DNA of 47,629 bases, from positions 1-47,629 of IMG/VR virus record IMGVR_UViG_3300037882_000242; one strand, given 5' to 3'. Source of the DNA: a virus. The notes under the pieces are model-generated. The model ran no database searches. It was not told where the DNA came from and worked only from the letters and a program-made list of their open reading frames with translations. Both the position numbers and the translations under genes were made by a program. Positions 1 through 47,629 of this stretch are shown here, in pieces (position 1 is the stretch's first letter; the number at the start of each line of letters is the position of its first letter).

Positions 1-99
1 ATCATGCTACCTTTGGGCCACATGGGCCGTGGGGAATAGTTTTGAAATATGTGTAAACTGTCTAGTGTACCTTAGTCCCCTTAGCCCCTCTTGCCTGTC
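1..99. repeat. Terminal direct repeat, left copy
   Basis: These 99 bases are repeated exactly at 47531-47629. Either the contig is circular (the assembler overlap was left in place) or the virion DNA has short terminal repeats. A length of exactly 99 is a common assembler k-mer size, which favours an overlap from a circular or circularly permuted assembly. The unique genome is then 47,530 bp. The repeat lies in the non-coding region between the divergent arms, so no gene is cut by the contig ends. Confidence 0.95.
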
Positions 100-100
100 T

Positions 101-111
101 TTTGGTATACT
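101..111 (+). promoter_or_regulatory. Candidate extended -10 promoter for the first rightward genes
   Basis: TGG followed by TATACT (106-111) forms an extended -10 element about 85 bp before the first gene. No good -35 box lies 16-18 bp upstream. The GGTATA core matches the other three promoters of this phage, which share ATGGTATAAT. It is placed where the rightward arm would have to start. This is an inference from motif and position only. Confidence 0.4.
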
Positions 112-198
112 CCCTGCCCGATCCAGTCCCTTAACGTCCTGTTAGCTTCTCCCTGCTACCTTCACCAATGGGCTATCAGAGCCCATAGGAGCGTCACC

Positions 199-372
199 AT
201 GCAGTACAAGCATATTCCCTTAGACCTGCCTGCCTATCGCCCCCTCGTTATCGGTCATCCCTCTGAGCGCGATCAGGCGATAGCCTTCAATGAGTACCTT
301 CGGACCAGAGAGACCCTGGGTATCGTTGCCAAGGTCCGGGCATATGCCAAGGTCCGGAAGGCTGACAGATGA
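199..372 (+). CDS. Hypothetical protein, 57 aa
   Basis: Small basic protein of unknown function and the first gene of the rightward arm. The ATG at 199 is chosen because AGGAG lies at 187-191, at proper spacing; an upstream in-frame ATG at 91 has no ribosome site and starts inside the terminal repeat. A hairpin (170-174 pairing with 180-184) abuts the ribosome site and may tune initiation. The stop overlaps the next start (ATGA). The C-terminal third is rich in Lys and Arg. First genes of podoviral early regions are often small host-takeover proteins, but nothing here shows that directly. Confidence 0.6.
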   Translation: MQYKHIPLDLPAYRPLVIGHPSERDQAIAFNEYLRTRETLGIVAKVRAYAKVRKADR

Positions 373-458
373 TCCTCGCGGCCTTATTTGTCGCCTATCT
401 GCGCCTAGCCTGCCTGTACCTACGGTTAGCCTTCCTCGCCTTCCTGCTGGCTGAATAA
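369..458 (+). CDS. Tiny hydrophobic peptide, 29 aa
   Basis: The ATG overlaps the stop of the previous gene (ATGA), so it is probably made by coupled translation. The product is almost entirely Leu, Ala and aromatic residues, with two Arg, and would form one membrane-spanning helix. No function is recognised. It is the first of several very small membrane peptides in the rightward arm. Confidence 0.45.
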   Translation: MILAALFVAYLRLACLYLRLAFLAFLLAE

Positions 459-469
459 TTAATCGAGTT

Positions 470-520
470 AGGGGGATTGACACGCTCGATCCCCCTCGCT
501 AGGTTAAGGGTTCGCTAACC
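470..520 (+). other. Two adjacent hairpins in an intergenic gap
   Basis: An 8-bp perfect stem (AGGGGGAT at 470-477 pairing with 489-496, loop 11) is followed by a 5-bp stem (502-506 with 516-520). No T-run follows, so this is not a classical terminator. TTGACA lies at 477-482, but the element 17 bp downstream (TAGGTT) is a poor -10, so a promoter here is only a weak possibility. The hairpins could stabilise the ends of processed transcripts. Confidence 0.4.
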
Positions 521-570
521 TGCCTTGTCCCGTTATGGGCATGGCACTAGGCTTGCAAGGGTCCGCCACT

Positions 571-906
571 ATGGCGCGTATTGGCAAACGGGAAAGGGCT
601 TTGATCGCGGCGGCTTATGCCGCGCGTAATGCCCATGTGGAGGCGACCCGCCTCTGTGCTCCCGCGCTTGCCGCCGAGGTTACACCGGGCAAATGGTCCC
701 GCATGGCGCAGACGCCTAGCCTAAACCGCGCCTATAACCCCCCAACCGAGGCGCTTACTGCGTCTGGTCGGGGTCGCGTGATGCATAACGCCCAAGGCCA
801 TGCTATGCGGGCCAAGGGCAAGGGGGTCAAGGATATCCCCGTATTTGACAATTCGGAGGCTCATGGGTCGCGCTCAACGAGCAGCGGTCTAGGTTCCCTC
901 CGCTAG
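571..906 (+). CDS. Hypothetical protein, 111 aa
   Basis: The start at ATG 571 gives an Arg/Lys-rich N-terminus followed by an Ala-rich segment; an in-frame ATG at 535 would add 12 residues, and neither has a strong ribosome site (AAGGG at 557-561 is nearest). The family is not recognised. The C-terminal part is rich in Gly, Ser and Lys and probably disordered. The stop codon is embedded in a hairpin (901-905 pairing with 910-914) that opens the structured stretch downstream. The many basic residues suggest nucleic-acid binding, but this is inference. Confidence 0.45.
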   Translation: MARIGKRERALIAAAYAARNAHVEATRLCAPALAAEVTPGKWSRMAQTPSLNRAYNPPTEALTASGRGRVMHNAQGHAMRAKGKGVKDIPVFDNSEAHGSRSTSSGLGSLR

Positions 907-1337
907 CCCTAGCGAGTATGCTAGGCCATGGTCCGCCCGTGATGAGGCGGTATCAGAGGGACCTGTTCCCGATGGTAGGTGCTAAGGGCTAGGCAATGCC
1001 CGTTAGTAGGCCAAGCTTGGCGCATGAGTAGCGCCCGGTGTAACCCAACGCGAGGCGAGGCGATAACCCAAAGGTAAATCCCGGCTGTAACCTATTGGTT
1101 ACGTGCTGCTCTAGGTTCCCCCGCGAGGGTAGGAAGAACAGCGTTTCACTGTTGCGCGTATGCGCTAGGTGATAGCCCAGTAAGGTCTGCTAATCAAGGG
1201 ATCGGAACCACATTAGGACTATCATAGTCCGAAATTAAGCCCCCTCTTTAAGCGCGCTAGGCCATACTCTACCAATGGTTAACTCGCCTGTCACAATCCC
1301 GTGACGGGTACAGCATCCATACGCGGGAGATAAACCT
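907..1337 (+). ncRNA. Hairpin-rich non-coding stretch, candidate structured RNA or leader
   Basis: There is no plausible coding frame on either strand for 430 bases. Simple stems occur throughout: 933-937 with 946-950; palindrome 1011-1020; a perfect 6-bp stem 1087-1092 with 1097-1102 (loop TATT); 1137-1141 with 1149-1153; 1216-1221 with 1225-1230; and CCCG/CGGG near 1288-1298. Several copies of GCTAGG lie in it, and the left arm of a 23-bp inverted repeat is at 1240-1262. It could be a structured RNA, an origin-like region or a long leader for the gene at 1338. No known family is recognised. Confidence 0.4.
1240..1262. repeat. Inverted repeat, left arm (23 bp, partner at 1863-1885)
   Basis: This 23-base segment is the exact reverse complement of 1863-1885. 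The two arms flank a single gene (1338-1853) symmetrically: about 75 bp before its start and 10 bp after its stop. No obvious target-site duplication lies outside the arms and no transposase is inside. The arms could pair in RNA to loop out the gene, act as recombination sites, or mark a mobile cassette. Confidence 0.85.
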
Positions 1338-1853
1338 ATGCGCGATGCAAAAGCTATCCGTCTGACTATCCGCTCGATCATCCGATCAGCGGTATCGCTA
1401 CAGTCCAAGATCGCAGCCGTTGCCTTGGAGTGCCTGGCCCATGCCGCTGAGCATGGCGATGCCACCCTTGCCAACGAACTGTATCGTGGCCTGCCTACGG
1501 GTCAACGTACGGCCTCGCTTAAGGCGTGGTTCGAAACGTACAGCCCGGTCCGTTTCCGCAACGACGAGACGAAAGGCGTCGGCCTTCTTCAGAAGGACGC
1601 CAAGGGTTACACCCCCTTTGATCTCGAAGGTGCGGAGGCTAACCCATACTACAAGGATGTCGAAACGGTGAGCAAGCCGCTCACTATGGCAGCCTTGAAG
1701 AAAATCCTGTCTTCCCTGCCTACCAAGGTGGAGAACGCGAAGAACGGGAAAGGTAAGGTTGCTATCGCTGAAGGTGAAGACGCCGACGCGATGCTTGCCT
1801 TCGCCCGTAAGGCCAGTGCTCTGGTCGATATACCGGTCGTCGGCAACGCCTAA
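1338..1853 (+). CDS. Hypothetical protein, 171 aa, framed by an inverted repeat
   Basis: ATG at 1338 is preceded by GGGAG at 1325-1329. The protein is mixed helical: an N-terminal segment with several Arg and Ile residues, a centre with aromatic residues (KAWFETYSPVRF), and a Lys/Ala-rich C-terminal helical part. It has no signal peptide or membrane segment. The pattern of a short alpha-helical body around a central Trp/Phe patch resembles small proteins encoded in early regions of other T7-like phages, but I cannot name a family. It stands alone between two non-coding structured stretches and a 23-bp inverted repeat, unlike the packed genes elsewhere. Confidence 0.65.
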   Translation: MRDAKAIRLTIRSIIRSAVSLQSKIAAVALECLAHAAEHGDATLANELYRGLPTGQRTASLKAWFETYSPVRFRNDETKGVGLLQKDAKGYTPFDLEGAEANPYYKDVETVSKPLTMAALKKILSSLPTKVENAKNGKGKVAIAEGEDADAMLAFARKASALVDIPVVGNA

Positions 1854-1862
1854 CATCTGTCT

Positions 1863-1885
1863 GCCTAGCGCGCTTAAAGAGGGGG
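1863..1885. repeat. Inverted repeat, right arm
   Basis: Exact reverse complement of 1240-1262, starting 10 bp after the stop of the gene at 1338-1853. It includes the CCTAGC motif that recurs in this end of the genome. Confidence 0.85.
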
Positions 1886-1972
1886 ACGAACCACGGAAAC
1901 CACGGTGTGTCAGTCATGCTAGCTGTCGGCTGAACACTTGATACGCATGTTAAGTTTACCCCCTCACCTTAA

Positions 1973-2047
1973 GGGAACGGTAAGCCAACAGTAGAGCTAG
2001 CTGTATTAAATCAGCCGCGATCCGGGTTCAAATCCCTGGACGTTCCC
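1973..2047 (+). ncRNA. tRNA-like fold, not a canonical tRNA
   Basis: A perfect 7-bp acceptor-like stem pairs GGGAACG (1973-1979) with CGTTCCC (2041-2047), giving a 75-nt element, the size of a tRNA. A T-arm-like segment has GGG-TTCAAAT-CCC (2024-2036) with the conserved TTC loop, but its stem has a bulged T. A middle stem GCTG/CAGC (2000-2003 with 2012-2015) carries an 8-nt loop. A D-arm-like AGC/GCT pair lies at 1983-1985 with 1996-1998. U8, the GG of the D-loop and a clear anticodon are missing. It is either a decayed tRNA or a tRNA mimic. Confidence 0.4.
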
Positions 2048-2054
2048 GCCTTAT

Positions 2055-2250
2055 GCTGCCCAAGCGCAGCGAAGAGACGCTCCCGTTGCCGCTGTACCTC
2101 TGTCATTGCGCTGATAAGGTACACATGGGCACCCTCCCCTCGGTTGGCAACGGGAGCACCTTAGCACTGGCCTTTTGCGGCTGAAGTGTAGCGTGTGTCT
2201 ACGCACGGCATTAAACTGTAGCTGACAGCCGGGAAAGACCGGCACCATTT
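2055..2250 (+). ncRNA. Nested long inverted repeats, structured RNA candidate
   Basis: Directly after the tRNA-like element there is a hairpin (2055-2059 with 2066-2070). It is followed by a perfect 12-bp inverted repeat (2079-2090 with 2146-2157) that encloses a perfect 7-bp repeat (2093-2099 with 2117-2123). A further GCCGG/CCGGC hairpin lies near 2228-2243. No coding frame fits. Together with the tRNA-like part this would make one structured transcript upstream of the gene at 2276. The function is unknown. Confidence 0.45.
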
Positions 2251-2275
2251 CAATGGACAACCAATGGAGGTAGCT

Positions 2276-2551
2276 ATGGCTGCGAAACGAAAGACACCCG
2301 CTAAGAAGGCGGTACCTAATGTCACCGTGTCGGTGACGAAGAAATACACCATACGCCCGCTGGCTGTGCCTGATTATGTGCGTACCACAAGCGGGTACTA
2401 CAGGGATGAGCCGTTGGAATATTGGATGAACGTGTATCCGAGCGGACCATTTGGTTCCTTGCATCTCAGCAAAGATGACGCAGATAAAACTGCACACGGA
2501 TCAAGGTTGCGTTGCGTCCATTTAAGAGAGGTCACCGATGAGAAAGCTTAA
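2276..2551 (+). CDS. Hypothetical protein, 91 aa
   Basis: ATG at 2276 is preceded by GGAGG (2266-2270). The N-terminus is a Lys/Ala-rich basic tail (AAKRKTPAKKA), as in nucleic-acid-binding proteins. The rest is a compact sheet-like region with Tyr and Trp. No family is recognised. The next gene starts inside this one (at 2538), so the two are probably translationally coupled. Confidence 0.6.
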   Translation: MAAKRKTPAKKAVPNVTVSVTKKYTIRPLAVPDYVRTTSGYYRDEPLEYWMNVYPSGPFGSLHLSKDDADKTAHGSRLRCVHLREVTDEKA

Positions 2552-2654
2552 CGCCTGTGTATACTGGTTGATCCGTGAGCTGACGGAGATCACGAGGTAC
2601 GCTGTGTACATGATGGTCCTCGTTGCGCTGTTGTACATGTGGATGGAGGTGTAA
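2538..2654 (+). CDS. Small membrane peptide, 38 aa
   Basis: Starts inside the end of the preceding gene, with AGAGAGG just upstream (2525-2531). The product has a short polar N-terminus with several Arg and Glu, then a hydrophobic stretch rich in Met, Val, Leu and Tyr that could span a membrane once. No function is recognised. It belongs to a string of coupled mini-genes (2276-2993). Confidence 0.5.
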   Translation: MRKLNACVYWLIRELTEITRYAVYMMVLVALLYMWMEV

Positions 2655-2655
2655 C

Positions 2656-2727
2656 ATGGGTATCCTTGCTGTCATCATCGTGACATTGGTACTCTGTATC
2701 GTGACTACCCCGAAGGAGGATGTATGA
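2656..2727 (+). CDS. Small membrane peptide, 23 aa
   Basis: ATG at 2656 follows GGAGG (2645-2649). The peptide is a single hydrophobic helix (GILAVIIVTLVLCIV) with a short charged tail. Its stop overlaps the next start (ATG at 2724). Good spacing, a strong ribosome site and the overlap make it likely real despite its length. Confidence 0.5.
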   Translation: MGILAVIIVTLVLCIVTTPKEDV

Positions 2728-2993
2728 CAAAACACCAGCCTGATACCCTCGCCACCGTTGGTCAAATGATCAGCAAAATCAAGGGCTTAGAGGAGTCTAT
2801 CAGTAAGCTGACGACTGAAGGAGGTGGAGGTGTCCACCTCTACGTGTGTCGTAAGAAGCAACTTAGTTCCTCTCGGTACGAGTATGAACCAGTGAGTTCT
2901 ATCTCTCATGTCATGGCTGTCGCTGGTATCCGTGCGGCAATCGAGAACATGAAGGCGGAGATCGAGGGCACTGGTATCTCGATTGATTGGTGA
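2724..2993 (+). CDS. Hypothetical protein, 89 aa
   Basis: A strong ribosome site AAGGAGG lies at 2713-2719. The N-terminal 35 residues form a likely amphipathic or coiled-coil helix, followed by a Gly run (GGGG), a beta-rich segment and a C-terminal helix. No known family. It overlaps the previous mini-gene by four bases. Confidence 0.6.
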   Translation: MTKHQPDTLATVGQMISKIKGLEESISKLTTEGGGGVHLYVCRKKQLSSSRYEYEPVSSISHVMAVAGIRAAIENMKAEIEGTGISIDW

Positions 2994-2996
2994 GCT

Positions 2997-3281
2997 ATGA
3001 TATACTACATCGCCCGCCGGAATAAAGCAGCCTTCACGACAGGTTACATTGCGTACTACAGGGTTGTACCCCTTGATCCTGTACATATCATACAAGCAGA
3101 CAACGGTACTCTATACGAGGGGCACCACATTTCTACGAGTTGTAAGTTTTATATCGAAAGGCACTGTAAGATACCTGTGCGTAGCTGGAAGGTGATGAAG
3201 AAGCAACGTCGCTTTCCAACCGCGTACTTGAACGCTATCAAACGGGGTGAGGTACACCCTCCCGCTAACGATGAGGACTAA
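2997..3281 (+). CDS. Hypothetical protein, 94 aa
   Basis: Starts three bases after the preceding stop. Rich in Tyr, Arg, Lys and His with an acidic tail (NDED). No signal peptide or membrane helix, and no family is recognised. The basic, aromatic composition would suit nucleic-acid contact, but this is a guess. Confidence 0.55.
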   Translation: MIYYIARRNKAAFTTGYIAYYRVVPLDPVHIIQADNGTLYEGHHISTSCKFYIERHCKIPVRSWKVMKKQRRFPTAYLNAIKRGEVHPPANDED

Positions 3282-3282
3282 G

Positions 3283-3681
3283 ATGAACAACGTCATTCGT
3301 TTCCCTCGTGGGTTCAGGTACCCGGGTGAGCATACACCTGAGGTACCCTCTGTTACCCCTGAGATAGACACCATTGAGTTCGAGGTGGATACCGAGATAC
3401 CCTCAGTAGCAGAAGAAATGGGTGCTACACCTGTTGGTGGTAAGGCCCTCGCTTACCGTGCAGTCAACCTGTTCCGCCTGATTAAGCAGCAGGGTACGAC
3501 AGAGGCACAGCGTAATAAGTTCAGGTGTGCGGCAGCGAACGCCATCTTCCAAGGACTGCGGCTGAAGCGCACTGATCCCGTTGAGTACATGCTGTACAAA
3601 GCTACCTTTGAGGCGCTATGCGAGCGACACTTCGGGAAGCAAGCAGTACAGCGGGTAGTCAGCGATAGCGTTGACGTATAG
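3283..3681 (+). CDS. Hypothetical protein, 132 aa
   Basis: ATG at 3283 sits just after the previous stop with GAGG at 3273-3276; a longer in-frame start at 3247 would overlap the preceding gene. Residues 15-50 are acidic and Pro-rich, probably disordered. Residues 55-132 are helical and basic. No family is recognised. It is the last gene before the strong promoter at 3701, so it closes the first rightward block. Confidence 0.6.
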   Translation: MNNVIRFPRGFRYPGEHTPEVPSVTPEIDTIEFEVDTEIPSVAEEMGATPVGGKALAYRAVNLFRLIKQQGTTEAQRNKFRCAAANAIFQGLRLKRTDPVEYMLYKATFEALCERHFGKQAVQRVVSDSVDV

Positions 3682-3700
3682 CGGAGAGTAACACTACCCC

Positions 3701-3729
3701 TTGACAGCTCTGGAAATCCATGGTATAAT
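3701..3729 (+). promoter_or_regulatory. Consensus sigma70 promoter
   Basis: Perfect TTGACA (3701-3706), a 17-bp spacer and perfect TATAAT (3724-3729). The -10 lies in the context CCATGGTATAATACC, shared with the promoters at 16583 and 47144. Transcription would start near 3736, about 80 nt before the next gene, and would cover the large non-coding stretch and the amidoligase cluster. Confidence 0.9.
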
Positions 3730-3768
3730 ACCTTATGGGTAAGAGGAGTAGGGGGTTAAGAGTATAAG

Positions 3769-3803
3769 GGTACATATAAGTAGCTGTATGTACCATATGT
3801 ACA
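3769..3803 (+). promoter_or_regulatory. Leader with two mutually exclusive hairpins
   Basis: A perfect 8-bp stem pairs GGTACATA (3769-3776) with TATGTACC (3787-3794). An alternative 5-bp stem pairs 3789-3793 with 3799-3803 and uses the same bases. The second hairpin ends two bases before the ribosome site GGAGG (3805-3809) of the next gene. This is the layout expected of a switch controlling translation, although no ligand or protein is indicated. Confidence 0.45.
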
Positions 3804-3814
3804 CGGAGGATGGC

Positions 3815-4333
3815 ATGAAGAAGGCTCTGGTGTATACGGCGAGCAGCGAGTACGTCCTTCTCCCGTTGCCAATGGACCCTAAGGACACTGAGGTCCAGAA
3901 GTTGTATAACTCGGTATTGTGTCAACACTTCGGTGTATACCCTAGCTCCATTGAATTCCAAGGATGCTGTGGTATGCGTATCATCAGCGGTTTTCCCTTT
4001 AAGCATTATGCTAATGTAGACGCAATGACATGGGGCGAGAAGCAGCAGCTACAGTTGAAAATCTGTAAGCCCTTTGATCCGGTGTATACCACCGCTGCCA
4101 TCCTCGTTATCGAGAAGCGGTTCATGTTGGACAAGGGTGTAACCGGTAAGCTCGGGTACTACACTTGTACTCTGAATGAGCTTCAGATTAAACAAGGGTG
4201 GGACGCCATCCTCATTAATTACTTCGGGTTCAAGCGCCTCGATGATGACTTCCATAATGTCAACAACGAGCAGAACACCAGTCGAGTTTGCTTCCTTGGT
4301 AAGCACTTCGGTAAGCCAGCTAAGGTAAGCTAA
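3815..4333 (+). CDS. Hypothetical protein, 172 aa, paralog of the 5198 gene
   Basis: The ATG at 3815 has GGAGG at 3805-3809; the upstream in-frame ATGs at 3788 and 3797 have none and fall in leader hairpins. No known family. Its C-terminal half shares a spaced pattern with the protein at 5198-5710: LN-E/D-x-Q-I/L-K, then WD-x-I/V-L, YFGF, L-x3-F-x-N and TSR. The two proteins are therefore probably paralogs. They flank a large gene-free structured stretch. No membrane segment is seen. A role linked to that RNA, or simple tandem duplication, are both possible. Confidence 0.65.
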   Translation: MKKALVYTASSEYVLLPLPMDPKDTEVQKLYNSVLCQHFGVYPSSIEFQGCCGMRIISGFPFKHYANVDAMTWGEKQQLQLKICKPFDPVYTTAAILVIEKRFMLDKGVTGKLGYYTCTLNELQIKQGWDAILINYFGFKRLDDDFHNVNNEQNTSRVCFLGKHFGKPAKVS

Positions 4334-5197
4334 TACCCTCCCGAGAGGGAGCACGTCGGCGTAGTAGCCCTACTGGGCGAAGCGGTCCGACACCAGCGTG
4401 TAGGAGTTTAATTCCTTTGAAGCGTTGGTTTATAGTTAGACTACGGGTGACGCGCCTTCGTCACGGAGCTAGGTATATTACCTGTTTGAAAGTCTAGCTT
4501 CTACTCTTTGGCCTGATGTAGACGGAGAGTTTACGCCTACTTCGATCTCTTGTTCTCTATAGGTAGTTATGTAGGGTACCACTTGTTCTCTCGAAGTCAG
4601 GATAGCCACACGCCGAGCCTTAATGGTCAGGGCAACGAAGATAACAGGTCGAGCATAGGGCTTTGGCGTCGGTATGCCAAGCTGGGAGCAGGAACCAGCG
4701 GTCTTATTGCCTCACAAGGGACTGAGGTTAACTGTCCCTACATAATTCGAACCCCTCATACAGACCCGGGCCCGACAAAGGCAGGTATGCAAGGCTGTGA
4801 GGTAGGATGTACTCGCTCAACTCGTCAGCAACGGCAGGTTTAGTTCGCTCTCCAAAGGCGAACACGATCTGTGTATAGCGGAGGGTCTTGTACATCGTGT
4901 GTGCCGGCGGTGAACCAACGCAGCACAACACGTCCACTTAGTAGTGGACACAAAGTGGGAGTGAGGTCGTCGATCTCTCACACACGGCTGAAGCCAGAGA
5001 AACTCACCAACAACACGTATTGGTGGATACATAGGGCAAGAGTAAGCCAATGCTAACCGACGAAGTTGAAGCACCGCGTGCTCACAACGCTTGAGAACCA
5101 GTGTCACAGGGGAAGAGCGACGAAAGGTTAGAGCTAGCAGGGAGGCAACCACCCCGTTGGTGGCCCGTGGCTAGCGCCAATTCAGAGAAGGTGAACC
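4334..5197 (+). ncRNA. Large hairpin-rich non-coding stretch (~860 nt), candidate giant RNA
   Basis: There is no convincing gene here in an otherwise packed genome, and short hairpins run from end to end. Examples: 4336-4340 with 4345-4349; 4355-4359 with 4387-4391 enclosing 4367-4370 with 4375-4378; 4402-4406 with 4412-4416; 4447-4452 with 4459-4464; 4467-4472 with 4494-4499; 4717-4722 with 4734-4739; 4843-4848 with 4858-4863; 4862-4868 with 4894-4900; 4932-4937 with 4944-4949; 4961-4965 with 4977-4981; 5005-5010 with 5020-5025; 5070-5074 with 5078-5082; 5149-5153 with 5159-5163 enclosed by 5133-5138 with 5170-5175. Size and phage setting recall GOLLD and ROOL RNAs, but I do not recognise their consensus. 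Expression would come from the promoter at 3701. Confidence 0.55.
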
Positions 5198-5710
5198 ATG
5201 ACGTACAAGTATACGAAAGAAGGCACGTATCAAGGGTTGTTGAAGCAGCCTCCTGTTACGAAGGATCACGCTGATCTCCTTCCTTACAAGAGTTACACCG
5301 CTGGCCTGACCCGTATCTGGTATCATAACGGTTGTGCTGTTGAGAACATCCGTTGGGAAGGACCAGAAGAGATCGGCAGGTTTCCCGCGTTCCAAGCGTA
5401 TGAACCACGTAACGCAGCCAAGCTCAGTGCCTACGTGTATCGTATCCATGAGTTGCTTACCACCCTTCAACCTATCACGAACAGCGATGGGTACCATCAG
5501 CATAACGTCGACGGGAAAGGGAAGTACCACTATCCCCGCTTTGTAACCGTTGCCCTCAATGACTACCAACTGAAGGGCGAATGGGACAGGGTGCTTACGG
5601 AATACTTCGGGTTCGTGCAGCTTGCCCCGTTGTTCTCTAACGAGGAGAGCTACGGTGATACCAGCCGTATTGGATTGTTTGGTATCTGTTGCACAAGGTA
5701 TATCGTATGA
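5198..5710 (+). CDS. Hypothetical protein, 170 aa, paralog of the 3815 gene
   Basis: ATG at 5198 follows GAGAAGG (5185-5191). The C-terminal half matches the protein at 3815-4333 in order and spacing (LND-x-QLK, WD-x-VL, YFGF, a downstream L and F-x-N, TSR). The N-terminal halves are much more diverged but share a GxFP patch. Aromatic and charged residues are frequent; there is no membrane segment. The gene lies just after the candidate large RNA and overlaps the next gene by four bases (ATGA). Function unknown. Confidence 0.65.
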   Translation: MTYKYTKEGTYQGLLKQPPVTKDHADLLPYKSYTAGLTRIWYHNGCAVENIRWEGPEEIGRFPAFQAYEPRNAAKLSAYVYRIHELLTTLQPITNSDGYHQHNVDGKGKYHYPRFVTVALNDYQLKGEWDRVLTEYFGFVQLAPLFSNEESYGDTSRIGLFGICCTRYIV

Positions 5711-5925
5711 CGTGCCCGACTTTCGAGAAGTTATGGGACAATAGCGACGAGCTAAAGCGGGCATGGGTGGATTACAACCAGCGTATGAGACCTTATGGTC
5801 CTGTCGCACCACGTTCTAATACTATATGGTGGTGGTTGTTTGCTACCTATAGTCCTGAGTTCCGCAACGCCCGCCTCGCTTTCCGCCGCCGCATGAATTG
5901 CAGCCCTGACTCGGAGACAACATAG
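5707..5925 (+). CDS. Hypothetical protein, 72 aa
   Basis: The ATG at 5707 overlaps the preceding stop (ATGA); an in-frame TTG at 5689 is a less likely start. It has a WWW cluster mid-protein and an Arg-rich C-terminal helix (RNARLAFRRRM). No known family. Tight coupling on both sides places it in the operon leading into the amidotransferase genes. Confidence 0.55.
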   Translation: MTCPTFEKLWDNSDELKRAWVDYNQRMRPYGPVAPRSNTIWWWLFATYSPEFRNARLAFRRRMNCSPDSETT

Positions 5926-6609
5926 ATGTCCGTCGCACTCCCTAAGTACAAGGATGCAGTCGTACGGGATACACTAGGGAAGTTCCCTACTGCCCCTTTC
6001 GGCTGGTACATGATGGCAGGGTACGCTTATTACCAGAAGCAGCGGCCTATCATTTCGGATGAGTGCTTCACTGAACTTGAGACGTACATCATAGCTAACT
6101 GGGATGAGATCAGGCATCCTAGTAAGACCCTCTTCAAACGGGAGGAAGTAGCTAAGGGTTCTGCTCTCGTAGATTTCAGTAAGATATCGTATCTACTAAA
6201 GACCTCAGCCCACGGTCACATAGCTACCGTGTACGTCAACGTGAAACCGGAGCGCCTTGTGCCAATACCAGTTACACCCAAGAAGATTACGCCTGCTTCT
6301 CCTTCTCCTCAGAAGGATCAAGCGAAGCATTACTTCACGACGCAGATCGTCATTGATCGTAGCCTTGTGGATGACGTGAAGACCGAGGAACTAAGCGCTA
6401 TCAATGACGTAGTGCACAAGCATGAGCATTCGTACTTCGGTGGTATGAATGTATGGGGTACCTGTTCTCTCCGTGGTCAAGCGCTGGCCCGTATGATGTC
6501 GTGTATCACAGACCTTCAAGGCATGGGGGTCAAGGTGACAAGGTACACTATGTCTGAGACGCTCATCGACAGTGCGCGTGAAGACGTTTGGAAAATACTC
6601 AAGAGGTAG
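5926..6609 (+). CDS. DNA ligase LigA-like N-terminal domain protein, 227 aa
   Basis: Residues 28-60 contain AYYQKQRPIISDECFTEL, which resembles the Ia region of NAD-dependent DNA ligases, where YY-x4-P-x-ISDAEYD-x-L contacts the nicotinamide part of NAD. The lysine adenylation motif (KxDG) of a true ligase is absent, so this is not a complete ligase. Related stand-alone domains with W-x5-HP/K patterns occur in many phages with unknown function. A Pro-rich linker (about 110-130) leads to a second, unrecognised domain (about 135-227). It precedes the amidotransferase gene by one base. Confidence 0.5.
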   Translation: MSVALPKYKDAVVRDTLGKFPTAPFGWYMMAGYAYYQKQRPIISDECFTELETYIIANWDEIRHPSKTLFKREEVAKGSALVDFSKISYLLKTSAHGHIATVYVNVKPERLVPIPVTPKKITPASPSPQKDQAKHYFTTQIVIDRSLVDDVKTEELSAINDVVHKHEHSYFGGMNVWGTCSLRGQALARMMSCITDLQGMGVKVTRYTMSETLIDSAREDVWKILKR

Positions 6610-6610
6610 T

Positions 6611-7279
6611 ATGAAGAAGCTTAACGCCTACATCATCGGCGGGGATATGTCAGTACATGCCCTGTTGTCACTTGACAAGCGGCTTAACCCTATCAACGGC
6701 GGCCGAGTGGACTTCGCTGACATGGATATCCTCGTGTATACAGGTGGTGCTGATGTACACCCTCGCTTCTACGGTGAGGAAATAGCCGGTGCTGACTGGT
6801 TGAACGAACCTCGTGATGAGTATGAGTTCGATATCTACAACAGGACAAAGGAGAAGTACCACTTTGGTATCTGTCGTGGTGCTCAGCTTCTCTGGATTGC
6901 TAACGGTGGCAAGCTGTGGCAGGATATCACGGGTCACTCCCTTCGTGGTACCCATCACATCAAGACCTTAGACGGGCAGGATATCGACGGAGTTACATCG
7001 CTACATCATCAGTGTGCAAGGGTGACCAAGGATATGCAGGCTAACGTCCTTGCGTGGGAAGAGTACCACGATCCAGTGCTCGCTGAATCACAGGATGTCA
7101 GCGCTGTTCCGTTACGCAAGGTGCCCGAAACCGTTTGGTTCCCTAAGACCCGTTGCTTCGGGGTTCAGGGACACCCTGAATACCCTCATGCCTCTCGTGC
7201 ATTCAAGAACTACACGCTTAATCATCTTCTCGATGACCCATTCACCGGCTATTATGCCACAAGTACGGAGACTATGTAA
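6611..7279 (+). CDS. Class-I glutamine amidotransferase (peptidase C26-like)
   Basis: 222 aa. The fold signature is clear: TGGADVHP near residue 44, the nucleophile elbow GICRGAQL with Cys88, and the distal catalytic pair in GHPEYP (His188, Glu190). The family either hydrolyses gamma-glutamyl bonds (the C26 gamma-glutamyl hydrolase type, which TGG-x-DVHP most resembles) or releases ammonia from glutamine for a partner enzyme. ATG at 6611 follows AGAGG, and the stop overlaps the next start (TAATG), so it is coupled to the class-II amidotransferase. In this cluster it may trim gamma-glutamyl intermediates or feed ammonia to the ligases; which one cannot be told from sequence. Confidence 0.85.
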   Translation: MKKLNAYIIGGDMSVHALLSLDKRLNPINGGRVDFADMDILVYTGGADVHPRFYGEEIAGADWLNEPRDEYEFDIYNRTKEKYHFGICRGAQLLWIANGGKLWQDITGHSLRGTHHIKTLDGQDIDGVTSLHHQCARVTKDMQANVLAWEEYHDPVLAESQDVSAVPLRKVPETVWFPKTRCFGVQGHPEYPHASRAFKNYTLNHLLDDPFTGYYATSTETM

Positions 7280-8727
7280 TGTGTGGACTCACCGGCTTCG
7301 TTGCAATGAAGCGGGACTTACCTCCCACTTCCACCTCGTTGCAGATGTTTGCCAGCATGTTCGTTATGTCTCAGCTGCGTGGCTGGGATAGCACGGGTAT
7401 CGCTGGTCTTTGGCGGCAAGCCCCGAAGTTCGGGAAGAAGGGAGCACGGAAGGGTTGGTTGTCGTTCAAAGAACGTACCTCCCCTGCTGATCTCTACCGT
7501 TTACTTGTCTGGACCTTGTACTCTAAGTACGACAAAGACGAAGAGAACCATAAGCAGTACAAGGAACCAGGGTTGTATGCTGCTATAGGGCACACAAGGG
7601 CTGCTACTCGTGGCCTAGTGAACAAGGAGAATGCTCATCCGTTCTCCTTCGGTAATAATAGGTTCATCGGTGTACACAACGGTACCGTGGATAACGCACG
7701 GCATGTGTACAAGAAGCTTCTCGAAGATGCTATCGCTCCGCTTGAGAATACAACGGAGGCCCCGAAAGATTACGCCGATGACAAGGTAGATGTCACCGAT
7801 AGTGAAATCGTCCTGTACTGCATCTACCGCTGGGGTATCAATGAGGTATACACCCGTATCTTTGGTGCGTGGGCCTTTGTATGGTACGAGCAAGAGACGG
7901 ATACGATACACTTCATCCGCAATAACCAGCGTACCCTTCACTACGCCTTCTCTGATACAGATGATACCCTCTTCTGGTCATCGGAGGAAGGTATGATGCG
8001 GTATGTATTTGCAAGAGAACGCGGTGGTGCGTGGAAAGACGGGATGCACGAGGAGTTCACGCCGAACACCCTGTATTCCTTGAACCTAGGGCGTACTGCT
8101 GCTATCCCGTATAACACCAAGGTATTCCCTTGGACCAGTAAGCGGGCTGTTGCGCAGTACAAGGCTACGAATACTAGTATGTACTCAGGGCTGCATGGTA
8201 TGTGCGGTATCGGGAATGACGATTACGATTGGGGTATGGCAAAGGACGATAAAGGAGGAGAAGCAGATGGAAAAAAGCCCGAGACTCCCTCATCTGGGTC
8301 AACTGAGAAGCAAGGAACCCTGCCTGTCATCATAGACAACCGTGCCCCGGCTAAACGGGTGTATTCTAAAAGACTACAGAAGTGGGTATCAGAAGCTGAG
8401 TACATTATCGACGTGGTTCGCTTTGGTCCAGATCGCAGCCCTCTTACTGATGATGATGGTCATAAAGATCATGAAGACCATGACACTAAAACCTGCCAGT
8501 GCATCTGGTGTTCATTCCCGATCTCCGACACAGAGGGAACAGATAAACACTCACTACAAATTGTAGGCAGCGGTACCGTTTGTGGTATCTGCGCCATGGA
8601 TTACCAATCAGTAAGCCGGATCATCGACGCATACCCCGATACCGGTGACGATGTTGAGTGGATCAAGCGGTTCACTCAACTTGAACTAAACAACAAAGAC
8701 AGGGCTAAGTTATCACAAGGAGGTTAG
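7279..8727 (+). CDS. Class-II glutamine amidotransferase with C-terminal zinc ribbon
   Basis: 482 aa. The N-terminal MCGLTGF exposes catalytic Cys2 after Met removal. The usual N-terminal-nucleophile hydrolase motifs follow: LRGWDSTG (about 33-40), GHTRAATRG (about 104-112), HNGTVDN (133-139) and TDSE (173-176). This family releases ammonia from glutamine. No synthase domain such as SIS or asparagine synthetase follows. After a low-complexity linker (about 320-345) there is a zinc-ribbon-like C-terminal part with Cys408-x2-Cys411 and Cys435-x2-Cys438. The ammonia acceptor must therefore be another protein, most likely one of the amidoligases just downstream. The start overlaps the previous stop. 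Confidence 0.88.
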   Translation: MCGLTGFVAMKRDLPPTSTSLQMFASMFVMSQLRGWDSTGIAGLWRQAPKFGKKGARKGWLSFKERTSPADLYRLLVWTLYSKYDKDEENHKQYKEPGLYAAIGHTRAATRGLVNKENAHPFSFGNNRFIGVHNGTVDNARHVYKKLLEDAIAPLENTTEAPKDYADDKVDVTDSEIVLYCIYRWGINEVYTRIFGAWAFVWYEQETDTIHFIRNNQRTLHYAFSDTDDTLFWSSEEGMMRYVFARERGGAWKDGMHEEFTPNTLYSLNLGRTAAIPYNTKVFPWTSKRAVAQYKATNTSMYSGLHGMCGIGNDDYDWGMAKDDKGGEADGKKPETPSSGSTEKQGTLPVIIDNRAPAKRVYSKRLQKWVSEAEYIIDVVRFGPDRSPLTDDDGHKDHEDHDTKTCQCIWCSFPISDTEGTDKHSLQIVGSGTVCGICAMDYQSVSRIIDAYPDTGDDVEWIKRFTQLELNNKDRAKLSQGG

Positions 8728-8728
8728 C

Positions 8729-9562
8729 TTGACCAACCTGAAGCGGACGTTTAAGATCGGGAGTGATCCCGAATTGTTCATTCACAAGGACGGTGCCTTC
8801 GTGAATGCTTACCACCATCTTGGTAAGATCGTGCATGGTACAAAGGCTGCGCCTGAATGCACCAGTTACGGTGCTATTCAGGTGGATGGTATGGCTATCG
8901 AGTTGAACACAGAGCCTACCGCTGACCCGAAGCACTTCGCTGAACTCATCAAGGCGGGGCTGATTGATACAGCTACCCGCTTCGGCGGGGTTATCTCACC
9001 AGAGAGCGTCGAGGACTTCACGATTGAGTTCCTTGAGGACCAGCACCCGTTGTCTATTGAACTCGGATGTACCCCTGATTACGATGCTTGGCGTGACGGG
9101 GCGAAGAACAAGATGCCCGATATGTTCGCTCCCTTCCGTACCGCAGGTGGTCACGTCCACATTGGATGGCGTGATGAAGGTGACGCCTACGACCGGGATC
9201 ATCTCGCTGCCTGTTGCGCCGCCGTTCGCCAGATGGATTACGTCCTCGGGCTGTGGTCGCTGGGCAAGGACACCAAGGGGGCACGCCGCCGCCAATTGTA
9301 CGGCAAGGCCGGTGCGTTCCGCCCGAAGTTCTACGGCGTGGAGTACCGGGTGCTCAGCAACTTCTGGGTCTTTGATCCTGCCCTCTGTGAAGAGGTAGTG
9401 AAGCGTACTGTTGCGGGGATGCGTCTCCTTGATGAAGCAGGAGGTGATGGTTGTGACTTCACTGAGCACTTCGGAGAAGCAGCCCGCACTGCTATCACTA
9501 CCGGAAAGGTTGATCCCGGTATTCTTGACGCTGTTGAAAGCGTTGTTCAAGCTGCAATGTAG
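8729..9562 (+). CDS. Amidoligase, phiEco32-type COOH-NH2 ligase
   Basis: 277 aa. It starts at TTG 8729, supported by a perfect AAGGAGG (8717-8723) five bases upstream. Motifs of the phage phiEco32-type ligases of the glutamine-synthetase-like fold are visible: GSDPELF near the N-terminus, QVDG-x5-E (about 50-60), RTAGGHVHIG (about 137-146) and a C-terminal RRxxYGKAG-x-FRPK with YGVEYRVLSNFW. These supply metal and ATP contacts in the family. Such enzymes are predicted to join a carboxyl and an amine using ATP, forming amide or isopeptide bonds; the substrate is unknown. It is one of two distinct amidoligases here, next to two amidotransferases and an ATP-grasp enzyme. Confidence 0.87.
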   Translation: MTNLKRTFKIGSDPELFIHKDGAFVNAYHHLGKIVHGTKAAPECTSYGAIQVDGMAIELNTEPTADPKHFAELIKAGLIDTATRFGGVISPESVEDFTIEFLEDQHPLSIELGCTPDYDAWRDGAKNKMPDMFAPFRTAGGHVHIGWRDEGDAYDRDHLAACCAAVRQMDYVLGLWSLGKDTKGARRRQLYGKAGAFRPKFYGVEYRVLSNFWVFDPALCEEVVKRTVAGMRLLDEAGGDGCDFTEHFGEAARTAITTGKVDPGILDAVESVVQAAM

Positions 9563-9570
9563 GAGAACGT

Positions 9571-10332
9571 ATGCTCCCTGAAGAGTATACAAAGGGTAAC
9601 GCCAACGATTTGACAGATCGGATTGGTAGTTCGATCATCGAGTACTGCGGTGAACCCATCTGGGTGTACACGGTTAAGGGACCTGCTAGTCCTACCGCTG
9701 TTGGTAAGATTACCCGTGCCTTTACACTCCCTAAGTGGGAACCCATCGACAATATCCCACTCGATGATCCGGGGCTTAACGTCACTGCGATGCCCTCGAA
9801 GCTCGGATACTTAAACATCGACCCTCTCACCGTGGTGTCTCTTGTCCGTATCCCGATGCGGAGTAAGACACAAGGTGTTGCCCCGAGGACTGCACTCATC
9901 AACGTAATCACTGATAAGTACCAAGGGTACACGGAGTCCCCGGTTACAGTGTTGAATAACGTACCCTCTGTAGACTTCAGCCAAGCTGTTAAGAGGCAAG
10001 GGGTATCCTCGCCTGAGTTCTTAGCATGGAGTTCGATGGTATCGAATTACGTTAACAGTTACAACTGGGCTGCCATGATGGCTAAACGGGCATTCGTGGA
10101 TGCGTACCACAATGAGTACCCCAGTGTTACGAGTGTCGCGGGTATTGAGAAACCGCATGTGACTGCTATACATCGGCGCTTCATCGTGATGCAAGACGAC
10201 TTCGGAGATCGCTTCCTTCTGTATAAAGGTAAGAAAGTGGCGAAGTTCCTGAACGATAGACTACGGTATACTCCCCAGAAGGCATACCTTTCTGGGGATG
10301 TAGAACGAGAGCTTAACATTCTACCTGTGTAG
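9571..10332 (+). CDS. Conserved-looking partner of the amidoligases, 253 aa
   Basis: ATG at 9571 has AGGAG (9561-9565). No enzyme motif is recognised. A central segment, LGYLNIDPLTVVSLVRIPMR followed by a QG pair, resembles, as far as I can recall, proteins found beside amidoligase genes in other tailed phages (pattern LGYvN, P-x-R, QG). The rest is mixed alpha/beta with a basic C-terminus. It sits between the two amidoligase genes with gaps of only 8-9 bp, so it may be a subunit, a substrate carrier or the protein that is modified. Confidence 0.5.
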   Translation: MLPEEYTKGNANDLTDRIGSSIIEYCGEPIWVYTVKGPASPTAVGKITRAFTLPKWEPIDNIPLDDPGLNVTAMPSKLGYLNIDPLTVVSLVRIPMRSKTQGVAPRTALINVITDKYQGYTESPVTVLNNVPSVDFSQAVKRQGVSSPEFLAWSSMVSNYVNSYNWAAMMAKRAFVDAYHNEYPSVTSVAGIEKPHVTAIHRRFIVMQDDFGDRFLLYKGKKVAKFLNDRLRYTPQKAYLSGDVERELNILPV

Positions 10333-10341
10333 GAGACGCAG

Positions 10342-11415
10342 ATGACTAGCTACTTAGGGCAGAAGGTGCGCTGGTTAACCCAGTTGTACCCGCAAGCCTT
10401 CGCCTTTAAGACTACGTGGAAGGCTAATGAAATCCTCGGTGTTGAGTTCGAGGTTGAAGGAACGAACCTTCCGGTGCAAGAGGACTTGACGTTCTACTGG
10501 CAGCGGGTAGAGGATAACTCCCTTCGTCCCGGGTTCGCCGGGGATGCGGCGGAGTTCGTCTTGAAGCGTCCTACTATGGTGGACTACTTCGAAGCTAAGT
10601 GTTTCCCTTACCTGATGAACAAGATCAGGGAGAAAGGTAGTACGATTGCCTTTAGCAACCGCTGCTCGACACACTTCCACGTCAGCGTCATCGACCTATT
10701 TGTGTATCAGGTCTTTGCTTATGTCGGATTGTACTACGTCCTTGAGGACTTGTTCCAGCCTATCGTGGGTGAAGTGCGGGACGGCAATCTCTTCTGCCTT
10801 GGCACGAGGCACTCGGACCTCGTTACCAATCAGCTCACCGATGCAGCCGTAGCAGGTAACTTTCAACCGTTGTTCTTCACGGAAAACAATAGGTACAGCG
10901 CAGTCAACGTCCTTGCTGTCAAGAAATACGGCACCGTTGAGTTCCGTGCTATGCAGGGTACCTTCGAGCAGGAACGTATTTTCCTTTGGATCGACATGCT
11001 TATGAGTATGCGTGAGTACGCATCTAAGCTGCAGCCCGGCCAGATGTCAGACCTTCTGACTATGATGTCCATGAAGGGCCCGGCTGCATTCGTATGCGAG
11101 GTACTAGGGGGGCCCTTGAGTAAGGGATGGAAGTATATCCTATCTAAGTACACCCCTAGACAGATTGACAAATACGTCTACAACGGTATCTCCCGTATCC
11201 AGGCATTGTTCTACGAGCCTGACTGGAAGGCGGTAAAGAAGGCTGAGGCTCCCGCGAAGACAGATGATAGACTTGTCAGGGTTAGACCCTCAGGCTTAGC
11301 AGCTTCAGCCGTACAATGGCAAACCGTTGAGTGGGATGTCACTCAGGGGGTAATGGCACAACCGACAGTACAGGTGAACAATGGTCCGAACGCGGGTCTT
11401 GACGACGGCTTCTAA
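10342..11415 (+). CDS. Amidoligase, second family member
   Basis: 357 aa, ATG at 10342 after AGGAG (10331-10335). Motifs of the bacterial amidoligase family (glutamine-synthetase-like fold) are present: GVEFEVEG (about 34-41) for the metal-binding glutamates, STHFHVSV (about 111-118) and the Tyr-rich NxYSAVNV with YGTVEFRAMQGT (about 183-215). It differs strongly from the ligase at 8729, so the two probably act on different substrates or at different steps. The C-terminal 60 residues are low-complexity and may be flexible. The next gene starts inside its end. Confidence 0.82.
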   Translation: MTSYLGQKVRWLTQLYPQAFAFKTTWKANEILGVEFEVEGTNLPVQEDLTFYWQRVEDNSLRPGFAGDAAEFVLKRPTMVDYFEAKCFPYLMNKIREKGSTIAFSNRCSTHFHVSVIDLFVYQVFAYVGLYYVLEDLFQPIVGEVRDGNLFCLGTRHSDLVTNQLTDAAVAGNFQPLFFTENNRYSAVNVLAVKKYGTVEFRAMQGTFEQERIFLWIDMLMSMREYASKLQPGQMSDLLTMMSMKGPAAFVCEVLGGPLSKGWKYILSKYTPRQIDKYVYNGISRIQALFYEPDWKAVKKAEAPAKTDDRLVRVRPSGLAASAVQWQTVEWDVTQGVMAQPTVQVNNGPNAGLDDGF

Positions 11416-12220
11416 GAAGAAGCGGGCCTACGTCTACTCGTATAACGCAGGGTCCGGTGGGGCTAAGGCGCTAGCGAGGGCTATGGGTATCCTTCGTGTG
11501 AAGCACGAGAGCAGCGGGTTCCGTCCTACTCTTAGTAAGACCCTGATTAACTGGGGCTGTAGTGAAATACCGGATAGCCTATTAAAGTGTGGACGTGTAT
11601 TAAACGCTTCACGGCAACACATGAGAGATGCGCAAGATAAGCTGAGGTTCTTTGGCACTATGACCGAGAACCTTGATGCTCCTCGTATTCCTTGGTTTCA
11701 TACCGATAAAAACGCAGCCATAGAGTACGGGAAGAAGCGGCCAATTGTCGCACGCAAGGTTTTGACTGGACATTCTGGTGCCGGTATTGTATACTGTGAA
11801 GTAGGAGGGGAGCTACCGAATGCTCCGTTGTATGTAGAATATGTCAAGAAGAAAGATGAGTACCGCGTACACTATATCCGTACTCCTATCGGCATGGCTA
11901 AACCTGATGCTCAGTTTGCTACCTTTGTTCAACGGAAGGTACGTGTTAGGGATAACGCTGATCCTAACTGGACTGTTCGCAATCTGGCTGGTGGTTTCGC
12001 GTATGCCAATGATCCCAGTAATGTGGGAGACGTGCCATCGGATGTACTGGAACAGTCCCGTAAGGCATTCGTTGCTAGCGGTCTCGACTTCGGTGCAGTC
12101 GATGTCATCTGGAACGACAAGCAAGGTCAAGCCTACGTCCTCGAAATCAATACAGCCCCCGGATTGCAAGGACGTACCGTGCAATTCTACGCCGACAACC
12201 TAAGGAAGCTAGTAGCATGA
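11381..12220 (+). CDS. ATP-grasp ligase
   Basis: 279 aa. The ATP-grasp pattern is visible: RKVLTGHSGAGI (phosphate-binding loop, about 127-138), YVEYVKKKDEYRVHY (adenine and metal strand, about 151-165), GAVDVIW and VLEINTAPGL (magnesium-binding E-x-N, about 248-266). Family members, like RimK and D-Ala ligases, activate a carboxylate as acyl phosphate and join it to an amine or thiol. Start: ATG 11381, or TTG 11399, overlapping the end of the second amidoligase. Its place beside two amidoligases suggests stepwise addition of residues to one acceptor. Confidence 0.87.
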   Translation: MVRTRVLTTASKKKRAYVYSYNAGSGGAKALARAMGILRVKHESSGFRPTLSKTLINWGCSEIPDSLLKCGRVLNASRQHMRDAQDKLRFFGTMTENLDAPRIPWFHTDKNAAIEYGKKRPIVARKVLTGHSGAGIVYCEVGGELPNAPLYVEYVKKKDEYRVHYIRTPIGMAKPDAQFATFVQRKVRVRDNADPNWTVRNLAGGFAYANDPSNVGDVPSDVLEQSRKAFVASGLDFGAVDVIWNDKQGQAYVLEINTAPGLQGRTVQFYADNLRKLVA

Positions 12221-12438
12221 TTGATCCGTACCCACCTGATTTAACTATTGAAGAATGGCGAAAAGAAGAGGGGCGCGAGGCGGATTGTTGGGCTGGTTTT
12301 GTGGTTGAAGGTTACGAAGAAGCAGCTGCAGGAAAACCACACTGGTACAACAACAAGGGTGGAGAATGGGCTTCTTCAGGTGAGGCTGAAATGTATACTC
12401 ATGGTTATAATTTGTACTTATCTACGAAAGGTACTTGA
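12217..12438 (+). CDS. Small acidic protein, 73 aa, faintly RMF-like
   Basis: The start overlaps the ATP-grasp stop (ATGA). The pattern of Ala/Gly turns followed by W-x-Y-NN and a final W-x-S motif is weakly like the ribosome modulation factor and CrpP-type small proteins (AG-x-G repeats with a Trp in the second half). Unlike RMF, the protein is acidic. I do not assign a function. The region is somewhat A+T-richer than its neighbours. Confidence 0.5.
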   Translation: MIDPYPPDLTIEEWRKEEGREADCWAGFVVEGYEEAAAGKPHWYNNKGGEWASSGEAEMYTHGYNLYLSTKGT

Positions 12439-12659
12439 TGCGCTGCGCGATATGTGATGCTTGGTTAAGCCCCGATGAAATGGAATTCGAGCACGATCAC
12501 GGCAATTGGGCCCCGTGTTTCGTGTGTAAGAAAGCGAGTGAAGATAAGCCCGAGTATTCTTATTACAATACCCTTTTAGTAGAACCGGAATTTGATGAAC
12601 AACTCGAAGAGGTACCCGTGCCCGAGCTGCGGCTCGTCGGACGGATTAGCGAAGTATGA
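12438..12659 (+). CDS. Small zinc-ribbon protein, 73 aa
   Basis: CAIC near the N-terminus and CFVC about 25 residues later form a likely zinc-binding pair, followed by an acidic tail. ATG 12438 overlaps the previous stop. The primase-helicase start lies inside its 3' end. An adaptor or regulator role is possible, but nothing shows it. Confidence 0.55.
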   Translation: MRCAICDAWLSPDEMEFEHDHGNWAPCFVCKKASEDKPEYSYYNTLLVEPEFDEQLEEVPVPELRLVGRISEV

Positions 12660-14256
12660 CGACCATACTTACTGCCATGCTTGTGGCGATTATACTTCTA
12701 CTACTCGCGCTCGCTCTGAGCGCCTATTTGATCCAGCGGTAACAGAAAGAACCTTTGATATTAGTACGCTGAAAACCCTCCCCATTCCTGAGCGGGGTAT
12801 CTCGGCAGATACCTGCGCTAAGTACGAATTCCTTGCCGAACTCTCCCCCTTGACTGGCCAGCCTATCGCTTATCATGCCCCTATTATGACGCTGGGGGAT
12901 AACCCTGAGCGCATGGGGTACGCCATCCGCTTGCTTCCTAAGACCTTTACCCTGTCTCAAGCAGGGATGCCTCTTAAACGGGCTGCTCTATTCGGACAGC
13001 ACCTGTACCCTAAGGGGTGTAGTAAATTTATCACGATCACTGAAGGGCGTGAAGACGCCCTCGCTGCCTACGAGATGATGGATAGCAAGTGGCCTGTAGT
13101 CTCCGTAACCATGGGTGCTGATAATGCAGTCAATGACATCAAGCGAAACCTTGAGTATCTTGAGAGCTTTGAAAGAGTATATCTCTGTTTCGATGCCGAC
13201 AAGCCCGGACATGCGGCTGCTATTGCGTGTGCTAATGTCCTCTCTCCCGGTAAATCACGGGTTGTACGCTTGGATGTTGGGCTTAAGGATGCGTGTGGAT
13301 ATAGCAACCCTAAGGTTAACAAACGTGAAGAGTTCGTACGGGCATGGTGGAACGCTTCGGCCTACACACCAGCGGGTATCCTTACCGGCGAAGCTGTCGC
13401 TGACAGGATCAAAACCAGAGTAGATAAACCCAGCCTCCCTTATCCGTATGAGGGACTTAATAAGCTGACGTACGGTATCCGTACCGGTGAGGCCGTGGTC
13501 ATCCACGCAGCCACCGGTGTCGGTAAGACTAACCTGTTGCGAGAGATTGAAAGGAGTATCCTTGAACATGACCCGGAAGCAAAGATTGGTACGCTCTTCC
13601 TTGAGGAAAGCCCAGAGGACAGCGGCCTTGGCCTTATGTCAGTCTTTGCAGACCTCCCTCTGCATCTCCCTGACACAGAGTGCCCGACGGAAGTGTATGA
13701 AGAAGCTGAGAGAGTACTGCGATCTAACCGAGTATACTTCTTTGATGCTTTCGGCTCCAACAAAATCGACGAAATCATTGCCCGAGTGCGATACTACGTC
13801 AAGGGTCTTGGATGCCGGTACGTCATACTAGATCACTTGTCCATCATCGTCTCCGACCAGATGGAAGGGGATGAACGGAAGCTCCTCGACAGTATGATGA
13901 CCCGGCTTAAGGCATTGACGATGGAACTGGACATGGCCCTCATCGCTGTCGTTCACGAGAACAGGGACGGTAAGATCAGGGGTACGCAGGGTATTGAGCA
14001 GCTAGCTAACATCGTCATCGCGCTTGACCGGGATGTACTCAACTCTGATCCCATTATCAGGAATACCACGAGTATCAAGGTGGTTAAGAACCGCTTCTGT
14101 GGTAGGACAGGACCCGCCTGTCTCGCTCGGTATGACGAGCAGACCGGGCGTTCTAAGGAAGTAATCGACCAGACTTTCAGGATTACTGAGGCTGAGATCG
14201 AGCATGTGTTCGGCTCAGATGAGGACATACAAGTGGAGATTATTAATGAGCCCTAA
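12595..14256 (+). CDS. Bifunctional DNA primase-helicase, T7 gp4-like
   Basis: 553 aa. Primase part: zinc ribbon Cys9, Cys12, Cys27, Cys30, then a TOPRIM fold with TEGREDALAAYEM and the metal aspartates in CFDADKPG (about 195-205). Helicase part: DnaB/gp4-type SF4 with Walker A ATGVGKTN (about 305-312), acidic EES (about 340) and Walker B-like YVILDHLS (about 407-414). It would unwind the fork and lay primers for the phage polymerase. The start at 12595 overlaps the previous gene by 65 bases; a TTG directly before it is also possible. Confidence 0.93.
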   Translation: MNNSKRYPCPSCGSSDGLAKYDDHTYCHACGDYTSTTRARSERLFDPAVTERTFDISTLKTLPIPERGISADTCAKYEFLAELSPLTGQPIAYHAPIMTLGDNPERMGYAIRLLPKTFTLSQAGMPLKRAALFGQHLYPKGCSKFITITEGREDALAAYEMMDSKWPVVSVTMGADNAVNDIKRNLEYLESFERVYLCFDADKPGHAAAIACANVLSPGKSRVVRLDVGLKDACGYSNPKVNKREEFVRAWWNASAYTPAGILTGEAVADRIKTRVDKPSLPYPYEGLNKLTYGIRTGEAVVIHAATGVGKTNLLREIERSILEHDPEAKIGTLFLEESPEDSGLGLMSVFADLPLHLPDTECPTEVYEEAERVLRSNRVYFFDAFGSNKIDEIIARVRYYVKGLGCRYVILDHLSIIVSDQMEGDERKLLDSMMTRLKALTMELDMALIAVVHENRDGKIRGTQGIEQLANIVIALDRDVLNSDPIIRNTTSIKVVKNRFCGRTGPACLARYDEQTGRSKEVIDQTFRITEAEIEHVFGSDEDIQVEIINEP

Positions 14257-14500
14257 GCTCTACGAGAACGAAGACGGGTCCTTTGAGATCAGCGAACCTG
14301 ATAAGTACAAGGACCTCCTTGAAACTATTTCCCTCTTGGCAGAAGCTGATGCCCTAGAGGGTACTCGTGTAGCGTGGCAAAGGTTGGCATGGGGCTTGGG
14401 TATGCACGGACACGTTGATGTCTGCGAACTCATCATGAAGTATGCGTACGAACCGGAGCCAAGGACATACCATATGTATGGGTACTTCAGTGGAGGATAA
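14246..14500 (+). CDS. Hypothetical protein, 84 aa
   Basis: ATG 14246 lies inside the end of the primase-helicase gene with GGAG at 14235-14238. It looks helical and acidic (residues 15-75), and ends in an aromatic, Gly-containing tail. No family is recognised. It sits between helicase and polymerase genes, so an accessory replication role is possible. Confidence 0.5.
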   Translation: MSPKLYENEDGSFEISEPDKYKDLLETISLLAEADALEGTRVAWQRLAWGLGMHGHVDVCELIMKYAYEPEPRTYHMYGYFSGG

Positions 14501-14672
14501 ACCTCTTTCTTACGTTCGTGCTATTGTTAAATGGAACAGCGGACGTGGTGCGCTACTTTGTAATTGCTGTAGCAAAATATTAGCATACGGTTTTGAGCAC
14601 GAAGACAAAGAACACTACTGCGAAGACGAAGAGTGTATCTTGAACTGGCGTGCAGGAGAATGCAATAACTAA
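14478..14672 (+). CDS. Small Cys-rich protein, 64 aa
   Basis: CNCC (about residue 29) and C-x4-C (about 50-55) suggest a metal site. The start at ATG 14478 overlaps the preceding gene; ATG 14442 is an in-frame alternative and neither has a strong ribosome site. It carries more A and T than the flanking replication genes. The polymerase frame opens inside its 3' end. Confidence 0.45.
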   Translation: MGTSVEDKPLSYVRAIVKWNSGRGALLCNCCSKILAYGFEHEDKEHYCEDEECILNWRAGECNN

Positions 14673-16488
14673 GACACTCATATGTGATGTCGAGACAGAT
14701 GCTCTCGTCGGCTACCAGAACCTCTGGTGTATCGTAACCTACTGTCTAGAGACAGGAGAAGAAAAGGTATTTGATTGTGCAGACCCGGGATATCTTGAGG
14801 CGTTCAAAGACTATAGCAAAGATGCTACCCACTGGGTGGGACACAACTTTGGAGAGTTCGATAGGTACGTTATTCTGGGTTTCACAGGGACATTTATCCC
14901 CATTACGCAGATTACGGACACGCTTATCCTCTCCCGCCTCTTCAATTCTGGCCGAGATGGGGGCCACTCTCTTGAGAGATGGGGAGCATACTTCCACTTA
15001 TCTAAGTTCGCTTATGATGAGTGGAAAGTATACGACAAAAGAATTGTTGAACGTTGCCGTAGGGATGTCGCTATCACGACAATGCTTTATGCTCACCTAC
15101 GCAAAGAAGGGGCTCGTGTCTCTGAGTTTGCTAAAAAGCTGGAACACGGCTTCGTAGATTTCCTATGTGACATGAAGCGCCGGGGTTTCCCGGTAGATAT
15201 TGAGGGCATAGAAAAAGAGCTGGCTATATCTAAGGCCAAGCTCGCTGATATTGACGCTCGCGTTAAGGCTGTCTTCCCGCCTCGTGCGAAGGCACTTACA
15301 GAAGTGGTGCCGAAGTACAAGCAAGATGGGGAGATGTCAGTCGTAGGTATTAAGCGAGTAGGAGGCAATCCCCTAAGTCTGGTCCAAGGTCCCTTCACCC
15401 TTATCAAGTGGGAGCCGTTTAACATCGGCTCTCCTAAGCAGGTAGTGGAGAGGATGAACGAATACGGGTGGCAACCGGTAGAGTTCACGAAGGGCGGGGA
15501 GGACAAGAGTAACCCGCAGCCCAAGGTATCCCCGGCGAACCTTGAGACCCTACCCGCTGATGCCCCGGAAGAGGCTAAGCTCATCGTTGAATTTAATAAG
15601 CTCGACACACGCATCGGGCTAATGGAGAACTGGATTGACAATTACAGCCCGTCTACGGGAAAGATACATGGCAGTATCATACACATCGGAACGATTACAC
15701 AACGGTGTTCCCATAACAATCCCAATACCGGCAACATCCCTAATACCCACGGGGGAGAAATTAGAGAGTATTGGGGTTACCCTAAAGATAGTACAAGACG
15801 GCTCGTTGGAGTTGATGCTAAGGGTATTCAGCTCCGCATCCTCGCACACTTAACAGCAGGGTTCACTAATGATCCGATATTTATGGACGCAGTGCTTCGC
15901 GGCGATCCTCACATTGACTTTACTCTACCTCGCGTCGCCGCCATTGCACCCCATCTGGTCGCATATACTACCCCCGAAGAGCTTCATCATGTCAAGCAAG
16001 CTAAGACAAAGCGGTTCATCTATGCTTACCTACTGGGCGCAGGAGACCTAAAGACCGGGGTGATCTTCGGGGGCAGCCGGGAAGAGGGTAAGGCTATCCG
16101 CGAAGGGTTCACCCATTCCTTCCCGGGTCTACCTGAGCTACGACAATACCTCGGAGAATGCGCAAGGAAGGGCTGGTATCCCCTTCCCTCTGGTGCCTTC
16201 GCCCCGATTAAGTCTGAGCACTACGCCCTCAGCGTGGCCCTACAGGGCATTGAGAGCGTAATCATGAAGCTAGCTGGTATCCTTTTCAGGAAGAAGGCGC
16301 GACACCTTGACGCACACCCTATTACCTTCGTCCATGATGAGTACCAATTGGACTGCCTAGCCGAACACGCTGACGAGGCAGGAAAGATTATGGCTATGTG
16401 TATCCACGAAGCAGGAGAGATATTGAAGTTGAGGTGCCCTATGGACGGAGACTACCGTGTTGGATTTAACTGGCTGGAGACACACTGA
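14650..16488 (+). CDS. Family A DNA polymerase with 3'-5' exonuclease
   Basis: Up to 612 aa. Exonuclease motifs: CDVETD (Exo I), HNFGEFDRY (Exo II) and RCRRDVAIT (Exo III). Polymerase motifs: A in VDAKGIQLR (about 388), B in KTKRFIYAYLLGAG (about 445-460) and C in VHDEYQ (about 561). It is therefore an active proofreading replicase of the T7 type. The start is unusual. The only conventional in-frame start is GTG 14650, which has no ribosome site. A good AGGAG (14654-14658) points instead to ATA at 14665, just before the first exonuclease strand. It overlaps the previous gene. Confidence 0.93.
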   Translation: MQENAITKTLICDVETDALVGYQNLWCIVTYCLETGEEKVFDCADPGYLEAFKDYSKDATHWVGHNFGEFDRYVILGFTGTFIPITQITDTLILSRLFNSGRDGGHSLERWGAYFHLSKFAYDEWKVYDKRIVERCRRDVAITTMLYAHLRKEGARVSEFAKKLEHGFVDFLCDMKRRGFPVDIEGIEKELAISKAKLADIDARVKAVFPPRAKALTEVVPKYKQDGEMSVVGIKRVGGNPLSLVQGPFTLIKWEPFNIGSPKQVVERMNEYGWQPVEFTKGGEDKSNPQPKVSPANLETLPADAPEEAKLIVEFNKLDTRIGLMENWIDNYSPSTGKIHGSIIHIGTITQRCSHNNPNTGNIPNTHGGEIREYWGYPKDSTRRLVGVDAKGIQLRILAHLTAGFTNDPIFMDAVLRGDPHIDFTLPRVAAIAPHLVAYTTPEELHHVKQAKTKRFIYAYLLGAGDLKTGVIFGGSREEGKAIREGFTHSFPGLPELRQYLGECARKGWYPLPSGAFAPIKSEHYALSVALQGIESVIMKLAGILFRKKARHLDAHPITFVHDEYQLDCLAEHADEAGKIMAMCIHEAGEILKLRCPMDGDYRVGFNWLETH

Positions 16489-16586
16489 TGGGAAGCGGCG
16501 AAGCTTTATACGTATACATACTAGGTGTTATATCTGGTACTTTTGGTACTATCGCAGCACTGGCAATACTTGCAGGAGGTTCTTGA
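16488..16586 (+). CDS. Small membrane peptide, 32 aa
   Basis: The start overlaps the polymerase stop (TGATG). The product is one Gly/Ala/Ile-rich transmembrane helix. Its stop lies in the -35 box of the next promoter. Function unknown. Confidence 0.45.
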   Translation: MGSGEALYVYILGVISGTFGTIAALAILAGGS

Positions 16587-16610
16587 CAAATAACCTAGAT
16601 ATGGTATAAT
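16583..16610 (+). promoter_or_regulatory. Consensus sigma70 promoter before the ssDNA-binding gene
   Basis: TTGACA (16583-16588), a 16-bp spacer and TATAAT (16605-16610), in the context ATATGGTATAATGTA. It would give extra transcripts of the ssDNA-binding protein, which is needed in large amounts. The leader contains a hairpin (16620-16626 with 16632-16638, loop AGGAA). Confidence 0.88.
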
Positions 16611-16642
16611 GTACTTATAAGGTCCAAGGAATGGACTTATCA

Positions 16643-16666
16643 ATGACAAAGGAAACAGATGGCTAG
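16643..16666 (+). promoter_or_regulatory. Seven-codon leader ORF overlapping the ssDNA-binding gene start
   Basis: ATG 16643 opens a 7-codon frame whose TAG stop lies inside the first codons of the gene at 16659. AAGGA (16626-16630) in the loop of the leader hairpin could serve it. It may modulate initiation, or be chance. Confidence 0.25.
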
Positions 16667-17198
16667 TAAGATTATCACGGTTGAAGGTACTGCGTTCTAT
16701 TGTATGCCGAATACACAGGACACCCTTTCAGGTAAATACACGATGAAGCTGGGTATGCTGAGCGACAAGATGGTCAAGGCATTCCGCAGCCTGAATATCC
16801 CTGTGAAGTTCGACACGAAGAATGAAGAGGGTGCTGCGGATTACATGGGGTACTACGTTATCCCGAAGTCCGAGGTCCCGGTGGATGTCGTGGACTTCGA
16901 GGGTAACCCCTTGCCCCCGCAGGTCAAGATTGGCAACGGTAGTCAAGTGATTGCGGGTATCGAGATTGCCCCGTATACCTTCCAAGGGCGTGCTGGCTTG
17001 AAGCTTAAGTGGCTTGGTCTGAAAGTACGGGAACTCGTGAAGTACGATCCAGACAAGGCTAAGCGGGAGAAGGCAATGACCCTTCTCGACGGTATCTCAG
17101 GCGAGGGGTTTGTCTTTGGCGAAGAGACCACGGCGAATGTCGATGGTAATGCCGTTACATCCCCCAACTTCGACGAACTGTTCTCAGACGCCCAGTAG
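16659..17198 (+). CDS. Single-stranded DNA-binding protein, T7 gp2.5-like
   Basis: 179 aa. A beta-rich OB-like body (roughly residues 5-135) is followed by a disordered linker and an acidic, aromatic tail (NFDELFSDAQ). Such a tail is the usual docking site of phage and bacterial SSBs for polymerase and helicase. Length and layout fit T7 gp2.5-type proteins. It has its own promoter (16583) and ribosome site AAGGAA. The stop overlaps the GTG start of the exonuclease. Confidence 0.8.
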   Translation: MASKIITVEGTAFYCMPNTQDTLSGKYTMKLGMLSDKMVKAFRSLNIPVKFDTKNEEGAADYMGYYVIPKSEVPVDVVDFEGNPLPPQVKIGNGSQVIAGIEIAPYTFQGRAGLKLKWLGLKVRELVKYDPDKAKREKAMTLLDGISGEGFVFGEETTANVDGNAVTSPNFDELFSDAQ

Positions 17199-17965
17199 TG
17201 AACTGGGCCCCTAAGGTACGCTCGGCAGCCGTAGACGGTGATCTCTATGTTCACGGTGCCGCTAACAAACACAACAAGGAAGATACGAATGAAGGGGCTC
17301 TCTCTTACATTGAGAGGGAGCTTACCTTCCTTCGGGATACACTGGAACTAGATGACTGGACAATCTTCCTCACCGCAGGGGGAAACTTCCGAAAGGATAT
17401 CTCCCCTACTTATAAGCTCCACAGAGCCAAGCGAGAGAAACCGAAGTACCTCCTCGACTGCTACCGCTACCTCTACGAACAATGGGGAGCAGTCAGCGAA
17501 CGCGGACTAGAGGCGGACGATCTTCTCGGGATTGCGTGTACTGAGAACCCCGAGAGGCTTCTTGTTTCATACGACAAAGACCTGCGGCAAATCCCGGGAT
17601 GGCACTACGACACAAGGAACTTCACCCTGTCGTACGTCAATCCACAAGAGGCCGAGAGGTTCTTTCTGACACAGCTATTGATGGGAGATGCGGCAGATAA
17701 TGTACAAGGGATCAAAGGGATTGGACCCGTTAAGGCTGGTAAGCTGCTTGCAGAACATGGCTATAGTCTTCCTAGTGTTCTGGGTATCTACAGGGCTAAC
17801 GATCTACCTTTTGAAGACTTTGCTTCAACGTATAAACTCCTGAAAATCTTAACCACACGCGAAATGAAATGGCCGGAACTGGATGAGCTATGCTCGCAGC
17901 CGTTAGTATCTTCCTCGCCTCAATTGCCTTCGTCTTCATTCGATCTTTCCAACAGCTTAACGTAG
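17198..17965 (+). CDS. 5'-3' exonuclease (FEN-like)
   Basis: 255 aa, GTG start at 17198 overlapping the SSB stop (TAGTG). Metal-binding acidic motifs GLEADDLLG (about 106-114) and SYDKDLRQIPG (about 126-136) are followed by the helix-three-turn-helix GDAADNVQGIKGIGPVKA (about 165-182). It removes RNA primers and flaps, or degrades host DNA, as in T7 gp6. The last 25 residues are Ser-rich and overlap the next gene by 76 bases. Confidence 0.9.
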   Translation: MNWAPKVRSAAVDGDLYVHGAANKHNKEDTNEGALSYIERELTFLRDTLELDDWTIFLTAGGNFRKDISPTYKLHRAKREKPKYLLDCYRYLYEQWGAVSERGLEADDLLGIACTENPERLLVSYDKDLRQIPGWHYDTRNFTLSYVNPQEAERFFLTQLLMGDAADNVQGIKGIGPVKAGKLLAEHGYSLPSVLGIYRANDLPFEDFASTYKLLKILTTREMKWPELDELCSQPLVSSSPQLPSSSFDLSNSLT

Positions 17966-18159
17966 TCCACAAGAAGTACGGGTGGATAGTCCCAACCTCT
18001 TTGTTCTACGCTTTCGCCGAGACTTACGTTTTCATTCAGATCATTACGTCTAAAGAATACGCACCCCACTTGATCGCTTGCTATGGTATCGGTGCCGGTA
18101 TTGGTTCGATGATTGCGGTGTATTACCACAGCAAGTTTAACAACGGGTACAAGAAATAA
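17890..18159 (+). CDS. Membrane protein, 89 aa
   Basis: Three hydrophobic segments (about 2-18, 34-52, 63-79) with a basic C-terminus. It overlaps the exonuclease gene in another frame, and its stop overlaps the next start (TAATG). It resembles small multi-pass proteins common in phage early regions. Function unknown; it could alter the inner membrane or exclude other phages. Confidence 0.6.
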   Translation: MLAAVSIFLASIAFVFIRSFQQLNVVHKKYGWIVPTSLFYAFAETYVFIQIITSKEYAPHLIACYGIGAGIGSMIAVYYHSKFNNGYKK

Positions 18160-18398
18160 TGGATAACAACGTAGTAGACTTCGAGACTATTAAAGGCGGT
18201 CAAGATGAACCAACACCCCGAACGTACGTCATCCGCTATAAGAGCGGCGATACAATTGAAGTCCTTGAGGCAACAGGGTACTTCTCCTGCGCCGGGTTCC
18301 TCGTTATGCTTGTGGATAGCGATAACCGTATTGTTTTTGCCACCACTCCTGACCACTTTGTTTCGGCTGTAGTCAAGACTAGTGGCACAATCAACTAG
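18159..18398 (+). CDS. Hypothetical protein, 79 aa
   Basis: The ATG overlaps the stop before it. A beta-rich small protein (alternating V, I, Y) with an acidic N-terminus. The YKSGDTIEV segment resembles small SH3- or Sm-like barrels, but no family is assigned. The end overlaps the GTG start of endonuclease VII. Confidence 0.55.
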   Translation: MDNNVVDFETIKGGQDEPTPRTYVIRYKSGDTIEVLEATGYFSCAGFLVMLVDSDNRIVFATTPDHFVSAVVKTSGTIN

Positions 18399-18717
18399 AG
18401 ATAAGTATCTAAGGAAATACTATGGTATTACCGAAGAACAATATAATTGGCTTCTACACAAGCAACGTGGGCGATGTGCTATATGTCAACGAGAAGCGGT
18501 ACGCTTTAGCAGATCGCTCTCGGTGGACCATTCTCACACCACCGGTGAAGTTAGAGGTGTCTTATGTCCGTGGTGCAACAGGGCTATCGCTATATTTCGT
18601 GACAAAGCCGATGACCTTAAGCGAGCATCTGAATATGTGGCGCAAGGCACTGGTTGGTTTGTTCCAGAAGCTTACTTAAAAGGCCGTAAGAAACGGCGTA
18701 GAAAGAAAAAACATTGA
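18382..18717 (+). CDS. Recombination endonuclease VII
   Basis: 111 aa, GTG start. The His-metal-finger signature is clear: CAIC (about 33-36), SVDHSH-x3-GEVRGVLCPWCN (about 47-67), giving two zinc CxxC pairs and the catalytic DH. In T4 and T7 relatives such enzymes resolve branched DNA before packaging and help in mismatch processing. The C-terminus is a run of Arg and Lys, likely for DNA binding. It overlaps the gene before and the mini-gene after it. Confidence 0.88.
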   Translation: MAQSTRDKYLRKYYGITEEQYNWLLHKQRGRCAICQREAVRFSRSLSVDHSHTTGEVRGVLCPWCNRAIAIFRDKADDLKRASEYVAQGTGWFVPEAYLKGRKKRRRKKKH

Positions 18718-18788
18718 AGAACTATATTGCATTTCTAGTAGCTTGGTGGGCGTTCTGGATAGGATTTACTGTCGGAGTATGGATGTAA
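18714..18788 (+). CDS. Small membrane peptide, 24 aa
   Basis: TTG start overlapping the endonuclease stop. Almost the whole peptide is hydrophobic and Trp-rich (LVAWWAFWIGF), enough for one membrane helix. It ends at TAATG, overlapping the next start. The start is non-standard and the ribosome site is weak. Confidence 0.4.
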   Translation: MKNYIAFLVAWWAFWIGFTVGVWM

Positions 18789-19507
18789 TGAAAGACGTTG
18801 GTAAAGTTCTACTCCTAGATATTGAGACCCGTCCTGCGACCGCATATGTTTGGCGGTTCTGGGATGAGACGATCTCCCCGGACCAAGTGATCTCCAGCGG
18901 AGGTACGATCTGTGTAGGGCTGAAGTGGTTGGGTAAGAAAGACTGCTTCTTCTTCTCCGAATGGGAACATGGTCACGAGGGTATGATCCGTGCTGTTCAT
19001 AAGATGATGAGCGAAGCAGACGCAGTCATCACCTATAACGGGGAGAAGTTTGATCTACCTAAACTTCAGGGTAACTTCCTGATGTATGGTCTCGCTCCTC
19101 CGCCTCCGCATACCTCTATAGACGTGCTCAAAACAGTGAAGCGTATGGGGTTCGATATGAACCGCCTTGCTTACGTAGGCCCGTTGCTAAAGGTAGGCGC
19201 TAAGGTAAAGCACGAGGGCTTCACTCTGTGGCGTAAAGTGATGGACGGGAACGAGAAGGCACAAGCGAAGATGACCCGCTACTGCCTTCAGGACGTTCGT
19301 CTCCTTGAGCGGCTGTATAAAGCAGTACGTCCGTATATCAAGAACCATCCCCACCTCGGGACTAAGGTGAAAGCGGAAGCCTGTGGTGCCTGCGGCGGTA
19401 CCCACCTACAGAAACGTGGAGTACGCCGGACTAAGTCCTTCCTGATCCAACGTGTTCAATGTATGTCATGTGGCTCATGGCAAGACGGGGCCCGTAAGAA
19501 GGCATGA
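18788..19507 (+). CDS. DnaQ/RNase H-like 3'-5' exonuclease with zinc ribbon
   Basis: 239 aa. Exonuclease motifs: LLDIETRP (about 10-17), TYNGEKFDLP (about 80-89) and YCLQDVRLLERLY (about 163-175), as in the RNase-H-like exonucleases of many phages. A C-terminal ribbon has CGACGG and CMSCGS. ATG 18788 is chosen because it overlaps the previous stop; in-frame upstream codons lack support. The polymerase already has its own proofreading domain, so this enzyme may act in recombination, repair or RNA processing. Confidence 0.85.
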   Translation: MKDVGKVLLLDIETRPATAYVWRFWDETISPDQVISSGGTICVGLKWLGKKDCFFFSEWEHGHEGMIRAVHKMMSEADAVITYNGEKFDLPKLQGNFLMYGLAPPPPHTSIDVLKTVKRMGFDMNRLAYVGPLLKVGAKVKHEGFTLWRKVMDGNEKAQAKMTRYCLQDVRLLERLYKAVRPYIKNHPHLGTKVKAEACGACGGTHLQKRGVRRTKSFLIQRVQCMSCGSWQDGARKKA

Positions 19508-19617
19508 AGATACTCAAGATGTTCTGGGGCTTCTGTATCGCCCTTGGTTTCTTTACCTCCACGGTAGTCACCCTGTCCTTTGTGATGGGGCTAATCGTGG
19601 TAACAGTAGTTGGCTAA
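19504..19617 (+). CDS. Small membrane peptide, 37 aa
   Basis: ATGA overlap with the exonuclease stop. A short basic N-terminus (MKILK) is followed by a long hydrophobic stretch of about 30 residues. Probably a single-span inner-membrane peptide of unknown function. Confidence 0.5.
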   Translation: MKILKMFWGFCIALGFFTSTVVTLSFVMGLIVVTVVG

Positions 19618-19618
19618 G

Positions 19619-19771
19619 ATGGACATTGAACTAATGATTGAGAGGATCATGGATGCCCACAGTTTTGAAGAGGCATTGCAGATTTTGTTTGATGACGAAC
19701 GCATTCTAATGAGAGCAAAGGATATATTCGAGGACTTATATGCGGAAGACATCGAAGGAGAGGACGCTTGA
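19619..19771 (+). CDS. Acidic helical protein, 50 aa
   Basis: Starts two bases after the previous stop. Predominantly Glu, Asp, Ile, Leu and Met in a helical pattern, with net negative charge. No family is known. Its 3' end overlaps the basic protein at 19740 in another frame. Confidence 0.45.
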   Translation: MDIELMIERIMDAHSFEEALQILFDDERILMRAKDIFEDLYAEDIEGEDA

Positions 19772-19922
19772 GTGGCTTAAGAAACGTGAGCGGCGTAGGA
19801 CTCATCGTAACCCCGTCGCCCGAGAGCTCCGAGGCAGTGGTGTATCCGAGCGGAAACATTACGACAAGCGGTATAGAGACAGATACACGCCAGATTACAC
19901 TCTCGAAGATGACGGCGAGTGA
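19740..19922 (+). CDS. Small basic protein, 60 aa (RNPVA type)
   Basis: Very rich in Arg and Lys, with the segment RNPVARELR typical of small basic proteins common in T7-like and other phages. The function of that group is unknown, although nucleic-acid binding is expected from the charge. It overlaps the acidic protein upstream and the pyrophosphohydrolase-like gene downstream. Confidence 0.55.
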   Translation: MRKTSKERTLEWLKKRERRRTHRNPVARELRGSGVSERKHYDKRYRDRYTPDYTLEDDGE

Positions 19923-20202
19923 ACGCAAAAAGACCCCGATTTGCACCGGGGTCCTCGACTACTTTCCTGACGCTCTAGCTGAAGTAGCCCGGGTATCAAT
20001 GGCTGGGAATAAACAACATCAAACCGGAGATACGCTTGTCTGGGACAGAACGAAGAGCACCGATCATGCTGATAGTGCTGTTAGGCATATCATGGATCGT
20101 GGTAGGATCGACAGCGATGGCCGTAGGCATTCTGCTAAAGCTGCTTGGCGTCTTTTAGCATTGTTACAAGAAGAGATTGAGAATGATAATGGAAAAGAGT
20201 GA
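19909..20202 (+). CDS. dATP/dGTP diphosphohydrolase-like protein (DUF5664 type)
   Basis: 97 aa. The segment DYFPDALAEVARVSMAGNKQ, then HADSAVRHIMDRG and HSAKAAWRLLALLQEE, matches the layout of the small phage family known as DUF5664 or dATP/dGTP diphosphohydrolase, related to MazG-type all-alpha enzymes. Such enzymes would remove a dNTP from the pool. The start is uncertain: ATG 19909 is used, while TTG 19768 in frame has a better GGAGAGG site and would add 47 residues. A 7-bp hairpin (19932-19938 with 19947-19953) lies near the start. Confidence 0.65.
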   Translation: MTASERKKTPICTGVLDYFPDALAEVARVSMAGNKQHQTGDTLVWDRTKSTDHADSAVRHIMDRGRIDSDGRRHSAKAAWRLLALLQEEIENDNGKE

Positions 20203-20614
20203 GATGTTCGGCGTACTTATACTGGAACTTAAACGTGACGAGGGGTTGCGGCTCAAACCTTACAAAGATACCGTTGGTAAACTTACCATTGGAGTAGGAC
20301 GAAATCTCGATGACGTTGGTATCAGCGAAGATGAGGCTATGTTGATGCTTGAGAATGATCTCATCATTGCCTTCAAGGAAGCACAACGTGTAGTCCCTGA
20401 CTTCCTTAAGAAGCCTCAGCAGGTACAACGTGCCTTGGTCAACATGATCTTTAACATGGGTACTACAAGGTTCCTCGGGTTCGCTAAGATGCTCGATGCT
20501 ATCGACAAGGACGACTTCAAACTTGCTGCACAGGAAGCCCTCGACTCCAAGTGGGCTAGCCAAGTGGGACCGAGGGCAATTAGGATCGCCAGATTGTTTG
20601 AGGACGCTGCTTGA
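20183..20614 (+). CDS. Endolysin, T4-lysozyme type (glycoside hydrolase 24)
   Basis: 143 aa. The catalytic signature is present: KRDEGLRLKPYKDTVGKLTIGVG, whose Glu, Asp and Thr correspond to the E-D-T triad of T4 lysozyme. The enzyme cuts the glycan backbone of peptidoglycan at lysis. No signal peptide or anchor helix is seen, so it would need a holin; one is encoded on the other strand at 21364. ATG 20183 has AAGAG at 20171-20175; ATG 20189 is a possible alternative. The stop overlaps the next TTG start. Confidence 0.88.
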   Translation: MIMEKSEMFGVLILELKRDEGLRLKPYKDTVGKLTIGVGRNLDDVGISEDEAMLMLENDLIIAFKEAQRVVPDFLKKPQQVQRALVNMIFNMGTTRFLGFAKMLDAIDKDDFKLAAQEALDSKWASQVGPRAIRIARLFEDAA

Positions 20615-21171
20615 AAGTTCTTGTCGGTTGTGAAATGTCAGGAGTAGTACGAGAAGCATTTAGGCGTAAAGGCCATGACGCTTGGTCTGTGGATTTGTTG
20701 GATAGTCTTGATGGTTCTTTGTACCATATTAGGGATGATGTTAGATCAATGCTGTCAGAGGATTGAGACTTGGCTATTTTCCATCCTCCCTGCACACACT
20801 TGGCAGTCTCTGGTGCTAGATGGTTCGCCGATAAGAAAGAAGAACAGGAGCTAGCCCTTGAATTCGTACGAGTCCTCCTTGCCGCGCCAATACAGCGAGT
20901 TGCTCTTGAAAATCCTGTTTCTATCATTAGCACGAGAATTAGAAAACCCGACCAGATCATCCACCCTTGGATGTTTGGACACGGTGAAACAAAGGCTACG
21001 TGCCTGTGGCTTAGAGCTTTGCCTAAGCTTACGCCCACTAACGTAGTCGAAGGAAGAGAAGCCCGGATACACAAAATGCCCCCATCGAAAGACAGGGGCA
21101 TTCTACGTTCGATAACCTACCAAGGCATCGCCAAAGCTATGGCCGATCAATGGGGTTCTATTTCTTCTTAG
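20611..21171 (+). pseudogene. DNA methylase-like gene interrupted by one in-frame TGA
   Basis: From TTG 20611 the frame reads MKVLVGCEMSGVVREAF, the start of a common phage family resembling cytosine methylases (cofactor-binding first strand). It stops at TGA 20764-20766. The same frame resumes at once with DLAIFHPPCTHL, RWF and RVALENPVSI to 21171. Family members usually have Trp-Asp before this point (WDL-x-HPPCT), so a TGG to TGA change at Trp52 explains the break. It may be a real inactivating mutation, a sequencing error or a read-through. The end overlaps the convergent gene by 14 bases. Confidence 0.75.
21071..21102 (-). terminator. Terminator-like hairpin for the leftward arm
   Basis: Read on the minus strand, an 8-bp stem AATGCCCC/GGGGCATT (21095-21102 with 21075-21082, loop 12) is followed by TTTTG. 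It lies about 55 bp past the last leftward gene, inside the convergent methylase-like gene. The T-run is short, so termination may be partial. Confidence 0.6.
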
Positions 21172-21364
21172 GCTTAGGTTTCGGTTTGTACTCAGCCCTT
21201 TCAGCCTTAGTGAGGTACTTCAGCCCCTGAGTATCCTTAGCCACCTCAGCCCCTCTGCCGGTGATATTCGCACCGAACGTATTCGCAGCCCTCTGAAGAT
21301 ACATCTGTTTCTTCTGGGCTGCATTTCTTTTTTCCACCTTAAGTGGTTTCTCTTTCTTAGCCAT
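21158..21364 (-). CDS. Lys-rich protein, 68 aa
   Basis: Last gene of the leftward arm. Basic at both ends, with KPKPKPKKK at the C-terminus and a short central helix. No family is recognised. Its start overlaps the holin stop by one base, and its end overlaps the convergent methylase-like gene. It could be a minor virion protein or bind DNA. Confidence 0.6.
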   Translation of the reverse strand: MAKKEKPLKVEKRNAAQKKQMYLQRAANTFGANITGRGAEVAKDTQGLKYLTKAERAEYKPKPKPKKK

Positions 21365-21789
21365 TATTTATTCCTCTTGATGAATTTGTCGTAGATACGG
21401 AGACCAAAGGCACCTGAGACCACGGTACCTACAGAGATCATGTACCACTGCGGCGCTTTGTCTAGGTTGTCGAACCCTTGGCCCACGTAAGGGGCAAGAG
21501 CAGGGATGAACGCCATGATTAACGGGATGGTGAAGATGATGGTGAGATACTCGTCCTTCCAAGAACCAGAGCTAGCCTTCGCCATCTCCGCCTCCCAGTT
21601 GACATCGCCCTCGGCTCGCTTCTCAGCGATCCTAGCCTCAGCCTCGATCATTTTGACCTTCGCCTCAGCCTCAGCCATCAGAATTTTCGACTGGGTTTCC
21701 TTCTTGAAACGCCTAGTCTCGGTGAAGTCCTTGGCAAGACCAATGATAGGACTAGCCAGTATCTCACCGATCTTGCCAAGACCTGCCAT
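21364..21789 (-). CDS. Holin, 3-TM superfamily
   Basis: 141 aa. The N-terminal 75 residues are an amphipathic, charged helix (long Ala/Glu/Lys repeats, coiled coil). Hydrophobic segments then follow: YLTIIFTIPLIMAFIPALAP (about 81-100) and one at 118-132, with WKDE before the first. This layout matches the 3TM holin superfamily of tailed phages. It would form inner-membrane holes that let the lysozyme at 20183 reach the wall. It lies on the opposite arm from the lysozyme. Confidence 0.8.
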   Translation of the reverse strand: MAGLGKIGEILASPIIGLAKDFTETRRFKKETQSKILMAEAEAKVKMIEAEARIAEKRAEGDVNWEAEMAKASSGSWKDEYLTIIFTIPLIMAFIPALAPYVGQGFDNLDKAPQWYMISVGTVVSGAFGLRIYDKFIKRNK

Positions 21790-21811
21790 TATGTGTTACC
21801 TCCGGTAATCA

Positions 21812-22021
21812 CTATACGCTCGCTTCTACAGTCTTGAGTTCATTCGATGGGATGCACTGGAGACTAAACAGGATGCCATCACCAAGCTGATCGATCTGGT
21901 CGATGACACCTTGGTTAGCAGCTTCACACTCTTCCATCGTAGCGAAAGGCATAGCATCTACATGATGTTCGCCCGACATTGGGTTCAACAGAAATAACAA
22001 GCCTACAACAAATTCGTTCAT
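21812..22021 (-). CDS. Hypothetical protein, 69 aa, possible exported peptide
   Basis: The N-terminus MNEFVVGLLFLLNP is hydrophobic and may act as a signal or anchor. Two Cys (about 32 and 56) could form a disulfide if exported. A ribosome site GAGGAAAA precedes the start. Next to the holin, a role in lysis such as a spanin part is possible, but no lipobox or heptad pattern is clear. Confidence 0.5.
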   Translation of the reverse strand: MNEFVVGLLFLLNPMSGEHHVDAMPFATMEECEAANQGVIDQIDQLGDGILFSLQCIPSNELKTVEASV

Positions 22022-22347
22022 TTCGTTTTCCTCAGGTAATGTCTCTGATGTTTGAGTACGCCAAGGAGATAGAGACCAAGTCTCTCTAAGCGTATGCCTT
22101 TTGCACCTTCTTGGCGCAAGAGTTCGATATAGAAATCGTCTAGTTCTCGGGCTGCCAAGATACCCTTGGCAGCCTTTCTTATGAGTACTGCTCGGCTACG
22201 TTTAGCCTTAGCCTTCTTCAGTGTAGTCCCGGCCTTCACGGTCACGCGGGCACGGGAGTGAAGGGCCACGAGGTCACTGTGTAACTCGAATAGCCCATCG
22301 TCCCTTAAGCGGAGTAGGAAGTTCGAGGAGTGTGATAGTATTTTCAT
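22018..22347 (-). CDS. Basic helical protein, 109 aa
   Basis: Rich in Lys, Arg, Leu and Ala with a dense basic segment (KKAKAKRSRAVLIRKAAKG). No membrane helix. No family is recognised. It overlaps the next gene by four bases and starts next to the end of the gene at 22348. Confidence 0.5.
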   Translation of the reverse strand: MKILSHSSNFLLRLRDDGLFELHSDLVALHSRARVTVKAGTTLKKAKAKRSRAVLIRKAAKGILAARELDDFYIELLRQEGAKGIRLERLGLYLLGVLKHQRHYLRKTK

Positions 22348-23088
22348 CTACCAATCACTAGGAAGAATAGACCACATCAAGGTGCTTTCACCGTTGCCCT
22401 GCTGCGGACCATAAGGAGACACGCCGGACTCCGTGGCGGTTCGACTCATGATACCTGCAAAGCCATCCTGTGTCGTCGGGTTGTAGCGGCGCATAGGGCA
22501 CATAATCGCGGCGGAGCGGCGGTCAATGTGGTCGTCGATAATCTCGTCTTGGGTGTTGACCGCAGTGTGAATGTTCGGTGTCCCGGCCGGAGATACAAGG
22601 AGGGTCCAGCCGACGTTCTCTGTACATACGTGACGTACCATGAAAGCCTGCTCCTCGCTCGTCCCCCAGTCGAGGGCGGCCCCGAGGAAAGTTCCGCGCG
22701 GGGTGAAGTTGAATACTGGTATAGTAGTGCGAATTAAAGGCAGGGTCTTAAGGCGCTCTAGCCGTGAAAAATAAAGTTCCTCTGGGTCATCTGTGTACCG
22801 CGCGTCTATGTCAAATACAGTTTTAGGTCGCGCGTAGTACGCGAAACCACCAGCAGCTATTGGTTCTAATACAGCACCTTCAGGGAGCATTAGCGCGGAC
22901 TCTACATCGAGATAGCGATGAAGGTATCCTACAATCGAAAACGACGCAGACTTCAGTCGCCACGCGTTGAGCAGGAACCACGCTTCCCCCGTTGGTACGG
23001 TGTCCGACCAAGAAGCCCCATTGCGGTACACATAGCAGCGCGGGTCCAGTAGAGCAGCCTTGTCAGCGTAATACGCATCTTTAGTCAT
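22348..23088 (-). CDS. Putative tail fiber-associated protein, 246 aa
   Basis: A beta-rich protein with many Pro, Gly and aromatic residues. It starts four bases inside the end of the tail fiber gene, so it is coupled to it. The fold is not recognised. Position right after the fiber suggests a receptor-binding accessory or fiber chaperone. Confidence 0.5.
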   Translation of the reverse strand: MTKDAYYADKAALLDPRCYVYRNGASWSDTVPTGEAWFLLNAWRLKSASFSIVGYLHRYLDVESALMLPEGAVLEPIAAGGFAYYARPKTVFDIDARYTDDPEELYFSRLERLKTLPLIRTTIPVFNFTPRGTFLGAALDWGTSEEQAFMVRHVCTENVGWTLLVSPAGTPNIHTAVNTQDEIIDDHIDRRSAAIMCPMRRYNPTTQDGFAGIMSRTATESGVSPYGPQQGNGESTLMWSILPSDW

Positions 23089-24818
23089 ACTGTCTCCTTT
23101 TCCTCTTTTTCTTCGAGAGCTTTTAGGCGGTCAACGACGGCCGCGAAGGCAACGCTAAGATAGTCGAGCGCCAGCATAGTGCGCTCGGCGCGCTCCGCAA
23201 GTGAGATTTTGTCTAGGTCCGGACCTAACATACGCGCTTGCCACTCATCTTTGGTGATAAGACCGGGCAGAGCTTTGTCCTCGCGCATTCGCTGTACATA
23301 AGCTTCCGGGTTGGCGGGATCGAAACCCTCCGCGCGCATGTCGAAGTGCCGCTTGGCTGTGCGGTGTTTCCGCTTCTCCGTGTAGCCTGCCTTAACTAGC
23401 CTCGGAGGAACGGATGTGAGGTCGTAAAAGTCAGTAACGACGGTGTCCGGCACAAGCGCGTCCCAGTCAGCCTGTGTCATCTCGTCGTTTAGTGGCATAC
23501 ACACTACAGGGGTACCGTCGTCGAAGAACTCTACGGCGTTGACGGTGCCCGCGCCTTGGGTCCCCCCAGTGGCCGCGCCGAACACAGCCCCGCCGTCGCC
23601 CCAAAACTGCGTGGTATTACTGTTTACAGAGAACTGCACGAAGTTTGAAGTTGGTGTTGCGTCGTTGTGGATGCCGAGGAACTGAATAGGGACCGCGGCG
23701 CCATCGTCGAGGTAGTTGAAGCCGCAGATGCGCGCTTGTCCGGGAGAGTTGTCCGTGAACGAGAAGATCGGATTGTAGGTATCAACGTCGGTTTGAAGAT
23801 TTATCTCATAGCCCGTTGTGCGCAGGAATTTTTGGGCGCCAGTCCAGGTGTTGTCCGCCTCAAGTAGCGGGATTGTCCCGGTGGCGTCCTGTAGAGTTTG
23901 TACTTTATCAGAAGCGATTGCCGCCGGGGCAGTAATGGCGATGCCGCTGCTGCCGTTATCCGTGTCTTCTCGCAGGTTCAGTGAAGCGGGACTAGAGGAA
24001 GTCGCGCGAACATAGTTCGTGATGAGGTCAGTAAGGTCCGCGTCCAGCGTAAGCGCGCCGCCGGAGAATGTCAGCCCCGTCCCAAGGGTTGCCTCCTCAA
24101 CGTCTCCCGCTCCTGCGGTGAAACGCCCAAGGAGTCTGTTTGTGGCGCTAACGTCTTGTATCTTCGCGTAGGTGACTGCGTTGTTCGCAATCGTAGTAGT
24201 ATTGCTAGCCTGTGCCGCCGTGACATCTCCCGTCAGTGCTGCACGCGTAAGCAGGGGCGTACCATCAACGTAGACTAAGGTACTATCAACCATAGCACCG
24301 ACGGCATCCTGCGCTAACTCATCGGTGTATTGGGTGATATCGCCTACGTAGAGGACGTTCCCATCACTCACAGCAGTGTCAAGCTGCGCCTTAGTAAAGG
24401 ACCCAAGGGCCGTAGTGTTAGAACCTTCCGCAGCAGTAATGGCTCCCGTAAGGGCGGCACGTACAAGTAACGGGGTACCATCGGTGTACACCAACGTCGT
24501 GTCAACCATGGCACCTACGGCGTCCTGTGCCCTCTCTACCGTGAAGTACTGGTTAGTGGCTCCTTCAGGGACATCATCGGTATCGGTGACATCAGTACCC
24601 GTGAAGTCGAAGGTAAAGGTACCCGCGACATCACTGTAGGTTACGGTGATATTAGTACCGCCTATGAAGGCCCCGTTGAGTTCATCCTCGACGAACTCTT
24701 GTACCTGTGTCAGTGTCTTCTTGACACCGCCTACACCCGCTGTCTCGACAACGTAGATGATGTCAGTACCAGCTACGGCACTACCAGCACTAAGGTCTGA
24801 TACTCTTGTGTTCGCCAT
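23085..24818 (-). CDS. Tail fiber protein with repeats
   Basis: 577 aa. The N-terminal VSDLSAGSAVAGTDIIYVVE pattern is typical of phage fibers. Two copies of an approximately 72-residue repeat (AQDAVGAMVDTTLVY-x-DGTPLL and its partner) lie between about residues 95 and 210. A middle beta-rich region is Gly/Thr/Asp-rich. The C-terminal 70 residues form a charged helix (ERTMLALDYLSVAFAAVVDR), like a trimerising or cleaved chaperone end, but no Ser-Asp dyad is clear. It likely binds the host surface. Confidence 0.75.
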   Translation of the reverse strand: MANTRVSDLSAGSAVAGTDIIYVVETAGVGGVKKTLTQVQEFVEDELNGAFIGGTNITVTYSDVAGTFTFDFTGTDVTDTDDVPEGATNQYFTVERAQDAVGAMVDTTLVYTDGTPLLVRAALTGAITAAEGSNTTALGSFTKAQLDTAVSDGNVLYVGDITQYTDELAQDAVGAMVDSTLVYVDGTPLLTRAALTGDVTAAQASNTTTIANNAVTYAKIQDVSATNRLLGRFTAGAGDVEEATLGTGLTFSGGALTLDADLTDLITNYVRATSSSPASLNLREDTDNGSSGIAITAPAAIASDKVQTLQDATGTIPLLEADNTWTGAQKFLRTTGYEINLQTDVDTYNPIFSFTDNSPGQARICGFNYLDDGAAVPIQFLGIHNDATPTSNFVQFSVNSNTTQFWGDGGAVFGAATGGTQGAGTVNAVEFFDDGTPVVCMPLNDEMTQADWDALVPDTVVTDFYDLTSVPPRLVKAGYTEKRKHRTAKRHFDMRAEGFDPANPEAYVQRMREDKALPGLITKDEWQARMLGPDLDKISLAERAERTMLALDYLSVAFAAVVDRLKALEEKEEKETV

Positions 24819-24819
24819 G

Positions 24820-24969
24820 TTACTCTAACAGTATTACGCTGGTATTGTCTTCCAGCAGGATGAAGCTAGTATTGTCCTCAAGCAACAGCCCGTTGTTAAC
24901 TCCACCACCCGGGGCAATGAAGTTGAAGAAGGGCTGAAGTAGCCTTAAGGTTAGCCTTAAACCGGGCAT
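24820..24969 (-). CDS. Short repeat protein, 49 aa
   Basis: Found by reading the minus strand between two fiber genes. Its start overlaps the stop of the gene at 24969 and its stop lies just before the fiber start. The second half is a tandem motif: LLEDNTSFI, LLEDNTSVI, LLE. Short LLEDG/NTS-type repeats occur in small tail-associated proteins of other phages. Likely structural. Confidence 0.55.
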   Translation of the reverse strand: MPGLRLTLRLLQPFFNFIAPGGGVNNGLLLEDNTSFILLEDNTSVILLE

Positions 24970-25298
24970 TACGCTGAGTCTCGGACTGCGACAATCTGAC
25001 CGGGTTTAAGTTTAATGAAGACTTCACCGCCTGTAGGGCAGTAGACATCTTCAGTCGTAGCAGTTGTAGCACCAGCCGTACCCGGGAGAATGTACATAGG
25101 TTCATCCGTGGCAACGACACGAGCAACGAGGTTCTTCATGTCGATATCACCGATAGCACCCGGAGCTGCCACAGTACTATCTGCTGAAGTCGTCGTTGTA
25201 TTGAACGTCTCAGAAGTAATCCGGTCGATGGCATTCAAGGGGCCTACGCCACCACGAATATCCTCGACACGACCGATTACGATATTAACTACACCCAT
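24969..25298 (-). CDS. Hypothetical structural protein, 109 aa
   Basis: Beta-rich, with Thr/Ser/Ala stretches and a KLKPGQIVAVRD C-terminus, as in small virion proteins. It lies between two fiber-like genes with very small gaps. No named family. Confidence 0.55.
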   Translation of the reverse strand: MGVVNIVIGRVEDIRGGVGPLNAIDRITSETFNTTTTSADSTVAAPGAIGDIDMKNLVARVVATDEPMYILPGTAGATTATTEDVYCPTGGEVFIKLKPGQIVAVRDSA

Positions 25299-25300
25299 CT

Positions 25301-26479
25301 TTATACCTCATCATAGAATTGGATAGCCATTGAAACACTGTCTGGCCCACCGCCATCCAGCTTAGAAACACAGAAACCTACTTGGTCAAGTCCCGCACCC
25401 ACTGTGTTAGCCTGAGTGAAGGTTTGATCGTGATGCCAGTTCTTACCATCTGCTGACACGTAGACATCAGCAGCAAGACCAGCACTGATATCAATACGGA
25501 ACCATATTTCTCCGCTCCAGATTTGACCCGGGCCTCCTGAACCTTGGATCGCACCACCCGCGTTGTTCGTCGTATTCGTGGTCTGACGGTACCCGCGCGT
25601 ATGTGCGCCTGCACCAATGGCGTTAGCAATCCCGTAAGTGAACCGTTGGCCTGTACTGGAGTTGCGGACCATGAGGCCACAGACGGGACCGGTGCTACCT
25701 GTAACTCCTGCACCCACTTGTACCTTTGCTCGGATACTGAAGGGGGCTGAAGGGGCTGTCTTCGTAAGGAGCCTAGCGCTATCAGCGTTGGTTAACGTCG
25801 TGTAGATAGACAGCCCGATATCGGCATCGTCAGTCTCTACAGTACCTGCTACCGTACCTGCGTCTACTCCTGTGAAATCAGCGAGGACAGGAGGCTGGAA
25901 CCACCAGAGACCAGAGAACCCGGGAATATTGACTTCAACTTCTCCGCTCCCTTGGTCTGTCGCAGTGACACCAGAACCTGTGAAGTTAAGGATCGTAGTC
26001 GCAGCATTCTCAGTAGCTCCTTCATCCTGTACCTCAAGGGCCGCGCCGGGGATCGTGACATCAACGACACCACCCCCCGCGTCAGCGGCTGTAACCCCAG
26101 CACCTACGAAATTCACGGTGCCAAAGGTACCTTCGGGCGTACCTTCGTCTTCTACGTCGATGGTAGCCGTACCCGCTGTGGATACTTCAGTGATAGCAGT
26201 GATGTGGCCCTGTTGGTCCACGGTAACCTGTACTGCGTTAACCGCATCCCCAAAGGTGCCGGGGGTGACAGCGGTATCTGCGTGGTCTATGGTGACAGAA
26301 CCAGTAGTACCACCACCATCAAGGGCGACACCTGCGACTACCGCAGTGATATCCCCTGAGCTATCACCACCACCTGAGGAGCCACCTGAGCTACCGCCAC
26401 TGGACACATTAGCCCTCTGGCGGATCAATCTCTTGATCTCCTGCCGGGTAATCGGCCTCTCTGGTCTAGTTGCTGGCAC
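25301..26479 (-). CDS. Tail fiber or spike with lectin-like C-terminus
   Basis: 392 aa. A basic N-terminal helix (about 1-25) is followed by a Ser/Gly linker (SSGGSSGG). Next come two related repeats of about 45 residues, each with DEG-x-x-N/G...GAGVTA/GSGVTA...V-x-IPG (about 108-190). A C-terminal domain (about 200-392, FTGVDAGT to AIQFYDEV) looks like a concanavalin-type jelly roll. Probably carbohydrate binding. It starts at the last base of the transglycosylase gene. Confidence 0.7.
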   Translation of the reverse strand: MPATRPERPITRQEIKRLIRQRANVSSGGSSGGSSGGGDSSGDITAVVAGVALDGGGTTGSVTIDHADTAVTPGTFGDAVNAVQVTVDQQGHITAITEVSTAGTATIDVEDEGTPEGTFGTVNFVGAGVTAADAGGGVVDVTIPGAALEVQDEGATENAATTILNFTGSGVTATDQGSGEVEVNIPGFSGLWWFQPPVLADFTGVDAGTVAGTVETDDADIGLSIYTTLTNADSARLLTKTAPSAPFSIRAKVQVGAGVTGSTGPVCGLMVRNSSTGQRFTYGIANAIGAGAHTRGYRQTTNTTNNAGGAIQGSGGPGQIWSGEIWFRIDISAGLAADVYVSADGKNWHHDQTFTQANTVGAGLDQVGFCVSKLDGGGPDSVSMAIQFYDEV

Positions 26480-28938
26480 TAGCCTGCTACCTTCTTGATA
26501 TAGTCCTCAGTCTCAGCAGGGAGGTGTTGATCCCATTGATCTCCGTACTTCTCGATAGCCTTATTGAGATTACCCGGGCCCCAGTTGTAGGCGGCGAGGG
26601 CCTTACGGACATCCCCGTTATAGGCGTCGAGTTGCTGGCGAAGGTACCTAGCCCCACCGGCGAGGTTCTGATCGGGATTATCAGGGTCTACCCCGAGGTC
26701 TCGTGCAGTCTCCGGCATCAACTGGGTGAGCCCACGGGCCCCCGTAGAAGACACAGCAGCAGGGTCTCCAGCACTCTCCTGCCTCACGAGGCGGCGAAGA
26801 AGCTCTGCATCCACGCCCACGCTAGAGGCCGTAGCGTCGATCTTAGCGTCTAGGTCCCCTGTGAGGGGCTGACTAGGGCGCGTTGCTCCCTGCCCTCCAG
26901 CGAGGATACGCTCGATACCCGCGCGGTCACCCGCCTGCGCGAGACGGATAAGTTCGTCGGTCATCTCAGCGGGGGTCTGGGTGACAGGGGCTTCGGGGGT
27001 AGCAGCCTGTGGAGCAGAGAGCCACTCAGGAAGTTCTATCCTAGGGCCAGTAGTAGGAAAGCCAGCAGTATCCACGATGTACTGCTTCAACTGCCCTTCG
27101 TTAAGTTCTGCTTGCCTGCCACCAACTTGGTCACGTACAGTAGCGATAGCCTGAAGAGATTGATTGATGCTGTCCACCTGCTTCTGGACCTGAGGGGTAA
27201 TAGTCCCTTCGACCTCAAAGCGGGCAGTCATAGCATTATAGATAGGCGTAATCTTTTGAGCAGGACGGATAACCTGTTCGTTAGGACCTCTGATCTCGGC
27301 AATCTCCATCTCTCTAAGTACCTGAACTTGAGCATTGATGTTCTTCAGGTTGAGGGCTGAGATAGCCTCACCGAGCATCTGGACCTTCTCGGGGTTAGCG
27401 TTAGGATCGGAGGCATACCGTTCAAACAACCGGAGTTGACCGGGAGCACTGACCGTCTTGGCCGCTGAGGCCACTTGGTTTGCCGGGAGGTTCTTGTTGA
27501 CACCTACGGCAGCAATCTGTAGCGACATATCAGCGTAGGTATTCAGCTCCGTATCCGAGATGTCATTCGGGGTCTCGGCAAGGCGGTTAAGACCAGCAGT
27601 AGCCAGCTTGATTGCACTCTTGGCTTGCCCATCGGACATGCTGGCAAGGGGGACAGTACCCTCGGCAAAGTCAAGGAAGGTCTGCATCTCCTGCTGCGGA
27701 CCCTGAGCCTGCCCGGTTTGGAAGTACGCCAAGGTCTGATCCGTGAACTGTCTAGAGAGATCGGCGTCAGTCTGGATAGCCTTGTTGATGACAGCTTCAG
27801 CGACTGCATTCCCGAGGCGGTTAGTACGCGCCACCATCGGAGCCGAGGTAGCAAGGTCGATATCCGCCTGCTTATTCAGTTGGTCAAGTTGCCTTGACAT
27901 CACCTCAACCTGCGAGAAGGTGCCAGTAAAGACATCATCAAAGGGCTTCAAGCGGGCCTGAAGGGCTGCACGTACGTCATTCTGTACGTCAGGATCGTCG
28001 ATCTGTGAGATGTAGTTCTCTTGGTTCGCGAGGAACACAGAGCGCTTCAATCCCCACGCTTCCTGTATCTTAGCAGCAGACTGCGGATCATCCTTCAGTT
28101 GCGGATTGAGTTGCATGAAGTTCGCTCCGAAGGTAGCGATGTCCGTCTGGAAGGCAGCGTTAGCACTGCCCATGTAAGACGAGAACTTCTGACGCTTCAG
28201 TTCACTCTCGGGTACGCGGGCAGCCGAGAGGGCATCCGCACGATCTTTACTCTGCTTCAGCATGTACTCTTGCTGAGCGAGGGCTTGACCCTTAAGCTTC
28301 GCACTCTCTTGGTCGTAGGTGCCATCAGGCCCGATGTCTACGACACCTGCATCTACAGCCTTCTTTACGTACGCTTCACCCTGTGCCCGCTCGAAGTCCG
28401 CTTGTTTCACAGCCTGCGCCTGCTCAAGACCAACCGCCTTCTCAAGCGGGTCGAAGCCGAGAGCAGCCTGCGATGCCTTCAGGACTACTGAGGCGTACTG
28501 CGGGTGATCGTTGAGGATACGCTTATTGATGTCAGCGGCTTGGAGGTAATACCGTTCAAGTTGTTCCGGCGACTTCGCTTGGTTCTTTGCCTGCCGGATA
28601 CGCTCAAGTTTATCAAGGGCTGAGCGGACGTTGGGGTTCGCTTGCGCCTCTTGCCGCTCGTAGTCATCAGCGGCATTGAAGACATCTACTGTTGCGCTCT
28701 CAGCCTCAGTAAGCGCTTCACCGTTATCTAGGAAGCTCTGAGCCAAGGAGGTCTGTTGCTCCGCCACATCGGCGAAGATGTCAGCCTCAGCCTCAGCGGC
28801 CTTCGCCTGCGCGCGAGCCTGCTGGTCACCAGCGATAGCGCGGCCTAAGGAGCCGAAGTCCACATTGATGTTCGCACTCCGCCCTGCGGGAAGGGGAACA
28901 CCTGATGCGCCACCGAGGTTGCCTGTATACTGAGCCAC
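26479..28938 (-). CDS. Internal virion protein with lytic transglycosylase domain
   Basis: 819 aa. Most of it is long Ala/Gln/Glu-rich helices, as expected for an ejected core protein. The last approximately 120 residues form an SLT-type transglycosylase: RQESAGDP with the catalytic Glu, STGARGLTQLMP, GARYLRQQL and ALAAYNWGPGN. In T7 this activity sits in gp16; here it is in the shorter protein. It would open the peptidoglycan during DNA entry. Overlaps its neighbours by one base. Confidence 0.87.
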   Translation of the reverse strand: MAQYTGNLGGASGVPLPAGRSANINVDFGSLGRAIAGDQQARAQAKAAEAEADIFADVAEQQTSLAQSFLDNGEALTEAESATVDVFNAADDYERQEAQANPNVRSALDKLERIRQAKNQAKSPEQLERYYLQAADINKRILNDHPQYASVVLKASQAALGFDPLEKAVGLEQAQAVKQADFERAQGEAYVKKAVDAGVVDIGPDGTYDQESAKLKGQALAQQEYMLKQSKDRADALSAARVPESELKRQKFSSYMGSANAAFQTDIATFGANFMQLNPQLKDDPQSAAKIQEAWGLKRSVFLANQENYISQIDDPDVQNDVRAALQARLKPFDDVFTGTFSQVEVMSRQLDQLNKQADIDLATSAPMVARTNRLGNAVAEAVINKAIQTDADLSRQFTDQTLAYFQTGQAQGPQQEMQTFLDFAEGTVPLASMSDGQAKSAIKLATAGLNRLAETPNDISDTELNTYADMSLQIAAVGVNKNLPANQVASAAKTVSAPGQLRLFERYASDPNANPEKVQMLGEAISALNLKNINAQVQVLREMEIAEIRGPNEQVIRPAQKITPIYNAMTARFEVEGTITPQVQKQVDSINQSLQAIATVRDQVGGRQAELNEGQLKQYIVDTAGFPTTGPRIELPEWLSAPQAATPEAPVTQTPAEMTDELIRLAQAGDRAGIERILAGGQGATRPSQPLTGDLDAKIDATASSVGVDAELLRRLVRQESAGDPAAVSSTGARGLTQLMPETARDLGVDPDNPDQNLAGGARYLRQQLDAYNGDVRKALAAYNWGPGNLNKAIEKYGDQWDQHLPAETEDYIKKVAG

Positions 28939-31900
28939 TACTGCCTCTCTGACATGGGTTTCTTGCCCAAAATTTGTTGATACTGTTCACGGGCATAACC
29001 CATGCGATCTGTAGTATAACTCTGAAGCTTTACAGCCGCCTCAGCAATCTGTTGTTGCTTCAAGGGATCATCGTAATAAGACTGAAGAATAGCCGCCCGA
29101 ATGTTATTCGCGTTAGTCATGGCTTTCTCATCTCCCTTCTCCATTGCACGGAAGAAATCATCGTTGATCTTAGCCAATACACCAGCTACTTGTTTCGTGT
29201 CATCTTTACGAGCGAAGGTTTCATCCAATATAGAATAGATTTCTTGTTCAGCCGCAAGGGGGATACCAAGCGCAGCAGCAAGAGCTTCTAATTGCGTTGC
29301 ACTTACGATAGGCTGACCGGTCTTACGATCAATTACTTTACCATAACGCAGGATCATCTCGGCTTTACTAGCACGTTCTAATGTGTTGATATTGGCCGCA
29401 AGATCACCTAGGATAAGACTGAAAGCTTCTTCTGTAACCAGTCCACCTTCAATACCCGCCCGCCCGTAAAGAGCAATACGCTGGAAACTATCAAAGAAGT
29501 CCCCTGTAACAGTACCAGTAGGACCAGTCATAATCTTTAACCAACTTCCTTGGCTAAGGTCTACAAGTTTCTCAATAGTCTGTGACCAGCCTTGTCCGAT
29601 ACCCGCCCGTGAGGCAAAATCAAGATCAGCCTCTCCTCCACTGACGGCGTAGAAGAAATTATCCCAGAAACCGCGTGTTACAACGCGCCATGTATCATCG
29701 GTTAAATCTTCTCGACGATGTTGGTACCACTGATCAGCGGCCCAATCAGCAATCGGGATACCCGCAGCGCCGTAGAGGAATGCTTGGCTAAGGGCGAGAC
29801 GGAACTTCTGGGCCCCGGTAAAGCGGGGATTACCACCGAAGGTATCAGGCAGCATGTTCTCAAGGAGACGCATCTGGTACGACATGAACTGCGTCGGGAT
29901 GGACATCACTCCCTTCTGCCAACCGGCAGAGGAGGCGTGCCTCATGTTCTGGCCGTAGTCATTGGCCCGCATCTTGACGGCAGCCATGAACTGAGGGGTC
30001 TCGATGTTCAACTTCGGCTGCTTCGCACGGACTTCCCTCCAAGCCAACTGCCAAGCGACAGTACGGTTCATCTTCTCCGCTTCGTTGAAGACAACGCGAC
30101 CAGCCTGACGGAAGTCGTTGAAGCCCTTGACCACTGCACTGCCACCAACCGTATTGGTCCAGTTACCCAGTTCGATCAGGTCCCCACCGATGTCGTACTC
30201 ACCAGTCTTCATCATCGTGCGGATCATAGCCTTGAACTCCTCGGGATCAAGACCATGGATATCTTTGAGGTTCTTCGCTACGTAATCAAGAACCTGTGGT
30301 TTAAGGTTTGTGCCAACGAGGCGAATAGCAGGCCACATAGCAGTAGCCCGAGCACCATTGACAGGGTCGATTGCAACTGCTGCCAGTGCTGTCTGCGTCT
30401 GGACAAAGAACTGGCCGGGATCGAAGAACCCAAGTTGAGTGTCAAACACAAGACCGCGTACAGCAGCAACAGGGTTAGCATCCATCATATCCATGGCTTT
30501 GCCTGCGAGGTATTCGCGGGCCTTAGAGGGCACGAGTTTCTGCGGACCCCTGTTACTTTCGAGCCAGCCAGCAAGGCGACGCATCGCCATCTGCTTCCCG
30601 TGCATCTCAGCGGTCTGCGTAGTCATGAACCTGCGGATGACATCGCGGTTAGTCTCAAGGGCTTCGATGAACTCAGGCTGGTTCGCTCGGGCATTCTCAT
30701 CAAAGATGCCATCCATGAACAAGCGCCGCTTATCCGGGTTTTCCCCGAAGCTGCCCTTCTTGATATACGGACCTGCAACCCTTGCCCACTCTTCGACTAC
30801 ATATGTCGTGTAATCACTAAGAGCGCGAGTAGTAAGAGCGTTATTGATCGAGCGTTGAAGGGTATCAAAGGGATCAAGGATTTCCGCGTACTCATCGAAG
30901 GGGTTCTTAAGGTGGTCACCTTTCGGGCTGTAGTACATCCGCCCATTCGTGGCATACCATTGGTCCGTGCCATCACCGATCTCGTCGATCCAGAGGTTCT
31001 GTGTGCCTACTCCCGTCATCTCAGACGGTTGGGTCCGGTCGTAAAGGGTCTCGAAGGCGTGTCTGCGGTTGATAGCACCAGACTTAACCAGCTCGTCGAA
31101 CTTCGTGAGGTCGAGGGTGGTGTTCTCGCTGATGATAAGCTCAGCAGTAGCAGGATCACTGCGACCAGCAACGAGGTCGTTGTATGCTACCCTTGCCCGT
31201 TCCATCCCAGCGGCCCAGCGGTCTGCTTGGCCCTTGGTCTTCGCGACGATATGCGTCAGCGGACTGTTCCAGCCTGTAGTGCCATCCTTGAACTCAAGGC
31301 TATTGGCTTGCTTGACAAACCACTTGTCTTTGTACAACCTGTGCCCACCCGGACGGTAGCCAAGTTGGTTCGTCTCAAGGGCCCCACGGGTCATTGACCT
31401 GTTGTTGACGAGGACGTACTTCACATGCTCGTCAGCGTACGAGACAGTGCCTTCTAATCGAACAAGTGAGTAGTTCCCAGTAGCCAGTTTCTGCGAGAGG
31501 ACTTCGTCATTGCTGCCCGGGCCATACGACGTGTGCTCCTCGACATCAAATATGCGCTTACCGCTAAGTTCATTGGAAGAGAGGACAATGCCGTTACGTC
31601 TACCCGTATTGAACTCAGCTCCGTCTGTAATGCTGACAGTTTCATATCCCTGTCTTGCTCGCTTGACGTAAGCTTCTCGGTTTCTGATGGCCCAGTCGAG
31701 GTCATTGAGTTCCTTTACAGCGTAATAAGAGACGATCTCTTTATCAGTCGGGGACGAACCACGGACACGCTCGTATTCGTAGTGCAGTTCTTCAGGGGAG
31801 AACCACTTCTGGCTCTGCTCACCCCTAATAAGCACCTTGTTCATATCGTTAATCTCAGTCTTGCTGAGGCGTTTGACCTCACGGACCAAGGGGGTAACGA

Positions 31901-33527
31901 TACGCGCTTGGATACGTGACCTAGCGCCTTCGGAGAGGTGACGTGCTTCGCTGAAGGCTTGAGCGACAGAGTTATCGGGGTTCTTGATGTAGCCCCACAC
32001 TCTTCCTGTCTCGGGGAAGTCAGCCTTCTTCAGTTCAGGCGCAGTAATGCCGTTCTCCGCAACGTCCGCGCGATACTTGATGTACCAACGGTCATCAGGG
32101 CCATGGTACGCAGCGATATCTTCAGGAGCGAACCCTCGGGCTTCGGCTGCGTGGCGCATCGAGGCTTCCGAGATGTATCCACCCTCGCCAGTCGTCTTAC
32201 CAAGATACGTATTAATGAAGCGGAGACCCGTCTGGGGATCAACCTCAGCCTTCATATCAACGATGTTCTCGTCAACGAAGCGAGCAGCGAGTTCTTCGGA
32301 CTTCTTAACTACAGCCTCAGCGTACTGACCCGGTGCTGCACGGTCAGGGGTCACGATATTCTGAAGATCGTTCTTCAGGGCTTGGAGATCACGGACCTTC
32401 CTGCCTACATCCCCCGAGAGGCCCACAGTGGGGTCCACCATCCCCGGCATATCGGGGACAACGGAGTTAGGGAGCGAATGAGTAACAGCGAGCGCATTCT
32501 GGGCTACGTCGTTACTGGGATCAATGATCTCAGCAGCAGTAGCTCTTACCGCTGCCGTCCGGTTACCGAGGTACTTCGCGAACTTAACGGGATTGGTTGC
32601 AGCCTTCGCTGCGATACCAACGCCCGGGACAGTAGCAATGTTAAGACCAGCGAATAGATCGTAAGTAAGAGCATCGGAGTTATTCATTCCCCGCAGTGCA
32701 TTGAATTCAAGCGCCGCAAGACCTGCGTTGTCTTTGAAGACGCCAGAGTTTACACGCGCTCTATCAGCAGCGCTGGTTACGATTGTATCGAATTCATCTA
32801 CTGAGAGGTTAGTATCCCAGAGGGAAGCAGCTTCCTTAGCACGCTTCTGCGAAGGCAGAGCGAACAGGGACTGCTTCTCTCCCGTTGCCGACTTAGTGAT
32901 GTTCAACGCACGAGCCGCTTCCGTCAGCGGGACATCGACGGTGGACACAAGAAAGTCTACTGCATGACCCACGAAACCTTGGCTCTCGAAGGTCGCACGG
33001 AGTTTGTCTGCCTCACGCTGGAAGATCGCAAGCTTCACTGCTTGGTCTCGCTGGCGATCAAGGAGATCACCCTGCGCTAACCTGTTGACGTAGATCGCAG
33101 CCTGATACGGGTCCTCGATCATGAGGTCCTGATACCGCTGCATACTCTCCTTCTCGATAGCGCTCTTCTGTTCGGAGGCTACCATGGAGGCGCGGTTATT
33201 CTCGAATGCTTGGATGAGCTCCGAGGAGTTAGGTGTGTACAGTAAATCTTTCTGGATACCGAGGTTCGCCTGCGTCTGCCGGTTAGCACGACCATTCGCA
33301 GCCTGTTGTTCAATGATAGCCTCACGCCCATTCGCGATCAGGTCTTGATTACGCTGGAAGATAGAGTAGAATGCTTCGTCACCGCTCATCGGCTCAACAG
33401 CGAGTGTGCCGTAGAACGCACGATCCTGCGTGTACCGCTGTGTATACGGGTTCACAGCAGCAGTAATATCAGACGGGAAAACGTCGTCTAGTTCTTCCGC
33501 CTCGATTGGAAAGAGATCATCTTCCAT
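28938..33527 (-). CDS. Large internal virion protein, T7 gp16-like
   Basis: 1529 aa, the longest gene. A helical protein with long amphipathic stretches and scattered Gly/Pro hydrophobic segments near the C-terminal third (AAVRGLVFDTQLGFFDPGQFF), typical of core proteins that form a trans-envelope channel. No transglycosylase motif is seen; that domain is in the neighbouring 819-aa protein. The 3' part (about 28.94-29.7 kb) looks more A+T-rich than the rest, possibly a recombination mosaic. Confidence 0.8.
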   Translation of the reverse strand: MEDDLFPIEAEELDDVFPSDITAAVNPYTQRYTQDRAFYGTLAVEPMSGDEAFYSIFQRNQDLIANGREAIIEQQAANGRANRQTQANLGIQKDLLYTPNSSELIQAFENNRASMVASEQKSAIEKESMQRYQDLMIEDPYQAAIYVNRLAQGDLLDRQRDQAVKLAIFQREADKLRATFESQGFVGHAVDFLVSTVDVPLTEAARALNITKSATGEKQSLFALPSQKRAKEAASLWDTNLSVDEFDTIVTSAADRARVNSGVFKDNAGLAALEFNALRGMNNSDALTYDLFAGLNIATVPGVGIAAKAATNPVKFAKYLGNRTAAVRATAAEIIDPSNDVAQNALAVTHSLPNSVVPDMPGMVDPTVGLSGDVGRKVRDLQALKNDLQNIVTPDRAAPGQYAEAVVKKSEELAARFVDENIVDMKAEVDPQTGLRFINTYLGKTTGEGGYISEASMRHAAEARGFAPEDIAAYHGPDDRWYIKYRADVAENGITAPELKKADFPETGRVWGYIKNPDNSVAQAFSEARHLSEGARSRIQARIVTPLVREVKRLSKTEINDMNKVLIRGEQSQKWFSPEELHYEYERVRGSSPTDKEIVSYYAVKELNDLDWAIRNREAYVKRARQGYETVSITDGAEFNTGRRNGIVLSSNELSGKRIFDVEEHTSYGPGSNDEVLSQKLATGNYSLVRLEGTVSYADEHVKYVLVNNRSMTRGALETNQLGYRPGGHRLYKDKWFVKQANSLEFKDGTTGWNSPLTHIVAKTKGQADRWAAGMERARVAYNDLVAGRSDPATAELIISENTTLDLTKFDELVKSGAINRRHAFETLYDRTQPSEMTGVGTQNLWIDEIGDGTDQWYATNGRMYYSPKGDHLKNPFDEYAEILDPFDTLQRSINNALTTRALSDYTTYVVEEWARVAGPYIKKGSFGENPDKRRLFMDGIFDENARANQPEFIEALETNRDVIRRFMTTQTAEMHGKQMAMRRLAGWLESNRGPQKLVPSKAREYLAGKAMDMMDANPVAAVRGLVFDTQLGFFDPGQFFVQTQTALAAVAIDPVNGARATAMWPAIRLVGTNLKPQVLDYVAKNLKDIHGLDPEEFKAMIRTMMKTGEYDIGGDLIELGNWTNTVGGSAVVKGFNDFRQAGRVVFNEAEKMNRTVAWQLAWREVRAKQPKLNIETPQFMAAVKMRANDYGQNMRHASSAGWQKGVMSIPTQFMSYQMRLLENMLPDTFGGNPRFTGAQKFRLALSQAFLYGAAGIPIADWAADQWYQHRREDLTDDTWRVVTRGFWDNFFYAVSGGEADLDFASRAGIGQGWSQTIEKLVDLSQGSWLKIMTGPTGTVTGDFFDSFQRIALYGRAGIEGGLVTEEAFSLILGDLAANINTLERASKAEMILRYGKVIDRKTGQPIVSATQLEALAAALGIPLAAEQEIYSILDETFARKDDTKQVAGVLAKINDDFFRAMEKGDEKAMTNANNIRAAILQSYYDDPLKQQQIAEAAVKLQSYTTDRMGYAREQYQQILGKKPMSERQ

Positions 33528-33916
33528 TAACCGAATGCACCGATGAAGCTACCTACGCCTGAGGATACGTCTGCAATCTTCTGACCTCTGCCGATTAGTC
33601 TATTGGCAGCATCAACCTTACGGCCTAAGCCTTCTGTCTGATTGATAAAGGTCAAGTTACTCTGTAGTTGATTAAGGAGGGTAAAGCGACCAGTGACAGC
33701 CGAGGAACTCTCAGCACCTGATCCAGCAGCGCCTACTACTTGTTCACCGATAGCCTGAGCAGCGCCCCTTATCTGTGCTCCGCGTTCACGGGCAGCTTGT
33801 ATCCGGCGTACGGCGTTCTCAGCCCCTTCAAGGCGACGCGCTCCACGGGCTGCTTTCGCACCTCCGAAGAGACCACCGGCAATCCCGATAGCTGCACCAA
33901 CTACACCAAAGGGCAT
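33527..33916 (-). CDS. Internal virion protein, T7 gp14-like
   Basis: 129 aa. A hydrophobic Gly-rich N-terminus (VVGAAIGIAGGLFGG) could enter the membrane. It is followed by Ala/Arg-rich helices and a Gly-rich end. Size, composition and place between the tail tubes and the large core protein match gp14-type proteins. Overlaps both neighbours by one base. Confidence 0.7.
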   Translation of the reverse strand: MPFGVVGAAIGIAGGLFGGAKAARGARRLEGAENAVRRIQAARERGAQIRGAAQAIGEQVVGAAGSGAESSSAVTGRFTLLNQLQSNLTFINQTEGLGRKVDAANRLIGRGQKIADVSSGVGSFIGAFG

Positions 33917-34176
33917 TACGGCCTCGCTGACTTGTTAACCCAGATACCCCAGCCCACTAGTTCTGCATCCTTACCTGCTTCAGATGTAAAGCGAAGTTGA
34001 AGGGCACGTCCCTTACCACGGACCTTGTTCTTAGTCACGATGATAGGGAAGCCGCTAGCAGTCGCGGGGTTAGGGCGGGTATTCCTGTAGACCTGTACTT
34101 CCGTCGAGTACTTATTAGAAGCTGAGGTATTAGCCCAGTCCCATTTAGCTTGCATCTTGAGTGAGCTGTCAGCCAT
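33916..34176 (-). CDS. Hypothetical structural protein, 86 aa
   Basis: The start at 34176 overlaps the stop of tail tubular protein B (TAATG). A beta-rich small protein with basic residues in the centre (KNKVRGKGRALQLRF). Probably a virion component from its position; no family is recognised. Confidence 0.55.
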   Translation of the reverse strand: MADSSLKMQAKWDWANTSASNKYSTEVQVYRNTRPNPATASGFPIIVTKNKVRGKGRALQLRFTSEAGKDAELVGWGIWVNKSARP

Positions 34177-36998
34177 TATACTCCAGTCCACGCACCACCG
34201 ACATCTCCACTGGCGATGGCACCGTTGCCTTCAGCATCAGGGAAGGTAGTCGAAGTACGTTTGATATACGTGTAAATCCAAGGCGCCTGCATATAAAGCA
34301 TAGCGTCATCTGTAAGGTGGTAAAACGTTTCGATGTAGCTAGTGTAATCATCCCCGAAGGTAGAACTGCCCCAGTCCTCGAAGGCGTCATCGGTGAAGTC
34401 TCCGAATGCTAACTCCGCAGGTTGTGCTGTACTCGTGCTATTCTGTAGCACCATGTACTTAACTGCGATACTGCTCTCAGTAACGAAGGAGCGCGTAACA
34501 ACTACGAGACCATCTGCTGCACTCTCGACATCACCACCAGCAGCGCCAAGGAGACCGCTTACAGGTGTACTGTAGTTCGAAGAGGTATACCGGGCTACGT
34601 TGGTCCAGCGGGCTTCACCGTAGAAGGCGTCCTGACCAGCAAGACCAATACCATTCGGGCTAAACTCAGCCGCATTCAACAGACCCGGCGTGGTCAGGTG
34701 CATATCGGTGAAGTTGAATACCAACCCCGTGACGCTGAAGGTCAGTTCAAGCGTTCCGTTTAGGTGAACGTAGATACTGTTCCCATTGCGTGTAACGCTG
34801 ATGAAGTATGCGTCGCCGTTAACAAGCGTCGTTGCACCTTGCCCTCCAGCACCTGTGCCTACACCGGTGCCATCCTCAGCACCGAGGGTAACCCAGATGC
34901 CTGTTGGGAATGTGCGCACTGACAAGAAGCTATTACCCGGTCCCGTCTGCCCATCATCGCGCGCGTAGAACAAGGTTCTATCCGGGCCTACGTTATAGGC
35001 AGCGGACTGGAACCAGAACTCGAACGTCCAGTCACCGGTACCTCTATCGGGGACAGCGAAGTCAGGGAGATCAAGTTTATCTGCTGTACCTCCGCTGTCA
35101 TACCCGAAGTTAAGAGGGAAGTTGGGAACTGAAACGATTGCACCAGCACCGTTCGGAGTAGCAGCAGCGAGACCGTTAGGTCCTAAGTCTACATACTGGT
35201 TATCATTATCAAGCGGGTAGTAGAATTCGATGTCGTCGAAGTTATCGTCGCTTACGCCATTAGCAACTACCTGCTCGTCGATGCTACCCGTGCCTACAGC
35301 AGAGGCATTCACGATACCGCAGATACCACGGTCTTTATCCGACCCACCGCCGTCCTCGTGGATAGCAACACTATACGGGAAGAAGGCATCGAACATCATG
35401 CTGTAGTTGAGCACACGGTTGAAGAGGAACCGGTCATCGGTATCATCGGCACCGGTCTTCCAGAGCCAGATGATCCTGCGGTTCACGAGGTCATAAGCAC
35501 CCTTCGCGTACTTCTTAGCAAGAGGCGTGATGTCTTCGTAGTAGTTTTTGATCTTCCTGTCAGTCAAGTCCTGTACTTGGTACGCGATGCGCTCAGGCAC
35601 CGTCTGGACAGCGTAGATACCCTTCTCACCCCAGTAGACAGGGTAGCCTTCGACATCTACAATAGAATGATAGCCAGTAGCAGCAAGATTAGTAACGAAG
35701 TCAACCGTAAAATCAGTAGCGGAAAAACCACGTCCTTGTGGGCTATATAGGGACCAAATGCCGTTGTCAGCAAAGATGAGCAGTGCACCTTCCACCACGA
35801 ATAGGCGAATGATATCCCCCATATCGGGGATAGTAATAACGCCACCGTCACTTGCAATAAGACCAATGCTGTCTTCAGCGGTTGGGTCAGCATCTTGGTA
35901 GCAACGCTCTGCTGCTGTGAGGTCGTCAAGGATCACCTGTGAGAAGTAAAGGGTGTTGCTGAGACCGTAGAATGCACGACCACCGTAGAAGGCTACAGCA
36001 CTAGGTCTGCGACTTTCGACTTCCGCATCAATTCCGTTGACACCTGATATACTCTCTCGATCCTTGTAGAATGGATCGACCACGTAGTGACCAAGAGGAG
36101 CGACAGTGTTACCACCGAAGAAGAGATCGAACGCATCCTTCGAGAATGCCTCAACCTCTCTAGTCTCGCGGATATCATTGAAGATACCCGGGACATTGAT
36201 GTGGATATCAGCAGTGATAGTACCTTTACCGACCCACCACGGCTTAGTCTTCGGGGGGTTCTCGTTAAAGGTTTCAATGTAGCCGTCAAGTATAGCGCCT
36301 TCGTATCCGGGGATACTAGTGTTGGGGTTAGAGCTGCTAGTCGTGATCTTCACGATCTTCGTGGAAGACCCAATGATTACGTTGGTCTTATACCAGCCTT
36401 GGTTGAGCAGATCGTATCTACGATTAGCTGACAGCGTACCTGTGACAATCTCGGGATCAGTGGTATCAAGTTGTTGGAGATCACGGACCTTAAGGTTCAC
36501 AGCGGTCGTAGTGATCGCATCCGTAATCGCGTTATACGTGATGTAGAAGGGCGTGATATTCTCGCCCGTAACAAACAAAACCCCCTTACCGCTGGCGATA
36601 CTGACGCCTGTCAGATCGGTCCGCGAAGCAAGAGGGGCTTTGAAGTTATCAAGGTCTACAGTGAATGCTTTGACCCCATCGGCGAGAGGGGAAATAGAAG
36701 CGGTATAGAAGCGGAGGATGCTGCCAGTCTGGATGACCTCAAAGTTCAGTCCAGTGATCTTGGCTACGTTCTCCCACCGATGGTTCCCTACGAACATCGT
36801 AGGACCATCAGAGGTTAACGTCGTGAAAGAGGCATCCTCAAGATCGAAGCCTAGTCTACGCCGACGAGTACCCTCTTTCAGAAGGTTGAAGTTATCTTCA
36901 TCCGTGCTTACGTTTTCAGGCGTAGTAAGCTCGGTGCTATCGGTATTGAGACCACCAGTGAACTGGTTTATCTCTAATTTGGCCTCTTGTCTTGCCAA
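34176..36998 (-). CDS. Tail tubular protein B, with LamG-like insert
   Basis: 940 aa. The N-terminus (INQFTGGLNTDSTELTTPEN) has the usual start of T7 gp12-type tail proteins, followed by a long beta-propeller-like body. About residues 640-830 hold a laminin-G or concanavalin-like insert (WTFEFWFQS, then ATTLVNGDAYFISVTRNG). This makes the protein longer than T7 gp12 (about 790 aa). The extra domain may bind sugars. It follows tail tubular protein A by two bases. Confidence 0.82.
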   Translation of the reverse strand: MARQEAKLEINQFTGGLNTDSTELTTPENVSTDEDNFNLLKEGTRRRRLGFDLEDASFTTLTSDGPTMFVGNHRWENVAKITGLNFEVIQTGSILRFYTASISPLADGVKAFTVDLDNFKAPLASRTDLTGVSIASGKGVLFVTGENITPFYITYNAITDAITTTAVNLKVRDLQQLDTTDPEIVTGTLSANRRYDLLNQGWYKTNVIIGSSTKIVKITTSSSNPNTSIPGYEGAILDGYIETFNENPPKTKPWWVGKGTITADIHINVPGIFNDIRETREVEAFSKDAFDLFFGGNTVAPLGHYVVDPFYKDRESISGVNGIDAEVESRRPSAVAFYGGRAFYGLSNTLYFSQVILDDLTAAERCYQDADPTAEDSIGLIASDGGVITIPDMGDIIRLFVVEGALLIFADNGIWSLYSPQGRGFSATDFTVDFVTNLAATGYHSIVDVEGYPVYWGEKGIYAVQTVPERIAYQVQDLTDRKIKNYYEDITPLAKKYAKGAYDLVNRRIIWLWKTGADDTDDRFLFNRVLNYSMMFDAFFPYSVAIHEDGGGSDKDRGICGIVNASAVGTGSIDEQVVANGVSDDNFDDIEFYYPLDNDNQYVDLGPNGLAAATPNGAGAIVSVPNFPLNFGYDSGGTADKLDLPDFAVPDRGTGDWTFEFWFQSAAYNVGPDRTLFYARDDGQTGPGNSFLSVRTFPTGIWVTLGAEDGTGVGTGAGGQGATTLVNGDAYFISVTRNGNSIYVHLNGTLELTFSVTGLVFNFTDMHLTTPGLLNAAEFSPNGIGLAGQDAFYGEARWTNVARYTSSNYSTPVSGLLGAAGGDVESAADGLVVVTRSFVTESSIAVKYMVLQNSTSTAQPAELAFGDFTDDAFEDWGSSTFGDDYTSYIETFYHLTDDAMLYMQAPWIYTYIKRTSTTFPDAEGNGAIASGDVGGAWTGV

Positions 36999-37000
36999 GG

Positions 37001-37762
37001 TTATTTGCGTCCGTAGTTCGGGGGACTAATCTTGTATTCTGGCCGCTTCATCCGGTAAGCGTTATTCTGTTGCTTCGCCTTCTGTTGGCGGGCCTGTCTC
37101 TCGATCTTAGGGTTCTCCTCGGACTTCAGGTTAGCAAAGCAGGTAGCCTTAGCTTCGGCAAGCAGGTACGCAAACTTGTTAGCGTCGAGGGTTGGGGTAA
37201 ATGAGTTGCTGGCAGTCCATGTAGGGATTGCTTGACCGTAGCATTTAGTTTTGGTCGCACTAATTCCTGAGGCATCCACTGCGATGTCGTAGGAGTTAAA
37301 GATAATGTACCTATCGTCAAACGAGGTCCAGTAGGAAGGGGCTTTGTCATTCTCAATATACACCGTTACAGCAGCGGAAGTCGGATCAGTCATCGTTTCG
37401 ACGTTGCTCTGCGTAGCATCGAGACTATCCGAACGTTGGATGAACTCCTCGGGTGTCATATAACACACCTCTTGGAAGTTCGGACGGGTCTCCCCCGTCT
37501 TGATCTTGTTGTATTTGATCCAGTGGAGCTCACCGATAGTCGTCGGGATTGTCAGGAGAGCGTTCTCTCCACCCGGAGCAGCAGACAACCGGATCAACTG
37601 CATCAACTCGGGAACAGGCTCGTTCTCTACGAGTTGGTAGTAAACTTCTTTCAGCGTCTCAGTAATCTGTTGTGCACTCGGTGTGTCGTCGATGTTGTCC
37701 ACATCATCCTCGTCGAGAGCAGCGAGGATGTTGCGGGTCATCTCAAGAAGGGTCATCTTCAT
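37001..37762 (-). CDS. Tail tubular protein A, T7 gp11-like
   Basis: 253 aa. The helical N-terminus with EMTRNILAALDEDDVDNIDD is the hallmark of gp11-type adaptor proteins; the middle has the usual W-IKYN and YMTPEEF patterns. The C-terminal basic tail is typical. It forms the ring between portal and nozzle. Start coupled to the preceding gene's stop. Confidence 0.87.
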   Translation of the reverse strand: MKMTLLEMTRNILAALDEDDVDNIDDTPSAQQITETLKEVYYQLVENEPVPELMQLIRLSAAPGGENALLTIPTTIGELHWIKYNKIKTGETRPNFQEVCYMTPEEFIQRSDSLDATQSNVETMTDPTSAAVTVYIENDKAPSYWTSFDDRYIIFNSYDIAVDASGISATKTKCYGQAIPTWTASNSFTPTLDANKFAYLLAEAKATCFANLKSEENPKIERQARQQKAKQQNNAYRMKRPEYKISPPNYGRK

Positions 37763-38316
37763 TAGTTTGACACGTCGATTAGAACGGTAATCATCAGCGG
37801 CAAGGCAGTCGTAGCCCCACCATCACTCAGGAAGCGGATCGCTTGTCCCGCGCTAACAGTATTCGCGGCTGAAGGTGTCGCACTGTCCACATCTCCAGCA
37901 GCAGAACCAGCAGCAGCAATGGAAATAGCACCGTCAGTGATATTAACACCAGCAATACTAGGAGTAATCGTTGTATTACCGTCACAAGCATCGTAGATTA
38001 CGCTCCAGATCGCTGTGATATCTCCAGCAAGCGGAGAAACTACCCATGCGTCTTCAGCATTTGCGGCATTTGATAGGTAGCAATTAAGAGAAATAAGGTT
38101 GGCGTTATTAAGATCGACGCCAGCGGGTACACCGGCACTAACTGTGACGTAATGCCCGTTAGTAAGCGCTGAGAAGTCGAGGTTAGCAGCCGTAAGCTTT
38201 GTCCAAGAGCCACTACCTGAGCCGTTAGCGACGTACACACGGCCTGAGGAGGCTGAGGAGACGCCTTTAGGCTCGTGTAGATCGCTTCCCGTTAGTAGAC
38301 TATGCTGGATCGTCAT
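37762..38316 (-). CDS. Putative head fiber or decoration protein, 184 aa
   Basis: The N-terminus HSLLTGSDLHEPKGVSSAS is a recurring start of phage head-fiber-type proteins. The rest is Ala/Gly/Thr-rich and beta-like with no Lys-rich part. Probably displayed on the capsid. It overlaps the small membrane protein gene downstream by 17 bases. Confidence 0.6.
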   Translation of the reverse strand: MTIQHSLLTGSDLHEPKGVSSASSGRVYVANGSGSGSWTKLTAANLDFSALTNGHYVTVSAGVPAGVDLNNANLISLNCYLSNAANAEDAWVVSPLAGDITAIWSVIYDACDGNTTITPSIAGVNITDGAISIAAAGSAAGDVDSATPSAANTVSAGQAIRFLSDGGATTALPLMITVLIDVSN

Positions 38317-38491
38317 GCTTTGTCCTTCGATCTTTGATCATGAAGTACATTTGCATCCCTAGGTAACAGATACCCATTGCGGATGCGATACAACCAAGGA
38401 CTACAGGGAGTACGCCTAAGAAAGTCGCTACTCCTGTCGAACCAACAGCCGCTGCTTCACCGACTATTTTAATCTGCTGTTGCGGGACCAT
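38300..38491 (-). CDS. Small membrane protein, holin-like, 63 aa
   Basis: Two hydrophobic segments (about 14-36 and 38-51) with a charged tail (KDRRTKHDD). The ATG at 38491 starts inside the coiled-coil gene. Layout resembles small class II holins or virion membrane peptides. A separate, better 3TM holin is at 21364, so its role is open. Confidence 0.5.
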   Translation of the reverse strand: MVPQQQIKIVGEAAAVGSTGVATFLGVLPVVLGCIASAMGICYLGMQMYFMIKDRRTKHDDPA

Positions 38492-38624
38492 TGTCTTTTT
38501 CAATCTGAGCGAGCCAGAATTCACATTCTTGGATCGCACCGTGATAGGCTTGAAGATTGGATTGGAGTTGGGCAAACTCCTCACGCAGCCTGCCCAATCT
38601 CTGTTGAAGTTTCTCTTTATCCAT
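38469..38624 (-). CDS. Small coiled-coil protein, 51 aa
   Basis: Found by reading the minus strand; its start overlaps the stop of the gene at 38624. The sequence is one long helix with heptads (KLQQRLGRLREEFAQLQSNL) and a single Cys. Small coiled-coil genes like this often sit next to a membrane-peptide gene in phage structural operons. Function unknown. Confidence 0.55.
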   Translation of the reverse strand: MDKEKLQQRLGRLREEFAQLQSNLQAYHGAIQECEFWLAQIEKDNGPATAD

Positions 38625-39382
38625 TACGGAGTAGGAGCTGTGTCGTAGAGAGCAATCCAGCGATCTTGGTCATTAACGCGAACCTTAATAGCGCCTGATA
38701 CGTTACCAGCGGTATCTACTTCCGTGGTATATCCATCCGACCAGATAGTCGTATTATCGCTAGTAAGTTCGAGAACGTATTCCCACTGCTTACTATTGGT
38801 CTGCGCTTCCGCTTTCTCTATACGCATAGCGACCATATCGCCGGTAATCGTACCGCTGAAGGCAGCGCGCATTCTAAGACCAACGACATCCCCAGTAACT
38901 GTACGTGTAGCAGCATCGTCGGTTACCAGTTCGATCTGCATACCGCGCACATCGCCTGCCACGTTACCAGTCGTACCACGAAGGTACGCGTCAACGTGCA
39001 TACCTATGATAGAACCGGAACCTGTTAACGCGAACGTGTCATTAAGACGTGGAGAAATCTCAGCGCCAATGACATTCTGTGCAGTAGACGCACCTTGAGC
39101 TGGTTTAGACTGGAACCCAATAAGTGAGTTAGCAGTACCAGTATTGGTAATCGAGTTAATACGAACAGTATCGCCAGTGGCGTCAGAAGCCGTAGTAAAC
39201 GAGTTAATAGCCAAGTGACTGCCTGCCGGAGACGGGCCAAGAATACCCGAAGACAAGCCGACAGAAAGCGAAGTAAGATCAGCAACATCAACCGCAGCGC
39301 CCGCCAGAGACTTAAGCTGAGCAACTTGAAGTGCTTGATCACCGAAATTGATAGTCTTTGTTTTGTGTTTAGCTGTAGCCAT
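38624..39382 (-). CDS. Hypothetical structural protein, 252 aa
   Basis: Beta-rich, with Ser/Thr/Gly/Ala-rich repeats and multiple GD-V-x-GMRI/GLRM-type strands (about 120-190) suggesting a regular solenoid-like fold. No named family. It lies between head and tail genes, so a decoration or fiber role is likely. A 6-bp G/C hairpin lies in its 5' leader. Confidence 0.55.
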   Translation of the reverse strand: MATAKHKTKTINFGDQALQVAQLKSLAGAAVDVADLTSLSVGLSSGILGPSPAGSHLAINSFTTASDATGDTVRINSITNTGTANSLIGFQSKPAQGASTAQNVIGAEISPRLNDTFALTGSGSIIGMHVDAYLRGTTGNVAGDVRGMQIELVTDDAATRTVTGDVVGLRMRAAFSGTITGDMVAMRIEKAEAQTNSKQWEYVLELTSDNTTIWSDGYTTEVDTAGNVSGAIKVRVNDQDRWIALYDTAPTP

Positions 39383-39399
39383 ATTTCACCTTTAAGGAG

Positions 39400-39430
39400 G
39401 GACGCCGGGGGCACATGGCCCCCAGCCCCT
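39400..39430 (-). other. G/C hairpin between structural genes
   Basis: GGGGGC pairs with GCCCCC across a short loop (in the 56-bp gap before the 38624-39382 gene). There is no T-run on the minus strand, so it is unlikely to be a full terminator. It may slow RNA decay or set the ratio of head to downstream proteins. Confidence 0.4.
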
Positions 39431-39438
39431 AGTTAGTA

Positions 39439-39948
39439 TTAAGCGTCTTGATCGCCGTACGGCATCACATCGAACTCGATGATGAGATACGCCTTACCAG
39501 CAGTAAAGACTGCCGTGTCAGCGTCCATAGACGGGTAACCAATGACAGACGTTCTCGCAGCAGCGGTGGCACCAACAAGGGCACCATCGCAGACTACGAC
39601 ATCGCCGACATCAAGCGCAGAGAGCGCAATACCGGCGTCGATACCATCCTCGTCGAGGTTAGTATACGTGCCGTCCGCATTCGCCAGACCAAGGTCCAGT
39701 GTCGAAGACGAACCCGTGAAGGTCTCCGTGACAACGAGTGTAGCCGAGCTAATACGCGAGCCCGCAGGAAGAGCCGTGCGTGAGCGCGGATCAATAAGAC
39801 CGCCCGCGAGTGTGAGGCGAGACGCCTCAATCACGCAGACAACCTGTTGCCGAGCGCCCATCGTAGAGGCTTTACCAACAAGACCCTTTTTACCTTCGTC
39901 AAGACCGAAGTCGATGCGAAGGCCATCGCTATTATTCCAAGTACCCAA
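39439..39948 (-). CDS. Putative head or decoration protein, 169 aa
   Basis: Beta-rich, acidic, with Asp/Thr/Ala patterns. ASTMGARQQVVCVIEASRL looks like a conserved start of phage capsid-associated proteins. It is downstream of the major capsid gene, separated from it by the HNH gene, and may be its original neighbour. No named family. Confidence 0.55.
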   Translation of the reverse strand: MGTWNNSDGLRIDFGLDEGKKGLVGKASTMGARQQVVCVIEASRLTLAGGLIDPRSRTALPAGSRISSATLVVTETFTGSSSTLDLGLANADGTYTNLDEDGIDAGIALSALDVGDVVVCDGALVGATAAARTSVIGYPSMDADTAVFTAGKAYLIIEFDVMPYGDQDA

Positions 39949-39959
39949 GGGAGCCTCCG

Positions 39960-40340
39960 TTAATTAGAGTTTTCATTTCTGTTTCTTTCTAGATAATGTA
40001 TTGCTTTGGAAAGAACTTCTACATTGTCTTTAAAATGTCCTAAGCCCACATTACAATGGTGACAAAGAACACCGCGAACCTTTTTAGTCTGATGGTCGTG
40101 ATCAAGGTACCAAGTACCGTGACGACCGCCGGGTTCAGTAGTAAGACAAATAGCACAAGTACTATTTTGACTAGAGATCAAAGACTTATATTCTTCAAGT
40201 GTAATACCATAATCGCGTATTAAGTGATAGTTACGGATATATTCTTTGTAATCTTCACCTTCACGCCTACGGTATTCTTTTGCTAGAATAGCAGCTTTAT
40301 TCTTAGTATAATACCTTGCTTGTCTTTCCTTAGCGCTCAT
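39960..40340 (-). CDS. HNH (endonuclease VII-like) homing endonuclease
   Basis: 126 aa. CAIC (about 68-71), LDHDH (about 90-94) and VRGVLCHHCNVGLG (about 100-113) form the His-metal finger with its zinc pairs. The first approximately 55 residues are a basic helix that likely binds DNA. The gene is distinctly A+T-rich compared with the capsid gene next to it and sits in the middle of the head genes, where it has no structural job. This is the usual picture of a free-standing homing endonuclease inserted between essential genes. Confidence 0.85.
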   Translation of the reverse strand: MSAKERQARYYTKNKAAILAKEYRRREGEDYKEYIRNYHLIRDYGITLEEYKSLISSQNSTCAICLTTEPGGRHGTWYLDHDHQTKKVRGVLCHHCNVGLGHFKDNVEVLSKAIHYLERNRNENSN

Positions 40341-40342
40341 TA

Positions 40343-41299
40343 TTAAGCCACTTGATCGGTGTCAGAAAGAATAACAACGAGGCTTTCCGGGCGGTACAGT
40401 TTGACGCCATAACGCGCCGTAACCATGTACTCTTCCCGTTGGAAGTCCTTATTGAATTCACCATCAACCTTCGGCATTTGTCGCATCGCGCCGATGAACG
40501 TGCCTCCGTCAACCGAGGGGTTGAAGAAGAGATTGGCTTTACCAGCCGCAGTCGTTGCGGTCGTGGGTCCGGCAATCGTCTCATTCGCATCAGCAAGGTG
40601 CTGCGAGATGTAGATGTCAAAGCCGTAGAGGTTCTTGTAGAACCGCATACCGTCGCCAGCACCCGTCGCAACCATGTCGCCGCCCCACAGGGGGTTAGGA
40701 CCAAGAAGGTTGACGATGTTAGCTTGCGTACCGAGTTCAAACTCGACAGACGGATCAACAATAGCTACACGGCCCGCAACGGGGACGTTGGCTTTGTTGA
40801 GCGAGTACTGCGCGAGCGCGAAGTCGGTGACGGTCATGACTTCGTTTGTACCCGTAGCTACGAAGCGGTGCGCGGCACCATTGATCGTATTCGGGTCAGA
40901 CAAAGTCTGTTGCATACCGAGCGCAAGGATGTCTTGCTCCAGACGAACGCTAAGCGCGCGTTGCATCTTAGGAACGAAAGTGGCTTCAAGCTGCGAGGCG
41001 TAGAAGCTATCCTGACGTAGTTTCTCGGTGATGTAGAGGCCGGATTGCAGGTACTCAGTGATCGAGAACTGGAATTCACCAGTGTCGAGAGCGTCGTAAG
41101 TAGCTGCCGTGTCCTCAACGTAGTCGTGTACGGTGGCTTGACCGATGGACGGGATAGTGAAAGTCGTACCATCCGGGAATTCCGTCAGCCAGCGCACGTA
41201 CTTCTGGGCCATCAGTTCGTCAAGGAGGACATCCTTGAGCTGCGAGGACCAGAGTTCGCTACGAATAAGGAGTTCAGAGTTGCCAGTTGTATGGCTCAT
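40343..41299 (-). CDS. Major capsid protein
   Basis: 318 aa. The order portal, scaffold, this gene, and the pattern of N-arm (LLIRSELWSSQLKDVL), P-domain helices, E-loop and A-domain (RFVATGTNEVMTVTDF; VDPSVEFELG; ENLYGFDIYIS-type strand) fit HK97-fold capsids of T7-like phages, at a typical length. It would make up most of the shell mass. The homing endonuclease gene follows within three bases. Confidence 0.83.
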   Translation of the reverse strand: MSHTTGNSELLIRSELWSSQLKDVLLDELMAQKYVRWLTEFPDGTTFTIPSIGQATVHDYVEDTAATYDALDTGEFQFSITEYLQSGLYITEKLRQDSFYASQLEATFVPKMQRALSVRLEQDILALGMQQTLSDPNTINGAAHRFVATGTNEVMTVTDFALAQYSLNKANVPVAGRVAIVDPSVEFELGTQANIVNLLGPNPLWGGDMVATGAGDGMRFYKNLYGFDIYISQHLADANETIAGPTTATTAAGKANLFFNPSVDGGTFIGAMRQMPKVDGEFNKDFQREEYMVTARYGVKLYRPESLVVILSDTDQVA

Positions 41300-41311
41300 T
41301 CTATATTTCCC

Positions 41312-42034
41312 TTATGCGTCGTAAGCGCCAGATTTCTTGGCTTCGAAGATTTCTTTCTGCAATTGCTTGTCAGCAAAGAAAGCCGCGTTACCGATTTCTC
41401 TACGCTTAGCGTTATAATACGCCGCACTCCGTGGTTTCGGACCTGCCGAGTTTGATTGGAGATTAGTCGTATTAATGTTGGAGTTTTGCAAGTCAGCTTT
41501 CGGGGCTGGTGCCTTAGGGTTGATACCCATTACGTGATAGAAAGCATTAGGGCTCTTGGCCGCAAGGGCTTTGAGTTCCGCTACTGACATTCCCGTCTCA
41601 AGGGCTTTAAGATTGAACTCGGCTTGCGCCTTATCCAAGCTACCGAATTGACGGATCATCGCGTCGTTGGCCGCAGCTATGTTCTGATTTGCGGTTCGTG
41701 ATTGTTCTTGTTTAGTGATAAAGCCAGCAACAATCTCTTCCAGCTTGTCCTGCGTCAACTCACCCATGGTGTTTGGGCTTGGCGCTGGGGACTTATTCTT
41801 TTGTGCTTCCAATTCCGCAATGCGGTTTTGAAGCGCGTCAAGGTTACCTTGTGCATTCCGCAGCCCGGCTAGTTCACCTTTAAGCTGCTCGATGAAGGCA
41901 TCGCTTTCGATCTTGGCTTTCGCTAGAGCGTCTGCGTCCTTGAACTTCTTCCCTTCACCGACTAGGTCATTCAGTGTAACATTGGCTTGGTCAGCCATAG
42001 CAGCACCGTTCGGTTGCGAGAAAACATCAGTCAT
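41312..42034 (-). CDS. Scaffold protein
   Basis: 240 aa. Long charged helices with Ala/Gln/Glu/Lys (about 20-90), a Pro/Ser-rich linker (KNKSPAPSPN), more helix, and a basic C-terminal end. No Cys. It lies directly upstream of the capsid gene, as scaffolds do. An AGGAG site precedes an out-of-frame ATG as well, so the exact start (42034, or an internal ATG 12 codons later) is uncertain. Confidence 0.75.
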   Translation of the reverse strand: MTDVFSQPNGAAMADQANVTLNDLVGEGKKFKDADALAKAKIESDAFIEQLKGELAGLRNAQGNLDALQNRIAELEAQKNKSPAPSPNTMGELTQDKLEEIVAGFITKQEQSRTANQNIAAANDAMIRQFGSLDKAQAEFNLKALETGMSVAELKALAAKSPNAFYHVMGINPKAPAPKADLQNSNINTTNLQSNSAGPKPRSAAYYNAKRREIGNAAFFADKQLQKEIFEAKKSGAYDA

Positions 42035-42120
42035 AAGGCATGGTCTCCTTAGAATTTAAGTAGGGTTAAGATACGGCGGAAGGCGCGTAGTTGTCCAAGC
42101 CGGTCCGCTTGTTTATACGG

Positions 42121-42285
42121 TCAGCTAGGAGTGTCGTAATCCTCTAACTTAACCATATCCAGTTGAGCGATCTCTCGCTCCAGAGCAGCCACTAACTGTC
42201 GTCTGACAATCGTGCTGCTCTTAATTGCTTCCTCGGTGTCCTTCCTCTTGTCGGGGGATACACCGATAAACCACTGGTCTAACAT
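42121..42285 (-). CDS. Hypothetical protein, 54 aa
   Basis: Found by reading the minus strand; its start overlaps the portal stop (TAATG). Helical, mixed charge. A function such as a portal or scaffold accessory is possible from its place only. The 86-bp gap that follows holds a small stem (CAAGC/GCTTG). Confidence 0.5.
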   Translation of the reverse strand: MLDQWFIGVSPDKRKDTEEAIKSSTIVRRQLVAALEREIAQLDMVKLEDYDTPS

Positions 42286-44072
42286 TAGATACCAGTTAAT
42301 CCGATTTCATTAGGCGTAGCAGCTGCCTGCTCAACACGCTGGTTAGCACCATCAATGAGGCGCTGGGTCTCAGCCTGCTCGAACACGCGGACATTCTCAC
42401 TGTAGAGCCCGAACTTATCTAGTTCACTCAGCTCTTCAACAAGCTGCGCCATCTTCTTCCCGCTAATGTGCACGTTAACCGAGGGGTCTTGCATCAGCGG
42501 GGTATTGGAAAGATTGACGATATTTTGGAGGATGTTTGCCTTCCTCGCGAAGTGCGAGGCCCCTACCGGGCGGAGTACACCATTGGCTGTGATGTCATCT
42601 TTGGTAACTGTCGCGAAGATCACGGCATCTACTTCGCTGTCAAGGGTGCGAGTAACATCAGCAGCAGACATATTCTGTCGTGCTAGTCCTAGCCCGTAGT
42701 TAAGCAGCTTCGTCAAGAACTCCCGCTCGAACTGCTCTGTCTTATTAAGGAAGATACGTTGCGCCGCGTTGTCCAGCTTCTGTACTTCAAACTTAGTCTT
42801 CTCCCCAGGGGTACGGAAACCCATGGCCTCACGGGGAGCACCAGCCATCTCTTCCATCCTGAACATAATCGTCTCGATCTGGTTATCCGCAGACACCACC
42901 GAAGACAGTTCTTTATTCAGGAAGTTGACATCGCCTTCTTCGCCGCAGTTGATCTGCACACCGGGAGCGAACTCGAAATGCTCTACGTAACCAGTCTTCT
43001 TTACGATGGGGTAGACAGTAAGGTCGAAAGCATCCGCCTTAGCATTTTCCAAATGATCAATGCGATACTGCATACCCACGAGATTATCCAGAGGACCCAT
43101 AGCATACAGATTATCGGGACGGAGGCGCCAACCAGCATGAAAGATGCCACTGCCAGCAACCCAGTTTGGATTTTGCTCGTCTTCAATTACCCAGCACCTG
43201 TCAATAATAACAATCTTGTAGTTCTTGTAGAAGACGTTCTTCTGCATATCAAAGATGTCACCGTAGAAGGTGAGCACCTCCACAGTATCAGTTGAGAAGT
43301 ACTGCTCCAGCGAACCGAAGCCGTCTATCTGGAAACCTTGGGACTTATCGCTGTCGGTGGAACGGAGACCACGGTAGTAGCTCCGCATCTCAAGGCTACG
43401 TCCGATTACCTTAGCGAACTGTGCCTTCTTAGGATCACCGTCAGGTAGCTTCTCCATGTGCTCATAGAGTTCGCCCATGTCTTTTAAGGCGCGGACAATC
43501 TTCGGGCTTTCCTCGAAGCGAGCAGCGATAGGATTGAAGACGATATCATAAGGGGAGATACGAGTATACCGCGGACCAACGTAGCCGCGTTTGATCTCCT
43601 TAGTCACCGGGTCTTCTATAGCTTCGTCAACCCACTTACAAGTAGCAAAGCAGTTACCGTAATCAATATAGTCAAGTAGAAGGCGCGAGAAAACTGCCTC
43701 AGCATTGTCCTGCCGGAGCTTCGTGCGCATGTAGTCTTCGATGGCGTCTGACTTAGCTTTAGTCTCGTCGTTCTCTGCATTGCCTTCCCACTCAAGCCAG
43801 TCTTCGGAAGGGAAGAGGGCAGCGAGGTAATTCGCGTGGAGGTTATCCCTGATCTGCGTGAGTTTAGGTAGCGTAGTAGAATTCTTCCAAGGAAGCTTCG
43901 CGTTAGAAGTCTTCCGTGTGTCCGTGGCAAATAGATAATCTCGCAGCTCTTTCTTTTCATCGAGCCATGTCTGTCTGAAACCCTGCCACTCGTCGTACTT
44001 CTGGGAGATCGCAGTAGCAAGATACTCCCTATCGTACAAGAGTGTATTAAGATCAATAGTGGTACCCGCCAT
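42285..44072 (-). CDS. Portal (head-tail connector) protein
   Basis: 595 aa. The size, the long N-terminal helices (QKYDEWQGFRQTWLDEKKE), the central VYPIVKKTGYVEHF-type wing and the KFEVQKLDNAAQRIF stem helix, with its terminase-capsid neighbourhood, fit T7 gp8-type portals. It forms the ring that DNA passes through and seeds capsid assembly. It overlaps both neighbours by one base. Confidence 0.88.
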   Translation of the reverse strand: MAGTTIDLNTLLYDREYLATAISQKYDEWQGFRQTWLDEKKELRDYLFATDTRKTSNAKLPWKNSTTLPKLTQIRDNLHANYLAALFPSEDWLEWEGNAENDETKAKSDAIEDYMRTKLRQDNAEAVFSRLLLDYIDYGNCFATCKWVDEAIEDPVTKEIKRGYVGPRYTRISPYDIVFNPIAARFEESPKIVRALKDMGELYEHMEKLPDGDPKKAQFAKVIGRSLEMRSYYRGLRSTDSDKSQGFQIDGFGSLEQYFSTDTVEVLTFYGDIFDMQKNVFYKNYKIVIIDRCWVIEDEQNPNWVAGSGIFHAGWRLRPDNLYAMGPLDNLVGMQYRIDHLENAKADAFDLTVYPIVKKTGYVEHFEFAPGVQINCGEEGDVNFLNKELSSVVSADNQIETIMFRMEEMAGAPREAMGFRTPGEKTKFEVQKLDNAAQRIFLNKTEQFEREFLTKLLNYGLGLARQNMSAADVTRTLDSEVDAVIFATVTKDDITANGVLRPVGASHFARKANILQNIVNLSNTPLMQDPSVNVHISGKKMAQLVEELSELDKFGLYSENVRVFEQAETQRLIDGANQRVEQAAATPNEIGLTGI

Positions 44073-44302
44073 TAGGCGCTGTCCTTCACGACGCCAACGG
44101 GTCCGGTCTTACCCTTAGTGATGAAGATGAAGATATCCCGCGCGAGCGGGAGGATGTCCTTACCAGAAGATACGGAGATAGCTTGGAGGAGGCATTCCCA
44201 ACGGAGGGCTTCCTCGTTGCTATAAGGCACCCAAAGACCTTCTAGGATCGGCTCTTCATCATCTTTCTCAGGCGTAAATTCAATCTCAATATCTTCATCC
44301 AT
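44072..44302 (-). CDS. Hypothetical protein, 76 aa, between terminase and portal
   Basis: Acidic N-terminus (DEDIEIEFTPEKDDEEP), then a helical part with a GKTGPVG C-terminus. No family is recognised. Overlaps the terminase stop and the portal start by one base each, so it is translated with them; it may be a packaging accessory. Confidence 0.55.
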   Translation of the reverse strand: MDEDIEIEFTPEKDDEEPILEGLWVPYSNEEALRWECLLQAISVSSGKDILPLARDIFIFITKGKTGPVGVVKDSA

Positions 44303-45855
44303 TAGAAACGAACTCCGCCAAATCGGGGGTGATAGACATTACTTTGTTGCGTAGTCTGCTTCACAGTAGAGAACCTGTGGAGCGGTGGAATAGCGATCTC
44401 GATAGCCGAAGCGAGGGCATCTTTAATGTCATCATGGGGAGGGTGGGCCATAACAAGTTCGTCCTCCAGTGTCTGACAATTACCGCCGCGGAAATGCCAC
44501 ATGGCTTGGTTGTCATAGCGGGGTTCGAGGATAGAGGACATCCGCTCTTCCTTAGTACCTTGGTGCCGAGTAGGATACGCTTCATCAATCGAGAGAGCTA
44601 TACCATTCGGCTGGAGGTAGCTGGACTTCAGTTCCTTCACGATTGTCTTCTGACCAGCGGTGCACTCGGCGCGGAGCTTCCTGAATTCCCACTTGATGTG
44701 GTATTCTAAGATCATCTTATAGAAGTCGCTGATCTTCTCCATCTTGTCCCGACCGATGTCAAGGACGTAGATGTTCTTATCGTGGTCGATCCCAATGACT
44801 ACTAAGGCTGTGTAGTCCGACCGGCTTCCTCGGGTGTAGGCGAAGTCAATAGCGGCGTATACGTTAAGAGGCTTGTCTTTGAAGAACCATCGTCCTTCTG
44901 ATCTGACGAGGTACTTCTTATCGTAGTACTGAAATCGTTCTCTGTCAATTGGAGCGTTGTCGGGGTCGTTCGGATCGTTATAATACTGGGCGCGAAATTG
45001 TCGTCTATCCAGATATTTAGCCCGCTTTTCTGCAAGAATGCGAGCATCGAAGCCAAACCATTTACCATCGGTTCGTTGCTGCCTAGGCCAGAGAAACTGA
45101 CCTGTACCGTCCCCTCTGTCTTCAACTTTCCGCTCAAATACTTCGTAAACAGCTTCTCGTCCAATTACGTTTCCTTCGGCGTCATAGAGTTCGTTCTCCA
45201 TCTCGATCATACTGTTATACAGATCGCGAGGGTCGTACCGCGTGCCCACAACCCACTCTTCTGCGTCAGCCCCTGCGATGGAGGTCAGTAGCGAATACTG
45301 TCTCTGGACCTTCTGGCGGCCCTCTTCGGTATACGCATTCTCTTGGACGACAACATCGTCATGTACTATGACATCGGCGTGGAGACCGGTGAGGTTGGTC
45401 GTCAATCCACCAGTAAACACCGTGCTATCACGGATACCTTCAAGTTTCCTAGTCGGGTGGTCTACCGCGATTTCAGCGTTCGTCCACTTCTCCCGTTCAT
45501 TCTCATTCAGGAGAACGTGATCAGGCCAGTAGTAGCGAAAGCTATCAGAGGTGAGAATGTCCTTGATAAACTTCAACTGCTTCTCCGCGAGATTACTCGT
45601 AGAGGAGATATACAAGATACGAACTGCTGGGTCCTTTGCAATCCGTTGAGCAACCCGGTAAGCGACAAGGGCGCTCTTCATGTGGTCGCGGGGCATCAGC
45701 GTTAGCTGGCTGCGCCTAGCGTCTTCCCTCTGCCACCACGCACACAACTCTTCGTGACACGACCCGAGTACACGATGGGATGCCACTAATTTGATGAAGG
45801 ACACGAGATCGGCCTCGGCCTGTAACCTGATCTCGTCTTTCTTCGTAAGCTTCAT
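44302..45855 (-). CDS. Terminase large subunit
   Basis: 517 aa. ATPase: Walker A-like MPRDHMKS (54-61, the variant seen in T7-like phages) and Walker B-like IVHDD (about 163-167). Nuclease part: AAIDFAYTRGSRSDYTALVV (about 335-355) gives the metal aspartates of the RNase H-like fold. It cuts concatemers and pumps DNA into the head. The start overlaps the stop of the 81-aa gene. Confidence 0.92.
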   Translation of the reverse strand: MKLTKKDEIRLQAEADLVSFIKLVASHRVLGSCHEELCAWWQREDARRSQLTLMPRDHMKSALVAYRVAQRIAKDPAVRILYISSTSNLAEKQLKFIKDILTSDSFRYYWPDHVLLNENEREKWTNAEIAVDHPTRKLEGIRDSTVFTGGLTTNLTGLHADVIVHDDVVVQENAYTEEGRQKVQRQYSLLTSIAGADAEEWVVGTRYDPRDLYNSMIEMENELYDAEGNVIGREAVYEVFERKVEDRGDGTGQFLWPRQQRTDGKWFGFDARILAEKRAKYLDRRQFRAQYYNDPNDPDNAPIDRERFQYYDKKYLVRSEGRWFFKDKPLNVYAAIDFAYTRGSRSDYTALVVIGIDHDKNIYVLDIGRDKMEKISDFYKMILEYHIKWEFRKLRAECTAGQKTIVKELKSSYLQPNGIALSIDEAYPTRHQGTKEERMSSILEPRYDNQAMWHFRGGNCQTLEDELVMAHPPHDDIKDALASAIEIAIPPLHRFSTVKQTTQQSNVYHPRFGGVRF

Positions 45856-46100
45856 TAGCCCTCTATTAGAGATAGAATTTTCTGTTTAACGAACTCAGGT
45901 AACACGCGAACAGGGAGATGACCAGCATCGTAGCTTACGCTAGTAGCCTCATTAGCGGTAAAAGTAAAGATTACGTAACCAGCGACTTGTTTATCCTGCG
46001 CTAAGTCTTTGGCGCAAGCAACCAGTGCTTTAGATTTAGCATGGCGTTTACGCTGTTCGGCATTATTCTTATGTACAGTAAATGAGATCGGTTTGGTCAT
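45855..46100 (-). CDS. Basic protein, 81 aa
   Basis: The ATG at 46100 has GGAG just upstream; upstream in-frame codons would extend it through the cloverleaf-like element. It has a basic N-terminal half (NNAEQRKRHAKSKALV) and a more neutral C-terminal half. Lying between the cloverleaf-like element and terminase large subunit, it may take part in packaging. Confidence 0.6.
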   Translation of the reverse strand: MTKPISFTVHKNNAEQRKRHAKSKALVACAKDLAQDKQVAGYVIFTFTANEATSVSYDAGHLPVRVLPEFVKQKILSLIEG

Positions 46101-46116
46101 ACGTCTCCAAAGTGGT

Positions 46117-46186
46117 CTAGGGGTGACGGACTCATACCGTCCCGGGTGGTACGCCGAGGACACACCCTCTCTCGATGAGCCCCTAG
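46117..46186. other. Cloverleaf-like structured element upstream of terminase
   Basis: A perfect 7-bp outer stem (CTAGGGG 46117-46123 with CCCCTAG 46180-46186) closes three inner hairpins: GACGG/CCGTC with a 7-nt loop (46125-46129 with 46137-46141), GGGTG/CACCC (46144-46148 with 46163-46167) and CTC/GAG (46171-46173 with 46177-46179). The length is 70 nt. Neither strand has the conserved tRNA T-loop or a D-loop GG, so it is not a normal tRNA. It lies in the leader of the terminase genes and may be a regulatory RNA or packaging signal. Confidence 0.5.
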
Positions 46187-46195
46187 TCAGTGGTG

Positions 46196-46297
46196 CTACT
46201 TAGGCTTCCGTTTAGCAGAAGCTTTCTTCACGGCTCTCTTCGCCGCTTTGAGCACAATCTTTTTAGTCTTCTTGGCGTAACCTGATTTGTTCGGCAT
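46196..46297 (-). CDS. Very basic peptide, 33 aa
   Basis: GGGAG precedes the ATG at 46297. About 40% of residues are Lys or Arg (KKTKKIVLKAAKRAVKKA), histone-tail-like. It may bind DNA or RNA; the adjacent cloverleaf element and terminase genes suggest a packaging or RNA link, which is inference. Confidence 0.5.
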   Translation of the reverse strand: MPNKSGYAKKTKKIVLKAAKRAVKKASAKRKPK

Positions 46298-46372
46298 CTT
46301 CGTTTCTCCCATTCATCTTCACCCACAGGCTGAGGAGCAAGGGGGCAGTGGTTAAGGACGGTCTGTTCTGGC

Positions 46373-46918
46373 TTAGTTGGCACGCGGGACTACGCTGAGC
46401 CCCAGACGGGCGGCATCGTCTCGTATGCGTCTGTCTGACTCAGCGATCTCCCGGGCTTGGCGCGCAACATCCTCTTTAGAGGGACGCCCGGGTTTCCTCT
46501 TCGCCTTATACGCTTGGTCCGCGAAGTACTTAGCAGCCACCTGCGCCCTAGAGACATCAGCGGCATACAGCGAGGAGAGCATCTTAAGGACACCCTCGGA
46601 GCGGAGCTTAATATCGAGTTCGGCGCGGAGATCGGCGATGTAGTCAGAGAACCACTTGGACCCTAAGAGGACCTGCCAGTGGTCCCAGCCACCAAGGAGC
46701 AGGGTAGCCTGCCGGTAGTCAGTGGGATCGGCGATCTCAAGGTAGAGACGTTTGAAGCTAGGGAGACCATCAGAGTCTTCCCCCTTCATCGTGTACACCG
46801 GGGTCTCCTTGGCCGTAGAACCGTACGCCTGCTCTAAGAACAGAGACTGCGTACGCCACCTACCCCGGGTGTCGCGGAAGGTCTTAGGCAGTTCCGGAAG
46901 GATCAGGTCTATCGACAT
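46373..46918 (-). CDS. Terminase small subunit
   Basis: 181 aa. The central IADPTDYRQATLLLGGWDHW segment, followed by KWFSDYIADLRAELDIKLRS, and KPGRPSKEDV near the C-terminus, matches the layout of T7-like DNA maturase A-type proteins. It recognises the packaging site and loads the large subunit. It is separated from the large subunit by two small genes and the cloverleaf element, where many phages have them adjacent. Confidence 0.78.
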   Translation of the reverse strand: MSIDLILPELPKTFRDTRGRWRTQSLFLEQAYGSTAKETPVYTMKGEDSDGLPSFKRLYLEIADPTDYRQATLLLGGWDHWQVLLGSKWFSDYIADLRAELDIKLRSEGVLKMLSSLYAADVSRAQVAAKYFADQAYKAKRKPGRPSKEDVARQAREIAESDRRIRDDAARLGLSVVPRAN

Positions 46919-47084
46919 ATCGGCTACAAGCGGGACAGGGAACTAGGGTGTCAGTGGTGATAAGGGTGTAAGAGGTATCGAGGTAGTTGAAGTATGAAAT
47001 GGTGTCAAGGAACCCAAGGGTACAAAGAGGACAGACCTCTTCATTGATCTTCAATGTATCCTTTTCTTGTTTCTCTTTATCCAT
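46884..47084 (-). CDS. Small zinc-ribbon protein, 66 aa, first leftward gene
   Basis: CPLC (about 18-21) and CPAC (about 50-53) form a likely zinc site. It starts about 30 bp after the -10 box of the leftward promoter and overlaps the terminase small subunit gene by 35 bases. As the first gene of the late arm it could regulate late expression; not shown. Confidence 0.6.
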   Translation of the reverse strand: MDKEKQEKDTLKINEEVCPLCTLGFLDTISYFNYLDTSYTLITTDTLVPCPACSRYVDRPDPSGTA

Positions 47085-47115
47085 TCATCTCTTATCCTCT
47101 TATCCCTATACTTAT

Positions 47116-47144
47116 ATTATACCATTTTCAAAAACCTGTGTCAA
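47116..47144 (-). promoter_or_regulatory. Consensus sigma70 promoter of the leftward (virion) arm
   Basis: On the minus strand, perfect TTGACA (47139-47144), a 17-bp spacer and perfect TATAAT (47116-47121), in the context AAATGGTATAATATA. It is placed to start one long transcript over all virion genes down to the hairpin near 21.1 kb. No other promoter of this strength is seen in the leftward arm. Confidence 0.88.
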
Positions 47145-47530
47145 GAGGAAATCGTACATAAGGGTCCAGAAAAGTGTCTGTGGTACCTCTGCTACTACGT
47201 CTGCTGGTACTACTGTACCTCGCCTACTACCGTGGCTACGGTACGTCTGTACCTAGTTTCTTTGCCATCCTACTACCCTCTGCTACCAAGGTTGACACCC
47301 CATTCTCCTCGCTCCCTTAGAACTCTAGGGGTACCTCAATGGTACCGTAGACGAGATACACAGGGAAGGGGACTAAGGGTACTAAGGAGGGCTAAGTGGT
47401 TGAAGTTGCTACATTTCTTCTAGGGATTTGGTTTGAAGCATAGAACATCCCCGAGAACACGCGACCCCCTTATGACCCCTGGCGTCCCATTGTGGCACAA
47501 AGTACCCCCGTGTGTTGGCACATGGCTTGC
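47145..47530. other. Gene-free divergent region with short repeats
   Basis: No gene is supported here; with 1-198 it makes a gap of about 580 bp between the divergent arms. It has at least eight GTAC sites (several inside GGTACC), three CTACTAC copies (47192, 47224, 47270), and near the end related words around GGCACA (GTGGCACAAAG, TTGGCACATGG, then GGGCCACATGG in the terminal repeat). A TTGACA at about 47292 lacks a good -10. Such spots between divergent arms often hold an origin or control sites; this is inference. Confidence 0.45.
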
Positions 47531-47629
47531 ATCATGCTACCTTTGGGCCACATGGGCCGTGGGGAATAGTTTTGAAATATGTGTAAACTGTCTAGTGTAC
47601 CTTAGTCCCCTTAGCCCCTCTTGCCTGTC
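47531..47629. repeat. Terminal direct repeat, right copy
   Basis: Exact copy of bases 1-99. See the left copy. It should be counted once in the genome. Confidence 0.95.

Follow-up and report, generated by a model that had tools for sequence, protein, structure and literature searches.

A candidate long structured RNA in a gene-free stretch of the early region of a Zobellviridae-like phage

A stretch of 864 nt in the early region of a phage genome carries no coding signal, lies between two paralogous genes downstream of a consensus promoter on the same strand, and contains more perfect hairpins than shuffled sequence. The window, by which we mean the whole genome record that was analyzed, comprises 47,629 bases and has a 99-bp repeat at both ends. 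We propose that the stretch (Table 1) may be a long untranslated segment of an early plus-strand transcript that acts as RNA, and we put the probability of this reading at about 45%; that the stretch has any function at the RNA level we place at a little under one half. The first-pass annotation had described it as a possible giant structured phage RNA. No discriminating test in our analysis either supports or excludes that claim, which is possible but unproven.

Scoring marks all six frames of the stretch as noncoding, and none of its open reading frames (ORFs) begins at a convincing start. Those of 60 aa or more score between -0.05 and -0.42 bits per codon, versus +0.18 to +0.32 for most of the real neighboring genes, and precisely these positions are left vacant by a second, independent method, a crude gene caller that was trained on the window itself. 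The ORFs have no Pfam match, and six-frame comparison with the remainder of the window and with some 180 related loci reveals no similarity. The initial description of some 860 bases without a plausible gene is thus confirmed by codon scores, gene calling, and similarity searches alike. A pseudogene of either flanking gene was considered and ruled out, since the stretch resembles neither. Lack of coding potential is expected of a large structured phage RNA, and the absence of coding signal over all 864 nt argues for the RNA reading.

Table 1. Features of the window and of related RNA loci. Positions with an L prefix refer to loci of other phages.
Feature	Position	Strand	Basis
Consensus sigma-70 promoter	3701..3729	+	TTGACA-17-TATAAT, 12/12 hexamer bases, TG before -10 (extended -10)
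Gene A, hypothetical protein, 181 aa, paralog of B	3788..4333	+	Protein comparison
Gene-free stretch, candidate long structured RNA, orphan	4334..5197 (864 nt)	+	Codon score, gene caller, hairpin count
5' domain, three consecutive hairpins, the first with a GAGA (GNRA) tetraloop	4334..4440	+	-42.4 kcal/mol, z -3.44 (optimistic, see text)
Possible long-range 10-bp stem, TTATGTAGGG (4567-4576) with CCCTACATAA (4736-4745)	4567..4745	+	Repeat listing, global fold
Central domain ending in hairpin GTCCACT-TAGT-AGTGGAC (4932-4949)	4800..4949	+	z -3.43 (optimistic, see text), 0/200 shuffles equally stable
3' hairpin closed by GCTAGC, 5133-5138/5170-5175	5133..5175	+	Sequence; local minimum-energy fold
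Gene B, hypothetical protein, 170 aa, paralog of A	5198..5710	+	Protein comparison
AACAGTCAAGGATAAAGACGTTAAAACCC leader motif	L103:6739, L104:2902, L132:3308, L183:3008, L197:377, L198-L204 near 401		
ICP1 RNA	L187:10098-11108	-	Gene annotation
Other ICP1-type RNA loci	L189:1511-2412; L190:1101-2160; L191:1153-2443; L192:1089-2154; L194:686-2070; L195:431-2079; L196:321-2079		

The promoter is the only site within positions 1-10000 at which all 12 hexamer bases match the consensus. As first described, it lies on the same strand about 600 bp upstream of the stretch, but it directly precedes gene A, at a distance of about 60 bp, rather than the gap. Because it adjoins gene A, a transcript would run from A through the gap into B. 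No terminator-like site was found on the plus strand between the promoter and gene B, nor within or just after the stretch; this, together with the location under a perfect promoter on the same strand, favors the RNA reading. Against the RNA reading, the stretch lacks its own promoter and does not end in a terminator, in contrast to the RNA of Vibrio phage ICP1 discussed below. The flanking proteins are paralogs, as previously suggested: they can be aligned mainly via some 46 residues near their C termini, with 41% identity over 46 aa (E = 7e-10). Gene A has neither a PHROG match nor a significant Pfam match, relatives of the two proteins are absent from PHROGs and from the phage collection, and their AlphaFold models (mean pLDDT of 39 for A and 34 for B) are too poor for use.

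Eleven nonoverlapping perfect hairpins (at least 5 bp, loops of 3 to 9) occur in the stretch, versus 4.6 +/- 1.9 in dinucleotide shuffles (p = 0.002). The many local perfect stems of the first-pass annotation are thus real, and their excess over shuffled sequence speaks for the RNA reading. Yet the same count is reached by 4.6% of all same-size segments of the genome, and the hairpin z is equalled by 2 of 31 tested coding segments (about 6%) and by 6 of 60 gene-poor spans of relatives; the hairpin evidence is weakened because such a proportion of coding sequence of the same length scores equally high. Folded at full length, the stretch gives z values of -1.85 on the plus strand and -1.18 on the minus strand (20 shuffles), with energies of -302.7 and -282 kcal/mol, respectively. 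The better folding of the plus strand is in line with a functional RNA. The genome-wide control was run on 432-nt halves instead of the full length, and here the two halves (z of -1.2 and -1.5) do not surpass the genome mean for this length, -1.8. Energy and stem counts do not set the stretch apart from ordinary coding sequence in this genome; a folding energy that is ordinary for the genome, with a hairpin excess matched in coding sequence, argues against the RNA reading.

Two subdomains stand out. Only 1 of 200 shuffles is as stable as the 5' domain, whose minimum-energy and centroid structures coincide, and the central domain is similarly well folded; both support the RNA reading, although z values of about -3.4 are optimistic because the domains were picked partly after viewing a folding scan. 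It is the combination of these two subdomains with the missing coding signal that keeps the RNA reading alive. The remaining segments have folding z values from -1.9 to +0.1, and since most of them fold no better or only weakly better than shuffles, they weigh on the other side. A 10-bp pairing such as the long-range stem is expected by chance about 0.4 times in a stretch of this length. The enclosing stem reported near the 3' end does exist and appears in the local minimum-energy fold, but the 148-nt segment that holds it folds no better than shuffles (z of +0.14).

We found no homolog of the stretch. With the whole Rfam 15 library, cmscan returned no match at the gathering threshold anywhere in the window and only chance matches at E values up to 10 in positions 4234-5297; the library includes GOLLD, ROOL, OLE, and group I and II introns. 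The two matches to DUF805b (E = 0.72) and the Sarbecovirus 3'UTR (E = 0.24) are weak and were rejected as chance. A search with the ROOL model alone had no match in the stretch, and no positive-control genome gave a signal in it. By blastn, no homolog of the stretch was found in 50,697 phage records or in 34 related records. About 110 relatives that were fetched yielded none either; against all of these loci, nhmmer, six-frame tblastn, and blastn at sensitive settings were equally negative, as was a single-sequence covariance model of positions 4334-4502 run over 94 loci (1.7 Mb) of relatives. Relatives of the locus were also collected in IMG/VR through its proteins (A, B, their conserved C terminus, amidotransferase, primase, portal, and COOH-NH2 ligase) and in GTDB genomes through the conserved C terminus of A and B; neither route led to a homolog. 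Proteins A and B, which offer the best access to the locus, had no detectable relatives themselves. Two weak blast matches, 4412-4440 in the portal genes of relatives and 4989-5015 in a terminase-like gene adjoining the portal, were dismissed as chance. Both searches suggested in the first-pass annotation, with covariance models of GOLLD, ROOL, and other large RNAs and for homologs at the nucleotide level, thus ended without a credible match. We call the stretch an orphan because no search produced a homolog, which argues against the RNA reading.

If the stretch does act as RNA, an early plus-strand transcript would start at the promoter at 3701 and include it, and the RNA would carry a stable 5' hairpin array (4334-4440) and a stable central domain (4800-4949). 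It could then be processed to a stable species, or serve gene B as a structured spacer or leader. The single likeliest mechanism would be that of a stable early RNA whose binding partner is a protein or complex of the host or the phage, in a role comparable to that of the ICP1 RNA of about 800 nt, to which it is unrelated in sequence.

Judged from its sequence, the phage is a divergent, marine-type member of the Zobellviridae. Its portal shares about 50% identity with the portal proteins of oyster metagenome phages, Lentibacter phage ICBM2, and Vibrio phage ICP2, all Zobellviridae, and no closer relative was present in the collections searched. In the early region, positions 6572-11415 hold genes for a glutamine amidotransferase, an aminotransferase-like protein, a COOH-NH2 ligase, and an amidoligase, a cluster common to PA11-like and oyster-associated Zobellviridae. 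A 23-base exact inverted repeat (1240-1262 and 1863-1885) flanks the gene at 1338-1853 and is possibly a regulatory or recombination element.

Alternatively, the stretch may be ordinary, fast-evolving filler of the early region, consisting of untranslated spacer and of small genes that have decayed or been lost, transcribed through and without a function as RNA. We regard this as possible but doubtful. The earlier statement that genes overlap almost everywhere fails for the early region, where the same gene caller finds other weakly coding spans (373-1337 and 1854-2537) and a coding fraction of 0.83 for the genome. Such spans speak for filler, and the early regions of relatives likewise hold long gene-poor spans that are unrelated in sequence to the stretch; genome-typical folding points the same way. 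Against filler, no trace of any gene is seen in six frames, 864 nt is a long span to find in a small phage genome under selection, and the two domains beat nearly all shuffles. That the stretch represents a new class of giant phage RNA, seen in a single Zobellviridae genome and built of independent hairpin domains, with flanking paralogous early proteins that might bind the RNA, is rather unlikely.

Very short or atypical genes could also have gone unrecognized, since the early genes of phages are short and codon scores are weak for some of the ORFs here. The longest open frame on the plus strand (4550-4843) spans 97 codons, but it starts with TTG, lacks a ribosome-binding site, and scores -0.08; its internal ATGs open at most about 23 codons, and Pfam offers no match. 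A longer frame on the minus strand (4817-5152) scores -0.41. We consider missed genes improbable. An element acting as DNA, for instance an origin of replication or a site of recombination, is very improbable: the stretch does lie at about 10% of the genome length from its left end and has many inverted repeats, but it is not AT-rich, it contains no iterons or direct-repeat arrays, and its repeats are of hairpin scale.

Two observations concern gene-poor regions in other phages. In two relatives, an early region of 1.5 kb (L131:3797-5275 and L171:3353-4841) is gene-poor and shows 73% mutual identity; it contains promoter-like repeats and extended runs of conserved bases. In addition, an RNA motif of about 60 nt with a constant core of about 30 bases, AACAGTCAAGGATAAAGACGTTAAAACCC, and a covarying outer stem occurs in the early leaders of relatives from the Zobellviridae. 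It is also present where genes are sparse in Autographiviridae, in a Demerecviridae phage, and in others. Although each phage has its own sequences on the two sides of the core, these flanks pair with each other (mean duplex energy of -13.2 kcal/mol for own flanks versus -5.9 for swapped ones), and none of 10,000 permutations paired equally well. By eye, a loop GG and a downstream CCC change jointly (GG/CCC, AG/CTC, TG/CAC), which suggests a pseudoknot. The motif has no Rfam match and is absent from the window.

GOLLD and ROOL RNAs often lie near tRNA genes and form homo-oligomeric cages. Like the stretch, GOLLD is phage-borne and exceeds 800 nt, and ROOL (RF03087) is large and phage-borne; the stretch differs from both in matching neither covariance model, for GOLLD in full Rfam scans, and in lacking a tRNA island, with no tRNA in the window by ARAGORN. 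OLE RNA is large and structured, and the stretch has no match to its model either. The stretch resembles the GOLLD, ROOL, and OLE RNAs and the ICP1-type modular RNA in size and phage setting, but that it belongs to one of these families as a highly diverged member is disfavored as exceedingly improbable, since there is no credible Rfam match at E values up to 10, no tRNA nearby, and no match to the ICP1-type 3' module model (R2; cmsearch, filters off) or, by nhmmer and blastn, to nine Vibrio-phage RNA sequences.

Among the transcripts of ICP1, the most abundant is a noncoding RNA of about 800 nt from an ORF-less space of about 1 kb (PMC7567579), a precedent that favors the RNA reading. This RNA has 12 perfect hairpins versus 5.7-5.9 in shuffles (p = 0.01 against 5.9), an ordinary folding z, and a clear intrinsic terminator, and other members of its family show no hairpin excess whatever. 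Because its z is equally ordinary, a plain folding z counts neither for nor against a giant RNA; nor do folding and stem statistics refute the RNA idea, since several proven or likely giant RNAs of phages go unflagged too. Giant RNAs are identified not by the folding energy and stem counts of a single sequence but by covariation, of which the ICP1-type family is an example. The ICP1 RNA matched 126 records, and its diverged homologs in further Vibrio phages range down to the 60-80% identity band. Across the eight records examined, the RNA lies mostly in spans without annotated genes, several near tRNAs; very short ORFs are annotated over it in records 193E37-1 and F97. Segment order varies between phages, with 154-350 and 725-816 of ICP1 corresponding to 757-955 and 464-556 of henriette. 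When the 3' module is aligned across six phages, 12 of 26 pairs show compensatory changes, 97.4% of cells are paired versus 28-44% with partners slid, and the covariation score is reached by 0 of 500 shuffles. Rfam yields nothing at gathering score at these loci except tRNAs. Vibrio phages carry a module-shuffled giant RNA, outside Rfam, whose 3' module covaries strongly.

Unlike the stretch, the ICP1 RNA has been shown to be expressed, has a terminator, and covaries in its 3' module across phages, and the two share no sequence or covariance-model similarity. Both occupy a gene-free span of about 0.8-1 kb in a lytic phage, on its coding strand, both lie outside Rfam, and their hairpin excess is similar; ICP1 itself also lacks tRNAs. 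If expressed, the stretch would give the Zobellviridae an early large noncoding RNA and be a further sign that marine-type lytic phages harbor many unrelated giant RNAs.
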